In this document: positions 1 through 64,000 of the stretch, in pieces
Layout: each line of letters opens with the position of its first letter
How positions within the stretch are numbered: position 1 is the first letter of the stretch
Assembly: GCA_008012315.1 (NCBI GenBank)
Contig: SSEL01000009.1
Span: forward strand, 62,001 to 126,000
From: Rhodospirillaceae bacterium
Lineage (GTDB): Bacteria > Pseudomonadota > Alphaproteobacteria > Dongiales > Dongiaceae
Direction: 5' to 3'
Length of the DNA stretch: 64,000 nt
Translations under genes and position numbers: made by a program
Notes under the pieces: model-generated
What the model saw: the letters and a program-made list of their open reading frames with translations, nothing else
Databases searched by the model: none
Told to the model about the DNA's origin: nothing

Positions 1-24
1 GCTCCCTGCTGCCGGTGATTCCTG

Positions 25-3000
25 TCAGGCCAGGGCGGCGACGGGGCGATCGCCGAGCGGCTGTTCAAGCCGGCTCAGCATTTCCTTCGGCACCACTTGC
101 CAGAACCTGCCGCGTTCCAGCTCCCAGTCATTGAGCAACCGGCCGGCGAAACGCGATTGGGTTTCCGCTGCATGTTCTTCCACCATCAGGCGCAGCCGGG
201 TCTCCCAGTAATCGGAATCGAGGCGTTGCCAGACCACGCTGTCCGGGTTGACCCGGTCGGGGAAGGTACCGGCATCGTCATAGATGAAGACCATGCCGCC
301 CGACATGCCGGCGGCGAAATTGTCGCCCACCGCGCCCAGGATCACGGCCAGGCCGCCGGTCATGTATTCGCAGCCATTGGAGCCGCAGCCCTCGATCACC
401 GTCAGGGCGCCGGAATTGCGGACCGCGAAACGCTCGCCGGCTTGGCCGGCTGCAAACAATTTACCGGCCGTCGCGCCATAGAGCACCGTATTGCCGATGA
501 TGGTGTTTTCATTGCTGGTCAGCTTGCTGGACGGCATCTGCCGCACCACGATGGTGCCGCCGGACAGGCCCTTGCCGACATAGTCATTGGCATCGCCGAA
601 GACTTCCAGCTTCAGCCCCTGAACCGCCCAGGCGCCGAGCGACTGGCCGGCCGAGCCGCGCAGCCGCACCGTGAGGTGGTTGGGCCTTAACCCCGTCATG
701 CCGAAGCGCCGGGTGATCTCGGCCGACAGCCGGGTGCCGATGGCGCGGAAGGTGTTGCGGGTGTTGTACTGCAACTGCATCTTCTCACCGGCATTGAAGA
801 GCGGGCCGGCATCCTTGATCATCTGTGCATCCAGGGTGTCGGGCACCTCGTTGCGACCCTCGATGGTGCAGTAGCGCGCCTGGTCGCCGGGATCGGCCTG
901 GGCCAGCAGCGGGTTGAGATCGAGATCGTCGAGATCCGAGGCGCCGCGGCTGATCTGTTCCAGCAATTCGGTGCGGCCGATCACATCGTTCAGCGACTTG
1001 ACGCCGAGCGAGGCGAGAATCTCGCGCACTTCCTCGGCGATGAAGCTGAAGAGATTGACGACCTTTTCCGGCGTGCCGGTGAATTTCGCCCGCAGCTTCT
1101 CGTCCTGGGTACAGACGCCGACCGGGCAGGTATTGGAATGGCATTGCCGCACCATGATGCAGCCCATGGCGACCAGCGAGGCGGTGCCGATGCCGAATTC
1201 CTCGGCGCCCAGCATCGCTGCGATGACCACGTCGCGGCCGGTTTTGATGCCGCCATCGGTGCGCAGCCGCACCCGGTGGCGCAGGCGGTTGAGGGTCAGC
1301 ACCTGATGCGCTTCGGCGAGGCCCATCTCCCAGGGCACGCCAGCATATTTGACGCTGGTATGGGGCGAGGCGCCGGTGCCGCCGACATGGCCGGAGATCA
1401 GGATGACGTCGGCCTTTGCCTTGGCGACGCCGGCGGCGATGGTGCCGATGCCGCTGCGCGCCACCAGCTTGACGCAGACCTTGGCGGTCGGGTTGATCTG
1501 CTTCAGGTCATAGATGAGCTGCGCCAGATCCTCGATCGAATAGATGTCGTGATGCGGCGGCGGCGAAATCAGCGAGACGCCGGGTGTTGCATGACGCAGC
1601 CGCGCGATTTCCAGCGTCACCTTGAAGGCCGGCAACTGGCCGCCTTCGCCGGGCTTGGCGCCCTGCGCGACCTTGATCTCGATCTCGCGGCAATTGCTGA
1701 GATATTCCGCCGTCACGCCGAAGCGCCCCGAGGCGATCTGCTTGATTGCCGAATTGGCGTTGTCGCCATTGGCCTGCGGCTTGAAGCGCGCCGGATCCTC
1801 GCCGCCTTCGCCGCTATCGGATTTCGCGCCGATCCGGTTCATGGCGATGTTCAGCGTGCCATGAGCCTCGGCGCTCAAGGCGCCCAGCGACATGCCGGGC
1901 GTCACGAAACGCTTGCGGATCTCGGTGATGCTTTCGACTTCATCGACCGACACCTTCTGGCCGCCCGGCACGAAATCGAGCAAGTCGCGGATCGCCACCG
2001 GCGGCAGTTTGTGTACTGTCTCGCTATAGCGCTTGAAGCTCGAATAAGACTCGCTGCTGACGGCGCTTTGCAGGGTGTGGATGAGATCGGGTGCCCAGGC
2101 ATGGGTCTCGCCGCTCTTGCGGTAGCGGTAGAAACCGCCGACCGGCAAGGCGACGATATCGGTCGCCCAGGCGCGATTGTGCAGGTCCAGCACGCGGCGC
2201 TGGATGCCCGGCATGCCGATGCCGGAGATGCGTGACGGCATGGTGGGGAAATATTCGGCGACCAGGGTGCGCGACAGGCCCAGCGCCTCGAAATTCGCAC
2301 CGCCGCGATAAGACGAGATGACGGCGATGCCCATCTTCGACATCACCTTCAACAGGCCTTGATCAACCGCCTTGCGATAGCGTTCCAGGCAAGTGTCTAA
2401 AGCCAGGTTGCCGAACAGGCCGCGGGCCTGGCGGTCGGCGATGCTGGCCTCGGCAAGATAGGCATTGACCGTGGTGGCGCCGACGCCGATCAGCACGGCG
2501 AAATGATGCACATCGAGGCATTCGCCGGAACGCACATTCAGCGAGATGAAGGTGCGCAATTGCTGGCGCAGCAGATGCACGTGCACGGCGCCCGTCGCGA
2601 GAATCATCGGGATCGCCGCGCGATCCGGACCGATACGGTCATCCGACAGGATCACATGGGTGGCGCCGCCGCGTACCGCGTCCTCGGCCTGGCGGCGGAT
2701 CGCCTGGATGGCGTCGCGCAGGGCATGGTCGCCGCCCTTGGGGTCGAAGGTGCAGTCGATTTCGGCGGCACTCTCGCCCATATAGGCGCGCATCGCCTGG
2801 AACTCGGCGGTCAGCAAAACGGGGCTGTCGAGCTGCAGCAGCCGGCACTGGCTTTCATCCTCGTCCAGCACATTGCCGAGATTGCCGAGCCGGGTCTTCA
2901 AGCTCATGACCCGGGCTTCGCGCAGACTGTCGATCGGCGGATTGGTGACCTGGCTGAAATTCTGCCGGAAGAAATGATGCAACCCGCGATATTGCTCGCT

Positions 3001-4572
3001 GAGTACCGCCAGGGGCGTATCGTCGCCCATGGATACGATGGCTTCCTTGGCCTCTTCGACCATCGGCTGGAGGATCAGCTCCAGGTCTTCCAGCGACAAG
3101 CCGGCATCGATCTGGCGGCGGCGCAGCAGGTCGCGGTCGAAGATGGCGGGCTCGCCCCGGGTCTCGCGCACCAGATCGTCGATCACGGTGATATTCTTGA
3201 CCCAGCTGCCGAAATCGGCGCTGGCGGCGAGGTTGTCGAGGATCTCGTCATTCTTGTAGAGCTTGCCCTTGGCAAGATCGACGGCGATCATCTGGCCGGG
3301 CCCAAGCCGCGCCTTGGAGAGGATGCGTTCCTCGCCGAGCCGCACCATGCCAGTTTCCGATCCGGCGACCAGCAGGCCATCCTCGGTAACGGCATAGCGC
3401 AGCGGCCGCAGGCCGTTGCGATCGGTGAAGGCGACCACCCAATTGGCAGCGAAGCCGCAGATCGCCGCCGGACCGTCCCAGGGCTCCATGACCGAGTTGC
3501 AATAGCTGAAGAGATCCTTATGGGCCTGCGGCATGGCGATACGGCCGTCCCAGACATCGGGCACCAGCAAGCAGCGCACCATGGGCAAGGGCCGTTCCTC
3601 GGTCACCATGATCTCGAAGACATTGTCGAGCACCGCGGAATCCGATCCGCCGGATTGGACGACCGGCTTCAGCTCCGCCATATGGCCGCCATAGATGCCG
3701 GATTCCATCCGCGTCTCATGCGCGGTCATCCAGTTGACATTGCCTTTCAGCGTGTTGATCTCGCCGTTATGGGCGATGACGCGGAACGGCTGGGCCAGGC
3801 TCCAGGTCGGGAAGGTATTGGTAGAATAGCGCTGGTGATAAATCGCGAAATTGGAAACGAAGCGGTCGTCCACCAGATCGGGATAAAAGGCGGTGAGCTG
3901 TTCGGCGAGGAACATGCCCTTGTAGATGACCGACCGGCAGGAAAGCGAACAGATATAGAGCTCGCCGATGCCTTCGGCGGCGGCGGCCTTCTCGATATGG
4001 CGGCGGATGATGTAGAGATCGGTCTCGAACTGCTCTTCGGTGACGCCGCGATTGTTGCAGATCATGATCTGCTCGATCTCCGGCCGCGAGGCATTTGCCT
4101 TGTCGCCGATGATGCCGATATTGACCGGCACCTGGCGCCAGCCATAGACCGTATAACCGTAATTGAGAATCTCGCGTTCGACGATGACGCGGCAGCGTTC
4201 CTGCTTGCCGAGATCGGTGCGCGGCAGAAAGATCTGGCCGACGGCGAATTTCTCGTTGTTGATCTCCTGGCCGCCCTTGCGGATGAAATCCTCGAAGAAG
4301 GCATGGGGGATCTGCACATGGATGCCGGCGCCGTCGCCGGTCTTGCCATCGGCATCGACCGCGCCGCGATGCCACACCGCTTTCAGCGCCTCGATACCTT
4401 TCAGCACGACCTCGCGCCGCGGCTTGCCGTCGATGGCGACGATCATGCCGACGCCGCAGGCATCGTGCTCGTCGGTCGGATCGTAAAGTCCCTGCGCCGC
4501 CAGTTGCGCGCGTGCGCGATACCAGTAGGGAACTTGCTCGGCCATGATGGTCTCCCTTTCGACGGCACTCAC
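25..4572 (-). CDS. gltB: Glutamate synthase (NADPH) large subunit
   Basis: Large (alpha) subunit of bacterial GOGAT, which with GltD converts glutamine plus 2-oxoglutarate to two glutamates in ammonium assimilation. The 1515-residue length is normal. An N-terminal class II amidotransferase domain begins at Cys39 (DACGVG), the expected nucleophile after propeptide removal. The FMN/synthase part follows, with the 3Fe-4S cysteines C1138, C1144 and C1149 (C-x5-C-x4-C), and the glycine-rich GXGXG beta-helix domain ends the protein. An alternative start at Met10 is possible. It lies 27 bases downstream of gltD on the same strand, so the two are probably co-transcribed as gltD-gltB. The GLTB family assignment is certain. 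Confidence 0.98.
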   Translation of the reverse strand: MSAVERETIMAEQVPYWYRARAQLAAQGLYDPTDEHDACGVGMIVAIDGKPRREVVLKGIEALKAVWHRGAVDADGKTGDGAGIHVQIPHAFFEDFIRKGGQEINNEKFAVGQIFLPRTDLGKQERCRVIVEREILNYGYTVYGWRQVPVNIGIIGDKANASRPEIEQIMICNNRGVTEEQFETDLYIIRRHIEKAAAAEGIGELYICSLSCRSVIYKGMFLAEQLTAFYPDLVDDRFVSNFAIYHQRYSTNTFPTWSLAQPFRVIAHNGEINTLKGNVNWMTAHETRMESGIYGGHMAELKPVVQSGGSDSAVLDNVFEIMVTEERPLPMVRCLLVPDVWDGRIAMPQAHKDLFSYCNSVMEPWDGPAAICGFAANWVVAFTDRNGLRPLRYAVTEDGLLVAGSETGMVRLGEERILSKARLGPGQMIAVDLAKGKLYKNDEILDNLAASADFGSWVKNITVIDDLVRETRGEPAIFDRDLLRRRQIDAGLSLEDLELILQPMVEEAKEAIVSMGDDTPLAVLSEQYRGLHHFFRQNFSQVTNPPIDSLREARVMSLKTRLGNLGNVLDEDESQCRLLQLDSPVLLTAEFQAMRAYMGESAAEIDCTFDPKGGDHALRDAIQAIRRQAEDAVRGGATHVILSDDRIGPDRAAIPMILATGAVHVHLLRQQLRTFISLNVRSGECLDVHHFAVLIGVGATTVNAYLAEASIADRQARGLFGNLALDTCLERYRKAVDQGLLKVMSKMGIAVISSYRGGANFEALGLSRTLVAEYFPTMPSRISGIGMPGIQRRVLDLHNRAWATDIVALPVGGFYRYRKSGETHAWAPDLIHTLQSAVSSESYSSFKRYSETVHKLPPVAIRDLLDFVPGGQKVSVDEVESITEIRKRFVTPGMSLGALSAEAHGTLNIAMNRIGAKSDSGEGGEDPARFKPQANGDNANSAIKQIASGRFGVTAEYLSNCREIEIKVAQGAKPGEGGQLPAFKVTLEIARLRHATPGVSLISPPPHHDIYSIEDLAQLIYDLKQINPTAKVCVKLVARSGIGTIAAGVAKAKADVILISGHVGGTGASPHTSVKYAGVPWEMGLAEAHQVLTLNRLRHRVRLRTDGGIKTGRDVVIAAMLGAEEFGIGTASLVAMGCIMVRQCHSNTCPVGVCTQDEKLRAKFTGTPEKVVNLFSFIAEEVREILASLGVKSLNDVIGRTELLEQISRGASDLDDLDLNPLLAQADPGDQARYCTIEGRNEVPDTLDAQMIKDAGPLFNAGEKMQLQYNTRNTFRAIGTRLSAEITRRFGMTGLRPNHLTVRLRGSAGQSLGAWAVQGLKLEVFGDANDYVGKGLSGGTIVVRQMPSSKLTSNENTIIGNTVLYGATAGKLFAAGQAGERFAVRNSGALTVIEGCGSNGCEYMTGGLAVILGAVGDNFAAGMSGGMVFIYDDAGTFPDRVNPDSVVWQRLDSDYWETRLRLMVEEHAAETQSRFAGRLLNDWELERGRFWQVVPKEMLSRLEQPLGDRPVAALA

Positions 4573-4599
4573 GATGCCGCCTCGACTGCGATTGGTTTG

Positions 4600-6042
4600 T
4601 TATTCCGCCGCTTTGGCGGCGTGTTGTGCCGTGGCGAGATATTGCGCCATGGCGGTCGCCGCATCGCGGCCATCGCGGATTGCCCAGACCACCAGGGATG
4701 CGCCGCGCACGATATCGCCGGCGGCGAAGACGCCGGGAATGCTGGTCATCATGGTCTTATGATCGATGCGGATCGTGCTCCATTTGCTGACCGATAATTG
4801 CGGCACGTCGAAGCTCTGCGGCAGGTCTTCGGGATCGAAGCCCAGCGCCTTGATCACCAGATCGGCCTCGATATGGAAATGCGAGTCCTCGATCACGCGC
4901 GGTGTCTGCCGGCCGGTCGAATCGGGGAGGCCGAGATGAATGCGATGGGCACGCACGACTTTGACATTGCCGGCGCCATCATCCAGGAACGCTTCGGGGG
5001 CCGCCTGCCAGACGAATTCGACGCCTTCTTCCTCGGCATGCGCCACTTCGCGCTGCGAGCCCGGCATGTTCTGGCGGTCGCGCCGATAAAGGCACTTCAC
5101 CGATCGGGCACCCTGGCGCACCGCCGTCCGCACGCAATCCATCGCCGTGTCGCCGCCGCCGATCACGACGACATTCTTGCCGGCGGCGTCCAGATTGCCG
5201 CCATGATCCGGCACCTGATCGCCGAGCCCGCGCCGGTTGCTGGCGATCAGATAGGCAAGCGCCGGAACGATCCGCGCCAGTCCCGAGCCGGGTGCGGCGA
5301 TGTCGCGTGCCTTATAGACGCCGGTCGCGATCAGGACGGCATCGTGCTGATCGCGCAGATCGATAAGACTCAGGTCGCGGCCGATCTCAATGCCGCCGCG
5401 AAAGACGATGCCGGCATCCTGCAGATGCTGAATGCGGCGGGCGACAATGGTCTTGTCCAGTTTGAAATTGGGGATGCCATAGATCAGCAAGCCGCCGAAC
5501 CGGTCATGCCGGTCGTAAACGGTCACCTGATAGCCCTGGCGGCGCAGCTGTTCCGCCGCCGCCAATCCGGCCGGCCCGCTGCCGACGATGCCGACGGATT
5601 GTGGCAATTCCTGGCGCGGCCGGATCGGCCGGACCCAGCCCTTTTCCCAGGCGGTGTCGGTGATGTGCCGCTCGACGGCGCCGATCGTGACGGCACCATG
5701 CCCGGCTTGTTCGATGACGCAATTGCCTTCGCACAAGCGGTCCTGGGGACAGATGCGGCCGCAGATCTCCGGGAAGGTATTGGTGGCGCTGGAGATTTCA
5801 TAGGCTTCTTCCAGCCGGCCTTCGGCCGCCAGCTTCAGCCAGTCGGGGATATTGTTGGAGAGCGGGCAGTGGACCTGGCAGAAGGGCACGCCGCATTGCG
5901 AACAGCGGCTGGCCTGGGCCGCCGCCTGGGCCGGCTTGAAATCTTGATAGATCTCGCCGAAGTCCCGCCGCCTTTCGCCGGCCTTGCGCTTATCCGGCGA
6001 TGCCGGTCCCAGTGACACGAATTTCAGCAGCTTTTCGGCCAT
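4600..6042 (-). CDS. gltD: Glutamate synthase (NADPH) small subunit
   Basis: Small (beta) subunit of GOGAT. It takes electrons from NADPH through FAD and passes them to GltB. The N-terminal region has two cysteine clusters, C47/C50/C55/C59 and C94/C98/C104/C108, which ligate the low-potential 4Fe-4S centres. A dinucleotide-binding motif for FAD (GSGPAG, about residues 154-159) and a second one for NADPH (GGGDTAMD, about 290-300) follow. Length (480) is typical. It is the first gene of the gltD-gltB unit, and the 389 bases upstream are a shared divergent region with uppP. Confidence 0.97.
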   Translation of the reverse strand: MAEKLLKFVSLGPASPDKRKAGERRRDFGEIYQDFKPAQAAAQASRCSQCGVPFCQVHCPLSNNIPDWLKLAAEGRLEEAYEISSATNTFPEICGRICPQDRLCEGNCVIEQAGHGAVTIGAVERHITDTAWEKGWVRPIRPRQELPQSVGIVGSGPAGLAAAEQLRRQGYQVTVYDRHDRFGGLLIYGIPNFKLDKTIVARRIQHLQDAGIVFRGGIEIGRDLSLIDLRDQHDAVLIATGVYKARDIAAPGSGLARIVPALAYLIASNRRGLGDQVPDHGGNLDAAGKNVVVIGGGDTAMDCVRTAVRQGARSVKCLYRRDRQNMPGSQREVAHAEEEGVEFVWQAAPEAFLDDGAGNVKVVRAHRIHLGLPDSTGRQTPRVIEDSHFHIEADLVIKALGFDPEDLPQSFDVPQLSVSKWSTIRIDHKTMMTSIPGVFAAGDIVRGASLVVWAIRDGRDAATAMAQYLATAQHAAKAAE

Positions 6043-6237
6043 CGCATTCTCCCTTCGGCCAGGATCCCGTCGCGAATTTCTTCCGTCGCGGGGCCCCCAA
6101 TCTCGGATTTCCCATCACGGGTTTCCTGGGCCGTCTAACCGTCTCTGCTTGCCAATGTCCCTTGCTGAACCTCATCCAAGCTTCGCCGTACAGAATAGGT
6201 CAGATTATGCGACCAATCTAGTGCAAATTGCCGAATG

Positions 6238-6254
6238 AGGCAGTAATACTGCCT
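6238..6254. promoter_or_regulatory. 17-bp perfect palindrome, candidate operator
   Basis: AGGCAGTA and TACTGCCT flank a single central A, giving 8-bp arms. It lies about 195 bases upstream of gltD and 178 bases upstream of uppP. The compact symmetry suggests a dimeric regulator site rather than a terminator, as no T-run follows directly. The regulator is unknown. Confidence 0.35.
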
Positions 6255-6320
6255 TATTATTTGAAAGTTCCCGCCCTTATGTCGTTCGGCCGTCCAAATG
6301 GGTCGAATCTGATGTCATAT

Positions 6321-6341
6321 ATAGTACCAGAATTGTACTAT
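6321..6341. promoter_or_regulatory. Inverted repeat upstream of uppP
   Basis: ATAGTAC and GTACTAT (7-bp arms) are separated by 7 bases, about 90 bases before the uppP start in an AT-rich stretch. It may be an operator or overlap a promoter. No regulator can be named. Confidence 0.3.
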
Positions 6342-6431
6342 TAGCCCGATAGGCGAGACTCGTTGGCTCATGCTATAGGTTTCGCCGCCTGGGGGCCTGG
6401 CCTCAACCCGTGAAGCCCGAGCGGTGACTGC

Positions 6432-7247
6432 GTGCCTAATATCGACATTCTGGTTCTCGCCATTGTCCAGGGCGTGACCGAATTCCTGCCAATTAGCTCG
6501 TCCGGACATCTCATCCTGGTGCCGATGTTCTTCTGCTGGCCGGACCAGGGATTGACCCTGGACGTGGCAGCCCATGTCGGCACGCTGGTGGCGGTGCTGG
6601 TCTATTTCTGGCGTGACGTTGCGGGGCTGGGGCAGGGTGTCTGGCAGATCGTCCAGCGGCGGCGCGACCCGCGGGCCCGCCTGGTCACCTATTTATTGGT
6701 GGGGTCGCTGCCGGCTTTGGTGATCGGCTTCGTCCTGGATCGCTATGCCGGCGACAGTTTGCGCAATCCCACCGTCATCGCCGTCATGCTGATCGTCTTC
6801 GGCCTCATCCTCTATGCGGCCGACAAGCTCGGTTTGACGGTCCGCCGGCTGGAGCACATGAATATCGGTCATGCCCTGCTGATCGGCATCTGTCAGTGCC
6901 TCGCCTTCATTCCCGGCACCAGCCGGTCCGGTATTACCATGACGATGGCGCGTTTCCTCGGCTATGAGCGGATCGACGCCGCGCGTTTCTCGTTCCTGCT
7001 GTCGATCCCGACGATTGCCGCCGCCGGACTCTATAAGGGCGTGCAACTGGTCCTCAGCGGGTCCGCCGCGCAGATGCAGGCTGCCCTGCTGATGACGGTC
7101 TGTGCGGCGATCGCCGGTTTCCTGGCCATCGCTTTCATGATGTATTGGCTGCGCCGCGCCAGCATGGCGCCATTCGTCATCTACCGGGTCGGGCTCGGCC
7201 TTTATCTGCTCTATGTGATCTATCGGCTGCCCGGATTGTTTTGCTGA
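6432..7247 (+). CDS. uppP: Undecaprenyl-diphosphatase
   Basis: Integral membrane phosphatase of the BacA/UppP family. It dephosphorylates undecaprenyl pyrophosphate so that the lipid carrier can be reused in peptidoglycan and other surface polymer synthesis, and it confers bacitracin tolerance. Diagnostic motifs are visible: the glutamate- and serine-rich QGVTEFLPISSSGH at residues 13-26 and GTSRSG near residues 160-166. There are about eight hydrophobic segments. Length is 271 residues, with a GTG start chosen because the family motif begins very near the N-terminus. It is convergent with the amidotransferase gene 24 bases downstream. Confidence 0.95.
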   Translation: MPNIDILVLAIVQGVTEFLPISSSGHLILVPMFFCWPDQGLTLDVAAHVGTLVAVLVYFWRDVAGLGQGVWQIVQRRRDPRARLVTYLLVGSLPALVIGFVLDRYAGDSLRNPTVIAVMLIVFGLILYAADKLGLTVRRLEHMNIGHALLIGICQCLAFIPGTSRSGITMTMARFLGYERIDAARFSFLLSIPTIAAAGLYKGVQLVLSGSAAQMQAALLMTVCAAIAGFLAIAFMMYWLRRASMAPFVIYRVGLGLYLLYVIYRLPGLFC

Positions 7248-7271
7248 AATGGCAGTCGGACAGCAAGCGCG

Positions 7272-7994
7272 TTAGACGCGGGCGAAGGCCGTGCGCATGA
7301 AATTGTCGTAGATCTGCCGCGCGGCGCGATTGAATGCTGGCATCTTAGCGCCGGCCTCGGCATCCAGGCGCGGCATTGCGCCGGCGCCCAGACTCTCGTC
7401 GAGCGCGCAGGAATAAGCCGGTATGGCACCCCATTCCCCAACCGTGTCCGATGTGAGCTCGACATGGTATTGCAGGCCGTAGGCGCGATTGCCGACGCGC
7501 ATCGCCTGGATCGGGCAAAGCGGCGATTGCGCCAGGATGACGGCACCCGGCGGCGGCACCTGCACCTCGGCTCCATGCCATTGCAAGGCCTGCTGCGTCT
7601 TCGTCATGCCGGTGAAGATCGGGTCCGAGCTTCCCGCTTCGGTGAGCGTCACATCGAGAATGCCGACTTCGGGCCTGGCCATCTTGCCGACATCGCCACC
7701 GAGGGAAGCCGCCAGCAATTGATGGCCGAGGCAAAGCCCGAGATAAGGCAGGCCGCGCTGCTGCACCGCTTCCCGGATCGCCTGTTTCTCGGCGACCAGC
7801 CATGGATGCTGATCCTCTTCCCAGACATCCATCGGGCCACCCATGACCCAGAGTGCATCGTAATCGGCAAGTGCGGGGATCGCGGCGCCTTCATCCAGTT
7901 CCACGGCGTCCCAGGCGATGCCGTCGGCGGCGAGGAAATCCCGCAGGATGCCGGGATGCTCGCAGGCGATGTGTTGGAACACCAGAAAACGCAT
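7272..7994 (-). CDS. Class I glutamine amidotransferase-like protein (GMP synthase-like)
   Basis: A stand-alone class I glutamine amidotransferase domain of 240 residues, in the GATase1_GMP-synthase-like group. The nucleophile elbow GLCLGHQ has Cys88, and the His-x-Glu pair is H177/E179 in QYHVEL, so the catalytic triad is intact. No synthetase domain is attached. Family members are often annotated as GMP synthase, but lone copies may act as gamma-glutamyl hydrolases or transferases, so the substrate is open. The start is 15 bases downstream of the NDUFA9-like gene, so the two are probably co-transcribed. Confidence 0.85.
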   Translation of the reverse strand: MRFLVFQHIACEHPGILRDFLAADGIAWDAVELDEGAAIPALADYDALWVMGGPMDVWEEDQHPWLVAEKQAIREAVQQRGLPYLGLCLGHQLLAASLGGDVGKMARPEVGILDVTLTEAGSSDPIFTGMTKTQQALQWHGAEVQVPPPGAVILAQSPLCPIQAMRVGNRAYGLQYHVELTSDTVGEWGAIPAYSCALDESLGAGAMPRLDAEAGAKMPAFNRAARQIYDNFMRTAFARV

Positions 7995-8009
7995 GACGTC
8001 GTCTCCCCC

Positions 8010-8951
8010 TTATTTACGGTCATAACCGCCGCGTGGGCGATACTTGTCAAGATAAGTCGGCAGGATGACTTCGACCGCCGTCGGCGCGATGCCGAGGTCG
8101 GCGAGGCCCTTGGCGCCGGGGCTCACGACATTGTCGCGCTTCAGCAGGCGAACCTGGTCGAGCGTCAGCGGCGGCGAGGGCAGATATTGCAGCAACGCCC
8201 CTTGAAGGCTGGCAAGGGCAAAGGGAATGGGAATCAGCAGGCGGCGCCGGCCGATCTCCTGCAACAGCAGCTGCATCAGCTCGCGGAAGCTATATGTACC
8301 GGGCCCGCCAAGTTCATAGGTCTGGCCGGCGGCGTCCGGCCGTTCCAGGGCGGCGAGCACGGCATCTGCCACATCGACCACATAGACCGGCTGGAAACGG
8401 GTTCGACCGCCGCCGATCAAGGGCAAGGCGGGGCTGAGGCGGGTCATGGCGGCGAATCGGTTGAAGAACCCATCCTCCGGGCCGAACACGATGCTGGGGC
8501 GTAGGATCGTCGCCGCCGGGAAGGCGGCGCGCACCGCCTGTTCGCCGGCCGCCTTGCTGCGCCCATAGGCCGCGGGACTGGCGCTGTCGGCGCCGATTGC
8601 CGATATATGCACCATCTGCCGCACACCAGCCGCCGCGGCGGCAGCGGCGATCCGGCCGGGACCTTCGGCCTGAACCTTGGCGAAGCGTTGCGGGCCGGAT
8701 TCGAAGAGGATGCCGACCAGATTGATGACGGCATCGGCGCCGGCGATAACGGCCTCGACCGAGCGCTGGTCGCGGATATTGGCGGCGATGGGCGCGATCT
8801 GGCCGAGCTGGCCGGCGGTTTTCAGGAACAGGGCGTCATCGGGCCGGCGCACCGCAACCCGGATCATCCAGCCCCGCTTGGCCAGTTTTTCCACCACGTA
8901 GCGGCCGATAAAGCCGGAGCCGCCGAAGACAGTGACAACGGGATCACGCAT
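8010..8951 (-). CDS. Complex I NDUFA9-like NAD(P)-binding protein
   Basis: Atypical short-chain dehydrogenase with an N-terminal Rossmann motif (GGSGFIG, residues 9-15) and an Arg-rich region after the second strand. This pattern is typical of the alphaproteobacterial complex I NDUFA9-like family. In mitochondria and some alphaproteobacteria these proteins are accessory subunits of NADH dehydrogenase and bind NADPH without clear turnover. Residues 100-170 carry an SDR-like YGRSK segment. Length is 313 residues. It is upstream of the amidotransferase gene and divergent from tRNA-Leu. Confidence 0.85.
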   Translation of the reverse strand: MRDPVVTVFGGSGFIGRYVVEKLAKRGWMIRVAVRRPDDALFLKTAGQLGQIAPIAANIRDQRSVEAVIAGADAVINLVGILFESGPQRFAKVQAEGPGRIAAAAAAAGVRQMVHISAIGADSASPAAYGRSKAAGEQAVRAAFPAATILRPSIVFGPEDGFFNRFAAMTRLSPALPLIGGGRTRFQPVYVVDVADAVLAALERPDAAGQTYELGGPGTYSFRELMQLLLQEIGRRRLLIPIPFALASLQGALLQYLPSPPLTLDQVRLLKRDNVVSPGAKGLADLGIAPTAVEVILPTYLDKYRPRGGYDRK

Positions 8952-9032
8952 ATCATCACCCCGAATTTCGACCGTATCATCCGTTCTTTGCTAACATAAT
9001 TTGCAGCCCGGCGCAGTGCGTGTAAAAAGACG

Positions 9033-9062
9033 TTGACTTTGCCGGCATTCTGAACAGAATGC
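9033..9062 (+). promoter_or_regulatory. Candidate promoter with overlapping palindrome for tRNA-Leu
   Basis: TTGACT at 9033-9038 is followed after 16 bases by CAGAAT at 9055-9060. Overlapping the -10 is a perfect palindrome at 9045-9062: GCATTCTG and CAGAATGC with a 2-base centre. Transcription would start near 9067, about 58 bases before the tRNA. The match is by eye only, and the -10 agrees at 4 of 6 positions. Confidence 0.4.
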
Positions 9063-9124
9063 GCCGCGCCGCGTATGGCAAGCTCAGGATCCGCTGAAAA
9101 TCCTGTACTCGTCATAGGTCAGGC

Positions 9125-9209
9125 GCCCAGGTGGCGGAATTGGTAGACGCGCAGGTTTCAGGTACCTGTGGGGCAACCCGTGGAAGTTCGAGTCTTCTCC
9201 TGGGCACCA
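9125..9209 (+). tRNA. tRNA-Leu(CAG)
   Basis: An 85-base gene with encoded CCA. The acceptor arms GCCCAGG and CCTGGGC pair fully. The anticodon stem CAGGT/ACCTG encloses loop TTCAGGT, so the anticodon is CAG (9159-9161), reading CUG. A class II variable arm and the GTTCGAGTC T-loop are present. The RNase D gene starts about 63 bases downstream. Confidence 0.96.
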
Positions 9210-9272
9210 TCCTTCAAGTAGTCCTTGCGCGACAATCCGGTTTTCCGTCGATTGCGCAGTGGGGAACTTCAA

Positions 9273-9896
9273 ATGACGATCGAATTGCATCGTGGCGATC
9301 TGCCAAACGGTCTCAATCTTGGTCCGGTGGTGGCCGTCGACACGGAGACCATGGGGCTCAATCCGGCCCGCGACCGGCTTTGCCTGATCCAGCTTTCCGC
9401 CGGCGATGGCGTCTGCCATCTGGTGCAAATCCCCCTGCTGCGCCCTGGCCAGCAGCATCACGCGCCAAATCTTAAGGCATTGCTGGAAGACCCGGCGGTC
9501 CTGAAGCTGTTCCACTTCGCCCGTTTCGATCTGGCGGCGTTGCGGGCTTATCTCGGCGTCAATTGCCAGCCGGTCTATTGCACCAAAATCGCGTCAAAGC
9601 TGGTCCGCACCTTCACCGACCGGCACGGGTTGAAAGATCTGTGCAAGGAATTGCTGGGGGTCGAACTCTCGAAGCAGCAGCAATCCTCCGACTGGGGCGC
9701 GGACGAACTCACCAGCGAGCAGCAGAAATACGCCGCCTCCGATGTGCTTTACCTGCATCAGTTGAAGGCGAAACTAGACATTCTCCTGACGCGTGAAGGG
9801 CGGATGGAGGTAGCGCAAGCCTGTTTCCGCTTCCTGCCGACCCGGGCGATTCTCGATCTGGCCGGCTGGGAAGACCCCGATATCTTCCACCACTGA
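9273..9896 (+). CDS. rnd: Ribonuclease D (short form, 3'-5' exonuclease)
   Basis: DEDDy-type 3'-5' exoribonuclease of 207 residues. This is the short alphaproteobacterial form, which lacks the C-terminal HRDC domains of the E. coli enzyme. The four acidic residues and the tyrosine are visible: D23 and E25 in VAVDTET, D86 in HFARFD, and Y153/D157 in YAASD. ATG at 9273 was chosen over an upstream in-frame TTG at 9225 because it has a purine-rich site (GTGGGGAAC) and begins directly with the family core. It follows tRNA-Leu closely in the same direction, so both may share the tRNA promoter. Confidence 0.9.
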   Translation: MTIELHRGDLPNGLNLGPVVAVDTETMGLNPARDRLCLIQLSAGDGVCHLVQIPLLRPGQQHHAPNLKALLEDPAVLKLFHFARFDLAALRAYLGVNCQPVYCTKIASKLVRTFTDRHGLKDLCKELLGVELSKQQQSSDWGADELTSEQQKYAASDVLYLHQLKAKLDILLTREGRMEVAQACFRFLPTRAILDLAGWEDPDIFHH

Positions 9897-9911
9897 TTCT
9901 GCTTATGATCT

Positions 9912-9942
9912 GAGCCACAGCCCTCGGAAAGAGGCGTGGCTC
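9912..9942 (+). terminator. Weak hairpin after rnd
   Basis: GAGCCAC (9912-9918) pairs with GTGGCTC (9936-9942), with extra GCC/GGC pairing inside. A pyrimidine-rich but not T-run tail follows, so the terminator function is uncertain. Confidence 0.35.
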
Positions 9943-10049
9943 TCCCTATCTAAACAGAGTAAAAGCTACCGACCACGCAAGACAAATCGGGTAAAAACCC
10001 TATAGATTCGTGGGATAAGCGGCGCTATGGTCGCCTAAACAGTTGTATT

Positions 10050-11063
10050 GTGAGCATTATGTCGAAGGTCATGCCGGTCGATCGGCCGACGCCCGAACAA
10101 CAGCACTTTGCCTCCGAGGGCTTGGCTTCGGCGGAACGGGTGCTGCGCCAGGAAGCGACCGCGCTCTCGTTATTGGCCGATTCGCTGAATGATCATTTTC
10201 CGCGTGCCTTGGACCTGCTGATGGCGGTGAGCGGGCGGGTGGTGGTCACCGGGATGGGCAAGAGCGGGCATATCGCCCATAAGATCGCGGCGACACTGGC
10301 CTCGACCGGCACCCCATCGCAATTCGTGCATCCGGCGGAAGCGAGCCACGGCGATCTTGGCATGGTCACGCCGAAGGATGCGGTTCTTGCGCTCAGCAAT
10401 TCCGGCGAAACCGCGGAACTGTCGGATCTCATCAATTACACCCGCCGCTGGCACATTCCCTTGATCGGCATCACCCGGGGCACGGGTAGCGCTTTGGGCA
10501 GCGCCGCCGATGTGACCCTGGCTTTGCCGAAGGTGACCGAGGCGGGCACGCTGGGGCTTGCTCCCACCACCTCGACCACAATGATGCTGGCCCTCGGCGA
10601 TGCAATTGCCGTTGCCCTGCTGGAGCGAAGAGGTTTCTCGGCGGAAGATTTCAAGCAGTTTCATCCGGGCGGCAATCTCGGCCAGCGGCTGCTGCGCGTT
10701 GCCGAGCTGATGCATGTGGGCAGTGAGGTGCCGCTGGTCACGCAGGATACGGTGATGTCGGTCGCGATCCTGGAGATGACGGCGAAGACCTTCGGCTGCG
10801 TCGGCGTCGTCGACGGCGAGGGCCGCTTAACGGGCATCATCACGGATGGCGATTTGCGTCGGCACATGGGCAAGGATCTGCTGGAGATGCGGACCGATGA
10901 GGTAATGACGCATGCGCCGATGTCGATTCGCCCTTCCGCTTTGGCGGCCGAAGCGCTCGGCATCATGAATGACAGGTCGATCACCAGCCTGTTCGTGCTC
11001 GAAGACGAGCGTCCGATCGGCATCATCCGCCTGCACGACTGCTTGCGCGCCGGCCTGGTCTGA
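10050..11063 (+). CDS. kdsD: Arabinose-5-phosphate isomerase (KpsF/GutQ family)
   Basis: Interconverts ribulose-5-phosphate and arabinose-5-phosphate, the first step to Kdo for lipopolysaccharide. A SIS domain occupies about residues 40-180 (GMGKSGH at 68-74, then a serine-rich sugar-phosphate loop near ALSNSGET), followed by two CBS domains (about 210-335). Length (337) is usual. Start is GTG at 10050, or ATG three codons later. It heads the block kdsD-lptC-lptA-lptB-rpoN, where Kdo synthesis sits beside the LPS export genes, which supports this isomerase rather than GutQ. Confidence 0.93.
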   Translation: MSIMSKVMPVDRPTPEQQHFASEGLASAERVLRQEATALSLLADSLNDHFPRALDLLMAVSGRVVVTGMGKSGHIAHKIAATLASTGTPSQFVHPAEASHGDLGMVTPKDAVLALSNSGETAELSDLINYTRRWHIPLIGITRGTGSALGSAADVTLALPKVTEAGTLGLAPTTSTTMMLALGDAIAVALLERRGFSAEDFKQFHPGGNLGQRLLRVAELMHVGSEVPLVTQDTVMSVAILEMTAKTFGCVGVVDGEGRLTGIITDGDLRRHMGKDLLEMRTDEVMTHAPMSIRPSALAAEALGIMNDRSITSLFVLEDERPIGIIRLHDCLRAGLV

Positions 11064-11068
11064 CGAGG

Positions 11069-11752
11069 ATGACGGTGGCAGAAAACAGCGACCAACTGAA
11101 GCCGGCGCAGGTTCAAAGCGAACATCTGCGCGGCCCGGCTCAGCGCCGCTCCAAGCGCCGGCGGCCGCTGGTGCTGGTGATGAAAATCGGCCTGCCGGTA
11201 ATTGCGATCGTCACCATGAGCTATCTCGGCTATTGGTGGTACGTCCACAATCGGGAAAGCGTCATCACGGTGGAGACCTTGCAGAAGGCCATTCCCGGAC
11301 AACCGACCGTCACGCTGAACAATTTCAAATACAGCTCGGTCGATAACAAGAACCGGCCTTACACCATCACCGCGCCGTCGGCCAGCCAGCCCCAGGGCAA
11401 TAACAAGGACAACATCACGCTGGTGCAGCCCAAAGCCAATATCACCCTGGAGGATAATGGCTGGATGGCGGTGACGGCGCAGAACGGCCTTTATCACCGT
11501 GATGCCGATCTGGTGGATCTCAAGGGCGATGTGACGCTCACCCATGATAACGGCATGTCCTTCCACAGCACGTCGGCGCAGGTGGATCTGAAAGCGAAGA
11601 TCGCCGCCGGATCGGATCCGGTCCAGGGGCAGAACAAGGATTGGGCGATCACCGCCCAGGGATTCCGCGTCTTGAATGATGGCGACCTCATCATCTTCGA
11701 AGGACGCTCGCATCTCACACTCAATGGCAAGGGAAAGGACGGCAACGGATGA
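11069..11752 (+). CDS. lptC: LPS export ABC transporter periplasmic protein LptC
   Basis: Bitopic inner-membrane protein of the Lpt bridge. It receives lipopolysaccharide from LptB2FG and hands it to LptA. An N-terminal basic segment (residues 1-40) precedes one transmembrane helix (about 42-62), and a periplasmic OstA-like beta-jellyroll follows. Length is 227 residues. The start is ATG at 11069 or the in-frame GTG at 11075, which has better spacing from GAGGA. The stop overlaps the lptA start by 4 bases, indicating translational coupling. Confidence 0.88.
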   Translation: MTVAENSDQLKPAQVQSEHLRGPAQRRSKRRRPLVLVMKIGLPVIAIVTMSYLGYWWYVHNRESVITVETLQKAIPGQPTVTLNNFKYSSVDNKNRPYTITAPSASQPQGNNKDNITLVQPKANITLEDNGWMAVTAQNGLYHRDADLVDLKGDVTLTHDNGMSFHSTSAQVDLKAKIAAGSDPVQGQNKDWAITAQGFRVLNDGDLIIFEGRSHLTLNGKGKDGNG

Positions 11753-12690
11753 CGCCGCGCTTCGATTTTCCATTCGCGCAGGCCTCGCGGCGTCGCGCTT
11801 ATCGCCGTCACGTCATCGCCGCCTGCGCCGTCGCATTTGGTCTCGGCGGTCTTGCGCTGGCGCCGGCCGATTTTGCCGCGGCCCAGCAGGCCACCGATAG
11901 TGCCGCGACCGGCAGCAATGATTCGGGCGGCGGCGGATTTGATTTCAACAGCAGCTCGAAGCCGATCGAAATCACCGCTGATAACGGCATCGAGTGGGAC
12001 AAGAACCAGAAAGCCTATACCGCCCGGGGCAATGCCTTGGCCGTGCAGGGCGATCAGTCGATCGCCGGATCGGTGCTGAACGCTTACTACAGCGTCGACA
12101 GCAACAAGATCGACCGGATGACGGCCGAGGGCAATGTCGTGGTCAAGAATTCGACCGAGACGGCTTATGGCGATCATGCCGATTACGATGCCGGCAAGAA
12201 GCTGCTTGTGCTGACCGGCAAGAATTTGAAATCAGTCACCGATAAGGGCGATACCGTGACGGCGCGCGATGCCATGGAATATTGGAAGGATCGCGATGCC
12301 GTGGTGGCCAAGGGAGCGGTCTTCATCGATCGCGGCGATACGAAGATTCATGCCGACACCGCGACGGGCTACTTCCATCGCGACAGCGCCGGCAAGAAGG
12401 TGATGTATCAGATCGAGGCGGTCGGTCGGGTCCGGACCGATACCAGCAAACAGACAGCCTGGTCGGATAAGATGGTCTACAACCTGGAGACCAAGGTAGC
12501 GGTCCTGACCGGCCATGTCCGCATCAACCAGGATAACAACGTCTTCACCGGCGATAAGGCTGAGATCAACACCCAGACGAATATCAGCCGCCTGCTGGCG
12601 GATAAATCCAAGGGCGGCAGCGGCCGGGTGAAAACGGTGATCGGGCCGAAGAACAAAACCGATTCGAACGGCAGCACGACACAGCCATGA
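11749..12690 (+). CDS. lptA: LPS transport periplasmic protein LptA (OstA-like)
   Basis: Periplasmic OstA-domain protein that forms the beta-jellyroll bridge for lipopolysaccharide. The N-terminus has a basic stretch then a hydrophobic signal (about residues 20-45, ending near AAAQQA). Repeated short beta-strand segments run from about residue 65 to 290. At 313 residues it is longer than E. coli LptA (185), as is common in alphaproteobacteria. It overlaps lptC upstream and lptB downstream by 4 bases each (ATGA), so the three are one translational unit. Confidence 0.88.
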   Translation: MTPRFDFPFAQASRRRAYRRHVIAACAVAFGLGGLALAPADFAAAQQATDSAATGSNDSGGGGFDFNSSSKPIEITADNGIEWDKNQKAYTARGNALAVQGDQSIAGSVLNAYYSVDSNKIDRMTAEGNVVVKNSTETAYGDHADYDAGKKLLVLTGKNLKSVTDKGDTVTARDAMEYWKDRDAVVAKGAVFIDRGDTKIHADTATGYFHRDSAGKKVMYQIEAVGRVRTDTSKQTAWSDKMVYNLETKVAVLTGHVRINQDNNVFTGDKAEINTQTNISRLLADKSKGGSGRVKTVIGPKNKTDSNGSTTQP

Positions 12691-13544
12691 GCGACCCGAA
12701 GCACACGGCGAAACTGCGGGTGGTGAACGGCGGCGGTGGGGATTTTCCCGCGTCGACCGGTACCGAGGGGCATCAGCCGGGCATGATCATGGTGGATGGG
12801 GTCGCCGTCGACCCCACAACGGTCGATGGCCTGGTCGCCTATCATCTTGGCAAGCAATACCGCAAGCGGCCGGTCTTGCGCGATGTCACCATCGGCGTGC
12901 GGCGGGGCGAAGCGGTCGGTCTGCTGGGACCGAACGGCGCCGGCAAGACGACTTGCTTCTATATCATCACCGGCTTGGTGCGGCCGGATGCCGGGGCGAT
13001 CTACCTCGACGGCCAGGAAGTCACCGAACAGCCGATGTATGAGCGCGCCCGTGCCGGTGTCGGTTATCTGCCCCAGGAAGCCTCGATCTTCCGCGGCATG
13101 ACGGTGGAACAGAATATCCTGGCGGTGCTTGAAGTGGTGGATCGCGACGCCGATTCGCGCCATGCCAAGCTCGACAAGCTGCTTGACGAGTTTTCCGTCG
13201 GCCATCTGCGCAAGGTGCCGGCGCTGGCGCTGTCGGGTGGCGAACGCCGCCGGGTGGAAATCGCCCGCTGCCTGGCAACGCGGCCCAACTATATCCTGCT
13301 GGACGAACCGCTTGCCGGCATCGATCCGATTGCCGTCGCCGATATCCGCGATATCGTTTCGCATCTCAAGGATCGCAGCATCGGTGTCTTGATCACCGAT
13401 CACAATGTCCGCGACACGCTGGAAATCGTCGACCGCGCCTATATCCTGCATGAAGGCGAGGTGCTGCGCGAAGGCGCCCCCCGCGAGATCGTCGCGGATG
13501 AGGCTGTCCGGCGCGTCTATCTGGGCGAAGGCTTCTCGCTTTAA
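12687..13544 (+). CDS. lptB: LPS export ABC transporter ATP-binding protein
   Basis: Cytoplasmic ATPase that powers extraction of lipopolysaccharide by LptFG. Walker A GPNGAGKT is at residues 81-88, the Q-loop at YLPQ near 130, the signature LSGGE at 182-186, and Walker B YILLDE at 202-207. The first roughly 45 residues are a glycine-rich extension absent from the 241-residue E. coli protein. ATG at 12687 overlaps lptA by 4 bases, so the extension is probably translated, but an internal start near Met33 or Met35 would give the classical length. rpoN lies 99 bases downstream, as in many proteobacteria. Confidence 0.95.
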   Translation: MSDPKHTAKLRVVNGGGGDFPASTGTEGHQPGMIMVDGVAVDPTTVDGLVAYHLGKQYRKRPVLRDVTIGVRRGEAVGLLGPNGAGKTTCFYIITGLVRPDAGAIYLDGQEVTEQPMYERARAGVGYLPQEASIFRGMTVEQNILAVLEVVDRDADSRHAKLDKLLDEFSVGHLRKVPALALSGGERRRVEIARCLATRPNYILLDEPLAGIDPIAVADIRDIVSHLKDRSIGVLITDHNVRDTLEIVDRAYILHEGEVLREGAPREIVADEAVRRVYLGEGFSL

Positions 13545-13643
13545 CGTCCCACCCGCTTCGGGTATTTCCCTTCAAGCAATTGTCATGCCGAACGGTGGGA
13601 AGGCCGTGCAACTTGCGTTCTAATTTGCTAGGCTAGCGATGCC

Positions 13644-15203
13644 ATGGCAGTGACGCAACGACTAGACCTACGCCAATCTCAAACGCTGGTCATGACGCCG
13701 CAGTTGCAGCAGGCGATCAAGCTGCTGGAATTGTCGAACCAGGAACTGACCAGTTATGTCGAGCAGGAGCTCGAGCAGAACCCGCTCCTGGAGCGGGGCG
13801 ATGATGCGCGCGCCGAGGGATCGGAGATGGCCGATGGCGCCGCTGACACGGCGATTGACGGACCGGACGAAGAGGGCGCTGACACGGCATCGGATAGCCT
13901 GCTCGATGCCAGCGATTACGGTCGCCGCGAGGTCCTGCCCGATGAGCGGGATTCGCCGCTCGATACCGATTACGAGAATGTCTATAGCAGCGACGGTGCA
14001 GCCGATGGCGCGGCCGCGGTGGCGGATCTCGCCGGTCTCAATTCGTGGCGCACGAGTGGTGGTGGCGGCGATTTCGGCGATGGCGACTTCGGATTGGAAC
14101 AGACGCTCAGCCGCGACCTGACGCTGCATGAACATCTCGAGCAGCAGCTCGGCCTCGATATCACGGATCCCACGGAGCGGCTGATCGGCCTGCAATTGAT
14201 CGACCTGGTCGACGATGCCGGTTATATCCGCACCGAGCTCGCACCCATCGCGGAACGATTGAACTGCGATCTCGTGCAGGTCGAAGCCGTGCTGCGCAAA
14301 TTGCAGCAATTCGATCCGATCGGCGTCTGTGCCCGCGATCTGGCGGAATGCCTCGGCCTGCAATTGAAGGAACGTGATCGCCTCGATCCGGCGATGCAGG
14401 CCTTGCTGCAGCATCTCGACCTTCTGGCCAAGCACGACCGCGCACAGTTGATGAAATTATGCGGCGTCGATGCGGAAGACCTCGCCGATATGATGCTGGA
14501 GATTCGCAGCCTCAATCCGCGGCCGGGCGCCAGCTTCGACAAGGTCGAGGCGCAGACCATCGTGCCGGACATCCTGGTCTATCGGCAACCGGATGGCAGT
14601 TGGGGTGTCGAATTGAATGCCGATACCTTGCCGCGCCTGCTGGTCAATCAGCAATATTATACCCAGGTGTCCGGCCGCACGCAGTCGAAGCAGGACAAGG
14701 ACTATCTCTCGGAACGTCTCTCCGCTGCCAATTGGCTGGTGAAGACGCTGCATCAGCGCGCGACGACAATTTTGAAAGTCGCTTCGGAAATCGTCCGTCA
14801 GCAGGAGGGCTTCTTCCTGCATGGCGTGCAGCATTTGAAGCCGCTGATCCGCCGCGATATCGCCAATGCGATCGAGATGCATGAAAGTACGGTCAGCCGC
14901 GTCGCCACCAACAAGTATATGGCGACGCCGCGCGGGCTCTATGAAATGCGCTACTTCTTCTCCGCTGCCATTCAGGGCGCCGACGGGATGGCCAGTCACT
15001 CTGCCGAATCCGTTCGTTCGCGCATCAAGGAACTGATCGATGCCGAGCCGGCCGATGCCGTCCTGTCGGATGATCAACTGGTCGCAATCCTTAAGGGTCA
15101 GGGCGTGGATATAGCCCGGCGGACTGTTGCTAAGTATCGAGAATCGTTAAAAATTCAGTCTTCTGTCCAACGCCGGCGCGAGAAAGCCTTGCGTTCTGTC
15201 TAA
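13644..15203 (+). CDS. rpoN: RNA polymerase sigma-54 factor
   Basis: Alternative sigma factor for nitrogen and other regulons that need enhancer-binding ATPases. The activator-interacting region with its Leu/Gln-rich stretch (LRQSQTLVMTPQLQQAI) is at residues 8-24. An acidic variable linker follows (about 50-125), then the core-binding and HTH DNA-binding domains. The C-terminal RpoN box ARRTVAKYRE begins near residue 490. Length is 519. The neighbours lptB, hpf and ptsN form the standard rpoN cluster. Confidence 0.97.
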   Translation: MAVTQRLDLRQSQTLVMTPQLQQAIKLLELSNQELTSYVEQELEQNPLLERGDDARAEGSEMADGAADTAIDGPDEEGADTASDSLLDASDYGRREVLPDERDSPLDTDYENVYSSDGAADGAAAVADLAGLNSWRTSGGGGDFGDGDFGLEQTLSRDLTLHEHLEQQLGLDITDPTERLIGLQLIDLVDDAGYIRTELAPIAERLNCDLVQVEAVLRKLQQFDPIGVCARDLAECLGLQLKERDRLDPAMQALLQHLDLLAKHDRAQLMKLCGVDAEDLADMMLEIRSLNPRPGASFDKVEAQTIVPDILVYRQPDGSWGVELNADTLPRLLVNQQYYTQVSGRTQSKQDKDYLSERLSAANWLVKTLHQRATTILKVASEIVRQQEGFFLHGVQHLKPLIRRDIANAIEMHESTVSRVATNKYMATPRGLYEMRYFFSAAIQGADGMASHSAESVRSRIKELIDAEPADAVLSDDQLVAILKGQGVDIARRTVAKYRESLKIQSSVQRRREKALRSV

Positions 15204-15300
15204 GGGGCGCTACATGATTCTTTCAGGGAGGTTTCCAATCAGCGGCCGATGGCCGTCCGTCTCAATCCTTAACAAGCCAAGTACGGTTTCCCCGGCGGCC

Positions 15301-15329
15301 TTGACTCGGTCGAGGGCGGTTCTTATGGT
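15301..15329 (+). promoter_or_regulatory. Candidate sigma-70 promoter for hpf-ptsN
   Basis: TTGACT (15301-15306), 17-base spacer, TATGGT (15324-15329). It lies about 85 bases before the hpf start in the rpoN-hpf gap, so hpf and ptsN can be transcribed separately from rpoN. Confidence 0.45.
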
Positions 15330-15414
15330 CCCGGCTTCTTTGCGTCAGTCGGGATCGGAGGAGCGGTAAAGGACGCCATAATTCCGATTGGGCCCGTTAA
15401 CCTGGACGTGGGAA

Positions 15415-16026
15415 ATGAATCTGACCGTTAAAGGTAAGAACCTGGATGTCGGCGCAGCCTTGCGTAGCCACATCGAGGAAAATCTGGACAGCATCTTCGG
15501 GAAATATTTCGGCAATCCGATCGAAGCAACTGTGACGCTGTCGAAACAGGTGCATCTGTTTCTGGCGCAGATCTCGGTGCATGTCGGACGTGGTATCCAG
15601 CTGCAATCCGAAGCCGAAGCGGATCAGCCTTATGCGGCCTATGATAAAGCATCGGATCATATATCGACGCGGTTGCGGCGGTATAAGCGGCGGCTGCGTG
15701 ATCACCATCGCACGGCAACGGATTCGCAGCTGACAGATTCGTACCGGGCGGCACAGTATATTTTGCCTGCCGATGGTCACGACGCGAGTGACGCGCCGGA
15801 GCCGGCGCTTGATGCGGCGCCGATGATCATCGCCGAGATGCAGACGGATATTCCGGCGCTGACGGTGAGCGAAGCAGTCATGCGCCTGGATCTGTCGGAT
15901 CAAAAGGCGATGATGTTCCTGAACCGCGCCCATGGCGGCTTGAACATGGTTTATCGCCGCAATGACGGCAATATCGGCTGGGTCGATCCCCGAATGCAAT
16001 CGGAGGCATCGGCACAGCATGCTTAG
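15415..16026 (+). CDS. hpf: Ribosome hibernation promoting factor, long form
   Basis: Binds the 30S subunit near the decoding centre and dimerises ribosomes when growth slows. The N-terminal RaiA/S30AE domain occupies about residues 1-105, with a basic segment rich in Arg and Lys at 85-100. A linker follows, then the C-terminal dimerisation domain (about 145-200, containing VMRLDLSDQKAMMFLNR), making this the long form at 203 residues. ATG at 15415 was chosen over an upstream TTG at 15388 because the domain starts at MNLTVKGK. It belongs to the rpoN-hpf-ptsN cluster. Confidence 0.93.
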   Translation: MNLTVKGKNLDVGAALRSHIEENLDSIFGKYFGNPIEATVTLSKQVHLFLAQISVHVGRGIQLQSEAEADQPYAAYDKASDHISTRLRRYKRRLRDHHRTATDSQLTDSYRAAQYILPADGHDASDAPEPALDAAPMIIAEMQTDIPALTVSEAVMRLDLSDQKAMMFLNRAHGGLNMVYRRNDGNIGWVDPRMQSEASAQHA

Positions 16027-16161
16027 TGCTGGTCGGACGCGCGATCTCCGGAAAATGCCTGACATTTATCCGTGACGCGTCGTCGAGACTGACTTGGGAC
16101 ACTGGCGGTTGGCTCTGGGGCGGTTGGCTCCGGGAAGGCAACCGTCAGGACGAGGGAACCA

Positions 16162-16626
16162 ATGGAAATAGAAGATTTGATTACGCCGGCCCATGTGGTT
16201 GCTCGGCTGAAGGCAACAAGTAAGAAGCAAGTGCTGCAAGAGTTGGCGAAGCGGGCGGCAGAGCTGACCGGCCTGCATGAGCGGGCGGTCTTCGATGTCT
16301 TGCTGGAACGCGAACGCCTCGGCACGACCGGCGTCGGCAATGGCATCGCCATCCCGCACGGCAAGCTGCCGGAAATGAAAACGCTGTTCGGCCTCTTCGC
16401 GCGGCTGGAAGAGTCGGTCGATTTCGATTCGATCGACGAACAGCCGGTCGATTTGATCTTCCTGCTCCTGGCGCCCGAAGGTGCCGGGGCGGATCATCTC
16501 AAGGCTTTGGCGCGGGTCAGCCGCCTGCTGCGCGACCGGGGTGTCTGCGAGAAGCTGCGCGGCACCGATCAGCCCGAAGCGCTTTATGCGTTGCTGACCG
16601 ACAGCACGGCGAGCAACGCCGCTTAG
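16162..16626 (+). CDS. ptsN: Nitrogen-PTS EIIA component
   Basis: EIIA-Ntr protein of the regulatory phosphotransferase system. It is phosphorylated by NPr and links nitrogen and carbon state to potassium transport and other targets. The phosphorylatable His is H66 in AIPHGK. Length (154) and the EIIA fold pattern are typical. It is 135 bases downstream of hpf. A 30-bp palindrome after the stop probably terminates it. Confidence 0.94.
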   Translation: MEIEDLITPAHVVARLKATSKKQVLQELAKRAAELTGLHERAVFDVLLERERLGTTGVGNGIAIPHGKLPEMKTLFGLFARLEESVDFDSIDEQPVDLIFLLLAPEGAGADHLKALARVSRLLRDRGVCEKLRGTDQPEALYALLTDSTASNAA

Positions 16627-16648
16627 TCAGTCATCGATATATGTGCGG

Positions 16649-16678
16649 AAGCGGCGCAACCACGTGGTTGCGCCGCTT
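16649..16678. terminator. Bidirectional terminator, 30-bp perfect palindrome
   Basis: AAGCGGCGCAACCAC (16649-16663) is followed directly by its exact reverse complement (16664-16678), with TATGTTT after it. It sits between the convergent ptsN (+) and amidohydrolase (-) genes, so it can end both transcripts. Confidence 0.7.
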
Positions 16679-16707
16679 ATGTTTCGGTTGATGACCTGAG
16701 CCAGCGC

Positions 16708-17571
16708 TCAGAAGCCGTAAATCTCGGCCGGATTGTCGACCAGGATCCGCTTGGCGGTCGCGGCATCGCCGCACCAGCCGGCGAACAGATCCAGCAGATG
16801 CGAGTCGTTCGGCGGATCATTCGGTTTGCTGGGATGCGGCCAGTTGGTGGCGAACAGGCAGCGTTCGGGCGCATCGGCGATGAGGGCCCGGGCGAGCAGG
16901 GCCACATCGGCATAATCCGGTGCACCCGTCACCGATGTCTCATAAACGCCAGAGGTCTTGACCCAGGTGCGCCCGCCATTGATCAACTGGCGCAAGGCGC
17001 GGAAACCCGGATGGTCGGTGCCGACCGGCTGCAGGAATTTGCCGTTATGATCGATGACCAGCCGGCCCGGCAGGCGGGCAAGACGTGGGAGTGTGTCATC
17101 CAACAGCCGGCCATCCATCTGCATCTGCACATGCCAGCCGAAGGCCGCCGTCTTGGCGGCAAGGAGATCGAGATCCTCCCATGTCAGCGCACCGCCGCCG
17201 ATCATGAAGAAACGGATGCCGCGGACACCGAGTTGGGTCAGCCGGTCGAGCTCCGCCTCCGATACGTCGCTAGGCACGACAGCAACGCCGCGCGCCGCCG
17301 AACCGAGCACCGCCATGGCGTCCAGCGTCGCCTTGTTGTCGAAGCCGTAGACTGAGGGCTGAACGACCACGGCGCGTTGCAGGCCGAGCCGGTCGCGCAG
17401 CTTGAGATAGGCGGCGATATCACCACCGGCGACCGGTGGGAAAGGCGAATCGGGGCGTGGCGGATAGAGCGCCGGATCGCCATAGATATGCATGTGGCAG
17501 TCGCAGGAATCGGGTGGCGGCCGAAAGGCAGGCGGCTCGGCGGGCAGCAGGCGGCTGGGCGCTCCGCTCAT
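16708..17571 (-). CDS. Amidohydrolase family protein (2-pyrone-4,6-dicarboxylate lactonase-like)
   Basis: Amidohydrolase_2 family TIM-barrel protein of 287 residues, resembling LigI-type lactonases. The strand-1 His-x-His is H26/H28 in CDCHMHIYGD. The strand-8 position, usually Asp in TDWPH, is Asn243 here (ATNWPHP), a change also known in some subfamilies. ATG at 17571 was chosen because it overlaps the upstream dehydrogenase stop by 4 bases; a longer start at 17583 also exists. It is the last gene of the minus-strand catabolic operon. It probably opens a lactone or cleaves a C-C or C-N bond of the pathway product, but the substrate is unknown. Confidence 0.75.
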   Translation of the reverse strand: MSGAPSRLLPAEPPAFRPPPDSCDCHMHIYGDPALYPPRPDSPFPPVAGGDIAAYLKLRDRLGLQRAVVVQPSVYGFDNKATLDAMAVLGSAARGVAVVPSDVSEAELDRLTQLGVRGIRFFMIGGGALTWEDLDLLAAKTAAFGWHVQMQMDGRLLDDTLPRLARLPGRLVIDHNGKFLQPVGTDHPGFRALRQLINGGRTWVKTSGVYETSVTGAPDYADVALLARALIADAPERCLFATNWPHPSKPNDPPNDSHLLDLFAGWCGDAATAKRILVDNPAEIYGF

Positions 17572-18560
17572 GCCTGCCCCCACCAGCGCGTCGCCCGATG
17601 CGGATTGACGGCCAAAGGCGGCAATGTCCCTTTTAGCAAAGCGCGGACCTGCGCCACGGTCTCCAGGGCCTGGTGCTCCGACGGCTCCGGCATCAGCGCG
17701 GCGGAATGCGGCGTGGCGACGACATTCGGCAGTTGCGCGAGTTTCAGGCTCGGCTGTTCATCCGTGCCGAGGCCGACATCCAGCCCGGCGCCGGCGATGG
17801 TGCCGGCCTGCAAGGCCGCATGCAGATCGTCTTCGTTCACCAGGATCCCCCGCGAGATGTTGACGAAATACGCATCCCGCCGCATCCGGGCGAAGGCCGA
17901 GGCATTCATCATGCCGGTCGTCTCCGGCGTGGCATAGGCAGCGCAGACCACGAAATCCGGTTCTGACAGCACCTCGTCGAGGCTCACCGAGCGGACCGCG
18001 CCGTGGCCGATATTGGCATAGGGATCGTAGACCGAGACCTTCATCGAGAAGGCCAAGGCCAGTTCGACGATGCGCCGGCCGATCGAGCCATAGCCGATGA
18101 CGCCGACATGGGCGCCGGCAAGCTGGCGGCGAAACACCATGCGATGCTCGGCGATGCCGGCATGATAGCGCTCGGCGGTCTCGGTGATGCCGCGGGCGAG
18201 ATCCAGCATCAGGGCGATGGCATGTTCGCCGACGGAATCGGCATAGCCGGAACTGCAGCGGCAGACCAGGATGCCGGCATCGGAAGCGGCATCGACATCG
18301 ATGTTGCGAATATCGACCGCACATCGGGTCAGCACCTTGACACCGTCCAACCGTTGCAGGACCTCGCGCGGTGCGGCGGCGAGGCGATCGGAGATCACCA
18401 TCTCGCAGCCTTCGGCGGCGGCCACCAGGTCGTCTCCCCGCAGCGGCCGGTCGGAATCGTTCATCCGCAGATCAACGATCTCTTTCAACTGCGCCACCGC
18501 CTTAGGGCTGTAGAAGTGTTTGAGCAAGTCGCGGTTATGCGTGAGAAGAACGCGCATCAT
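17568..18560 (-). CDS. D-isomer-specific 2-hydroxyacid dehydrogenase family protein
   Basis: NAD(P)-dependent 2-hydroxyacid dehydrogenase of the PGDH superfamily, 330 residues. The nucleotide motif GYGSIG is at residues 156-161. Catalytic Arg237 is in NISRG, and His285 is in TPHSA near the C-terminus. The N-terminal catalytic half is typical. It would oxidise a 2-hydroxyacid or reduce a 2-oxoacid. It overlaps both the upstream Rieske gene and the downstream amidohydrolase by 4 bases, so all three are translationally coupled. The substrate cannot be read from sequence. Confidence 0.85.
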   Translation of the reverse strand: MMRVLLTHNRDLLKHFYSPKAVAQLKEIVDLRMNDSDRPLRGDDLVAAAEGCEMVISDRLAAAPREVLQRLDGVKVLTRCAVDIRNIDVDAASDAGILVCRCSSGYADSVGEHAIALMLDLARGITETAERYHAGIAEHRMVFRRQLAGAHVGVIGYGSIGRRIVELALAFSMKVSVYDPYANIGHGAVRSVSLDEVLSEPDFVVCAAYATPETTGMMNASAFARMRRDAYFVNISRGILVNEDDLHAALQAGTIAGAGLDVGLGTDEQPSLKLAQLPNVVATPHSAALMPEPSEHQALETVAQVRALLKGTLPPLAVNPHRATRWWGQA

Positions 18561-19723
18561 TCAAATACCCCTTCGAGGATGTGGGCTGGCAGGCGTCCTA
18601 CCACCCAGCGGTTCATGGCCAGGATCATGTCGTCCCGCCAGCAGAGCTGGCCTGGGCGGGCCAGCCTGGACGACAGGCCGCGTTGCTGTTTTTCCAGGAT
18701 GCCGACATCCTCGCGCGCGACGGCTTCCCAGCGCTTGTAATAAGGTGCCGCCAGTTGCGGAAAATCCGGCTGTTCCGTATAGGCGCGCGGGAAGCAGCCG
18801 CCGATCGACAGGATGGTATGATCGACCGCGACCGGCCGCACCGCCAGCCACCAGATACAGTCCTGGGCGCTGGCGAATTGCGTGGTCGGATGGATCAAGG
18901 TGAAATGCGTGCCCTGCTTCGAATGCTCGTTCAGCCCTTCGATTGGCGGGAAGGGGGGCTTGTCGTTGAGCACGGCAATGGATTGTGTCGAGAGCACCTG
19001 GAAACTCTGCCATTCGCCAACCGTGGGAAAGCTCACGCTGCGCTGCGCGCCGATCGTTGCCGCATGCACGATGCCGGTGTGATAGGTCTCCATGGCGTTT
19101 TCCAGCAGCATCTTCCAATTGCACCGGGTCTCGATCTCGGTGCGCCAGGTGCAGACCATCTCGCCGAAACGGTGCGATCCCAGCAGATCGGGCAGATTGC
19201 CGAGATGCTCGGCGAGGCTCGGTGCCTCATTGTCGTAATTGAGGAAGATCGCACCTTCCCAGATCTCCATGCGGATTTCCGCCAACGTATGCGATGGGTG
19301 CGACGGATCGAAATTCGGCACCTCGCTCATATTGGGCGCACCCGCGAGCGTGCCGTCGAGCCGGTAGCTCCAGGCATGGTAGGGACAGATGATCCGGCGG
19401 GCATTGCCGCATCCTTCCAGCAACGTGGAGGAGCGGTGCCGGCAGACATTGGCAAAGGCCCGCAACACGCCGTCATCGCCGCGCATCAGCAGCGCCGGCC
19501 CCCCGACGGTATCGAATGTACGGAAGTCGCCGCGCTTCGCCACTTCATCGACGCGGCCGGCGAAGAACCAGTTCTTGAGATGGATATGCTCCATCTCCGC
19601 CTTGAAGATCGCCGGATCGGTGTAAAAGGCCGGCGGCAGGCTCTTGGCCTCGCCCAGTGGCGGCTCGGACCAGATATAAGGTCGGGGGTTGAGTGTTTGA
19701 TGCACCTTGTGATGGCTGTTCAT
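18557..19723 (-). CDS. Rieske non-haem iron oxygenase, alpha subunit
   Basis: Ring-hydroxylating or N-demethylating type Rieske oxygenase of 388 residues. The Rieske centre is C94-x-H96 and C113-x2-H116 (CRH then CPYH). The mononuclear iron ligands are H215 and H220 in YHTGIVH, with E212 and N209 nearby, and a C-terminal Asp is likely in the WRDD segment. The reading frame is open much further upstream, but ATG at 19723 begins the family core and lies 28 bases after the ureohydrolase gene. No ferredoxin or reductase gene is nearby, so electrons must come from elsewhere. Glycine-betaine/carnitine-type and aromatic-type oxygenases are both possible relatives. Confidence 0.85.
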   Translation of the reverse strand: MNSHHKVHQTLNPRPYIWSEPPLGEAKSLPPAFYTDPAIFKAEMEHIHLKNWFFAGRVDEVAKRGDFRTFDTVGGPALLMRGDDGVLRAFANVCRHRSSTLLEGCGNARRIICPYHAWSYRLDGTLAGAPNMSEVPNFDPSHPSHTLAEIRMEIWEGAIFLNYDNEAPSLAEHLGNLPDLLGSHRFGEMVCTWRTEIETRCNWKMLLENAMETYHTGIVHAATIGAQRSVSFPTVGEWQSFQVLSTQSIAVLNDKPPFPPIEGLNEHSKQGTHFTLIHPTTQFASAQDCIWWLAVRPVAVDHTILSIGGCFPRAYTEQPDFPQLAAPYYKRWEAVAREDVGILEKQQRGLSSRLARPGQLCWRDDMILAMNRWVVGRLPAHILEGVFE

Positions 19724-19751
19724 GATCGATCGCTCCGCTTTAGCGTGACCG

Positions 19752-20705
19752 TTACATCTGATTTGACCGCCTTGCCTGGCCGAGTTGGACAAGGTGCATG
19801 GCGATGACGGCGACATGGCCGGCCAGCATGGCGGCCATCCCGGCGACATCATGCGGCGGGCTGAGCGTGTTGATATCGACGCCGACGATATCCAAACCGG
19901 CCAGGCCATGCAGCAGGTCGAAGCTTTCGGACACCGGCGGCCCGCCCCAGGTCGGCGTGGCGACACCGGGCGCGGCGGAGGGGTCGAAATAATCCATGTC
20001 GAAACTGAGATGCACCGGCCGGCCGTCGAGCGTGCGTTTGACCATCGCGGCGATCTCGGCGGGGCCGTGCTGGCGGACCTCCTCGCCGGTGATGAGATGA
20101 AAGCCCAAGGAGCGGGTATAGTCGTAAGCGCCGGCAATCGGCATGGTGCCGCGCGCGCCGATATGGAAGGAGCGCCGCACATCGATCACCTTTTCTTCGG
20201 CGGCGCGCGCGAAGGTGGTGCCAGTATTCAATCCCTCCCAGGGGTAACTGTCGGTATGGGCATCGATATGAATCAGCGTCAGGTCGGGAAACCGCCGGGC
20301 CAGCGCCCGCAACACGGCCAGCGTCACGGTCCCGTCGCCGCCGACGCAGAGTGGCACGGCCTCGGCTTCGACGATGTTCGATACCGCCCGTTCCATTGCC
20401 TGGAAGGAGGGGACGATATCCGAACTCGTCACCTCGACATCGCCCAGGTCGACGACGCGATTTCCCGCGCGCGGATCGATATCGGCGAGCGGCGGATAAA
20501 ACGGCCGGATCTCCGATGACATGGCGCGGAAGGCGGCCGGCCCCTGCCGGGAACCGATACGGGTGGGGTTGGTGCCGCAATCGAAAGGCAGGCCGAGAAT
20601 GGCAATCTGTCCGGCTTCGGCCTGCGCTGCCTGGGGCACTTGCAGAAACGTCCCAAGCCGCAAGCGCGGCTGCTTTGTGGTTGTGTCGAACCCATCGCTT
20701 GTCAC
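19752..20705 (-). CDS. Ureohydrolase (agmatinase/arginase) family protein with altered metal site
   Basis: Arginase-fold protein of 317 residues resembling agmatinase and guanidino-acid hydrolases, which release urea using a binuclear manganese (or nickel) centre. Motif 2 DAHTD gives D148, H150 and D152, and motif 3 SFDMDYFDP gives D236 and D238. Motif 1, normally GGDH, reads GGDG: residue 125 is Gly, codon at 20331-20333, so the first metal-binding His is missing. The product may bind only one metal or use another ligand. It overlaps livF by 4 bases and precedes the Rieske gene, placing it inside the catabolic operon. The substrate is unknown. Confidence 0.8.
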   Translation of the reverse strand: MTSDGFDTTTKQPRLRLGTFLQVPQAAQAEAGQIAILGLPFDCGTNPTRIGSRQGPAAFRAMSSEIRPFYPPLADIDPRAGNRVVDLGDVEVTSSDIVPSFQAMERAVSNIVEAEAVPLCVGGDGTVTLAVLRALARRFPDLTLIHIDAHTDSYPWEGLNTGTTFARAAEEKVIDVRRSFHIGARGTMPIAGAYDYTRSLGFHLITGEEVRQHGPAEIAAMVKRTLDGRPVHLSFDMDYFDPSAAPGVATPTWGGPPVSESFDLLHGLAGLDIVGVDINTLSPPHDVAGMAAMLAGHVAVIAMHLVQLGQARRSNQM

Positions 20706-21445
20706 AGCACCTCTCCCATATAAAAAGCCTTCACCAGTTCCGGGTCGATCCTTGCCCCGGTATCCTGGTGGACGATGCGCCCAAGGCGCATGATGTAGAC
20801 ATGATCCGACAGCCGCATCGCCTCGATCGCGTTCTGCTCGACCAGCAATACCGTCGTGCCCTGGCTGTTGATCCGCTGCACCGTATCGAGAATTACATCG
20901 ATCATCTTGGGCGAGAGTCCCATGGTGGGCTCGTCCATCACCAGCAGCGACGGGCGTGACATCAGACCGCGGGCGATTGCCAGCATCTGTTGTTCGCCGC
21001 CCGAAAGCGTGCCGGCCATCTGCGCGAACCTGTCTCCGAGAATCGGAAACAACTCGACCATGACGGCAATGTCTTGCTCGATGCCATGCCGGTCATGCCG
21101 GATATAACTGCCGAGCACGAGATTCTCCCGGACACTCATGCCGGGGAAAAGCCGCCGCCGCTCCGGCACATGGGCAATGCCGCGCCGGACGCGCAGTTCC
21201 GGCGCCAGATGGGTGATATCCTCGCCGCCGAACCGGATACGGCCACCTGACAGCGGCAATATGCCGGACAAGGCCGTCAGGCTGGTCGTCTTGCCGGCGC
21301 CGTTGCTGCCCACCAGGCTGACGATGGTTCCGCTGCCGACCTGCATCTGCAGGCCGTCGACGGCGCGGATGCGGCCATAATTGACATGCAGGTCCTCGAT
21401 CTCAAGCAATGGCATCGGCACGGGGGCTGTCAGCGGCGCGTTCAT
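20702..21445 (-). CDS. livF: Branched-chain amino acid-type ABC transporter ATPase LivF
   Basis: Second ATPase of a HAAT-type (LivFGHMK) importer, 247 residues. Walker A GSNGAGKT is at about residues 46-53, the signature LSGGEQ near 145-150, and Walker B LLVMDEP near 166-172. Its start overlaps the livG stop by 4 bases, and its stop overlaps the ureohydrolase gene. Such importers take up branched-chain amino acids but also urea, amides, aromatic acids and other small molecules, so in this operon the ligand is probably the pathway substrate. Confidence 0.93.
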   Translation of the reverse strand: MNAPLTAPVPMPLLEIEDLHVNYGRIRAVDGLQMQVGSGTIVSLVGSNGAGKTTSLTALSGILPLSGGRIRFGGEDITHLAPELRVRRGIAHVPERRRLFPGMSVRENLVLGSYIRHDRHGIEQDIAVMVELFPILGDRFAQMAGTLSGGEQQMLAIARGLMSRPSLLVMDEPTMGLSPKMIDVILDTVQRINSQGTTVLLVEQNAIEAMRLSDHVYIMRLGRIVHQDTGARIDPELVKAFYMGEVL

Positions 21446-22212
21446 ACGCGTTCCCTCCCCAGATAAGCGGCCTGCACGGTGGGATCGGCAAGGACCTCGC
21501 AGGGCTTGCCGTCGGCCAGCCGCTTGCCGTAGTTCAGCACGGTGAGGTGATCGCAGAGCGACCGCATGATCTGCATGTCATGCTCGATCAGCAGCACGCT
21601 GACGCCCTCGGCGCGGATGGCGCAAACAAGATCGGCTATTTCGGTCTTCTCGTGACTGTTCATGCCGGCGAGAGGTTCGTCCAGCAACAGCAGCTTCGGT
21701 TTCGACATCAACGCGCGGGCGATCTCCACACGGCGCTGATGGCCATAGGACAACGTTGTCGCGATGCGTCCCGCGAAGCTGCTGCCGAGGCCGACGAAAT
21801 CCAGCACATGGTAAGCCGACTCGATCATTTCCCGTTCGGCCCGGCGTGCGGCGGCGGAGCGAAAGATCAGGCCGATCGGCGAGCTGTGGAAATGCAGATG
21901 CGCGCCCACCAGAATGCTCTCCAGCACCGTCATCGACCCGAACAGGCGGATATTCTGGAAGGTCCTGGCGAGGCCCGCGGCGGCGATGCCGTTGACGCCC
22001 AGCCCGCCGATCTCGCCACCGGCGAAGAGCAGCCGTCCCGTGGTCGGGCGCACGAAACCGGTCAACACGTTGAGCACGGTGGTCTTGCCCGCACCGTTCG
22101 GGCCGATGAGACCGTGGATCGCTTCGTTCTTGACCTTGAAATCGAAGGCGGAGAGCGCTTCGAGGCCACCGAAACGCACGGTCACCGCCTCCGTCGAGAG
22201 GATCGCGCTCAT
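21442..22212 (-). CDS. livG: Branched-chain amino acid-type ABC transporter ATPase LivG
   Basis: First ATPase of the HAAT importer, 256 residues. Walker A GPNGAGKT is at residues 37-44, the signature LSYGHQ near 150, and a Walker B LLLLDEP follows. ATG at 22212 was chosen because MSAILST starts the family core and overlaps the permease stop by 4 bases; a longer open frame extends to 22299. Together with LivF it would energise the fused permease encoded just upstream. Confidence 0.93.
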   Translation of the reverse strand: MSAILSTEAVTVRFGGLEALSAFDFKVKNEAIHGLIGPNGAGKTTVLNVLTGFVRPTTGRLLFAGGEIGGLGVNGIAAAGLARTFQNIRLFGSMTVLESILVGAHLHFHSSPIGLIFRSAAARRAEREMIESAYHVLDFVGLGSSFAGRIATTLSYGHQRRVEIARALMSKPKLLLLDEPLAGMNSHEKTEIADLVCAIRAEGVSVLLIEHDMQIMRSLCDHLTVLNYGKRLADGKPCEVLADPTVQAAYLGRERV

Positions 22213-24233
22213 GATGCGCGCTCCATGCCGACGCCTGGCATGGTCAATTTCACCCGGGCTGTCGCCGCCAGGCCTTGCGGCCGGAACAGCATCAGGCACA
22301 TCAGGATCACGCCGAGCAGTGCGAAGCGGATTTCCGGGAAGCTCTGTACCAGCGGAATATCAAGGGCGAGCTGCAGGAAGACCACCCAGATCAGCGCGCC
22401 GATGAAGGGCCCGATGAAGGTGCCAAGCCCGCCCAGCACCACCAGCATGAGAATGACGATGTTTTCGAACAGGCTGAAATTCAGCGGGCTGATGAAAAGC
22501 TGGTAATGGGCATAGAACACGCCGACGAAGCCGCCGACAAAGCCGCTGACCGCATAGGCATAGAGTTTATAGCGCGCGGTCGGCACGCCCATCGCCTCGG
22601 CGGCATGTTCGTCTTCGCGGATGGCAACCCAGGCCCGGCCGACATAGGATCGCACCAACCCGCTGATGGCGAACAGGATGACGGCCGTCAGTGCCAGGGC
22701 GACGAAGTAAAAGGCCATCGGCGACTTGACCTGCAAGCCGAACAGGAACGGCGCCGGCACATCGGGGATACCCATCGGTCCACGCGTCAGGCCGATCCAG
22801 TTGGTGGCGACGATGCGCACGATCTCGCCGAAGCCAAGCGTCATGATCGCCAGGTAATCGCCGCGCAGCCGCAAGGTCGGCGTGCCCAGGATCATCGCGA
22901 TGAGAGCCGAGAGCAGGCCGCCGATGATCAGATTGACATAAAACAGCCACCAGACCGATTGAGCGTCGATGCCGAATGCCTGTTTCAGCACCAGGACGAA
23001 CAGGATGGAGGTGAAATATGAGCCTACCGCCCAGAAGGCGACGAAGCCGAGGTCCAGCAGGCCCGCGAATCCGACGATGACATTGAGGCCGCTCGCCAGC
23101 ATGCCGTAAATCAGCACCATGGTGAGAATGCGCAGCCAGTAATCGGAGGGGATGATGAGGCCGGCGACGATGGCGACGGCCAGCGCGGCGACCTTCATGC
23201 GCGCACCGCTACCGGCAAGCCAGGCAAAGCCGGCATCCAGGCGGCCGAGCAGCGACTGCATCCCGCCCTTGCCGACCGTGGCAACACCATCCAGCAGGCT
23301 GCCGGCGCCGGCGGAATTCAGTTCCGGCCGGCCCAGCAATCCTTGCGGGCGCATGAACAGCAACAGGATCAGGATGGCAAAACTGATCGCATCCTTATAG
23401 GCTGACCCATCCGGGATATAGCCGGCACCCAGCGCCTCGATCAGGCCGAGCAGCACGCCGCCCAGTGCCGCGCCGGGGATCGAGCCGATACCGCCCAGCA
23501 CCGCCGCCGTCAGCGCCTTGAGGCCCGGCAGGAACCCCATCGTGGCATGGGCGAAGCCGTAGGATTGGGCGTAGAGCAGGCCGGCGAGCGCAGCGAAGCC
23601 GGAGCCCAGCGCGAAGGCAGCGGCGATGGCGCGATTAACCGGGATGCCGAGCAGCGTCGCCGCCATCGGATCTTCGGCACTGGCGCGCATGGCGCGGCCG
23701 AGCTTGGAATAGGCGATGAACAGCGACAGCCCGACCATCGCGAGGATCGCCGCCGCCATGACGACGACATCCATCACACGGATATAAATCGAGTCGAAGA
23801 ACACGATCGGGTCGAGATCGGCCAGTCCGAAATCCGGAAAATGCACCTGCTCGGATCCCCAAATGGTCTGCGCCACGCTTTGCAGCACCACGGAAACGGC
23901 GATCGAACTGATCAGCGGCGCCAGTCGCGGCGCCTTGCGTAGCGGCCGATAGGCGATGTAGTCGATGAGGATGCCGAACAAGGCCGTGAGCGCGACGGCG
24001 AACAGGGCAGCCACAGGAAAAGGCAGAGCCGGCATCGCCACGGCCGTGCCGAAAAGCTGCACCTCGCTGGTCATCAGCGAGATGGTCAGGAAAGCGCCCA
24101 GCATGAACAACTCGCCGAAGGCGAAATTGACCAGGCGGACGACACCATAGACCAGGGTATAGGCGACCGCCGTCAGCGCATAAATTGCGCCGAGTACCAG
24201 GCCGTTTGCCAGCAACTGACCGAAATAATCCAT
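22209..24233 (-). CDS. Fused LivH-LivM ABC transporter permease
   Basis: A single 674-residue permease. The N-terminal half (about residues 1-295) is LivH-like, starting with a GLVLGAIYALTAVAYTLVYG helix. The C-terminal half (about 345-665) is LivM-like and includes NVIVGFAGLLDLGFVAFWAVG and an EAA-type loop near VAIREDEHAAEAMG. Both are rich in hydrophobic segments. Most Liv systems encode these as two genes, so this is a gene fusion that forces 1:1 stoichiometry. It lies 76 bases after the binding-protein gene, behind a hairpin, and overlaps livG by 4 bases. Confidence 0.9.
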   Translation of the reverse strand: MDYFGQLLANGLVLGAIYALTAVAYTLVYGVVRLVNFAFGELFMLGAFLTISLMTSEVQLFGTAVAMPALPFPVAALFAVALTALFGILIDYIAYRPLRKAPRLAPLISSIAVSVVLQSVAQTIWGSEQVHFPDFGLADLDPIVFFDSIYIRVMDVVVMAAAILAMVGLSLFIAYSKLGRAMRASAEDPMAATLLGIPVNRAIAAAFALGSGFAALAGLLYAQSYGFAHATMGFLPGLKALTAAVLGGIGSIPGAALGGVLLGLIEALGAGYIPDGSAYKDAISFAILILLLFMRPQGLLGRPELNSAGAGSLLDGVATVGKGGMQSLLGRLDAGFAWLAGSGARMKVAALAVAIVAGLIIPSDYWLRILTMVLIYGMLASGLNVIVGFAGLLDLGFVAFWAVGSYFTSILFVLVLKQAFGIDAQSVWWLFYVNLIIGGLLSALIAMILGTPTLRLRGDYLAIMTLGFGEIVRIVATNWIGLTRGPMGIPDVPAPFLFGLQVKSPMAFYFVALALTAVILFAISGLVRSYVGRAWVAIREDEHAAEAMGVPTARYKLYAYAVSGFVGGFVGVFYAHYQLFISPLNFSLFENIVILMLVVLGGLGTFIGPFIGALIWVVFLQLALDIPLVQSFPEIRFALLGVILMCLMLFRPQGLAATARVKLTMPGVGMERAS

Positions 24234-24266
24234 TTCTTGAAACCCGGATCACCCAGATGCGATGTG

Positions 24267-24300
24267 AAAAAGGCTCCGCCGGACAGGCGTCCGGCGGAGC
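24267..24300 (-). terminator. Hairpin terminator or attenuator between binding protein and permease
   Basis: Read on the minus strand, GCTCCGCCGGAC and GTCCGGCGGAGC (12-bp perfect arms, 4-base loop) are followed by TTTTT. It sits between the binding-protein gene and livHM, where partial termination would raise binding-protein mRNA over permease mRNA. Confidence 0.75.
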
Positions 24301-24309
24301 ATGGAGGGA

Positions 24310-25435
24310 TCACAGTTGCTTGGGGGCGAGGACGAATTTTCCGTTCTTCACGGTCAGGAAATAGAGCGATCCGGAGCGGTCACCGCTCGGCTCGAAGGTC
24401 GTTGGCCCGGTCACGCCGGGAACATCCTTCAACTGCTTGAACGCGTCATTGATCGCCTGGCGCGTGACGCCGCCGTCCTTGGTGGCGAGATCGACGGCTG
24501 CGCCCAGCGTCATCGTCGCATCGTAGCCGAGTGCCGCCCAGGCGCTGGGCTCCTCCTTGTAAGCCGCCTGATAAGCGGTCAGGAAATCGGCCGTGGCCGG
24601 CGTCTTGATCGAGGGATCGAACATGCCATAGATCACCATGTTCTCCACGGCATTGCCGCCAAGCTTCATCAACGCTTCATTCAACGCGCCGTCGGTGCTC
24701 AAAAATTGCACCTTGACGCCGAGCTGCCGGGCTTGCTTGGCGATCGCGGCCGTCTCGGTATAGAAGCCGCCGACGAAGATCGCATCCGGCTTCGCCGCGC
24801 GCACCTTGGTCAGCAGCGTGCGGAAATCCTTGTCGCCGAGCAAATAGGCGTCGGTGCCGATGATGGTGCCGCCTTCCTTGACGGCGGCATCGCTGAAGGC
24901 CTTGGTGACACCGATGCCGTAATCATCCTGCTGATGCAGGACATAGATTTTTCTTCAGACCAAGTGTCTTCACCGCATAGGTGCCCATCATGGCGCCCTG
25001 CACCGCATCGGTCAGCACATTGCGATGGAAATAGGGGCTGGAATTCGACAGCGCCGGGCTGGTCACCGCCGAAGCCAGAACCGGCAGCTTGCAGTCATTG
25101 TAAACCGGCATGGCTGCCAAAGCGATGGAGGAAACGGAATAGCCCATCACCACATTCACGGCCTGGTCCGAGCAGAAACGCTGGGCGATCAGCACACCTT
25201 CGCGGGCTTCTGCGCGATCATCGACGGCTTCGACCTTATAGGTCACGCCGCCTTTCTTGTTGAGTGCCTCGACGGCCAGATCGACGCCCTTCTTCATGTT
25301 CACGCCATAGGCCGCGTAATCGCCGGAAAGCGCTGCGGTGAAGCCGATGGTCACGGTGTCGGCGGCATGTCCCGCCACCGGTCCCAAGGCGAGGCATAGC
25401 CCGAAGGCGGCCGCTGCAAATCGTTTTATCGCCAT
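24310..25435 (-). pseudogene. Frameshifted ABC transporter substrate-binding protein (LivK-like)
   Basis: HAAT-family periplasmic binding protein interrupted by a +1 frameshift. The 5' part (25435 down to 24923) starts with a signal peptide ending near GHAAD, then TVTIGFTAALSGDYA, and runs into an early stop after KTLGLKKN. The 3' part (to 24310) is intact in another frame. Dropping one A from the five-A run (TTTTT at 24948-24952 on the plus strand) restores KTLGLKKIYVLHQQDDYGIG and gives about 374 residues, the normal family length. This is either a recent inactivating mutation, a phase-variable homopolymer or a sequencing error. The first gene after ridA, it encodes the ligand receptor of the importer. 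Confidence 0.88.
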
Positions 25436-25562
25436 CTCGTTTCTCTCCCTGATATCGCGGCTTTTTGCATGCCGCAGGTTTTATGCGATTGATTGGTCGC
25501 TTGAACGCCGGTCAAAATCTGACCGCAAGGGCGCGCCAGGTGATGGCAAGATGGCGTGGAGA

Positions 25563-26048
25563 TCATGCGATCTCGACGGTCATCCAGGTTTCGAAGCAAT
25601 AATCATCGGCAAGCGACATGACGCCGATGGCGGCGCGCGGGCCAACCCCGATCTCGGGGCCGAATACCTGCTCGAACAAATCAGTGAGACCGCTCGCCAC
25701 TTTATGCGGCGCGGTGAAGGCGGGGTCACAGGCGATGAAATTCAGCGACCGCACCAGGCCCTTGACCCGGTCGAGATCGCCGATCGCATCGGCGATGCAG
25801 CCGAGGCAGTTGAGGCCCGTCAGGCGCGCCGCCTGATAACCGTCCTCGAGGCTGACCTCGCGGCCGACACGGCCCGGATACATCACCTTGCCATCGACGA
25901 GGCCGGGGGTTTGGCCCGAGAGAAAGAGCAGCCGGTCGCTGAGATAATGCGGCTTCATCTTGCCGTATTGCTTGCCGTAGTAATCCGCGCCGCCACCCCG
26001 CGATGGCAAATGCAGACCAAGTTCCGCGAGACGTTGCGCGACGGACAT
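25563..26048 (-). CDS. RidA (YjgF/UK114) family protein
   Basis: RidA-superfamily protein of 161 residues, longer than the 128-residue archetype and of the YjgF_like_1 type. RidA hydrolyses reactive enamine/imine intermediates released by PLP and oxidative enzymes. The conserved Arg that binds the substrate carboxylate is probably R138 in GPRAAIGV, and the GQTPG segment (45-49) is the other family marker. It sits first among the enzyme and transport genes, 127 bases before the binding-protein gene, which suggests the pathway produces an imine or carbamate intermediate. The exact activity is unknown. Confidence 0.85.
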   Translation of the reverse strand: MSVAQRLAELGLHLPSRGGGADYYGKQYGKMKPHYLSDRLLFLSGQTPGLVDGKVMYPGRVGREVSLEDGYQAARLTGLNCLGCIADAIGDLDRVKGLVRSLNFIACDPAFTAPHKVASGLTDLFEQVFGPEIGVGPRAAIGVMSLADDYCFETWMTVEIA

Positions 26049-26153
26049 ATGCTCCTCCCCTGCTGACTCTTACGCTTTTGATCAGCGTCGGTTTTGCAGG
26101 AAATGATCGAAGCAGGGTCGCATTTTTGTCAAACGCGAATGATGATGAATTCC

Positions 26154-26168
26154 ATAACCCCGGGTTAT
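26154..26168. promoter_or_regulatory. Candidate LysR operator (T-N11-A palindrome)
   Basis: ATAACCC and GGGTTAT flank a central C: a perfect 15-bp palindrome containing T-N11-A, the general LysR-type binding pattern. It lies 29 bases after the LysR gene stop and about 106 bases before ridA, at the expected position for control of the ridA-liv-catabolic operon. Confidence 0.5.
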
Positions 26169-26196
26169 AGCCTCTTCCGGGGAAGCAGCGCCGTCA

Positions 26197-27159
26197 TCAC
26201 GCCTTCTTTCGTGCGCGACCAGCGGCGCGGCCGGCCGTGCGTGGTGCCGCACGCCCGGATCGGGATTTGTTGCCTATGGCCATGAAAGCCCGGAACGCTT
26301 CCATGAAGTCAGCAGAGATCCGCGAGGGCGGCCGCAGGCTGGGCCGAAACATGCCGAAACGATACGGAATCACCGGCTCGAAGGGGACCGCGACGAGGCC
26401 GGCGCGGGCATAGGATTGTGCCGTGACCGGATCGACCACCGTCACCGCGCCGGTTTCCTGCACCATGGCGCAGGCCGATCCGAAAAACTCGGCTTCGGCG
26501 ATGACGTTCCACTGCGCCCCGCTGCGATAGAACGCCTCGGCCAGCGCGATGGTGGTGATGTGTTCGGGAAACAGCGAGATGAAGGGACGCGTCGCGAGCT
26601 GTTCCGGGCCCACCACGCTTGCGCCGGCCAGGGGATGATCCGGACGCATCACGCACATGCAACGCATTTCAAACAATTCCAGCGACGCGACGTTGTTTTC
26701 GATCGGCAGCTCGGCAAAGCCGACATCGAAGGCGCCGATGGAACCAAGATCGCGGACCACATTGGACGATCGGGTGATGAAGCGCGCCGTCGCGCCCGGA
26801 TTCTTCTTCAGCACCTGGGCGATGATGCGCGGGAGGATGTAGGTCGCCAGGCCCGGTGGGCTGGCGATGCGCAAGGTCGCTGACGACAATCCCTTGAGGT
26901 TGCGTGAGATCGCAACTGTTTGCTCCATCGTATCGAGCATGCGGGCGATGGCGACTAGGAATATCGATGCTTCCGGCGTGGGTTCCAGCCGACCGCGCGT
27001 GCGATGGAACAGCTTGACCCCGACCTCATCCTCCAGCCGGCTGATCAGTTTGCTGATCGCGGGCTGGGATTTTTTCAGAACCGCCGCGGCGGCGCTCATC
27101 GAGCCATTTTCATAGATGGCCCTGAAGGCCTCGAAATGCCGCGTGTCCATGCGTGCCAT
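26197..27159 (-). CDS. LysR-family transcriptional regulator
   Basis: LysR-type regulator of 320 residues. The N-terminal winged HTH (about residues 4-63, with SMSAAAAVLKKSQPAISKLI) is followed by a periplasmic-binding-protein-like effector domain (about 93-300). A basic tail (residues 300-320) is rich in Arg and Ala. The start may be Met1 or Met4. It is transcribed in the same direction as the catabolic operon and lies immediately upstream of it, so it is the likely regulator, with the pathway substrate or intermediate as effector. Confidence 0.93.
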   Translation of the reverse strand: MARMDTRHFEAFRAIYENGSMSAAAAVLKKSQPAISKLISRLEDEVGVKLFHRTRGRLEPTPEASIFLVAIARMLDTMEQTVAISRNLKGLSSATLRIASPPGLATYILPRIIAQVLKKNPGATARFITRSSNVVRDLGSIGAFDVGFAELPIENNVASLELFEMRCMCVMRPDHPLAGASVVGPEQLATRPFISLFPEHITTIALAEAFYRSGAQWNVIAEAEFFGSACAMVQETGAVTVVDPVTAQSYARAGLVAVPFEPVIPYRFGMFRPSLRPPSRISADFMEAFRAFMAIGNKSRSGRAAPRTAGRAAGRARKKA

Positions 27160-27260
27160 GCCATCCGATAAAGTTGGACCTCCAGACAGCCCAACTCTTT
27201 AGCACGCTTATTGGCAGGCTGATATCCATACGGTGTCGCGCGACATGGCGGATTGGATGC

Positions 27261-27290
27261 AAAGGCGGCGCAATCATCACATTGCGCCGC
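27261..27290 (-). terminator. Terminator after the Hsp20/DUF1150 unit
   Basis: GCGGCGCAAT (27265-27274) and ATTGCGCCGC (27281-27290) form a 10-bp perfect stem with a 6-base loop. On the minus strand it is followed by CTTTG. It lies about 70 bases downstream of the DUF1150 gene. Confidence 0.55.
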
Positions 27291-27358
27291 GCTCGCTTAC
27301 GTTGCTTTGCTGGAAGTACCGATCGGCTGGCAAGCCGCGGCTTGCGGCTGCGGGCGAG

Positions 27359-27586
27359 TTACTGGAGGGCGACCGGCGCCATACCGTTTTCCCACACGGC
27401 GGCGACCGCCGCATTGCGATCCGGCATCAAGGCGATCTGCTGGCCGTTCGCCGCATGGATCGCAACTGCCGTGCCGCCATCGACCTCGATCTCTTTCAAA
27501 TAGGCAATGTCCTTCAGGCCGAGGGCCAATAACTCCTGGGCACTGATCTCTCTGATACGCTCGGTCGTCATCATGATATCTACCAT
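27359..27586 (-). CDS. DUF1150 family protein
   Basis: Small acidic protein of 75 residues (69-70 if it starts at the internal Met5 or Met6). It matches the DUF1150 pattern, with the conserved ELLALGLKDIAYLK near residues 18-31 and a C-terminal region containing ALMPDRNAA. DUF1150 genes typically sit directly downstream of an IbpA-type small heat-shock gene in alphaproteobacteria, exactly as here (45 bases after Hsp20). The function is unknown. By context it may be a partner of the small chaperone. Confidence 0.8.
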   Translation of the reverse strand: MVDIMMTTERIREISAQELLALGLKDIAYLKEIEVDGGTAVAIHAANGQQIALMPDRNAAVAAVWENGMAPVALQ

Positions 27587-27631
27587 CCCTTCCCGCGCTT
27601 GCCTGAAAGCGAAACCAGGTAGCGCAACGCC

Positions 27632-28072
27632 TTAGTCGTGCTGTTCAACCTTCTGCGGATGACCCGCCTTGCGGATCGGCACGCTCTTCACCTGGGAAAT
27701 GACCTTCGGTCGCTTCAGCTCAATCGACAGCAGGCCGTTATCCAGCGTCGCGCCGTCGACCTCGATGCCCTCGGCCAGCACGAAACTGCGCTGGAACTGG
27801 CGGGCGGCGATGCCGCGGTAAAGGTAAATCCGGTCCGGATCATCCTTCTGTTTGCCGCGGACGATGAGCTGGTTGTCTTCCAACTGGATGTCGAGGTCTT
27901 CCAGGGCAAAGCCGGCGACCGCCAGAATGATCCGCAACGTATCGTCGCCGATCTGCTCGATATTGTAGGGCGGGTAACCTTCAGCGCCGGTCTTGGAAAT
28001 CCGGTCCAGGGTCCGTTCGAAGTGATCGAACCCCAGCAGCAGTGGGCTGTTGAATAAGGATAGTCGTGACAT
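27632..28072 (-). CDS. Small heat-shock protein, Hsp20 family (IbpA-like)
   Basis: Alpha-crystallin domain chaperone of 146 residues that holds unfolding proteins during heat stress. The N-terminal segment SRLSLFNSPLLLGFDHFERT resembles IbpA. The alpha-crystallin core is at about residues 35-130 with NGLLSIEL near its end, and the C-terminal I-x-I/V-type motif is less clear (SVPI). ATG at 28072 is preferred over 28099, because it has AGGAGG at a good distance and starts with MSRLSLF. It is preceded by a sigma-32-like promoter and a ROSE-like RNA thermometer. Confidence 0.92.
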   Translation of the reverse strand: MSRLSLFNSPLLLGFDHFERTLDRISKTGAEGYPPYNIEQIGDDTLRIILAVAGFALEDLDIQLEDNQLIVRGKQKDDPDRIYLYRGIAARQFQRSFVLAEGIEVDGATLDNGLLSIELKRPKVISQVKSVPIRKAGHPQKVEQHD

Positions 28073-28077
28073 CTCTG

Positions 28078-28097
28078 GCTCCTCCTGCTGAGCGAGC
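28078..28097 (-). ncRNA. ROSE-like RNA thermometer hairpin (hsp20 5' leader)
   Basis: Read on the minus strand, GCTCGCT (28097-28091) faces AGGAGGAGC (28086-28078). The ROSE signature U-Y-G-C-U (TCGCT) lies opposite the AGGA Shine-Dalgarno with the expected G-G mismatch. The element closes the ribosome-binding site six bases before the start codon. This is a reading of primary sequence and pairing only; temperature response is inferred from the family. Confidence 0.6.
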
Positions 28098-28177
28098 ATC
28101 TAAATTCAGGACATCGACACCCGATTGTCCGGCATGCCGATGCGGCCAGCGGATCGTCCGCAGCGCCTACCCGAAGT

Positions 28178-28205
28178 AGTTAAGATATTTCCCGGCGGAA
28201 TCAAG
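28178..28205 (-). promoter_or_regulatory. Candidate sigma-32 (RpoH) promoter for hsp20
   Basis: CTTG (28205-28202), 17-base spacer, CTTAACT (28184-28178), close to the alphaproteobacterial RpoH pattern CTTG-N17/18-CYTATNT (6 of 7 at the -10). Predicted start near 28170 leaves a leader of about 100 bases, the usual length for a ROSE leader. Confidence 0.55.
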
Positions 28206-28321
28206 GGTAGCATCGCGCCGAAACGCAGGTGCGACCTCACCAGGATCGATTGTGGAAAAAATACCTAGTTAATATTTCTGATTTCAATGTCTTTTTTGCT
28301 ATTATTCGGGCCCGACACAGC

Positions 28322-30946
<2,625 letters not shown>

Positions 30947-30980
30947 CGTTGCCACCCGGCTTCGTCATTCTACCGGTGAT

Positions 30981-31027
30981 GGGGATGGGGTTCCCCCGAT
31001 AAACGCCGCAAGGCTGATGACTCCTGC
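30981..31027 (+). ncRNA. Fluoride riboswitch (crcB motif) aptamer
   Basis: The crcB consensus is readable: GGGGATGG and TTCCCCC form P1/P2-type pairing, followed by ATAAACGCC, GCAA, and the highly conserved GGCTGATGACTCCTGCC end (31012-31027). It lies in the leader of a fluoride exporter gene and is followed by a hairpin with a T-run, so transcription termination is the likely output. Binding of fluoride is family knowledge. Confidence 0.92.
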
Positions 31028-31071
31028 CGCATTGTTCATCGCGGCGGGAATCCGTCCGGCTTCCGCCCGAT

Positions 31072-31092
31072 TGGCAGCGAGTGCCATTTTTT
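31072..31092 (+). terminator. Riboswitch expression-platform terminator
   Basis: TGGCA (31072-31076) and TGCCA (31082-31086) form a short stem with loop GCGAG, followed by six T residues (31087-31092). It is about 45 bases after the fluoride aptamer and could terminate in low fluoride. The stem is short, so strength is uncertain. Confidence 0.5.
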
Positions 31093-31104
31093 GAGGAGGA
31101 AGCA

Positions 31105-31194
31105 TTGATTCCGATCGCCGCAACCATGTCGTTTCGCTGTCGGCCGCAAGGCGCAAGGGCCGCTGGCCATCATCCGCAGACCTCTCGCGGTTGA
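31105..31194 (+). CDS. Possible 29-residue leader peptide before crcB
   Basis: TTG at 31105 has an excellent AGGAGG six bases upstream, and the frame runs 29 codons to a TGA at 31192, ending 4 bases before crcB. ATG also occurs in frame at codon 8. If translated, it could couple crcB translation to the leader. No homologue is recognised, so this is weak evidence; the AGGAGG may instead be fortuitous. Confidence 0.25.
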   Translation: MIPIAATMSFRCRPQGARAAGHHPQTSRG

Positions 31195-31198
31195 TCCC

Positions 31199-31591
31199 AT
31201 GCTCACCTATTTCTGGATCGCGGTTGGCAGCGCTCTCGGCGGCATGGGGCGTTACTGGTGCTCGGGCTTCGTTGCTCATCGTATCGGCGAAACATTTCCC
31301 TGGGGCACGATTTTCGTCAACATCACCGGCTCTTTCGTCATCGGTTTCTTTGCGACCTTGAGCGGCCCCGACGGACGGCTGCTGGTCTCGACCGAGGCGC
31401 GCCAGTTCGTCATGGTGGGGTTATGCGGCGGCTACACCACCTTTTCATCCTTCAGCCTGCAAACCTTGAATCTCATGCGCGAGGGCCAGTGGCTGGCGGC
31501 GGGAGCCAATATCGGCCTGTCGATGTTGTTCTGTCTGGTTGCCGTCTGGCTGGGGCATCTCTCGGCGGCCGGCATCAATCAGTTGCGATAA
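31199..31591 (+). CDS. crcB: Fluoride efflux channel CrcB/FluC
   Basis: Small fluoride channel of 130 residues with four transmembrane segments, protecting the cell from accumulated fluoride. The family motif GGYTTFSSFS is near residues 79-88, and a GRYW segment follows the first helix. The fluoride riboswitch in its leader strongly supports the assignment. It is followed closely by a DUF190 gene, a known partner of CrcB. Confidence 0.95.
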   Translation: MLTYFWIAVGSALGGMGRYWCSGFVAHRIGETFPWGTIFVNITGSFVIGFFATLSGPDGRLLVSTEARQFVMVGLCGGYTTFSSFSLQTLNLMREGQWLAAGANIGLSMLFCLVAVWLGHLSAAGINQLR

Positions 31592-31613
31592 CGATTGCGA
31601 GGAGGGTGGCGTC

Positions 31614-31976
31614 ATGATCTTGCCCCAACAAGCCATGCGGCTGCGGATATATCTTGGTGAAAACGATCGTTGTGACGGGTCTCCGCTTTATGAGGCGATC
31701 GTGCTGAAGGCGCGGGAACTGCATCTTGCCGGCGCAACCGTGTTTCGCGGTCCCATGGGATTTGGCCATAGCAGCCGACTGCATACCGCGAAAATCATGC
31801 GGCTCTCGGAAGACCTGCCGCTGGTTGTCGAGGTGATCGACAGCCGTGAGAAGCTGGAAGCCTTCCTGCCGCATCTGGAGAAGATCATGGGCAGCGGGCT
31901 GGTGACGCTCGACCCGGTCCGGGTCCTGCGTTACGGCGTCGACGCGCCGGAACCGGACGCGCCGGGGCCAGGCTAA
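31614..31976 (+). CDS. DUF190 domain-containing protein
   Basis: 120-residue DUF190 protein. The pattern RLRIYLGENDRCDGSPLYEA at the N-terminus and GATVFRGPMGFG in the middle are the family marks, giving a ferredoxin-like/PII-like fold. DUF190 is often fused to or next to CrcB and is thought to modulate fluoride export, but its biochemical role is not established. ATG at 31614 has GGAGG upstream; a longer frame starts at 31539 within crcB. It lies 22 bases after crcB, so it is probably under the same riboswitch. Confidence 0.9.
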   Translation: MILPQQAMRLRIYLGENDRCDGSPLYEAIVLKARELHLAGATVFRGPMGFGHSSRLHTAKIMRLSEDLPLVVEVIDSREKLEAFLPHLEKIMGSGLVTLDPVRVLRYGVDAPEPDAPGPG

Positions 31977-32086
31977 CCGATAGGGGCTAACCGGTACACC
32001 GCTAACGGCATGCTATTTAACCGGTCGCCAAGGCCCGGCCCGCCTAATATAGTGCGGAAAATTGCCGACTTCGGACCCGCTGGAAC

Positions 32087-33406
32087 ATGATACAGAACGG
32101 ACAGATCCACGCCGCCACACGGAATCTCACGCGCCAGGATATCAAGACCCTGGTCCTCGCTTCACTTGGCGGCGCGCTGGAATTCTATGATTTCGTGATC
32201 TTTGTCTTCTTTGCGGCGGTGATCGGGCAATTGTTCTTCCCGCCGGATATCCCCGACTGGCTGCGTCAGTTGCAGTCCTACGGCATTTTTGCCGCCGGCT
32301 ATCTGGCACGTCCGCTGGGCGGCGTGGTGATGGCGCATTTCGGCGATCTGTTCGGCCGAAAGCGCATGTTCACGCTCAGCGTTTTCCTGATGGCGGTGCC
32401 GACATTGCTGATCGGCTTCCTGCCGGTCTATGCCAATATCGGCTATGCCGCACCGATCGCCCTCCTGGCACTGCGCGTGCTGCAGGGGGCGGCGATCGGC
32501 GGCGAGGTGCCGGGCGCCTGGGTCTTTGTCGCCGAACACGTGCCGCCGCGCCGGATCGGCGTCGCTTGCGGCTTGCTGACGGCCGGGCTGACATTCGGCA
32601 TCCTGCTCGGCTCGCTGGGGGCGACGGCGGTCAATGTGATGCTGACGCCGGAACAGATCCAGGATTACGGCTGGCGGCTGCCTTTCGTGGTGGGCGGCGT
32701 CTTCGGCTTCCTAGCCGTCTATCTGCGGAGCTGGCTGGAAGAAACGCCGATCTTCCTGGAGATCCGCCAACGCAAGGCGCTGAGCCAGGAACTGCCGCTG
32801 AAAGCGGTGATCCGCTATCACGGCAAGGCCATCCTGGTCTCGGCCCTGACCACCTGGACGCTGACCGGGGCGATCGTTGTCCTCATCCTGATGACGCCGA
32901 CCTTGCTGCAGAAGCTTGCCGGCTTCAGCCCGGCCGCGACGCTGGAAGCGAACAGCCTCGCCACGCTCACCCTCTCCATTGCCTGCGTGCTGGTCGGTAT
33001 GGCGGCCGACCGCTTCGGCGCCGTGCGGGTTCTGGTCCTGGGCGGCATCGGCTTGGTCTTCTGCGGCTATCTCATGTATGTCGGCCTCTACAATGCGCCG
33101 CAGATGCTGCTGCCGTTCTACGGTCTGACGGGCTTCTTCGTCGGCACCATCGCGGTGGTGCCTTTCATCATGGTCCGGGTCTTCCCGCCGGCCGTTCGCT
33201 TCAGCGGCGTTTCCTTTGCCTACAACGTGGCCTATGCCGTCTTCGGTGGCCTGACGCCTCTGGTCGTCTCCCTGCTCACCGCCAAGGATCCGGTGGCACC
33301 GGCTCACTATGTTGCCGCGACGGTGGTGATCGGTGTCGTGGCAGTGCTGGTGCATGGCCGCTGGGCGCGTCATCTGCCAATCGGGCGTGTCCAGGCGGCG
33401 GAATAA
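32087..33406 (+). CDS. MFS transporter, metabolite:H+ symporter (MHS) family
   Basis: Twelve-helix major facilitator of 439 residues. The MHS/sugar-transporter markers are clear: GGALEFYDFVIF near residues 26-37, RPLGGVVMAHFGDLFGRKR in the 2-3 loop (RxxGxxxxxxxGDxxGRK), and a second copy of the pattern in the middle loop. The MHS family contains citrate, shikimate, proline/betaine and dicarboxylate symporters. The substrate cannot be told from sequence. It stands alone between the crcB operon and tRNA-Ala, and ends in a strong terminator. Confidence 0.87.
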   Translation: MIQNGQIHAATRNLTRQDIKTLVLASLGGALEFYDFVIFVFFAAVIGQLFFPPDIPDWLRQLQSYGIFAAGYLARPLGGVVMAHFGDLFGRKRMFTLSVFLMAVPTLLIGFLPVYANIGYAAPIALLALRVLQGAAIGGEVPGAWVFVAEHVPPRRIGVACGLLTAGLTFGILLGSLGATAVNVMLTPEQIQDYGWRLPFVVGGVFGFLAVYLRSWLEETPIFLEIRQRKALSQELPLKAVIRYHGKAILVSALTTWTLTGAIVVLILMTPTLLQKLAGFSPAATLEANSLATLTLSIACVLVGMAADRFGAVRVLVLGGIGLVFCGYLMYVGLYNAPQMLLPFYGLTGFFVGTIAVVPFIMVRVFPPAVRFSGVSFAYNVAYAVFGGLTPLVVSLLTAKDPVAPAHYVAATVVIGVVAVLVHGRWARHLPIGRVQAAE

Positions 33407-33425
33407 CGGGCCGTCATTCGCAAGC

Positions 33426-33458
33426 AAAAAGCCCCGCGCGAGGATGCGCGGGGCTTTT
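33426..33458. terminator. Bidirectional terminator between MFS gene and tRNA-Ala
   Basis: GCCCCGCGC (33431-33439) and GCGCGGGGC (33446-33454) form a 9-bp stem, with TTTT on the plus side and AAAAA (33426-33430) on the other. It serves both the MFS gene (+) and the convergent tRNA-Ala (-). Confidence 0.85.
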
Positions 33459-33462
33459 GTTT

Positions 33463-33538
33463 TGGTGGACCCAAGCGGGATCGAACCGCTGACCTCCACA
33501 ATGCCATTGTGGCGCTCTCCCAGCTGAGCTATGGGCCC
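33463..33538 (-). tRNA. tRNA-Ala(GGC)
   Basis: A 76-base gene with encoded CCA on the minus strand. It starts GGGCCCATAGCTCAGCTGG. The acceptor arm pairs with one G-U. Anticodon stem CCACA/TGTGG encloses loop ATGGCAT, so the anticodon is GGC, reading GCC. The T-loop GGTTCGATCC is present. Confidence 0.96.
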
Positions 33539-33666
33539 GGGAAAGTCTTTGTCCGGCTGGCCGTCCGCCGCAGCGGTCGGGTCCGGAACGCGGGGCAGAA
33601 CCTATGGAGCTTGCCCGGCGAATTCAAGCGAAAAATGCAGCTGCTCTTTTCGCTCGAGAAAAAAGC

Positions 33667-33987
33667 CTACTGGTCTTCGTCGACGCCTTCGATCACCTCG
33701 GTGACGTCATCATCGTCCTCGCCGAGTTCCGAGGTATCCTCCATGACCGAATCGTCTTCATCGCCCATGTCTGAATCCTCGACCTCGACATCCGGCAATT
33801 CCTCATCCGGTGCCGGCTTGGCCGGCGCAGGCTTTTCCACGACGCGGCTGCGACGCGATTTCAGCACCGCTTCCGGATCGTACGTGGTGCCGCATTTCGG
33901 GCAGACGATCGGGTCCTTGCGCATGTCGTAAAAATGCGCAGCGCAGCTCTGACAGGTACGCTTTGTTCCCCATTCCGGCTTGCTCAC
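33667..33987 (-). CDS. TIGR02300 (FYDLN acid) family protein
   Basis: Alphaproteobacterial conserved protein of 106 residues. The N-terminal half has a C-x2-C ... C-x2-C zinc-ribbon pattern (CQSC near 12-15 and CPKC near 29-32, with a FYD segment between) typical of TIGR02300. The C-terminal half is extremely acidic (many Asp and Glu), typical of the family. GTG at 33987 was chosen because MSKPEWGTKR is the family start and a GGGAGTGG site precedes it. The function is unknown; the zinc ribbon suggests RNA or protein binding. Confidence 0.87.
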   Translation of the reverse strand: MSKPEWGTKRTCQSCAAHFYDMRKDPIVCPKCGTTYDPEAVLKSRRSRVVEKPAPAKPAPDEELPDVEVEDSDMGDEDDSVMEDTSELGEDDDDVTEVIEGVDEDQ

Positions 33988-34264
33988 AATGCCACTCCCT
34001 AAAATTCCTGGGCGCTGCAATGGCGGGCTGGACAATCTCCAGTTCATGCGGCGCCGGGTCCGGCGCCCAATTGCCACGAAGCCAAGCACCTGTCAACGCA
34101 GGAAAACGGTCGCCTGTCCGGTCGGTTCGTCCTTCACGGGATCGCGAGGGAATCCGCCCCCTCGCAGCCGCTTGGCTGCGGCGCTGGCGCATCCTTTCGG
34201 GTAGTGATCGGCCATCCGGTTATGCTAAGGGAAGCGCCGTTCGTGCTGATGCCCTAGCTGCTGA

Positions 34265-35632
<1,368 letters not shown>

Positions 35633-35653
35633 ACTGCAAGGTTAATTCATCGA

Positions 35654-36313
35654 ATGTCTCTGATCATTGCGCTCGACGGGCCGGCGGCAGCCGGCAAGGG
35701 TACCCTGGCGCGGCGGCTGGCCGGTCATTATCGGCTGGCCTATCTCGACACCGGGGCGCTCTATCGCGCCGTCGGCGTTGCTGTTTTGCGCCAAGGGCTT
35801 GATCCGGCGCAGGAATCCGCTGCAGTCGCGGCTGCCGAGACGTTGTCGCCGGCGCTGCTCGTCGATCCGGAAATCCGCACCGAGGCGGGCGGCCAGGCGG
35901 CCTCCAAGGTCGCGGCCATCCCGGCGGTGCGGGCGGCTTTGTTGGATTGGCAGCGGCGCTTCGCGACCCGGCCGCCGGCCGGGGCGGATGGCCAGGCTGC
36001 GGCGGGGGCGATTCTTGACGGCAGGGACATCGGTACCGTGGTCTGCCCGGATGCCTCAGTTAAGCTTTTTATCACCGCTTCCATGGAAGCCCGCGCCCAA
36101 CGCCGCTTCAAGGAGTTGCAGGAAAAGGGGGCAGGGGCTATATACGCCCGGGTTTTGCAGGACATGCAGGAGCGTGATGCCCGCGACCAGGAACGCGCGG
36201 TGGCGCCTTTGACGGCGGCGCCGGATGCCCTGGTCATCGATACCTCGGCCATGACCGCCGATCAGGTTTTCGATCAGGCCATCGCGTATATCGATCGGAT
36301 TCTTGCGGCGTGA
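35654..36313 (+). CDS. cmk: Cytidylate kinase
   Basis: Phosphorylates CMP and dCMP to the diphosphates using ATP. 219 residues, P-loop GPAAAGKG at 9-16, then LDTGALYR near residue 32 in the NMP-binding part, and GRDIGTVVCPDA near residue 123. It is 21 bases after aroA and so probably co-transcribed. rpsA follows 176 bases later. This is the normal aroA-cmk-rpsA cluster. Confidence 0.95.
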   Translation: MSLIIALDGPAAAGKGTLARRLAGHYRLAYLDTGALYRAVGVAVLRQGLDPAQESAAVAAAETLSPALLVDPEIRTEAGGQAASKVAAIPAVRAALLDWQRRFATRPPAGADGQAAAGAILDGRDIGTVVCPDASVKLFITASMEARAQRRFKELQEKGAGAIYARVLQDMQERDARDQERAVAPLTAAPDALVIDTSAMTADQVFDQAIAYIDRILAA

Positions 36314-36489
36314 TATCCTGGCTGATGCTGGTATAACCGGCATTGCCTGGCATCGCCATCAGGCCGATCAAGACTGACCCGATCGATCACCGGATCGGAC
36401 GTGGTCCCGCATCACTTATCGTCGTTGTTTGAAGACCGCCGGAAACAACCGGTTGGCCGGAAAAACGTTTTGAAAGGAAACTTTGACAT

Positions 36490-38205
36490 ATGGCTAAAGC
36501 AGCCCTGAAGGAAACCTCCGGTAAAGAAAGCTTCGCCGCCCTGCTCGAAGAGAGCTTGGGTGCTGCGTCGGGTCTGGAGGGTAGCGTCCTGACCGGTACC
36601 GTTGCCGGTATCGAAAACGAATTCGTCCTCATCGATGTCGGTCTGAAGTCCGAAGGTCGCGTGGCGCTGAAGGAATTCGCGCTTCCCGGCCAGAAGCCGG
36701 AAATCAAAGTCGGCGACACGGTTGAGGTTTATCTCGAGCGCATGGAAGACAAGAATGGCGAAGCCGTTCTCAGCCGTGAGAAGGCGCGCCGCGAAGAGGC
36801 TTGGATCCAGCTCGAAAAGCAGTTCAAGGACAACCAGCGCGTGACCGGCGTGATCTTCGGCCGCGTGAAGGGTGGTTTCACCGTCGATCTCAATGGCGCC
36901 GTGGCGTTCCTGCCGGGCAGCCAGGTCGATATCCGCCCGGTCCGCGATGTTGGTCCGCTGATGGGCACGCCGCAGCCGTTCCAGATCCTGAAGATGGATC
37001 GCGCCCGTGGCAATATCGTCGTCTCGCGCCGTGCGGTTCTGGAAGAAAGCCGTGCCGAAGCGCGCAGCGAGCTGGTCGCCAACCTGAAGGAAGGCCAGGT
37101 GCTGCAGGGTGTTGTGAAGAACATCACCGATTACGGCGCCTTCGTCGATCTCGGCGGCGTCGATGGTCTGCTGCACGTCACCGATATCGCCTGGCGCCGC
37201 ATCAACCATCCGTCGGAAGCCCTGCATATCGGCCAGACCGTCAATGTCCAGGTCGTGCGCTTCAATCCGGAAACCCAGCGCATCAGCCTCGGCATGAAGC
37301 AGCTTGAGGCGGATCCCTGGGAGCAGGTCGGGGCGAAATATCCGTCCGGCAGCAGGTTTGTCGGCCGCGTCACCAACATTACCGATTACGGCGCCTTCGT
37401 GGAGCTGGAGCCGGGCATCGAAGGCCTGGTGCACGTGTCCGAAATGAGCTGGACCAAGAAGAACGTCCATCCGGGCAAGATCGTCTCGACCAGCCAGGAA
37501 GTCGAAGTGATGGTCCTGGATGTCGATCCGGTGAAGCGGCGCATCAGTCTTGGCCTGAAGCAATGCCTCGACAATCCGTGGTCGGCGTTCCTCGACAAGC
37601 ATCCGGTCGGCAGCGAGCTGGAAGGCGAAGTCAAGAACATCACCGAATTCGGCCTGTTCGTCGGCCTGCCGGGCGATATCGACGGTATGGTTCACCTCTC
37701 GGATCTCGATTGGGATCGTTCGGGCGAAGATGCCGTCCAGGATTACAAGAAGGGCGATGTCGTGAAGGTGAAGCTGCTCGACGTCGACGTCGAGAAGGAG
37801 CGCATCAGCCTCGGCATCAAGCAGCTGACGCGTGACAATTTCGCCGAAACCGCCGGCGCCCTGAAGAAGGGTGACGTGGTGACCTGCACGGTTTCGCAGA
37901 TCACCGATGGTGGCATCGAAGTCACGCTGAGCGACGGCCTGACCGGCTTCATCAAGAAGGCGGACCTGTCGCGCGAACGTGGTGAACAGCGCCCGGATCG
38001 TTTCGCCATCGGCGAAAAGGTCGATGCGAAGATCACCCAGGTCGATGCCAAGACCCGCAAAATTGCCTTGTCGATCAAGGCCCGCGAGGTCGAGGAAGAC
38101 AAGCAGGCGATGGCCGAATATGGCTCCTCGGACTCGGGCGCCAGCCTTGGCGACATCCTGGGCGCCGCCCTGTCCAAGGCCAAGAAGGCCAAAAAGGACG
38201 AATAA
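36490..38205 (+). CDS. rpsA: 30S ribosomal protein S1
   Basis: 571-residue S1, the mRNA-binding ribosomal protein that loads leaderless or structured messages. It contains six OB-fold S1 domains, seen as repeated GxVxxITDYGAFVDLGG and GLVHVSEM-type segments across residues 30-545. The C-terminal tail is Lys-rich. AAGGAAAC lies upstream of ATG. A strong terminator and an extra hairpin follow the stop. Confidence 0.97.
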   Translation: MAKAALKETSGKESFAALLEESLGAASGLEGSVLTGTVAGIENEFVLIDVGLKSEGRVALKEFALPGQKPEIKVGDTVEVYLERMEDKNGEAVLSREKARREEAWIQLEKQFKDNQRVTGVIFGRVKGGFTVDLNGAVAFLPGSQVDIRPVRDVGPLMGTPQPFQILKMDRARGNIVVSRRAVLEESRAEARSELVANLKEGQVLQGVVKNITDYGAFVDLGGVDGLLHVTDIAWRRINHPSEALHIGQTVNVQVVRFNPETQRISLGMKQLEADPWEQVGAKYPSGSRFVGRVTNITDYGAFVELEPGIEGLVHVSEMSWTKKNVHPGKIVSTSQEVEVMVLDVDPVKRRISLGLKQCLDNPWSAFLDKHPVGSELEGEVKNITEFGLFVGLPGDIDGMVHLSDLDWDRSGEDAVQDYKKGDVVKVKLLDVDVEKERISLGIKQLTRDNFAETAGALKKGDVVTCTVSQITDGGIEVTLSDGLTGFIKKADLSRERGEQRPDRFAIGEKVDAKITQVDAKTRKIALSIKAREVEEDKQAMAEYGSSDSGASLGDILGAALSKAKKAKKDE

Positions 38206-38242
38206 GAGACTCGTCTCATAGCGACAAACATGTCGCTATGAG
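38206..38242 (+). other. Overlapping inverted repeats in the rpsA 3' untranslated region
   Basis: Immediately after the rpsA stop, GAGAC/GTCTC (38206-38217) overlaps a 12-bp perfect repeat, CTCATAGCGACA (38215-38226) and TGTCGCTATGAG (38231-38242) with loop AACA. The two stems share bases at 38215-38217 and cannot both form. No T-run follows, so this is not the terminator itself; mRNA stability or protein binding is possible. Confidence 0.45.
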
Positions 38243-38251
38243 GATAAAGTC

Positions 38252-38283
38252 GGCCGGGATGGGCAACCATCCCGGCCTTTTTT
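38252..38283 (+). terminator. Intrinsic terminator of rpsA
   Basis: GGCCGGGATGG (38252-38262) and CCATCCCGGCC (38267-38277) form an 11-bp perfect stem with a GCAA tetraloop and six T residues. Confidence 0.95.
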
Positions 38284-38556
38284 CGTGCTGAAACACCACG
38301 TTTTCAAAAAAACGTATAAAAATGAGCGACTTATCCTTGACGGGCTAAGTTTCCGCTGGCAGCCTTAACCTTACAGCGTGAATTCGGCAACAGGGGGTTG
38401 CCGTGTCGCCACAGGCAGTTAGATGCGTGGGCGGGATTGTCTCTTGAAGAGCCGGTCTTTCGTCTGCACACCGATCGCCGGTAGCGGGTCCGTTACGCTG
38501 ATGGGGAACGCCAGACCTGGAACGGATGCCGGTGTGGACGGGCGACGGGGACAGCA
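38284..38556. other. Intergenic region rpsA / ihfB
   Basis: No gene is visible. The first 60 bases are AT-rich and must hold the ihfB promoter. TTGACG is present at about 38337, but no well-spaced -10 can be seen. Confidence 0.5.
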
Positions 38557-38937
38557 ATGACGAAATCCGAATTGATTTTGCGCATCGGAGCTTTGAATCC
38601 GCATCTCTATCATCGCGATGTCGAGCGCATTGTGACCACCATCTTCGAAGAAATCACCAATGCTCTGGCGCGGCGTGACCGGGTCGAGCTGCGCGGCTTC
38701 GGCGCCTTCTCGGTCAAGGAACGCGATGCGCGCAAAGGGCGCAACCCACGCACCGGCGAGACTGTTGCCGTGGAGGAGAAGGTGGTGCCGTTCTTCAAGA
38801 CCGGTAAGGAACTGCGCGACCGGCTGAACGGGCGCAGCGATGTTCCGGGCACGGGCGGCGACGGCAATACCTTGACCTCGGCGGCCAGCGGCGATGCCGG
38901 CCTGCACAAGGAATCCGGTAATCCCGGTGGAAACTAA
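38557..38937 (+). CDS. ihfB: Integration host factor subunit beta
   Basis: HU/IHF-family DNA-bending protein of 126 residues, longer than the 94-residue E. coli IhfB because of a C-terminal Gly/Ser-rich tail. The pattern [21 protein letters not shown] at the N-terminus, [10 protein letters not shown] near 67-76 and RDRLN near 89 mark the fold and the beta-arm. It heterodimerises with IhfA (not in this window). Position after rpsA is conserved in alphaproteobacteria. Confidence 0.93.
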
Positions 38938-38967
38938 TCATTTCAATCGATTGATCTGATCTCAGCC

Positions 38968-38995
38968 GGCCGGCGCCTCGATGCCGGCCTGTCTT
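38968..38995 (+). terminator. Probable terminator after ihfB
   Basis: GGCCGGC (38968-38974) and GCCGGCC (38983-38989) form a 7-bp stem with an 8-base loop, followed by TGTCTTTT. It is 30 bases after the ihfB stop. Confidence 0.6.
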
Positions 38996-39193
38996 TTCGG
39001 CGGTTCGGCTGTTGTGGTTCCCGCCATGCCGGCTAGAGTTGGATGCTCACAAGTGGAAGCAAAGCTGCTTCAACTTGAAACCATCGCGCTCTAGACTATC
39101 GCCCCGCAATGCCAAGGGTTTCCGCCACCGGGGTGGAGCCGCCGGATAGCGGGGTTTTCGCCGTCATCCTCAGCCGTCAATTACGGGGCCGCC

Positions 39194-39556
39194 ATGCGAC
39201 GTTTTACCTGGATCATCACCTTGCCCATCACCATCCTCGTGGTGCTGTTTGCGGTGATGAACCGGGAGAGCGTCACCCTCAATCTGTGGCCATTGCCCTG
39301 GGATATCGGGGCGCCGCTTTATCTTCTAACCCTTGGCTGCGTGCTCCTCGGCTTCCTGTTCGGCCTGCTGGTCATGTGGCTGAGCCATAGCGGGACCCGT
39401 CGCCGCAGCCGTGATTTGTCCCGCCGGGTTGATGCACAGGCCAATGAACTCAATGCGTTGCGCCGCAATGTCCAGACTGGCACCCAGCCAGGTACCGCTC
39501 TCGCGACGAGCAAAATCGACAGCTCATCACAGCGATTGGTGCCGCCCGCCATCTGA
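39194..39556 (+). CDS. LapA-domain (DUF1049) membrane protein
   Basis: 120-residue inner-membrane protein of the LapA/YciS family with two transmembrane segments (about residues 4-24 and 40-64). The family motif VLFAVMNRESVTLNLWPLPW lies between and beyond the first helix. The C-terminal part is soluble and basic. LapA/YciS with LapB/YciM regulates LPS synthesis in E. coli. Here it is not next to a LapB gene, so the role is inferred from the family only. Confidence 0.82.
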   Translation: MRRFTWIITLPITILVVLFAVMNRESVTLNLWPLPWDIGAPLYLLTLGCVLLGFLFGLLVMWLSHSGTRRRSRDLSRRVDAQANELNALRRNVQTGTQPGTALATSKIDSSSQRLVPPAI

Positions 39557-39648
39557 TCGCCTCCCATCAGGATCGGTAGCGGGCAAGTATCGGATTTACT
39601 TTTCGATTTCGGTTTCCGGGGCTCTCGGGCCGCGACCACCTTGTTTCC

Positions 39649-39677
39649 TTGACTCGTCCGGCCGAAAAGCCTAGTTT
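39649..39677 (+). promoter_or_regulatory. Candidate sigma-70 promoter for ffh
   Basis: TTGACT (39649-39654), 17-base spacer, TAGTTT (39672-39677). The predicted leader of about 170 bases reaches the ffh start. Confidence 0.45.
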
Positions 39678-39852
39678 CCGCCCCGCTTAACCGCTTTTGG
39701 GAGAGCCTCGGCCCCGAGGGGTCCCGTCCGTCCGCGAGTTTCGCGCACGGGCGCGAAATCCGTTGTCTTCATATGCATGCCTATTGCGGGCGGCGATAAA
39801 TGAAGATGCGGGACCGGGAAACCGTTTTGTAACGACCGGATCGCAACGACGC

Positions 39853-41316
39853 ATGTTCGACAAACTGTCAGAACGCCTGAGTGGGGTCTTTGACCGGCTG
39901 ACCAAGCGCGGCGCGCTGTCGGAAGCCGATGTCGATGAAGCCCTGCGCGAGGTGCGCATTGCACTTCTGGAGGCCGATGTCGCCTTGCCGGTCGTCAAGG
40001 ATTTCATCGCCCAGGTGCGTGAAGGCGCGGTGGGCGAGGCGGTGGTCAAATCCGTCACGCCGGGCCAGATGGTCATCAAGCTGGTGCATGACGCGCTGGT
40101 GAAGATGCTCTCGGCGGGCGACCAGACCACCACCGCCATCAGCCTGAATGCGCCATCGCCCGTGCCGATCATGATGGTCGGCCTGCAGGGTTCCGGCAAA
40201 ACCACCAGCACGGCGAAGATCGCCAAGCGCCTGGCCGACCGCCAGGGCAAGAAAGTGCTGATGGCCTCGCTCGACACGCGCCGCCCGGCGGCGCAGCAGC
40301 AATTGGCGATTCTCGCCGAGCAGATCGGCGGTCGTTCGCTGCCGATCGTGCCGGGCGAGCCGCCGGTCGCGATCGCCAAGCGCGCGCTTCAGGCGGCGCG
40401 GCTCGAGGGCTTCGATGTCGTCATGCTCGATACCGCCGGCCGCCTGGCGATCGATGAAGAGCTGATGGATGAGGTGGCGCAGGTTCACGCCGCCGCCAAT
40501 CCGCATGAAACCCTGCTGGTCGCCGATGCGATGACCGGCCAGGATGCGGTGACCGTCGCCAAGGCGTTCAAGGACCGCGTCAATGTCACCGGCATCGTGC
40601 TGACCCGGGTCGACGGCGATGCCCGCGGTGGCGCCGCCTTGTCGATGCGCGCCGTCACCGGCTGCCCGATCAAGTTGCTGGGTGTCGGTGAAAAGATCGA
40701 TGCCCTGGAAGACTTCCATGCCGATCGTATCGCCGGCCGGATCCTCGGCATGGGCGACATCGTCAGCCTGGTCGAAAAGGCGATCGAGACCACCGAGCAG
40801 GAAGAAGCCGAGCGTCTTGCCCGTAAGATGCAGAAGGGCGAGTTCGATCTCGACGACATGGCCTCGCAACTGCGACAGCTCTTGAAGATGGGCGGCCTCG
40901 GCGGGATCATGGGCATGCTGCCCGGCCTCGGCAAGATGCAGAAGCAGCTCGAAGGCAAGGTCGACGACAAGATCGTCAAGCGGTCGATCGCCATCATCGA
41001 ATCGATGACGCCGAAGGAACGCAAGAATCCGGACATCATCAAGGCGTCGCGCAAGAACCGCATCGCCAAAGGAGCCGGCGTCCAGGTGCAGGAAGTCAAT
41101 AAGCTGCTGAAGCAGCATATGGATATGTCCCGCATGATGAAGCAGGTCAGCAAGCTCGGCAAAAAGGGCCTGATGCGCAGCGGCCTCGCCGGCCTGATGA
41201 AGGGCGGTGGCGGCTTGCCGCCGATGGGTCCCGGTGGCGGGCTCGGCGGTGGACTTGGCGGACCGGGTGGTGGATTCCCCGGCGGCTTTCCCGGTATCGG
41301 CGGAGGCAAGAAATGA
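39853..41316 (+). CDS. ffh: Signal recognition particle protein
   Basis: SRP54/Ffh GTPase that targets nascent membrane proteins to FtsY and SecYEG. 487 residues: N domain (1-90), G domain with G1 GLQGSGKTT near 110, DTAGR near 195, and a methionine-rich M domain (about 300-450) that binds 4.5S RNA and signal peptides. A Gly-rich tail (about 460-487) extends the C-terminus. ATG at 39853 starts the conserved MFDKLSERL; the frame is open further upstream but reads as spacer. It overlaps the VOC gene by 4 bases. Confidence 0.97.
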   Translation: MFDKLSERLSGVFDRLTKRGALSEADVDEALREVRIALLEADVALPVVKDFIAQVREGAVGEAVVKSVTPGQMVIKLVHDALVKMLSAGDQTTTAISLNAPSPVPIMMVGLQGSGKTTSTAKIAKRLADRQGKKVLMASLDTRRPAAQQQLAILAEQIGGRSLPIVPGEPPVAIAKRALQAARLEGFDVVMLDTAGRLAIDEELMDEVAQVHAAANPHETLLVADAMTGQDAVTVAKAFKDRVNVTGIVLTRVDGDARGGAALSMRAVTGCPIKLLGVGEKIDALEDFHADRIAGRILGMGDIVSLVEKAIETTEQEEAERLARKMQKGEFDLDDMASQLRQLLKMGGLGGIMGMLPGLGKMQKQLEGKVDDKIVKRSIAIIESMTPKERKNPDIIKASRKNRIAKGAGVQVQEVNKLLKQHMDMSRMMKQVSKLGKKGLMRSGLAGLMKGGGGLPPMGPGGGLGGGLGGPGGGFPGGFPGIGGGKK

Positions 41317-41720
41317 TCGATCATCTCTCGCTCGGTGTCTCCAATCTCGCAGCCGCGCGGCAATACTATGACCGCGTCTTGGCGAGCCTCGGCTATGTCC
41401 GGCTGAGAGATGTCGATATTCCCGGCCAGGGCCTGGTCGCCCATGGCTATGGCGAGAAGGGTGGAAATTCATCCTTCTGGATCGGCGTGCCGGAGCAGGT
41501 GAAGCCGGAAAGCAACCGCTGCGGTGGCGTGCATCTCGCTTTCGCCGCCAGAAGCCGTGCCGATGTCGATGCCTTTCATGCAGCGGCCCTGGCTGCCGGC
41601 GGCACCGATAACGGCGCCCCCGGCCTGCGGCCGCAATATCATGCAGATTACTACGGCGCTTTCGCCTTTGATCCGGACGGCAACAAGATCGAAGCCTGCT
41701 GCCATCATCCGGAACCGTAA
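41313..41720 (+). CDS. VOC (glyoxalase/bleomycin resistance) family protein
   Basis: Single vicinal-oxygen-chelate domain of 135 residues. MIDHLSLGVSNLAAARQYYD is the usual start, with a metal-type His at residue 4, another His in GGVHLAF and a Glu near NKIEA at the end. The start overlaps the ffh stop by 4 bases. The reaction is unknown; members of this subgroup include lactoylglutathione lyase-like and dioxygenase-like proteins. Confidence 0.82.
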   Translation: MIDHLSLGVSNLAAARQYYDRVLASLGYVRLRDVDIPGQGLVAHGYGEKGGNSSFWIGVPEQVKPESNRCGGVHLAFAARSRADVDAFHAAALAAGGTDNGAPGLRPQYHADYYGAFAFDPDGNKIEACCHHPEP

Positions 41721-41772
41721 CCCGAGTTTATCGCATTCAAGAGATCAGCGTTTCAAAAGGAGATAACCAAAT

Positions 41773-42129
41773 ATGTCGTTGAAGATTCGTTTGTCCCGTG
41801 GTGGCGCCAAGAAGCGCCCCTTCTACCGCATCGTCGTGGCCGAATCGCATTTTGCCCGTGACGGCAAGTTCGTCGAGAAGATCGGCACCTACAACCCGAT
41901 GCTGCAAAAGGACGATCCGAACCGCGTGGTGCTGAACACCGAGCGCGCCCAGCATTGGCTGAAGGTCGGTGCGACGCCGAGCGATCGCGTTGCCCTGTTC
42001 CTGGCCCGCGCTGGCCTGGGCGAGGCGCCGAAGCGCCGCGAGCAGCCGAAGCAGTCGCAGCCGAAGGCGAAGGCCCAGGAGCGCGCCAAGGCCGTTGCCG
42101 AAGCTGCCGCCAAGGCTGCCGAAGCCTGA
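41773..42129 (+). CDS. rpsP: 30S ribosomal protein S16
   Basis: 118-residue S16 with the N-terminal [20 protein letters not shown] core and a long Lys/Ala/Gln-rich C-terminal extension (about residues 85-118), common in alphaproteobacteria. AAAGGAGAT is directly upstream. It opens the rpsP-rimM-trmD-rplS operon. Confidence 0.96.
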
Positions 42130-42170
42130 GCTGACGGTCAGTTGGCTCTGGCGGAACCCGCTGCGTCCAC

Positions 42171-42818
42171 ATGACGTCAGGCAGTCGCAAGACGGTTGGA
42201 GAGAAGATGGTGCTGGTCGGTGCGATCACAGGCGCGCATGGCGTCCGGGGCGAGGTGAAGGTGAAATCCTTCACGGCCGAACCGGCGGCGATCACGGCCT
42301 ATGGTCCGCTCTTCGACGAGAGCGGTACGCGCCGCTTCGACCTGACCCTGACCGCCAAAGGTGGCGATCTGCCGACCAAGGCGGCGTCATCGAAGGCGCT
42401 GCTGATCGGCCGGATCGACGGTATCGTCGATCGCACCAAGGCGGAAGCCCTGAAGGGCCAGCGCCTGTTCGTGCCGCGCGCGCAACTGCCGGCCAATGAA
42501 GATCCCGAGGAATTCTACCTGACGGATCTGATCGGCCTTGCGGTGCGCGACAAGCACGGCGCCGATTTCGGCCGGGTGATCGATGTCGCCAATTACGGCG
42601 CCGGCGATCTGCTGATGGTGGAGGGATCGGCTGAAGGCGATTTCGATGTGCCCTTTGCCAAGGCCTTCGTGCCGGAGATCGATCTGGCCGGCGGCTTTCT
42701 GACGGTCGACCTGCCGGACGATTTCTTCGCCGCGCCCAGTTTCGCCGCCGCGCCAGGCCGCGATGGCGAGGATGTTGGCGATGAGGTCGAGACGGAAGGC
42801 GAGGTGCATGACCGGTGA
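42171..42818 (+). CDS. rimM: 16S rRNA processing protein RimM
   Basis: 30S maturation factor that binds S19 and helps 16S 3' domain assembly. 215 residues, or 203 if translation starts at the internal ATG 42207 ([15 protein letters not shown]), which is the usual family start. N-terminal RimM domain ([14 protein letters not shown]) and C-terminal PRC-barrel ([22 protein letters not shown]) are present. It overlaps trmD by 4 bases. Confidence 0.94.
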
Positions 42819-43576
42819 CCGACGCTGTTCGGGTTCCCGCGTGGCGGGCACGTGTGCTGACCTTGTTCCCGGAGATGTTTCCGGGGCCGCTCGGCCACAG
42901 TCTGGCCGGCCGGGCGCTGGAACGCGGGGACTGGCGTCTGGAGGTGATGGATATCCGCAGCTTTGCGCTGGATAAGCATCGCTCGGTCGACGACACCCCG
43001 TTCGGTGGCGGGCCGGGCATGGTGATGCGGCCGGATGTGGTCGATGCCGCGCTGGCGGCGGCGATGCAGCCGGATGACGGTGCGGTTTCGCCGAGTTCGG
43101 GTTCGGTAGGGCCGGCGATCTATTTCAGCCCGCGCGGGCGGGTGCTGGATCAGACGCTGGTCAAGGAACTGGTCCGCGAGCCGGGTTGCGTGATGCTTTG
43201 CGGCCGCTATGAAGGCCTCGACGAACGGGTCATCGAGGCCCGCGGATTGATCGAAGTCAGTCTCGGCGACTTCGTTCTGTCCGGTGGCGAGGTGGCGGCG
43301 CTGGCGCTGATGGATGCGGTGGTCCGGCTGATACCCGGTGTGATGGGTGCGGCCGAAACGCTGGATGAAGAGAGCTTCGAACGGGGATTGCTGGAATATC
43401 CCCATTACACGCGGCCAGCCGTCTGGCAGGGCCGCCCGGTGCCGGAGGTCCTGCTGTCCGGGCACCATGAGAAGATCAATGCCTGGCGGCGACGCCAGGC
43501 GGAAGACGTGACGAGATTGCGGCGGCCCGATTTATGGGCGGCCTATGAGAAACGCGCCGAGAAAGACGAGGCGTAA
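42815..43576 (+). CDS. trmD: tRNA (guanine-N1)-methyltransferase
   Basis: Methylates G37 of tRNAs with a G36 using S-adenosylmethionine, preventing frameshifting. 253 residues, with the SPOUT knot elements [11 protein letters not shown] (about 129-139) and [11 protein letters not shown] (about 149-159), and the catalytic Asp of the linker region. GTG at 42815 overlaps the rimM stop by 4 bases. Operon position between rimM and rplS is conserved. Confidence 0.96.
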
Positions 43577-43643
43577 CAGATACCGGTGTCCACGCCTTCG
43601 AAAGCCTGGACGCCGGACGACATTACAAGGAAGGAACTGTGTC

Positions 43644-44030
43644 ATGACGACATTGCATGATTTCGAGAAGGACCAGGTTGCTAAGCTGGCTGCGGCATCC
43701 AAGCTGCCGGAATTCGCGCCGGGTGATACCGTGAAGGTGAATGTGAAGGTGGTCGAAGGCGACCGTGAACGCGTCCAGGCTTTCGAGGGCGTCTGCATCG
43801 CCCGCAAGAATGCCGGCGTGAACTCGTCCTTCACCGTGCGCAAGATCTCCTACGGCGAAGGGGTGGAGCGCGTGTTCCCGCTCTACAGCCCGCGCCTGGT
43901 GAGCGTGGAGCTGGTGCGTCGTGGCGATGTGCGCCGCGCGAAGCTCTATTACCTGCGCGGCCTGCGCGGCAAGGCGGCCCGTATCGCCGAAAAGACGACG
44001 ACGGCGCCGACGACCGCGGCCAGCGAATAA
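43644..44030 (+). CDS. rplS: 50S ribosomal protein L19
   Basis: 128-residue L19 at the 30S-50S interface. [20 protein letters not shown] and the central [21 protein letters not shown] are family-typical, and the C-terminus ends in a Thr/Ala-rich tail. ATG at 43644 was chosen over an upstream frame that overlaps trmD. AAGGAA is seven bases upstream. Confidence 0.96.
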
Positions 44031-44277
44031 GGCCGCTCATCGGGTCGCCAGATCCGATGATACTGGACCCGGCTTAGGCTGGAGGGGCCATGCCCGGCAT
44101 CGGTGCGCCCGATGCGGTCAAGGCGTGGCCCCGGCAGTGAGTGACAAGATTCCCGGCGGGGCCGATTTGCCGCCGTGGATGTTGTAATCGAGGCATCACC
44201 GCGATCGTGCCAGCGGCCTCCGGACCAATGGCCTTGGAACGATGCGGGACATTGACGATCAAGGACGTGTGGCCGCC

Positions 44278-45684
<1,407 letters not shown>

Positions 45685-45737
45685 TTCCGGCTTAGCCAGG
45701 CCGCCCGGCCTGGCTTACATCCCATTACGTCGAGCAA

Positions 45738-45773
45738 GGGGCGGCATCTCTGTGATGCCGCCCCTATGTTTTT
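45738..45773 (+). terminator. Intrinsic terminator of leuC
   Basis: GGGGCGGCATC (45738-45748) and GATGCCGCCCC (45754-45764) form an 11-bp perfect stem with a 5-base loop, followed by TATGTTTTT. Strong evidence that leuC ends a transcript before the two-component genes. Confidence 0.9.
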
Positions 45774-45983
45774 GATCCGTTTAGATTCTTTTTTCCCAAC
45801 GGCTTTTTCTGTAACCTTGCCTTTGCGTCAGCTTGCTGACAGGCCAGCTTTCTATGCTCCATCCCGTTGCGGCCGCTTCGCTGCGGTCGTGACGCCGAAC
45901 CGCAGCCTCCGGCTGCTCGCGACACCATCTGCCGGGGACACCGTTTTTCGGCGGCCATCGGCCAATTAAGGGACTGGAACAGA

Positions 45984-46658
45984 ATGCGATTGCTGTTGAT
46001 CGAGGATAACGACCGTCTGTCGGAATTTCTGGAAAAGGCGTTGCGGGACGCCAATTTTACCGTCGACCGGGTGGCGGATCTTCGTGACGCCGATGCTGCC
46101 ATGGCGGGCGCCCGTTTCGATGCGGTGATTCTGGATCTCGGTTTGCCGGATGGCAATGGGCTCGACTTGCTGCAGGCTCGTCGTGCCGCCGCCGATTCGA
46201 CGCCGATCCTGGTGCTGACTGCCCGGGACGGCCTCAGTGACCGGGTCGATGGTCTCAATCATGGTGCCGATGACTACATGACCAAGCCCTTTGCCATGGA
46301 AGAGCTGGTCGCGCGCATCAAGGCCTTGCTGCGCCGCCCTGGCGCCGCCCTCGGCGTGCAGCTCAATCTCGGCAATGTCAGCCTGGATACCTCCGGTCCG
46401 GCTTTGATGGTGGAAGGCAAGCGCGCCGGACTGACGCGGCGCGAGCTGGCGCTGATGGAAATCCTGCTGCGGCGTCCCGGCAATGTCGTCAATCGCACCA
46501 TCATCGAGGACGGCATCTATGGTTTCGATGATGAAGTCGGTACCAATGCCCTGGAAGTGCTGGTCTCCCGTTTGCGGAAAAAGCTGACCGCCAATGGCGC
46601 CGATATTCATCTCCACACTGTCCGTGGCGTTGGGTATATGGTGATGGAGCCTCATTGA
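45984..46658 (+). CDS. OmpR-family response regulator
   Basis: 224 residues. N-terminal receiver with acidic pocket E7/D8, phospho-acceptor D51 (VILDLGLPDG) and Lys near TKPF (about 100). C-terminal winged-helix DNA-binding domain (about 128-222, ending VRGVGYMVMEPH). ATG at 45984 starts MRLLLIEDN. The partner kinase gene begins right after. It is similar to TctD/QseB/PhoP-type regulators, and the targets are unknown. Confidence 0.94.
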   Translation: MRLLLIEDNDRLSEFLEKALRDANFTVDRVADLRDADAAMAGARFDAVILDLGLPDGNGLDLLQARRAAADSTPILVLTARDGLSDRVDGLNHGADDYMTKPFAMEELVARIKALLRRPGAALGVQLNLGNVSLDTSGPALMVEGKRAGLTRRELALMEILLRRPGNVVNRTIIEDGIYGFDDEVGTNALEVLVSRLRKKLTANGADIHLHTVRGVGYMVMEPH

Positions 46659-46769
46659 TTGCTGACCGACCGGAGATTGCCTGACGCGCGATTGCCTGAC
46701 GGGCGTATCGATCAAGGAGGCGGAAGAGCCGTCGGTTCGGGGACGGCGAGCTTACCGGGCTCCGCGGTC

Positions 46770-48158
46770 ATGGGTCAGTTCAAACGTGCCTTTACCAACC
46801 GCTCGCTGCAGTCCCGCCTCCTCCTCAGGCTGGGCGGGGTCTGCATTTTCTTTTGCCTGCTGGTCGGCGCAGCGCTCTTCCTGATCTATCGCAGTGCCAA
46901 TAGCGACATCCTGTTCGGCAAGCTGCAGGAAATCACCGACACGGTCGAACGCAATCTGCAACACCAGCCGGATGGCTCCTGGCGGCTCAATCCCGACGGC
47001 ATTTCCAGCGGCGTCACCTACCTCATCCGCGATATGACGGGGCGGGAATTGCTGCGCGGCGGCCATAATCCCGATCTCATCCAGCCATTGCCGATCATCG
47101 GCCTCGATGGCGAGGACGATATCAGCGATTTCCTGATCCAGCGGCCGCTGAAGGACGGCCATCCGCTGAAGCGGCACGTCTTCACCCTGGTCAGCGTGCT
47201 GACGATCGACAATCAGCGGTTGATCGTGCAGATCACCGTGCGGCCCAGCGCCACGATGGTCGGGATCGATGCCCTGACCCAGGAATGGCTGGGGGAATTC
47301 CTGCCCTTCGCGATTCCGATGTCGCTGGTCCTGCTTGCCGTTCTCAGCCTCACCGTGCGATCGGCCCTGGCGCCGCTTGAACGGCTGCAGCGTTTCGCCG
47401 CCGCAATCGGCCCGTTGCGGACCGATCTTCGATTGCCGACCGACGATCTGCCGGCCGAACTCCTGGAACCGGTCCGCACCATCAATGGCGCCCTTGGCCG
47501 GCTGGATGACGGGTTCCGCCTGCAACGCGATTTCATGGCCGATGCGGCGCATGAATTGCGCACACCGCTGGCGGTCCTGGCGGCGCATCTGGAAAGCCTC
47601 GGCGACGACCGGGACCTGCAGCCGCTGCGGGCCGATGTCGAGCGCATGACCCGGCTGGTGGGCCAGATGACAATGGTGGCGCAGCTCGAAGCCCTTACCA
47701 TCCAGAGCAGCGACAGCGCCGATCTCAGCGCCATTTCCATGGAGCTGGCCGCCTTGATGGCGCCCCTGGCGATCAGCCAGAAGCGGGGAATCGCCGTCAA
47801 TGGCGCGGAACAGCCGATCCTGGTGCGCGGCAATCCCGATGCGATCTACCAGGCCTTGCGCAACCTGGTGGAAAACGCTTTGCGTTACACGGCGGAAGGC
47901 ACCGAGGTCGAGTTGACCCTGGATCCGGCCGGCAAGGTTGGTGTCGCCGATCGCGGGCCGGGCATTCCGCCGGCGGACCGCCAGCGCCTGTTCCACCGCT
48001 TCTGGCGGGCCGACCGGCGCAGTACCGGCAATGCCGGATTGGGCCTGGCGATCGCCCAGCGGATCGCCGAGCTGCATCACGGCAGCCTGTCGGTCGACGA
48101 CAATCCCGGCGGCGGCGCCCGCTTCACCTTGCAGGTGCCGCTGCTGAGCCGGGCATGA
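46770..48158 (+). CDS. Membrane sensor histidine kinase (TctE/QseC-like)
   Basis: 462 residues from ATG 46770; the frame can also begin at TTG 46659, adjacent to the regulator stop. Transmembrane helices near residues 20-44 and 165-190 enclose a periplasmic sensor with a 2CSK_N-like pattern. HisKA contains H261 in DAAHELRTP. The HATPase part has NLVENALRYT and DRGPGIP, with GNAGLGLAIAQRIAELH near the end. It probably phosphorylates the regulator encoded upstream. The signal is unknown; TctE-type kinases sense tricarboxylates, but that is only a family analogy. Confidence 0.9.
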   Translation: MGQFKRAFTNRSLQSRLLLRLGGVCIFFCLLVGAALFLIYRSANSDILFGKLQEITDTVERNLQHQPDGSWRLNPDGISSGVTYLIRDMTGRELLRGGHNPDLIQPLPIIGLDGEDDISDFLIQRPLKDGHPLKRHVFTLVSVLTIDNQRLIVQITVRPSATMVGIDALTQEWLGEFLPFAIPMSLVLLAVLSLTVRSALAPLERLQRFAAAIGPLRTDLRLPTDDLPAELLEPVRTINGALGRLDDGFRLQRDFMADAAHELRTPLAVLAAHLESLGDDRDLQPLRADVERMTRLVGQMTMVAQLEALTIQSSDSADLSAISMELAALMAPLAISQKRGIAVNGAEQPILVRGNPDAIYQALRNLVENALRYTAEGTEVELTLDPAGKVGVADRGPGIPPADRQRLFHRFWRADRRSTGNAGLGLAIAQRIAELHHGSLSVDDNPGGGARFTLQVPLLSRA

Positions 48159-48334
48159 GGTTGGCCGCGATCGAGGCGGCCTGCAATCACCGCGCAGCTG
48201 CCGCCCGGCACCTGCGCGGACTCCGGACTTGTTTCAAGGGGGTTGGCGTGACATAAAAGCCGGCGATCCGGCCGGTCATGGCGGGTCGCCTATGTGCGGC
48301 ACCGTCCGATCCGGCCCAGAAAGAGCCGGGAATC

Positions 48335-48943
48335 ATGCAAAAATTCAACGTTTTGACTGGTGTTGCCGCCCCGCTGCCGATGATCAATGTCGATACCGAC
48401 ATGATCATCCCGAAGCAGTTCCTGAAAACCATCAAGCGCACAGGACTCGGCAAGAACCTGTTCGACGAGATGCGCTATACGCCGGATGGCAAGGAAATAC
48501 CGGATTTCGTGCTGAACAAGCCGGCCTATCGCAAGGCCGAGATCCTGGTGGCCGGCGATAATTTCGGTTGCGGTTCCTCCCGCGAGCACGCGCCCTGGGC
48601 GCTGCTGGATTTCGGCATCCGCTGCATCATCGCGCCGAGTTTCGCCGACATCTTCTACAACAACTGCTTCAAGAACGGCATCCTGCCGATCAAGCTGCCG
48701 CAGGAAGAGGTCGACAAGCTGATGGACGACGCCAATCGCGGCGCCAATGCGGTCATCACCGTCGATCTGGAGAAGCAGGAATTGCGCGGTCCCGATGGCG
48801 GCGTCATCCACTTCGACGTCGATCCATTCCGCAAGCACTGCCTGCTGAACGGCCTGGACGATATCGGCCTGACCATGCAGAAGGCACCGGATATCGCCAG
48901 CTACGAAAGCAAGAACAAACTCAGCCAGCCCTGGCTTTGGTAA
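48335..48943 (+). CDS. leuD: 3-isopropylmalate dehydratase small subunit
   Basis: 202-residue swivelling-domain subunit that completes the LeuC active site. [15 protein letters not shown] (about 18-32) and [14 protein letters not shown] (about 73-86) are family signatures. ATG at 48335 begins the conserved MQKFNVLTG; an upstream in-frame start is less likely. leuB follows 79 bases downstream. Confidence 0.97.
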
Positions 48944-49022
48944 TCTGCCCCCGGCGACGCGCTCATGTGTCGCCGGCTTCATTTCATTCTGCGGCCAAAG
49001 TTTCCTGAAAGCGATTGACCAA

Positions 49023-50132
49023 ATGGCATCCAATAAGAAGCTGCTGATTCTCGCCGGCGACGGCATCGGCCCCGAAGTCATGACGCAGGTGAAGCGTGTC
49101 ATCACCTGGTTCGAAAAGAACCAGGGCCTCAGCTTTTCGGTCAATGACGGCCTGGTTGGCGGCTGCTCGATCGACAAGCACGGCGTGCCGCTGACCGATG
49201 AAACCATGGCCGAGGCGATGGACGCGGATGCCGTTCTGCTGGGCGCGGTCGGCGGTCCGAAATGGGACAGCCTGCCGTTCGAAATCAAGCCGGAACGCGG
49301 CCTGCTGCGTCTGCGCAAGGATATGGAGCTGTTCGCCAATCTGCGCCCCGCGCTGGTCTTCGACGCGCTGGCGGAGGCGTCCAGCCTGAAGACCGACCTG
49401 GTCAAGGGCCTGGACATTATGATCGTCCGCGAATTGACCGGCGGCGTCTATTTCGGCTCGCCGCGCGGCATCGAGACGCTGTCCAATGGCGAGCGCCGCG
49501 GCATCAACACTCAGGTCTATACGACCAGCGAGATCCATCGCGTCGCCCGCGTCGCCTTCGAGCTCGCCCAGAAGCGCGGCCGCAAGCTGTGCTCGGTGGA
49601 AAAGGCCAATGTGATGGAAAGCGGCGTGCTATGGCGCGAGGAAGTCACCAAGCTCCATGCCGATTATAAGGATGTCGAGCTCAGCCACATGTATGCCGAT
49701 AACTGCGCGATGCAGCTGGTGCGTCAGCCGAAGCAGTTCGACGTCATTGTCACCGACAACCTGTTCGGCGATCTCCTCTCCGATTGCGCCGCCATGCTCA
49801 CTGGTTCGCTCGGCATGCTGCCTTCGGCCTCGCTCGGCGCGCCCGATGCCACCGGCAAGCGTCGCGCGCTCTATGAGCCGGTGCATGGCTCGGCGCCGGA
49901 TATCGCCGGCGAGGATCTGGCGAATCCGCTGGCCTGCCTGCTCAGCCTGTCGATGATGCTGCGCTACTCGTTCGATCTCGGCAAGGAAGCCGATCTGCTC
50001 GACAAGGCGGCCCAGGAAGTCGTGGCCGGCGGTTTCCGCACCGGCGACATCATGGCGCCTGGCTGCACCAAGGTCTCGACCACGCAGATGGGCGACGAGA
50101 TTTTGAAGGCGTTGGACCGGCTGGCGGCCTGA
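49023..50132 (+). CDS. leuB: 3-isopropylmalate dehydrogenase
   Basis: NAD-dependent oxidative decarboxylase producing 2-oxoisocaproate precursor in leucine synthesis. 369 residues, with GDGIGPEV near residues 13-20, [10 protein letters not shown] near 137-146, the catalytic Tyr and Lys region, and [12 protein letters not shown] near 279-290 for NAD specificity. AAAGCGATTG precedes it weakly. It ends with a terminator about 65 bases after the stop. Confidence 0.97.
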
Positions 50133-50196
50133 GCCGGCGGAAATCAGTCCTCGGCTAAAAGGACTGTCGGACAACCTTTCCGGCAAAGACTACCGA

Positions 50197-50227
50197 AGGC
50201 GCTTCACCAAATGGTGAGGCGCCTTTT
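50197..50227 (+). terminator. Intrinsic terminator of leuB
   Basis: AGGCGCTTCACC (50197-50208) and GGTGAGGCGCCT (50213-50224) form a 12-bp stem with one G-U pair and loop AAAT, followed by TTT. Confidence 0.87.
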
Positions 50228-50327
50228 CGCGTCCATAGCCCGCAATTTCTTGACTTGGCCCAGCGGGAGACCCACATCTTTTAAGGAAGACACGTGGTTA
50301 CGAGCTTGCCAAAAAGGGGGTCTGCCG

Positions 50328-51218
50328 ATGAGCATCAAGCACATCCTGGTTCCACTCTTGGGTATCGAAACCGATCGATGCGCACTCGATGCGGCATTAG
50401 CCGTCGCGAAAACCTATCAAGCCCATATCCAGGCGCTGCACGTCCTTGCCGATCCTCTGCAATCGACACCGATGTTGGTTGGGGTCGGTTTCGCCATCGC
50501 CGAAGCGGCCGATGTGACCCGCAAGCATAGCGAGGCCCTGGCCAAGACGGCGCGCGCCACGTTCGATAAATGGGTGGTGGATCGCGGCATCACCCTGTCC
50601 GACCAGCCGATCAATCCGGGCGCGGAAGCGGCCGGCGTCACCACGCAATTCATTGCCGAACAGGAACAGGAGCTGATCCGGGATCCGCTCATCATCTATT
50701 CCCGGCTGACTGATCTGATTGTCTTCGCGCGCCCCGATCAGGGAGACGATTTCGCCTTGATGTCGATCCAGCTGGAAGACGTTCTGTTCGCCGCCGGCCG
50801 GCCGGTGCTGCTGGTGCCGAAGAGCATGTCGGAAGCGGCGCTGCAGGCGATCCAGACAGGCACCGCCTTGATTGCCTGGAACGGCAGTATCGAGGCGGTC
50901 CGTGCGGTGCAATCAGCGCTGGACCTGCTGCCCGGCCGGGCCAAGGTGCGTGTCGCCACCGTGCCGGAAGGCGAGCAGGGCAATGCCGCGATGGAGCTGG
51001 TGCGTTATCTCGCTTGGCAGGGCATCGAATCGGCGGCGGCGGAAGTCCCCAAGGAAGGCGGCACGTCGCAGCGCCTGCTGCAGACGGCGGCCGAACAGCA
51101 GGCCGGGTTGCTGGCCATGGGTGCCTATTCGCATGGTCGCTTGCGGCAGATGGTGCTTGGCGGCGTCACGCGCGACATGATCCATCACGCCGGCCTGCCA
51201 GTCTTGCTGGCGCATTGA
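50328..51218 (+). CDS. Universal stress protein (tandem UspA domains)
   Basis: 296 residues made of two UspA-like domains, about 1-155 and 160-296. The first begins MSIKHILVPLLGIETD. The C-terminal half ends with the ATP-binding-type GAYSHGRLRQMVLGGVTRDM and LPVLLAH. Tandem Usp proteins respond to starvation and membrane stress. ATG at 50328 was chosen for its GGGGG-containing site and family start; the frame is open to 50211. Confidence 0.9.
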   Translation: MSIKHILVPLLGIETDRCALDAALAVAKTYQAHIQALHVLADPLQSTPMLVGVGFAIAEAADVTRKHSEALAKTARATFDKWVVDRGITLSDQPINPGAEAAGVTTQFIAEQEQELIRDPLIIYSRLTDLIVFARPDQGDDFALMSIQLEDVLFAAGRPVLLVPKSMSEAALQAIQTGTALIAWNGSIEAVRAVQSALDLLPGRAKVRVATVPEGEQGNAAMELVRYLAWQGIESAAAEVPKEGGTSQRLLQTAAEQQAGLLAMGAYSHGRLRQMVLGGVTRDMIHHAGLPVLLAH

Positions 51219-51280
51219 CCGGCTTATCCGGTCGATGGAGGACCGGTAAATCGAGCACGTAAACTGAATGGATATCAGCC

Positions 51281-51691
51281 ATGCCGAAGAGCGATCGGGC
51301 GCAGGAGCCCTCATTGGTCGCGCGGTTGCAAACCATTCGTTTGGAACTGGCGCGGACCCGGGAATTCCCCCAGGGGAATGCCGGTTGCGGTTATGAATTC
51401 GTTGCGCCGCTGGATGCCAGAGGACATCTGGATCTCGACGCCTTCAAGCACCTGAAGGCCCATTGCCGGGTACACCGGTTCTGGGCCGGTGAGAAGACGC
51501 AGGTCGGCGCCTTGCTGCATCTCGGCCGGGACCGCTGGGTCTTCTCCTATGATGCCGGCAGTGAGGATGACGAACCGGCCTTCAAATTCGACCGGCATGA
51601 ATTCGTGCCCGGGGAATATGTGTCCATCACCGAGCATGACGGCGGAACTTTGCCCTTCCGGATCGCCTCGATCCGGCCCTTCACGCCCTGA
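51281..51691 (+). CDS. Conserved hypothetical protein
   Basis: 136-residue protein that I recognise as a recurrent alphaproteobacterial hypothetical but cannot assign to a function. It has no signal peptide or membrane segment. Conserved-looking segments are ELARTREFPQGNAGCGYEF (about 22-40) and FDRHEFVPGEYVSITEHDG (about 103-121). It is 62 bases downstream of the universal stress gene in the same direction, so they may be co-transcribed. Confidence 0.7.
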   Translation: MPKSDRAQEPSLVARLQTIRLELARTREFPQGNAGCGYEFVAPLDARGHLDLDAFKHLKAHCRVHRFWAGEKTQVGALLHLGRDRWVFSYDAGSEDDEPAFKFDRHEFVPGEYVSITEHDGGTLPFRIASIRPFTP

Positions 51692-51844
51692 ACGGCCGCA
51701 CGTTGAATAGTCACATCCTGAACGGCATTCCTTGTTAACCTTTCCGGGCATCCCGGCGAATCGCCGGGCAAAACGGCGACTCGACAAGAGGCCGACGGCG
51801 GGTATAAAGTTGGCTGGTTGGTGCAAAGGATGATTGATCCGGCG

Positions 51845-52006
51845 ATGAAACTGGCGCTTGCCATGATGACGGTTCTGTTCGGGCTTGCCGCTTTGTCGGT
51901 GAGTGCGACGGCCTGTCCGCGCGCGGCCGACCAGTCTGCCGCCAATGGTCAGTCGACGTCGACCACCACCGCAACCACCACCACCGGTAAAACTACCGGC
52001 GGCTGA
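51845..52006 (+). CDS. Small secreted Thr/Ser-rich protein, unknown
   Basis: About 53 residues from ATG 51845, with longer in-frame starts at 51818 or 51830. A clear signal peptide (MKLALAMMTVLFGLAALSVS) is followed by one Cys and a Thr/Ser-rich tail of STTT-type repeats. The C at the cleavage region (SATAC) could be a lipobox-like site. No family is recognised. It is followed by a hairpin terminator, which supports a real transcript. Confidence 0.45.
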   Translation: MKLALAMMTVLFGLAALSVSATACPRAADQSAANGQSTSTTTATTTTGKTTGG

Positions 52007-52035
52007 CGCATTGCGGCTTATAGGGTTGTTCCATG

Positions 52036-52060
52036 GGCCGCTTGATGCGGCCTTTTTCTT
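52036..52060 (+). terminator. Terminator before asd
   Basis: GGCCGC (52036-52041) and GCGGCC (52047-52052) with a 5-base loop, followed by TTTTTCTTT. It is about 30 bases before the asd start, so it ends the small secreted gene transcript, or asd transcription begins inside it. Confidence 0.75.
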
Positions 52061-52086
52061 TATCCAGACGATGCAAATGAGAGGAC

Positions 52087-53118
52087 ATGATGGCGTATAA
52101 AGTTGCAGTGGTGGGTGCCACGGGGAATGTCGGGCGGGAAATCCTGCAGACCCTGGCCGACCGCCAGTTCCCGGTCAGCGAGGTGGTGGCGCTGGCCTCC
52201 GAACGCTCGGCCGGCAGCGAGGTTTCCTTCGGTGAAGAAGATGTGCTGAAGGTGCAGCGCCTCGACACCTATAACTTCAAGGGCGTCGATATCGTCCTCT
52301 CTTCGCCCGGCGCCAAGGTCTCCGCCGTCTTCTCGCCCAAGGCCGCCTCGGCCGGCGCGGTTGTCATCGACAACACCTCGCATTTCCGCATGGAGCCGGA
52401 TGTGCCGCTGGTGGTGCCGGAAGTGAACGCGCAGGCCATCGCCAACTACACCAAGCGCGGCATCATCGCCAATCCGAACTGCTCGACCATTCAGATGGTG
52501 GTGGCATTGAAACCGCTGCATGATCTCGCCAAGATCAAGCGCGTCGTCGTCGCCACCTATCAATCGGTTTCCGGCGCCGGCAAGGAGGGCATGGACGAGC
52601 TCTTCAACCAGACCCGCGCGATCTATATGAACAGCCCGGTCGAGCGGCAGAAGTTCACCAAGCAGATCGCCTTTAACCTCATTCCTCACATCGATGTCTT
52701 CATGGAAGACGGCTACACCAAGGAGGAATGGAAGATGGCGGCCGAGACCCGCAAGATCCTCGATCCGAATATTCCGGTGACGGCGACCTGCGTGCGGGCG
52801 CCGATCTTCATTGGTCACTCCGAAGCGGTGAACGTGGAATTCGAGAACCCGATTACGGAAGAAGAAGCGCGCAGCGCTTTGCGCAACGCACCCGGCGTGA
52901 CGGTGATCGATCACCGCGTCGACGAAGGTTATGTCACGCCGGCGGAATGCGCCGGTGAAGACGCGGTCTTCGTCAGCCGGTTGCGCAAGGATCCGACGGT
53001 GCAGCATGGCCTCAATTTCTGGTGCGTCTCCGACAATCTGCGCAAGGGTGCTGCCCTCAATGCGGTGCAGATCGCCGAAGCGCTGGTGAAGGAACATCTC
53101 GGCAAGAAGGCGGCGTAA
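52087..53118 (+). CDS. asd: Aspartate-semialdehyde dehydrogenase
   Basis: NADPH-dependent reductase of the aspartate family pathway (lysine, threonine, methionine, diaminopimelate). 343 residues, with GATGNVGREIL near 10-20 and the nucleophile C132 in NPNCSTIQM. Two tandem ATGs begin it (52087 and 52090), with AGAGGA just upstream. It is convergent with pdxY. Confidence 0.97.
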   Translation: MMAYKVAVVGATGNVGREILQTLADRQFPVSEVVALASERSAGSEVSFGEEDVLKVQRLDTYNFKGVDIVLSSPGAKVSAVFSPKAASAGAVVIDNTSHFRMEPDVPLVVPEVNAQAIANYTKRGIIANPNCSTIQMVVALKPLHDLAKIKRVVVATYQSVSGAGKEGMDELFNQTRAIYMNSPVERQKFTKQIAFNLIPHIDVFMEDGYTKEEWKMAAETRKILDPNIPVTATCVRAPIFIGHSEAVNVEFENPITEEEARSALRNAPGVTVIDHRVDEGYVTPAECAGEDAVFVSRLRKDPTVQHGLNFWCVSDNLRKGAALNAVQIAEALVKEHLGKKAA

Positions 53119-53153
53119 TCCGCTGCCGCATCGCGGAAGCTCCTGACAACAGA

Positions 53154-53191
53154 AAACGGCCCGCTCGAGATCGCGCGGGCCGTTTCTCTTT
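53154..53191. terminator. Bidirectional terminator asd / pdxY
   Basis: AAACGGCCCGC (53154-53164) and GCGGGCCGTTT (53175-53185) form an 11-bp perfect stem, with TCTCTTT to the right and AGAAAA to the left. It sits between convergent genes. Confidence 0.85.
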
Positions 53192-53217
53192 GATGAGGCG
53201 GTATCGGCTTTGCCGTA

Positions 53218-54063
53218 TCAGGCGATGCGCGTCGCCGCGGCGGCCGGCAGATTGGCCCATTTCTCCTGGCTGCCGATGATGACCAGTTCATCATGCGCCT
53301 TGGCGGCGGTGGCGGCGAAGATCTGGCTGGTGCCGGTGACGGCGGCGGCCAAGGCCTGCGACAGATCGCGCTGCCGCAGATAATGCCCGATGAACAAGGC
53401 GGCGAAGCTGTCGCCGGCACCCGATGCCGGCACTTCGACCCGTTCTCCTGCCGCCCGCCAGGTGCTGTCATCGTCCATCGCGATGGCGAAGATCGAGTCC
53501 GGCATCGATGGTTCGGGCGCGCCGGTCGCCACCACGATACGGGCCTTGCTGCGCTGTTTCAGCGCGCGGGCGGCAGCGATGGTGGTGGCGTGATCATGAA
53601 TGTCGCGGCCGCTGAGCCGTGACAGCTCGAATTGATTGGGCAAGAGAATATCGGCGCGGCGCACGAGTTCTTCTGCGATTCCTTCGGCCAAAGCCGGCCT
53701 GACATAAAGTTTGCCGTGATCACCCATCACCGGGTCGCAGGCATAGATGAGGTTGGAATGATGAGCCCGCAGCCGGTCGACCAGCTTTGCCACCAACGGC
53801 ACATTGCCCGCATCGCCAAGATACCCCGTGACGATCGCATCGACCCGCTCCAGCACGCCGAGCTTGTCGAGACCGTCGATCAGTGTTGCTAGATCGTCCG
53901 GCGGCAGCACCCGGCCGGTCCAGCTCGGCCGGTCCAAATGATTCGAGAAGAGCACCGTCGGCACCGACCAGACATCGTGGCCGAGGCGCTGCAGGATGAA
54001 CTGGGCGGCGGAGTTGCCGACATGGCCATAAACCACCTGCGACTGGATCGATAGGATATTCAT
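53218..54063 (-). CDS. pdxY: Pyridoxal kinase
   Basis: Salvage kinase for vitamin B6, 281 residues, of the PfkB/ribokinase superfamily. MNILSIQSQVVYGHVGNSAA is the PdxY start. The catalytic GAGDSFAALF motif is near residues 215-224, and the substrate pocket has NQFELSRL. ATG at 54063 was chosen, because the frame runs open upstream but reads as non-family sequence. It is divergent from the mesaconyl-CoA hydratase gene. Confidence 0.95.
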   Translation of the reverse strand: MNILSIQSQVVYGHVGNSAAQFILQRLGHDVWSVPTVLFSNHLDRPSWTGRVLPPDDLATLIDGLDKLGVLERVDAIVTGYLGDAGNVPLVAKLVDRLRAHHSNLIYACDPVMGDHGKLYVRPALAEGIAEELVRRADILLPNQFELSRLSGRDIHDHATTIAAARALKQRSKARIVVATGAPEPSMPDSIFAIAMDDDSTWRAAGERVEVPASGAGDSFAALFIGHYLRQRDLSQALAAAVTGTSQIFAATAAKAHDELVIIGSQEKWANLPAAAATRIA

Positions 54064-54283
54064 CGTATTCTGGATGTCGTGTTTCGGGCTTCGCGTTTGA
54101 ACTTCGTGTTCTGGGGCCTGTGAAATCGAATTGTCACCTTGCCATGCCGCCGGATTGGCGAAAACAGACAACTTGTCTCGCAACAATCGCTGCCTTGCTG
54201 CAGCGTCCTTGCCTTCACCGATCACCTGTCGATAATGGTTGCACTGCAACATAAGTGCGGCACTCAAAACCGAGCAGGGGAAA

Positions 54284-55342
54284 ATGAAGACCAATCCGGG
54301 CAATTACTTCGAAGACTTTCGGTTGGGGCAGGAAATCGTGCATGCGGTCCCGCGCAGCATCAGCACCGGGGATGTCGCGCTCTATATCGGCCTGACCGGC
54401 TCGCGTTTCGCCCTGCCGAGTTCGGACAGTTTCGCCCAGTTGATCGGCCTGCCGCGGGCGCCGATCGACGACCTGCTGGTCTTCCACATGGTTTTCGGCC
54501 GGACCGTCGCCGATATCTCGCTGAATGCCATTGCCAATCTCGGCTATGCCAATTGCAAGTTCGGCGTGCCGGTCTATCCGGGCGACACGGTCAGCGCCCG
54601 CTCGACCGTGATCGGGTTGAAGGAGAACTCCAATGGCGAGACCGGCGTGGTCTATGTCCATTCGGTCGGCCGCAACCAGCGCCATGAAATCGTGCTCGAT
54701 TATGTGCGCTGGGTGATGGTGCGCAAACGCGACAAACCGACGCCGGCGCCGGAAGCCAAGGTGCCCGATCTGCCGAGCGGGGTCGCCGGCGTTGATTTCG
54801 TCCTGCCGGACAGCCTCGATTTGACGCGCTACGACGCGGCCCTGGCCGGCCAGCCGCATCTCTGGGACGATTATGCGCCGGGCGAAAAAATCGATCATGT
54901 CGATGGCATGACCCTGGAAGAGAGCGATCACATGACGGCGACGCGGCTCTACCAGAACAATGCCAAGGTGCATTTCAACCAGCATAGCGAGGCCAAGGGC
55001 CGTTTCGGCCGCCGCCTGATCTATGGTGGCCATATCATCAGCCTGGCGCGCGCGCTCAGTTTCAACGGCCTGGCCGGCGCTTTCAAAATCCTGGCGATCA
55101 ATGGCGGGCGGCACGTCAATCCGAGCTTTGCCGGCGACACGATCTATGCCTGGAGCGAGGTGCTGGAGCGGGTCGAGTTACCCGGCCGCCGGGATGTCGG
55201 CGCCCTGCGATTGCGGACGGTGGCGGCCAAGGACCATCCCTGCAGCGATTTCCCCGGTGCGGTTACGGCCAAGGGCGGCCAGCCGCCGGCCGATCTGGTG
55301 CTCGATCTTGATTACACCGTGCTGCTGAAACGCCGTTCCTGA
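54284..55342 (+). CDS. mch: Mesaconyl-CoA hydratase (beta-methylmalyl-CoA dehydratase, MaoC family)
   Basis: 352-residue protein with two MaoC-type hot-dog domains (about 10-150 and 190-330), matching the mesaconyl-CoA hydratase family of the ethylmalonyl-CoA pathway (acetyl-CoA assimilation) and the 3-hydroxypropionate cycle. Recognisable segments are NYFEDFRLGQEIVHA, LPRAPIDDLLVFHMVFG and RFGRRLIYGGHIISLARAL. The frame has an upstream in-frame Met at 54239, but 54284 begins MKTNPGNYFEDF, the family start. No other genes of the pathway are visible here. Confidence 0.9.
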   Translation: MKTNPGNYFEDFRLGQEIVHAVPRSISTGDVALYIGLTGSRFALPSSDSFAQLIGLPRAPIDDLLVFHMVFGRTVADISLNAIANLGYANCKFGVPVYPGDTVSARSTVIGLKENSNGETGVVYVHSVGRNQRHEIVLDYVRWVMVRKRDKPTPAPEAKVPDLPSGVAGVDFVLPDSLDLTRYDAALAGQPHLWDDYAPGEKIDHVDGMTLEESDHMTATRLYQNNAKVHFNQHSEAKGRFGRRLIYGGHIISLARALSFNGLAGAFKILAINGGRHVNPSFAGDTIYAWSEVLERVELPGRRDVGALRLRTVAAKDHPCSDFPGAVTAKGGQPPADLVLDLDYTVLLKRRS

Positions 55343-55398
55343 TCTTAATGGCGCTTTTTGGCGCATCAGCCATGCTTTTACGATAGACCTGCGTAAAG

Positions 55399-55427
55399 TT
55401 GACGCTGCAATGCGAAAGAGTTATCAC
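55399..55427 (+). promoter_or_regulatory. Candidate promoter of sdhCDAB
   Basis: TTGACG (55399-55404), 17-base spacer, TATCAC (55422-55427), about 70 bases before the sdhC start. Confidence 0.5.
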
Positions 55428-55495
55428 AAGCGCAGCCTTACACGCCGCGGTGTAGGGTAAGCGTTTTGTAGTTAACGCATCCTCGGGATGAATAC

Positions 55496-55891
55496 ATGGC
55501 CAGCCATCCGCGACCAACTTCGCCGCATCTGCAGATCTATAAGCCGCAACTTACCTCCGCCACCTCGATCTTCCATCGCTTGACCGGTGTTGGCCTGGCA
55601 ATCGGCACGCTGGTGCTGGTTTACTGGCTAATCGCCGCCGCGATGGGCAATGAAGCTTTCGATATGGCGGAGACGATCGTCGGCTCCGTCATCGGCCGCA
55701 TCCTCCTGTTCCTCTGGTCGCTGGCCTTTTTCTATCACCTGCTGAACGGCATCCGGCATCTTGCCTGGGATGCGGGCTTCGGCTTCGAATTGCCGGCGGC
55801 CTATCGCAGCGGCTATGCCGTGATCATCGGCACCGTGGTGCTGACCCTGCTGGCCTGGGTGCTCGGCTATATGGCGCGGGGGGCGTTCTGA
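55496..55891 (+). CDS. sdhC: Succinate dehydrogenase cytochrome b556 subunit
   Basis: 131-residue membrane anchor with three transmembrane helices. HRLTGVGLAIGTLVLVYWL contains the quinone-side SdhC motif, and the haem b ligand His is probably in HLLNGIRHL (about residue 82-90). It starts the sdhCDAB operon. Its stop overlaps the sdhD start by one base (TGATG). Confidence 0.94.
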   Translation: MASHPRPTSPHLQIYKPQLTSATSIFHRLTGVGLAIGTLVLVYWLIAAAMGNEAFDMAETIVGSVIGRILLFLWSLAFFYHLLNGIRHLAWDAGFGFELPAAYRSGYAVIIGTVVLTLLAWVLGYMARGAF

Positions 55892-56283
55892 TGGCGATGC
55901 AAAAGGAATTGCGCAGCGACCTCGGCCGCGCCCGCGGCCTCGGTTCCGCGAAAGAAGGTGTGGGCCATTGGTGGCGTCAGCGCCTGACCGCTCTGGCGCT
56001 CATTCCACTCTCCTTGTGGTTCGTCGCCTCGGTGGTCTTCCTGACCGATACCGATCATGCGACGGCTGTCGCCTGGCTTGGCTCGCCGGTGACGCTTGGC
56101 CTGATGGTGCTGTTCCTCGGCACCACCTTCTATCATGCAGCGCTCGGCATGCAGGTGGTGATCGAAGATTACGTCAGCAATCACGGCTGCCGCACGGCGC
56201 TGATCGTGCTGACCAATTTTGCCTGTTTCGCCTTGATGGTGGCTGCAGTGATTTCGCTGCTGGTCATCGCCTTCGGCGGTTGA
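55891..56283 (+). CDS. sdhD: Succinate dehydrogenase membrane anchor subunit
   Basis: 130-residue hydrophobic subunit with three transmembrane helices. [19 protein letters not shown] near residues 28-46 and [16 protein letters not shown] near residues 90-105 fit SdhD, including the haem-ligand His. It is translationally coupled to sdhC. Confidence 0.92.
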
Positions 56284-56311
56284 ATTTTCTGTAACGGGAT
56301 CGATCCGGATC

Positions 56312-58153
56312 ATGGCTGAGACAAACGCGAATGGCAGCCCGAAGGCCAATGGCCCCCATATCAATGGGACGGCCTATCCTTTTGTGGATCATCGCTATGA
56401 CGTCGTGGTGGTGGGCGCCGGCGGCGCCGGCCTGCGCGCCACTTTTGGCATGGCGGAAAAGGGGCTGAAGACCGCCTGCATTTCCAAGGTTTATCCGACC
56501 CGCAGCCACACCGTGGCCGCGCAGGGCGGCATCTCCGCCTCGCTCGGCAATATGGGCGAGGATGACTGGCGCTGGCACATGTACGACACCATCAAGGGGT
56601 CGGACTGGCTGGGCGACCAGGACGCCATCGAATACATGGTGCGCGAAGCGGTGCCGGCGATCATCGAGCTGGAGCATTACGGCGTGCCCTTCAGCCGCAC
56701 CGAAGCCGGCAAGATCTATCAGCGTCCGTTTGGCGGGATGACCACGCATTTCGGCAAGGGCATTGCCCAGCGCACCTGCGCCGCCGCCGATCGCACCGGC
56801 CACGCGATCCTGCACACGCTCTATCAGCAGGCGCTGAAGCATCAGGCGGAATTCTTCGTCGAATATTTCGCCATCGACCTGATCATGGATGAGGAAGGCG
56901 CCTGCGTCGGCGTGGTGGCCTGGAATCTGGATGACGGCACCATCCACCGCTTCCATGCCAAGACGGTGGTGATGGCGACCGGCGGTTATGGCCGGGCCTT
57001 CTTCTCCTGCACCTCGGCCCATACCTGCACGGGCGATGGCAATGCCATGGCGCTGCGTGCCGGGCTGCCGCTGCAGGACATGGAATTCGTGCAGTTCCAT
57101 CCGACCGGCATCTATGGCGCCGGCTGCCTGATCACCGAAGGCGTGCGCGGGGAGGGTGGCTATCTCACCAATTCGGCCGGCGAACGCTTCATGGAACGTT
57201 ATGCGCCCTCGGCCAAGGACCTCGCCTCGCGCGACGTCGTCAGCCGGGCGATGACCATGGAAATCCGCGAAGGCCGCGGTGTCGGCCCGCAGAAGGATCA
57301 CATCCATCTGCATATCGAACATCTCGATCCGAAGGTGATTCACGAGCGCCTGCCGGGCATCGCCGAAACGGCGCGGATCTTTGCCGGCGTCGATGTGACC
57401 CGCGAGCCGATCCCGGTGCTGCCGACCGTACATTACAATATGGGTGGCATCCCGACCAATTATCACGGCGAGGTGGTGACGCTGAAGGGCGGCAATCCGG
57501 ATGCCATCGTGCCCGGCCTGATGGCGATCGGCGAAGCGGCCTGCGTCTCGGTGCATGGCGCCAACCGCCTGGGCTCGAACTCGCTGCTCGATCTCGTGGT
57601 CTTCGGCCGCGCGGCGGCGCATCGCTGCGCTGAGCTGATCAAGCCGAACGAGAATCCGCGGCCGCTGCCGAAGGATGCCGGCGACCTTGCCATCAGCCGC
57701 CTCGACAAGGCGCGCAATGCCAAGGGCGATATCCCGACGGCGCAATTGCGCCTCGACATGCAGCGGGCGATGCAGAATGACTGCGCCGTGTTCCGCACCG
57801 GCGAAAGCCTGAAGGAGGGCGTGGAAAAGATCCATGCGCTCTGGGCCCAGCGCGACCGGATCGCCGTCAGCGACCGTTCGCTGATCTGGAACAGCGATCT
57901 CGTCGAGACGCTGGAACTCGACAACCTGCTCTATCAGGCGGTCGTCTCGATCGAATCGGCGGTCAATCGTGAGGAAAGCCGCGGCGCGCATGCCCGAGAG
58001 GATTTCCCGGAGCGTAATGACCAGACGTGGATGAAACATACCGTCGCCTGGTGCGGTGAGGACGGCAAGCCGCGCCTCGATTACCGGCCGGTGCATCTGC
58101 AGCCGCTCAGCAATGAAGTGCAATCCTTCCCGCCGAAGGCGCGGGTCTATTAA
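56312..58153 (+). CDS. sdhA: Succinate dehydrogenase flavoprotein subunit
   Basis: 613-residue FAD-containing subunit of complex II, oxidising succinate to fumarate in the TCA cycle. FAD-binding GAGGAG at about 35-40, the covalent flavin His66 in [10 protein letters not shown], substrate-binding [11 protein letters not shown] near 130, and [21 protein letters not shown] near 413. A short N-terminal extension (residues 1-25) precedes the FAD domain. Position in sdhCDAB is standard. Confidence 0.98.
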
Positions 58154-58173
58154 TCGGGGCGAGGGCTGACATT

Positions 58174-58950
58174 ATGGCCGAATTGACCTTACCCGCCAGC
58201 ATGAAACCGGTTGCCGGCAAGACCTTCAAGGCGCCGGCCGGTGCGAAGCGGCTGAAGACCTTCAAGGTCTACCGCTGGGATCCGGATGTCGGCGGCAATC
58301 CGCAGATCGATAGCTATGAAGTCGATCTGGACAGCTGCGGACCGATGGTGCTCGACGCCATCATCAAGATCAAGAACGAGATCGATCCGACCCTGACCTT
58401 TCGCCGGTCGTGCCGGGAAGGCGTCTGTGGTTCCTGCGCGATGAATATCGACGGCACCAATACGCTGGCCTGCACCAAGGATATCGGTGAGATCGGCGGC
58501 GAGGTGAAGATCTACCCGCTGCCGCATATGCCGGTGGTGAAGGATCTGGTTCCCGATCTCAATCACATTTTCGCGCAATATGCGTCGATCGAGCCTTGGA
58601 TGAAGGCGAAGAGCCAGCCGCCCTCGCGCGAGCGGCCGCAATCGCCGGAAGAGCGGGCCAAGCTGGATGGGCTGTGGGAATGCATCCTGTGCTTCTGCTG
58701 CTCGACCTCCTGCCCCAGCTATTGGTGGAACGGCGACCGATATCTCGGTCCGGCCATCCTGCTGCAGGCCTATCGCTGGATCGCCGATACGCGCGATGAA
58801 AGCGCCGGCGAGCGCCTGGACGAGTTGGAAGATCCGTTCCGGCTGTATCGCTGCCACACCATCATGAACTGTACCAAGACCTGCCCGAAGGGGCTCAACC
58901 CGGCCAAGGCCATCGGCGAAATCAAGAAGCTGATGATCGAACGGCGGTAA
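58174..58950 (+). CDS. sdhB: Succinate dehydrogenase iron-sulfur subunit
   Basis: 258-residue subunit linking SdhA flavin to the quinone. The 2Fe-2S cysteines are C80, C85, C88 and C100. The 4Fe-4S and 3Fe-4S regions are [13 protein letters not shown] and [14 protein letters not shown]. It is followed by a terminator. Confidence 0.98.
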
Positions 58951-58993
58951 CGGTCTCGCCTTATCCCGGTCACGGGATCGGCACGGTATTGAC

Positions 58994-59031
58994 AAGATCC
59001 GGGCGTGATATGCCTCACACCCGGATCTTTT
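58994..59031 (+). terminator. Terminator of sdhCDAB
   Basis: AAGATCCGGG (58994-59003) and CCCGGATCTT (59020-59029) form a 10-bp perfect stem, with GTG/CAC pairing possible in the loop, followed by TTTTCG. Confidence 0.87.
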
Positions 59032-59127
59032 CGTTTGCCGGATTGCCACGCCTATCGAGCGGTAAATCTGTTATGGTGAAGCACAAGCCCGGCCGCATGC
59101 CGGGCCAATTTATTTTGGGAGTCACGG

Positions 59128-60765
59128 ATGAGAATTGGGAAACAGGCCGGTCGCCTCGCCGGCATGATGCTGGTGGGCTTGATGTTGACCGCCTGCGACA
59201 AGGGACCGGATCGCACTCAGGTGGCTGCAACCCTGCAAAAGGATGTCGAAGCCTATCTGGCGCAGATGGAGGGGCCGGTTGACCAGCGCAGCCTCAGTCA
59301 CGGCGCCGTTACCGTCGCGCCGCAACAGGATGCCGGCTATCTGGTGACGATCGACGGCGTCAAGCTGACGCTGAGCGATACCGGCTACCTGGATATCGGC
59401 AAGGTGAGCTATGTCCTGACCCCCAAAGACGACAAGACCTACCAGGCCGATCACCTGTCGATGGCGCAGACGATCCCCTTCAAGACGCCGGACGGCCAGC
59501 CCGCCGGCCAGGTCACCCAGACGCTCAAGGCCTTCGAGGGGACCTGGCTGAAGGAAGCCTCCAGTTTCACTAAGCTCGATCTCCAAGTGGCGGATGTCGC
59601 GGTCGATGATCCGCAATCGGGTGGCGACCTGAAGATGGCGGGCGTCGCCTTCAATGTCGACAGCACCGATAAGGGGCAGGGCCTGTGGGACCAGGTCGGC
59701 AAGCTGACCATCAGCGGGTTGAATGCCGACGACAAGGGTGGCGGCAAGGTGGCGATCGCCTCGATCGATGCGAGTTCGGCCGCCAAGGGGCTGAAGCTGA
59801 TCGATTACGCGGCAAAAATGCGTGCGTTGCGGGAGGCCGGCAACAAGCAGGCCGCCAGCCAGCAAAGCGAGGCGGCCAAGCAACCGGCCGACAATCAGCC
59901 CGCGGACAACCAGGCTGCCGACAATCAGAATGATGCCGCTGGCAATGCCGGTACGGGAACATCTTCCGATGCCGCTGCCGACGCTACTGCCGACAAGGCG
60001 TCCGGCAATGCGGCGCCGGATAACGCGATGCAGGATTTCATCAAGGCTCTGCCGGGTCTGATCGCGGCCTCGACCGTCGATCTGCATGTGTCCGGCTTCA
60101 CGTATCAGGAACGTGAAGGTGGCGAGGCCCTCGAGCTCGGCAAAGCCGGCATCAGTTTTGCCGCGACCGGTATCGACCAACCGAAGGCAAGCTTGAGCTT
60201 CACCCTCGACCATGACGGTCTTGTCCTGCATACGCCGGAGGCGGAACGTCCCTTCGCGAAAGCAAGCCTGCCGGCGAGCGGTGCCCTGACGGTGTCGTTG
60301 ATCGATCTGCCGACGGCCGATCTCGCTTCCGTGATGGCGGATGGTGCCGCCGCCTATGCGACGGCTGATCCGGCGCAGATCGATGCCAAGACGGCGGTCT
60401 TCATGATCCAGTTGCAGCAGCTTCTGCAACAGGACGGCGTGAAGCTGCGTGTGGAACCGTCGCATCTCAGCTCGGCTGCCGCCAATCTCACCGCCGATGG
60501 TGATTTCGTGATGAAGCCGGCGGCGATCTATGGAGCGACGGGCGCCTTGAATGTCGCGATCACCGGTATCGACGATCTGCTTTCCCTCGCGCAGAAGGAA
60601 GCGGAAGAGAAGCCCGAAGCTATGCAGTATGTCGCTGTGCTGCAGGCATTGCTGAGCTATGCGTCGCGCGCGACAGGCAGCAACGGCAAGCCGATCGATA
60701 ACTTCAAGATCGACGTGCCGCAGAACGGCATGATGACGGTGAACGGCAAGCCGCTGCAGTTCTGA
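59128..60765 (+). CDS. Large hypothetical lipoprotein
   Basis: 545-residue protein with a lipoprotein signal: LMLTACDKG places the lipid-modified Cys at 23. The N-terminal part (about 30-230) and C-terminal part (about 300-545) look like folded beta-rich segments. A low-complexity Gln/Asn/Ala linker with ADNQ repeats (DNA 59840-60010) separates them. No domain is recognised with confidence; DUF945-type periplasmic proteins are one possibility. It lies between sdhB and zapE, with its own terminator. Confidence 0.72.
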   Translation: MRIGKQAGRLAGMMLVGLMLTACDKGPDRTQVAATLQKDVEAYLAQMEGPVDQRSLSHGAVTVAPQQDAGYLVTIDGVKLTLSDTGYLDIGKVSYVLTPKDDKTYQADHLSMAQTIPFKTPDGQPAGQVTQTLKAFEGTWLKEASSFTKLDLQVADVAVDDPQSGGDLKMAGVAFNVDSTDKGQGLWDQVGKLTISGLNADDKGGGKVAIASIDASSAAKGLKLIDYAAKMRALREAGNKQAASQQSEAAKQPADNQPADNQAADNQNDAAGNAGTGTSSDAAADATADKASGNAAPDNAMQDFIKALPGLIAASTVDLHVSGFTYQEREGGEALELGKAGISFAATGIDQPKASLSFTLDHDGLVLHTPEAERPFAKASLPASGALTVSLIDLPTADLASVMADGAAAYATADPAQIDAKTAVFMIQLQQLLQQDGVKLRVEPSHLSSAAANLTADGDFVMKPAAIYGATGALNVAITGIDDLLSLAQKEAEEKPEAMQYVAVLQALLSYASRATGSNGKPIDNFKIDVPQNGMMTVNGKPLQF

Positions 60766-60785
60766 TCGACGCTTCCATCAAGATG

Positions 60786-60820
60786 AAGCCGCGCCGATGC
60801 TCCTTGCTCGGCGCGGCTTT
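60786..60820 (+). terminator. Terminator of the lipoprotein gene
   Basis: GCCGCGCCGA (60788-60797) and TCGGCGCGGC (60808-60817) form a 10-bp perfect stem, extended by AA/TT at the base, followed by TTTCGTTTG. Confidence 0.85.
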
Positions 60821-61015
60821 CGTTTGTGCCTGCAACACCAGACCGATCGCGTGTCGCGATGCCATCATGCGCATCAAGAAGAAGCGTCGAGGCGCTCACT
60901 CATCCGGCGTGAACGACGTCATGCATGCGGGATAATGCATGCGCCAAAGACGATCTTCTGTTGCATCAAAGACTCAGGCCGCACAAAAAAATGCGTCATC
61001 AAAACGCAAGTGTTT

Positions 61016-61035
61016 CATTTCGGCATGGCGAAATG
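61016..61035. promoter_or_regulatory. Inverted repeat upstream of zapE
   Basis: CATTTCG (61016-61022) and CGAAATG (61029-61035) lie 28 bases before the zapE start in an AT-rich stretch. Possible operator, with no regulator assigned. Confidence 0.3.
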
Positions 61036-61063
61036 ACGAAAAATGTGATGTCATATCTGCAAC

Positions 61064-62236
61064 ATGCATATTGACCGAGTCGCCGCCTTTCACGTGTCCG
61101 ATGCGTTGGTCTCCTCCATGATGGAAGAAGGGCCGCTTGCCGCCTATCGCGCGCGGCAACGTGACGGTCAGCTGCAGCATGATGCAGCGCAACTTCTCGC
61201 AGCGGAAAAGCTGCAATCCCTCTTCAATGCTTTGCGGGATTATCAGCCTGAGAAAGCGACGAGCTGGCGCGAGCGCCTGGGCTTGGCGCGCCGCCGCGAA
61301 GTCGATGCACCGCAGGGGCTTTATATCTTCGGCGGCGTCGGTCGCGGCAAGTCGATGCTGATGGATCTGTTCTTCGCATCGGCGCCGGTCGAGAAGAAGC
61401 GTCGGGTGCATTTCCATGCCTTCATGCTGGAGGTGCACGACACGCTGCATCAGTGGCGGCAAGAGAAGCCGAAGCAGGTCGATCTCATGCCGGCGCTGGC
61501 CGACAAGCTGGCGGCGGAGAGCACGCTGCTTTGCTTCGACGAATTCCATGTCACCAACATCGCCGATGCGATGATCCTCGGGCGTCTGTTCGAGGCGCTG
61601 TTCGAGCGCGGCGTGGTGGTGGTGGCGACCTCCAACTGGGCGCCGGACGATCTTTACAAGGATGGTCTGCAGCGCGACCGCTTCCTGCCGTTCATCGCCC
61701 TGTTGCAGCAGAAGCTGGATGTGCTGGAGCTGGATGGCGCGCGCGATTATCGCCTGCAGCGCCTCAAGGACATGCGGGTCTATCACTATCCGCTTGGCGA
61801 ATTGGCGGCGCGGCATATGCGCGATAGCTTCGCGCGGTTGACCGGCGGCAAGGAGTCGACATCGCGGACGCTGACCGTGCAACAGCGCAAGGTCGATATC
61901 CCGCGCCAGGCCGGATCGGTCGCGTGGTTCGATTTTGCCGATCTCTGTGCGAAGCCGCTCGGCGCCGCCGACTACCTCGCCATCGCGACCCATTATTCGG
62001 TCGTGCTGATCGATAATGTGCCGCGCCTCTCCGCCGATCTGCGCGATCAGGCGCGGCGGTTCATGGTGCTGATCGACGAGCTTTACGAGCACAAGGTCAT
62101 GGCCGTGATCGCCGCAGCCGATGCGCCGGAGCGGCTTTATCCAAGCGGCGACGGCGCCTTCGAATTCGAACGGACGGTGTCCCGGCTGAATGAAATGCAG
62201 TCGGTTGATTATCTCAGCAGACCGCATTTGACGTGA
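61064..62236 (+). CDS. zapE: Cell division protein ZapE / AFG1-family ATPase
   Basis: 390-residue P-loop ATPase of the AFG1 family. Walker A GGVGRGKS is at residues 90-97, and Walker B LLCFDEFHV is near residue 150. ZapE associates with the division ring under stress in E. coli, and AFG1 acts in mitochondrial protein quality control. In alphaproteobacteria it is commonly followed by mdh and sucCD, and here the mdh position holds a remnant. Confidence 0.93.
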   Translation: MHIDRVAAFHVSDALVSSMMEEGPLAAYRARQRDGQLQHDAAQLLAAEKLQSLFNALRDYQPEKATSWRERLGLARRREVDAPQGLYIFGGVGRGKSMLMDLFFASAPVEKKRRVHFHAFMLEVHDTLHQWRQEKPKQVDLMPALADKLAAESTLLCFDEFHVTNIADAMILGRLFEALFERGVVVVATSNWAPDDLYKDGLQRDRFLPFIALLQQKLDVLELDGARDYRLQRLKDMRVYHYPLGELAARHMRDSFARLTGGKESTSRTLTVQQRKVDIPRQAGSVAWFDFADLCAKPLGAADYLAIATHYSVVLIDNVPRLSADLRDQARRFMVLIDELYEHKVMAVIAAADAPERLYPSGDGAFEFERTVSRLNEMQSVDYLSRPHLT

Positions 62237-62399
62237 CGCAGCGGCGGGTAAAATGTGTGTTTTACAAGTTGGCCGCGAGTAACACTTGCTCTTGAGGGAA
62301 AATGATAGTATTAACACAACAGCTAGTGTTGTGCGTAATGGGGAAGTGGGCGTTGCCGAAACATGCGGTGGCAATGCGTAACCTGCTCCGGGATGGGTA
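62237..62399. other. Intergenic region zapE / decayed mdh
   Basis: No gene is visible. The stretch is AT-rich for this genome and contains a short inverted repeat, CACAAC (62315-62320) and GTTGTG (62328-62333). It was presumably the original mdh promoter region. Confidence 0.5.
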
Positions 62400-62944
62400 A
62401 TGGCACGCACGAAGATAGCGCTGATGAATGCCGGTGGGATCGGCGGATTGTGGCGCTACGGGCAAGCCTCAGGGAGACAGGTGACAAGTTCTGTGTGACG
62501 GGGTTCCGGTCGGTCGGATCGACGCTTCCGCTGTGAGCGATCGCGAGTCAGTTCGGAATTTCCCGGTAAAGGAGCTCAGGGGTTCGGCCAAGGAAGATGG
62601 CGACGCGCCTTGTGATTAGGGTGATCAATGCGCCAGCCGTCACGTCACCAGTCGAACTTCATGGAATGAACTGGACCGTCAAGATGGGGTTTGCCGCGAT
62701 CACACGGCATAAGCGCGATGTCGGGTTCGATGATCGTAAACCACTTGCAAACCAGTTCAGTGTTTATGCTCCGCTGGCCGTCGTCTGATCTGGCGGCGGG
62801 TCGGAGTAAAAGGGCTCTATGTCGGCGTGCCGGTGATCGGCGCCAGCGACGTGGAGAAAGTGGTCGAGATCGATTCAAGCAAAGCCTGAAAGGCTCTGTT
62901 CAACGGATCGGTCGAGGCCGTTTAGGGGCCTCATCACTGTGATG
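62400..62944 (+). pseudogene. mdh: Decayed malate dehydrogenase gene
   Basis: Remnant of mdh, readable only by switching frames. It begins with ATG at 62400 giving MARTKIALMNAGGIGG, the MDH start (MARTKIALIGAGNIGG). After a frameshift ASLRETGDKF (62462-62491) matches the next MDH segment. The middle (62597-62787) includes VKMG and FSVYAPLA. The C-terminus in another frame reads GVKGLYVGVPVIGASDVEKV, then VEID, a TGA at 62887, KALFNGSVEAV, a TAG at 62923, and GLITVM after a further shift. Total length is about 545 bases against about 960 for intact mdh, so material is deleted. The position between zapE and sucC is the normal mdh place. Confidence 0.87.
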
Positions 62945-62972
62945 GGGAAGCTTCAAAGAGGAGAGAAGCAAA

Positions 62973-63176
62973 ATGACTGAGACCATCCTGTTGGCCGCCA
63001 AGAAGGCCGCCAAGAAGGCCGCGAAGAAGCCGGCCGCGAAGAAGGCTGCCAAGAAGGTCGCCAAGAAGCCGGCGGCGAAGAAGGCCGCTGCCAAGAAGCC
63101 GGCCGCTAAGAAGGCCGCGAAGAAGCCCGCCGCCAAGAAGAAGTCGGCTGCGAAGAAGAAGACCGCGAAGAGGTAA
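62973..63176 (+). CDS. Histone H1-like Lys/Ala-rich protein
   Basis: 67-residue protein of almost only Lys and Ala, with KKAAKKPA-type repeats, resembling bacterial histone H1-like (HC1/HC2, AlgP-type) DNA-binding tails. ATG at 62973 is preceded by AGAGGAGAGAAG, a strong ribosome-binding site. No globular domain is present. It probably condenses DNA or binds RNA. It directly follows the mdh remnant, 29 bases away, and lies before sucC, a place that is not usual for such a gene. Confidence 0.72.
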   Translation: MTETILLAAKKAAKKAAKKPAAKKAAKKVAKKPAAKKAAAKKPAAKKAAKKPAAKKKSAAKKKTAKR

Positions 63177-63273
63177 CATCGCTTTTGCGGTGACTGGCCC
63201 GTCTGTTCTAAATGCGGGTCAGATAAGCGCTTCGCGCAAAGACCGGCGACGGCGACAGCCCTGTCCCCGACCC

Positions 63274-63306
63274 GGCGGGTTGAAGTTCAATTGGCTTGAA
63301 CCCGCC
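63274..63306. repeat. Imperfect inverted repeat
   Basis: GGCGGGTTGAAG (63274-63285) and CTTGAACCCGCC (63295-63306) pair over 12 bases with one mismatch and a 9-base loop. No T-run follows, so a stem-loop or regulator site is more likely than a terminator. Confidence 0.45.
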
Positions 63307-63486
63307 CTGGAAGGTGATAGAGTACGGCTTGCTGCACCACAGCAAATCGTTGGCTGTCGCTGTCGCCCGCTTTCTTGGAGCGCATTTGATGTCGGTTCCG
63401 GGGCGTTTTTCTGACGTTCCTTCCTTTTTTGTGCTCTTTAAGCTTTTTAGCTGGGCTTTTCAGCGCCCCATGCGATATGCATGCGG

Positions 63487-63499
63487 GTGCAATTTGCAC
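63487..63499. promoter_or_regulatory. GTGCAA-T-TTGCAC palindrome before sucC
   Basis: Perfect 6+1+6 palindrome, 24 bases before the sucC start, followed by another GCAA half-like element (ACTGCAAC). TTGCA-containing sites are bound by regulators of central and acyl-CoA metabolism in some bacteria, but no regulator can be named here. Confidence 0.35.
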
Positions 63500-63522
63500 T
63501 GCAACATTCACGGTAGCCGGGC

Positions 63523-64000
63523 ATGAATATTCACGAGTATCAGGCCAAGGCCCTCCTTGGCAGATTCGGTGTCGCCGTTCCCCAGGGTCATGTGGCCTAT
63601 ACGCCTGAGGAAGCGGTCGACGCAGCGCGCAAGCTTGGCGGATCGGTCTGGGTGGTCAAAGCCCAGATTCACGCCGGCGGACGCGGCAAGGCGGGTGGCG
63701 TCAAAGTCGTCAAATCGATCGATGAGGTGCGCGACGCCGCGCAGAAAATGCTCGGCATGACGCTGGTGACGCACCAGACCGGCCCGCAGGGCCGCCTAGT
63801 GAAGCGCATCTATGTCGAAAGCGGCTGCGACATCAAGCGCGAGCTCTATCTCGGCATGCTGGTGGACCGGGCGACATCGCGGATCACCATCATGGCCTCG
63901 TCGGAAGGCGGCGTGGAGATCGAAGAGGTCGCTGCGACTCATCCGGAAAAGATCATCAAGATCGCCGTCGATCCGGCAACCGGCATCCAGCCCTTCCATG
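63523..64000 (+). CDS. sucC: Succinate-CoA ligase beta subunit (5' part, runs off the window)
   Basis: First 159 codons of SucC, which with SucD couples succinyl-CoA cleavage to ATP or GTP formation in the TCA cycle. It starts [16 protein letters not shown], continues with an ATP-grasp N-terminal part, [17 protein letters not shown] (about residues 45-61), and REGLYLG-like [15 protein letters not shown] (about 106-120). THQTGPQG (about 84-91) fits SucC better than malate-CoA ligase MtkA. The 3' end lies beyond the window. ATG 63523 is preceded by only a weak site. Confidence 0.93.

Follow-up and report, generated by a model that had tools for sequence, protein, structure and literature searches.

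A probable two-hairpin ROSE-like RNA thermometer upstream of a small heat-shock gene and a larA-family gene in an alphaproteobacterium

We analyzed a 64,000-nucleotide stretch of a Rhodospirillaceae genome (hereafter, the window) and found on its minus strand what is likely a short, two-hairpin, ROSE-like RNA thermometer, lying under a sigma-32 promoter and heading an operon of a small heat-shock protein (sHsp) gene and a larA gene. Read in the direction of the mRNA, a CTTG-N17-CTTAACT element is followed by a leader of about 100 nt, the ATG of an HSP20 gene (28072) and then a DUF1150 gene. The sHsp gene (27632..28072, minus strand; protein MSRLSLFNSP...) matches Pfam HSP20 with an E-value of 5.5e-17, and the DUF1150 gene, which encodes a protein of the LarA family (27359..27586, minus strand; Pfam DUF1150, E 1.5e-10), begins 45 bases after the sHsp stop codon.

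The Shine-Dalgarno sequence, AGGAGG (28086-28081, minus strand), is part of a hairpin at 28078..28097 on the same strand, here called hairpin 2, which was identified by folding and comparison and has the form GCUC-g-CUC / loop AGCAG / GAGGAGC; four of the six Shine-Dalgarno bases are paired in the stem and two lie in the loop. The ROSE-like motif has been described as a U(U/C)GCU sequence that pairs imperfectly with the Shine-Dalgarno and carries a bulged G (PMC11342760). In our leader this sequence is UCGCU, at 28095-28091, and G28093 is bulged in the minimum-energy fold. Going by the motif definition, then, this leader counts as ROSE-like and can be expected to function accordingly. A preliminary description of this DNA had placed TCGCT some 75-100 bases after the promoter and opposite AGGAGGAGC (28086-28078, minus strand), with a G-G mismatch over the Shine-Dalgarno. 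The distance is correct, with 82 bases between CTTAACT and TCGCT, and so is the opposition over the Shine-Dalgarno, but in place of the G-G mismatch we find G28093 bulged. A strict G28093-G opposition was rejected as secondary structure because the next pair would become C-A; for ROSE-like stems, both a bulge (in a crystal) and a G-G pair (by NMR) have been reported (PMC11342760). With the bulge as a correction, the original sequence observation is confirmed.

The sHsp ATG at 28072-28070 lies eight bases 3' of AGGAGG and is the start kept in orthologs. The listed open reading frame opens with another ATG, 28099, which is in frame and located where hairpin 2 has its foot. This is an unlikely start for the sHsp, since both the conserved protein sequence and the Shine-Dalgarno favor 28072; a start called automatically at 28099 would add nine residues to the protein and conceal the thermometer. 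The candidate leader thus occupies the usual 5' UTR position before a small heat-shock gene, its status as a 5' UTR depending on a presumed transcription start near 28171. Elsewhere in the window, on the plus strand, a fluoride riboswitch (RF01734, 54.9 bits, 30972-31033) lies just 3' of a histidine kinase gene oriented divergently to the sHsp gene, and an ffh sRNA match at 39711-39761 is barely above its cut-off (35.6 versus 35 bits).

Because Rfam gave no thermometer family above its cut-off, we compared the leader to its relatives. One ortholog search covered 61 genomes, 49 of them with a match, and contributed its best 30 loci; a second, in which 595 stretches were confirmed, contributed the 80 best of these. 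Removing four duplicates from these 110 loci left 106 leaders, window included, which are the best-scoring ones and so form an uneven sample. U(U/C)GCU starts between positions -45 and -12 in 88 of these 106 distinct orthologous leaders, compared to 7.0% of 5300 dinucleotide shuffles, and the bulged-G fold on the Shine-Dalgarno side is present in 74 of them, again including the window, compared to 0.11% of 5300 dinucleotide shuffles. This difference places the leader beyond chance. The motif is missing from 18 of the 106 leaders, and 14 more carry it without the bulged-G fold. We aligned 87 of the 106 with MAFFT (alignment A2), and the bulged position of hairpin 2 is a G in 86 of these 87, a count that is conditioned on motif-based selection, as the 18 leaders without the motif and one other (L064) were excluded.

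A second hairpin, hairpin 1, emerged from folding, RNAalifold and covariation at 28111..28143 on the minus strand. It has the form GCAUCGGCAU-g-CCG / CGG-GUGUCGAUGU, with G28133 bulged in U-g-C-C opposite G-G-G, a setting equal to that of hairpin 2, and the bulged position is a G in 84 of the 87 aligned leaders. RNAalifold recovered both hairpins unaided from the 87 leaders, leaving open a C-G pair beside the second bulge. For pair statistics we used the RNAalifold structure with that C-G pair and the outermost pairs added, on the alignment that had not been fitted to the structure. Paired cells reached 84.0%, versus 76.3% in shuffled alignments, and the covariation score was 0.290 versus 0.178, a value reached by none of 500 shuffles and falling to at most 0.144 when partners were slid. 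Both-sided changes occur in eight of nine pairs in hairpin 1 and three of seven in hairpin 2; a slide of +1 yields 12 pairs with such changes versus 11 in register, which counts against the register, and the outermost modelled pairs of the two hairpins are unpaired in 40 and 47 of the 87 leaders. In this alignment, G-U pairs make up 126 of about 1144 paired cells, fitting an RNA rather than a DNA palindrome. For the 67 leaders outside the labelled family (the 17 genomes labelled as the window's family, L001-L016 and L024), covariation was 0.328 versus 0.185, in an alignment that was fitted to the structure and whose pair counts therefore favor it. Judged by sequence comparison, the element also includes this upstream hairpin with its bulged G, which refines the preliminary description.

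We then asked how well covariance models could locate the leader. Of 41 relatives, 17 had matches (E<=0.1) to a model built with the window included (R1), each immediately 5' of an sHsp match, and at E<=0.005 R1 matched at least 29 of 385 class genomes; 28 of these 29 matches lie directly before an sHsp gene of the window's type, and the 29th is cut by a contig edge. The figure of 29 is a lower bound because 12 candidates were scored per genome and the window's own genome was missed. A second, fully independent model (R2) was built from 70 leaders, none of the labelled family, that had been newly aligned with MAFFT; some rows of this alignment had hairpin 1's 3' arm displaced by one column. 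With R2, the locus is the sole match in its own genome at E<=10, but a weak one (20.5 bits, E 4), and the orthologous leader is detected in 15 of the 17 family genomes, in 10 of them as the top match. A third model (R3) used the 67 of these 70 loci that matched R1, in an R1-guided alignment without rows from the 17 labelled family genomes. The letters were thus held out of R3, but the structure and alignment guide were not, R1 having included the window. R3 finds the locus as the sole match at E<=5 in its 5.7-Mb genome (31.1 bits, E 0.0355), with the next site within the window at 12.1 bits, and ranks the orthologous leader first in 14 of 17 family genomes, finding it in 15. One R3 row, L071, falls inside the smallest clade holding L001-L016 in a tree of sHsp proteins and may belong to the same family as the window; all 16 other labelled loci are closer to the window's sHsp protein than any locus used in R3.

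By Rfam thresholds the leader is not a member of either of the two ROSE families we considered. The best thermometer family in a scan of the leader, ROSE_3 (RF02523), scored 16.7 bits (E 0.36) against a cut-off of 43, and ROSE (RF00435, cut-off 45 bits) had no match in the leader at E<=10. The covariance-model half of the refuting condition set in the preliminary description thus went against the thermometer, with Rfam below threshold, but the site is found by a model built on other leaders (R3). ROSE_3 resembles the leader in that the structure line of the model shows this bulge in the first hairpin, and it was the sole thermometer family matched at E<=0.5 by five of 12 scanned orthologous loci, which were hand-chosen as strong model matches together with two brought in by ROSE_3 itself. 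The ROSE_3 scores of these loci were all under 43 bits, the best being 39.1. Across the 385 class genomes, ROSE_3 had six matches at E<=0.001, three before a clpB-like gene (by eye), two before this sHsp gene and one before another sHsp gene. The three at clpB-like genes are L047, L050 and L052, and one of them is above the cut-off. Inspected by eye, the clpB leaders that could be placed in the window's family (14 in all, L151-L162, L165 and L166) have in common a GCGYGUGCY...GGGCGC-like hairpin, which may contain the same bulged G but lacks the anti-Shine-Dalgarno motif; three of 17 starts could not be placed, and that of L154 is doubtful.

RF00435 describes a 94-position element, unlike this short leader, but loci matching it in the family's genomes have the same anti-Shine-Dalgarno joint (UUgCUC/GAGGA). 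R3 matches five of the eight RF00435-matched loci given to it at E<=1, with up to 28.1 bits (L034). The latter locus (G008:C1:535552-535625) is a ROSE above the RF00435 cut-off, at 46.5 bits, and what follows it is no sHsp gene but a frame of 68 residues that, by eye, shows no HSP20 features. The window's own genome has a below-cut-off RF00435 match (26.2 bits, C45:171936-172032) before another sHsp gene.

The putative sigma-32 (RpoH)-type promoter, at 28178..28205 on the minus strand, was found by direct reading and comparison; CTTG occupies 28205-28202 and, after 17 bases, CTTAACT occupies 28184-28178. The consensus of alphaproteobacterial RpoH promoters has a CTTGA -35 and a spacing of about 17 bases. 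The -35 and spacing of the candidate fit this type well, but its -10 is a weak match. CTTGA is present in 79 of the 106 best-scoring orthologous upstream regions (-230 to -70), compared to 10% of mononucleotide shuffles, which supports the earlier assignment of CTTG-N17-CTTAACT to RpoH and suggests that RpoH is used at this site. We also learned a two-block promoter matrix from 75 loci outside the labelled family, obtaining CTTGAA and CCcATATAT, mostly 17-18 bases apart. With this matrix, the candidate ranks fourth on both strands of the window, among 5829 candidates after a -35 prefilter, with three sites scoring higher. The best match, at 50249-50290 on the plus strand, precedes a frame starting at 50328 that by eye resembles a universal stress protein.

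Folding energies lend no support to opening by heat. The leader's folding energy is unremarkable versus shuffles (z -0.19), and single-sequence folding was rejected as evidence. Hairpin 2 alone is predicted at -8.4 kcal/mol, with a median of -9.5 over 88 orthologs, and lies within the range of the anti-Shine-Dalgarno stretches at the eight RF00435-matched loci (-7.5 to -11.2 kcal/mol), seven of which have the same bulge. The cost of opening the Shine-Dalgarno in 100 leaders showed no excess over shuffles that kept the Shine-Dalgarno in place (mean z 0.15), and in the window's leader it was below its own shuffles (z -1.48); occlusion of the Shine-Dalgarno was thus rejected as evidence as well. 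Opening by heat is not seen in the energy model, the probability of an open Shine-Dalgarno being 0.0127 at 20 C and decreasing with temperature, to 0.0039 at 50 C. These nearest-neighbour energies leave aside the non-canonical pairs reported for ROSE. Without the bulged G, opening at 37 C was predicted to cost 8.7 instead of 3.1 kcal/mol, and between 20 and 37 C it became 5.6 to 6.9 kcal/mol costlier, a modelled effect that fits a stem kept weak.

The second gene may link the leader to protein breakdown. DUF1150 is LarA in Caulobacter, an activator of Lon (PMC10665427). The window's DUF1150 protein ends in APVALQ, with V-A-L-Q in place of the V-x-V-H of LarA; among 100 loci, 53 of the 60 C-termini printed end in H. 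A DUF1150-like frame, as detected by a profile grown from two window-type sequences, is present within 900 bases of the sHsp gene in 100 of the 106 best-scoring loci. A separate ROSE-like motif before the DUF1150/larA gene is not conserved (six of 100 loci versus 3.5% of shuffles, with starts chosen by a crude rule and some doubtful), and a separate conserved thermometer before larA was rejected. Without such a motif, a translational effect on LarA would need a shared mRNA. It is plausible, as first suggested, that the DUF1150 gene shares the heat control at the transcript level, and we infer that the sHsp and larA genes are co-transcribed, with an effect on LarA.

Taken together, these data suggest the following model. 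At low temperature, the Shine-Dalgarno would be held in the stem of hairpin 2, weakened by one bulged G, with hairpin 1, which has the same bulged-G joint, folded just 5' of it. Heat would increase transcription through RpoH and loosen hairpin 2, allowing the sHsp to be translated, and LarA, made from the same mRNA, would rise along with it. The two layers of heat control first proposed for this small chaperone gene are each supported by conservation among the best-scoring leaders (CTTGA in 79 and the bulged-G hairpin in 74 of 106); on this reading the leader would melt and control translation.

Other explanations must be weighed against this model. That a C-rich stretch happened to lie beside a strong Shine-Dalgarno and a chance CTTG would be compatible with the Rfam scores below threshold, the fold z of -0.19 and the R2 match at E 4, but it is at odds with the conservation, the covariation and the R3 match; with a model from other leaders ranking the site first in 5.7 Mb, chance is largely refuted and we regard it as extremely improbable. 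The conserved two-hairpin leader could instead sense another signal, such as a protein, a small RNA or a metabolite, and not temperature itself. Hairpin 1 covaries strongly without contact to the Shine-Dalgarno, and the folding energies predict no melting in the living range, both of which speak for this reading. However, the ROSE-like motif has been described as just this combination, U(U/C)GCU opposite the Shine-Dalgarno with one G bulged (PMC11342760), RF00435-matched loci cross-match our model (five of the eight given, at E<=1) and the genes belong to heat-shock families, so that we consider another signal unlikely. We think it slightly less likely still that the RpoH promoter alone provides the heat control, with the hairpins tuning translation or mRNA stability constitutively. 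The Caulobacter operon is indeed sigma-32 regulated (PMC10665427), and the Shine-Dalgarno is not occluded more than in shuffles, but a constitutive stem would have no need of the destabilizing G that is kept in 84 of 87 leaders in hairpin 1 and, conditioned on the motif, in 86 of 87 in hairpin 2.

The thermometer reading may extend further. Tentatively, and with more doubt than confidence, we suggest a tandem thermometer with two copies of the bulged-G joint (Y-g-C-Y opposite G-G-R), in which hairpin 1 is itself heat-labile and gates hairpin 2, the thermometer thereby setting both a chaperone and a Lon activator across many families of Alphaproteobacteria. If so, heat would link protein holding and protein breakdown through one mRNA. 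The aspects that seem fresh are this tandem bulged-G architecture and the putative tie to the Lon activator, in a ROSE-like element that falls below Rfam cut-offs yet recurs before one gene pair in many alphaproteobacterial families. The 87-leader alignment could sharpen the ROSE_3 family.

Several features of this locus have precedents. In Caulobacter crescentus, the shsp2-larA operon has the same gene order, sHsp followed by DUF1150/LarA, and is under sigma-32 control; LarA control is described there as sigma-32 transcription plus Lon-dependent turnover (PMC10665427). The main text of that paper does not use the words thermometer, translational, post-transcriptional or riboswitch, and none of the titles and abstracts listed by searches of an open library links a thermometer to larA; our leader suggests a post-transcriptional layer in larA control. 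ROSE-like elements usually precede small heat-shock genes, though no longer exclusively, since ABC transporter genes have been added to their targets (PMC11342760). Waldminghaus 2005 reported more than 40 elements of the ROSE type before sHsp genes (cited in PMC4166951), a set that may already include leaders of this type. A close parallel is Pseudomonas ibpA, whose short ROSE-like thermometers form two stem-loops before an sHsp gene, like this leader, and combine sigma-32 transcription with translational control, as we propose here (PMC3669281). The principle of dual control is therefore already known, sigma-32 and a two-hairpin ROSE-like element having been established together in Pseudomonas. 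The Pseudomonas system differs in belonging to another bacterial class and another sHsp; in the window, the sHsp gene is followed by a larA-family gene.
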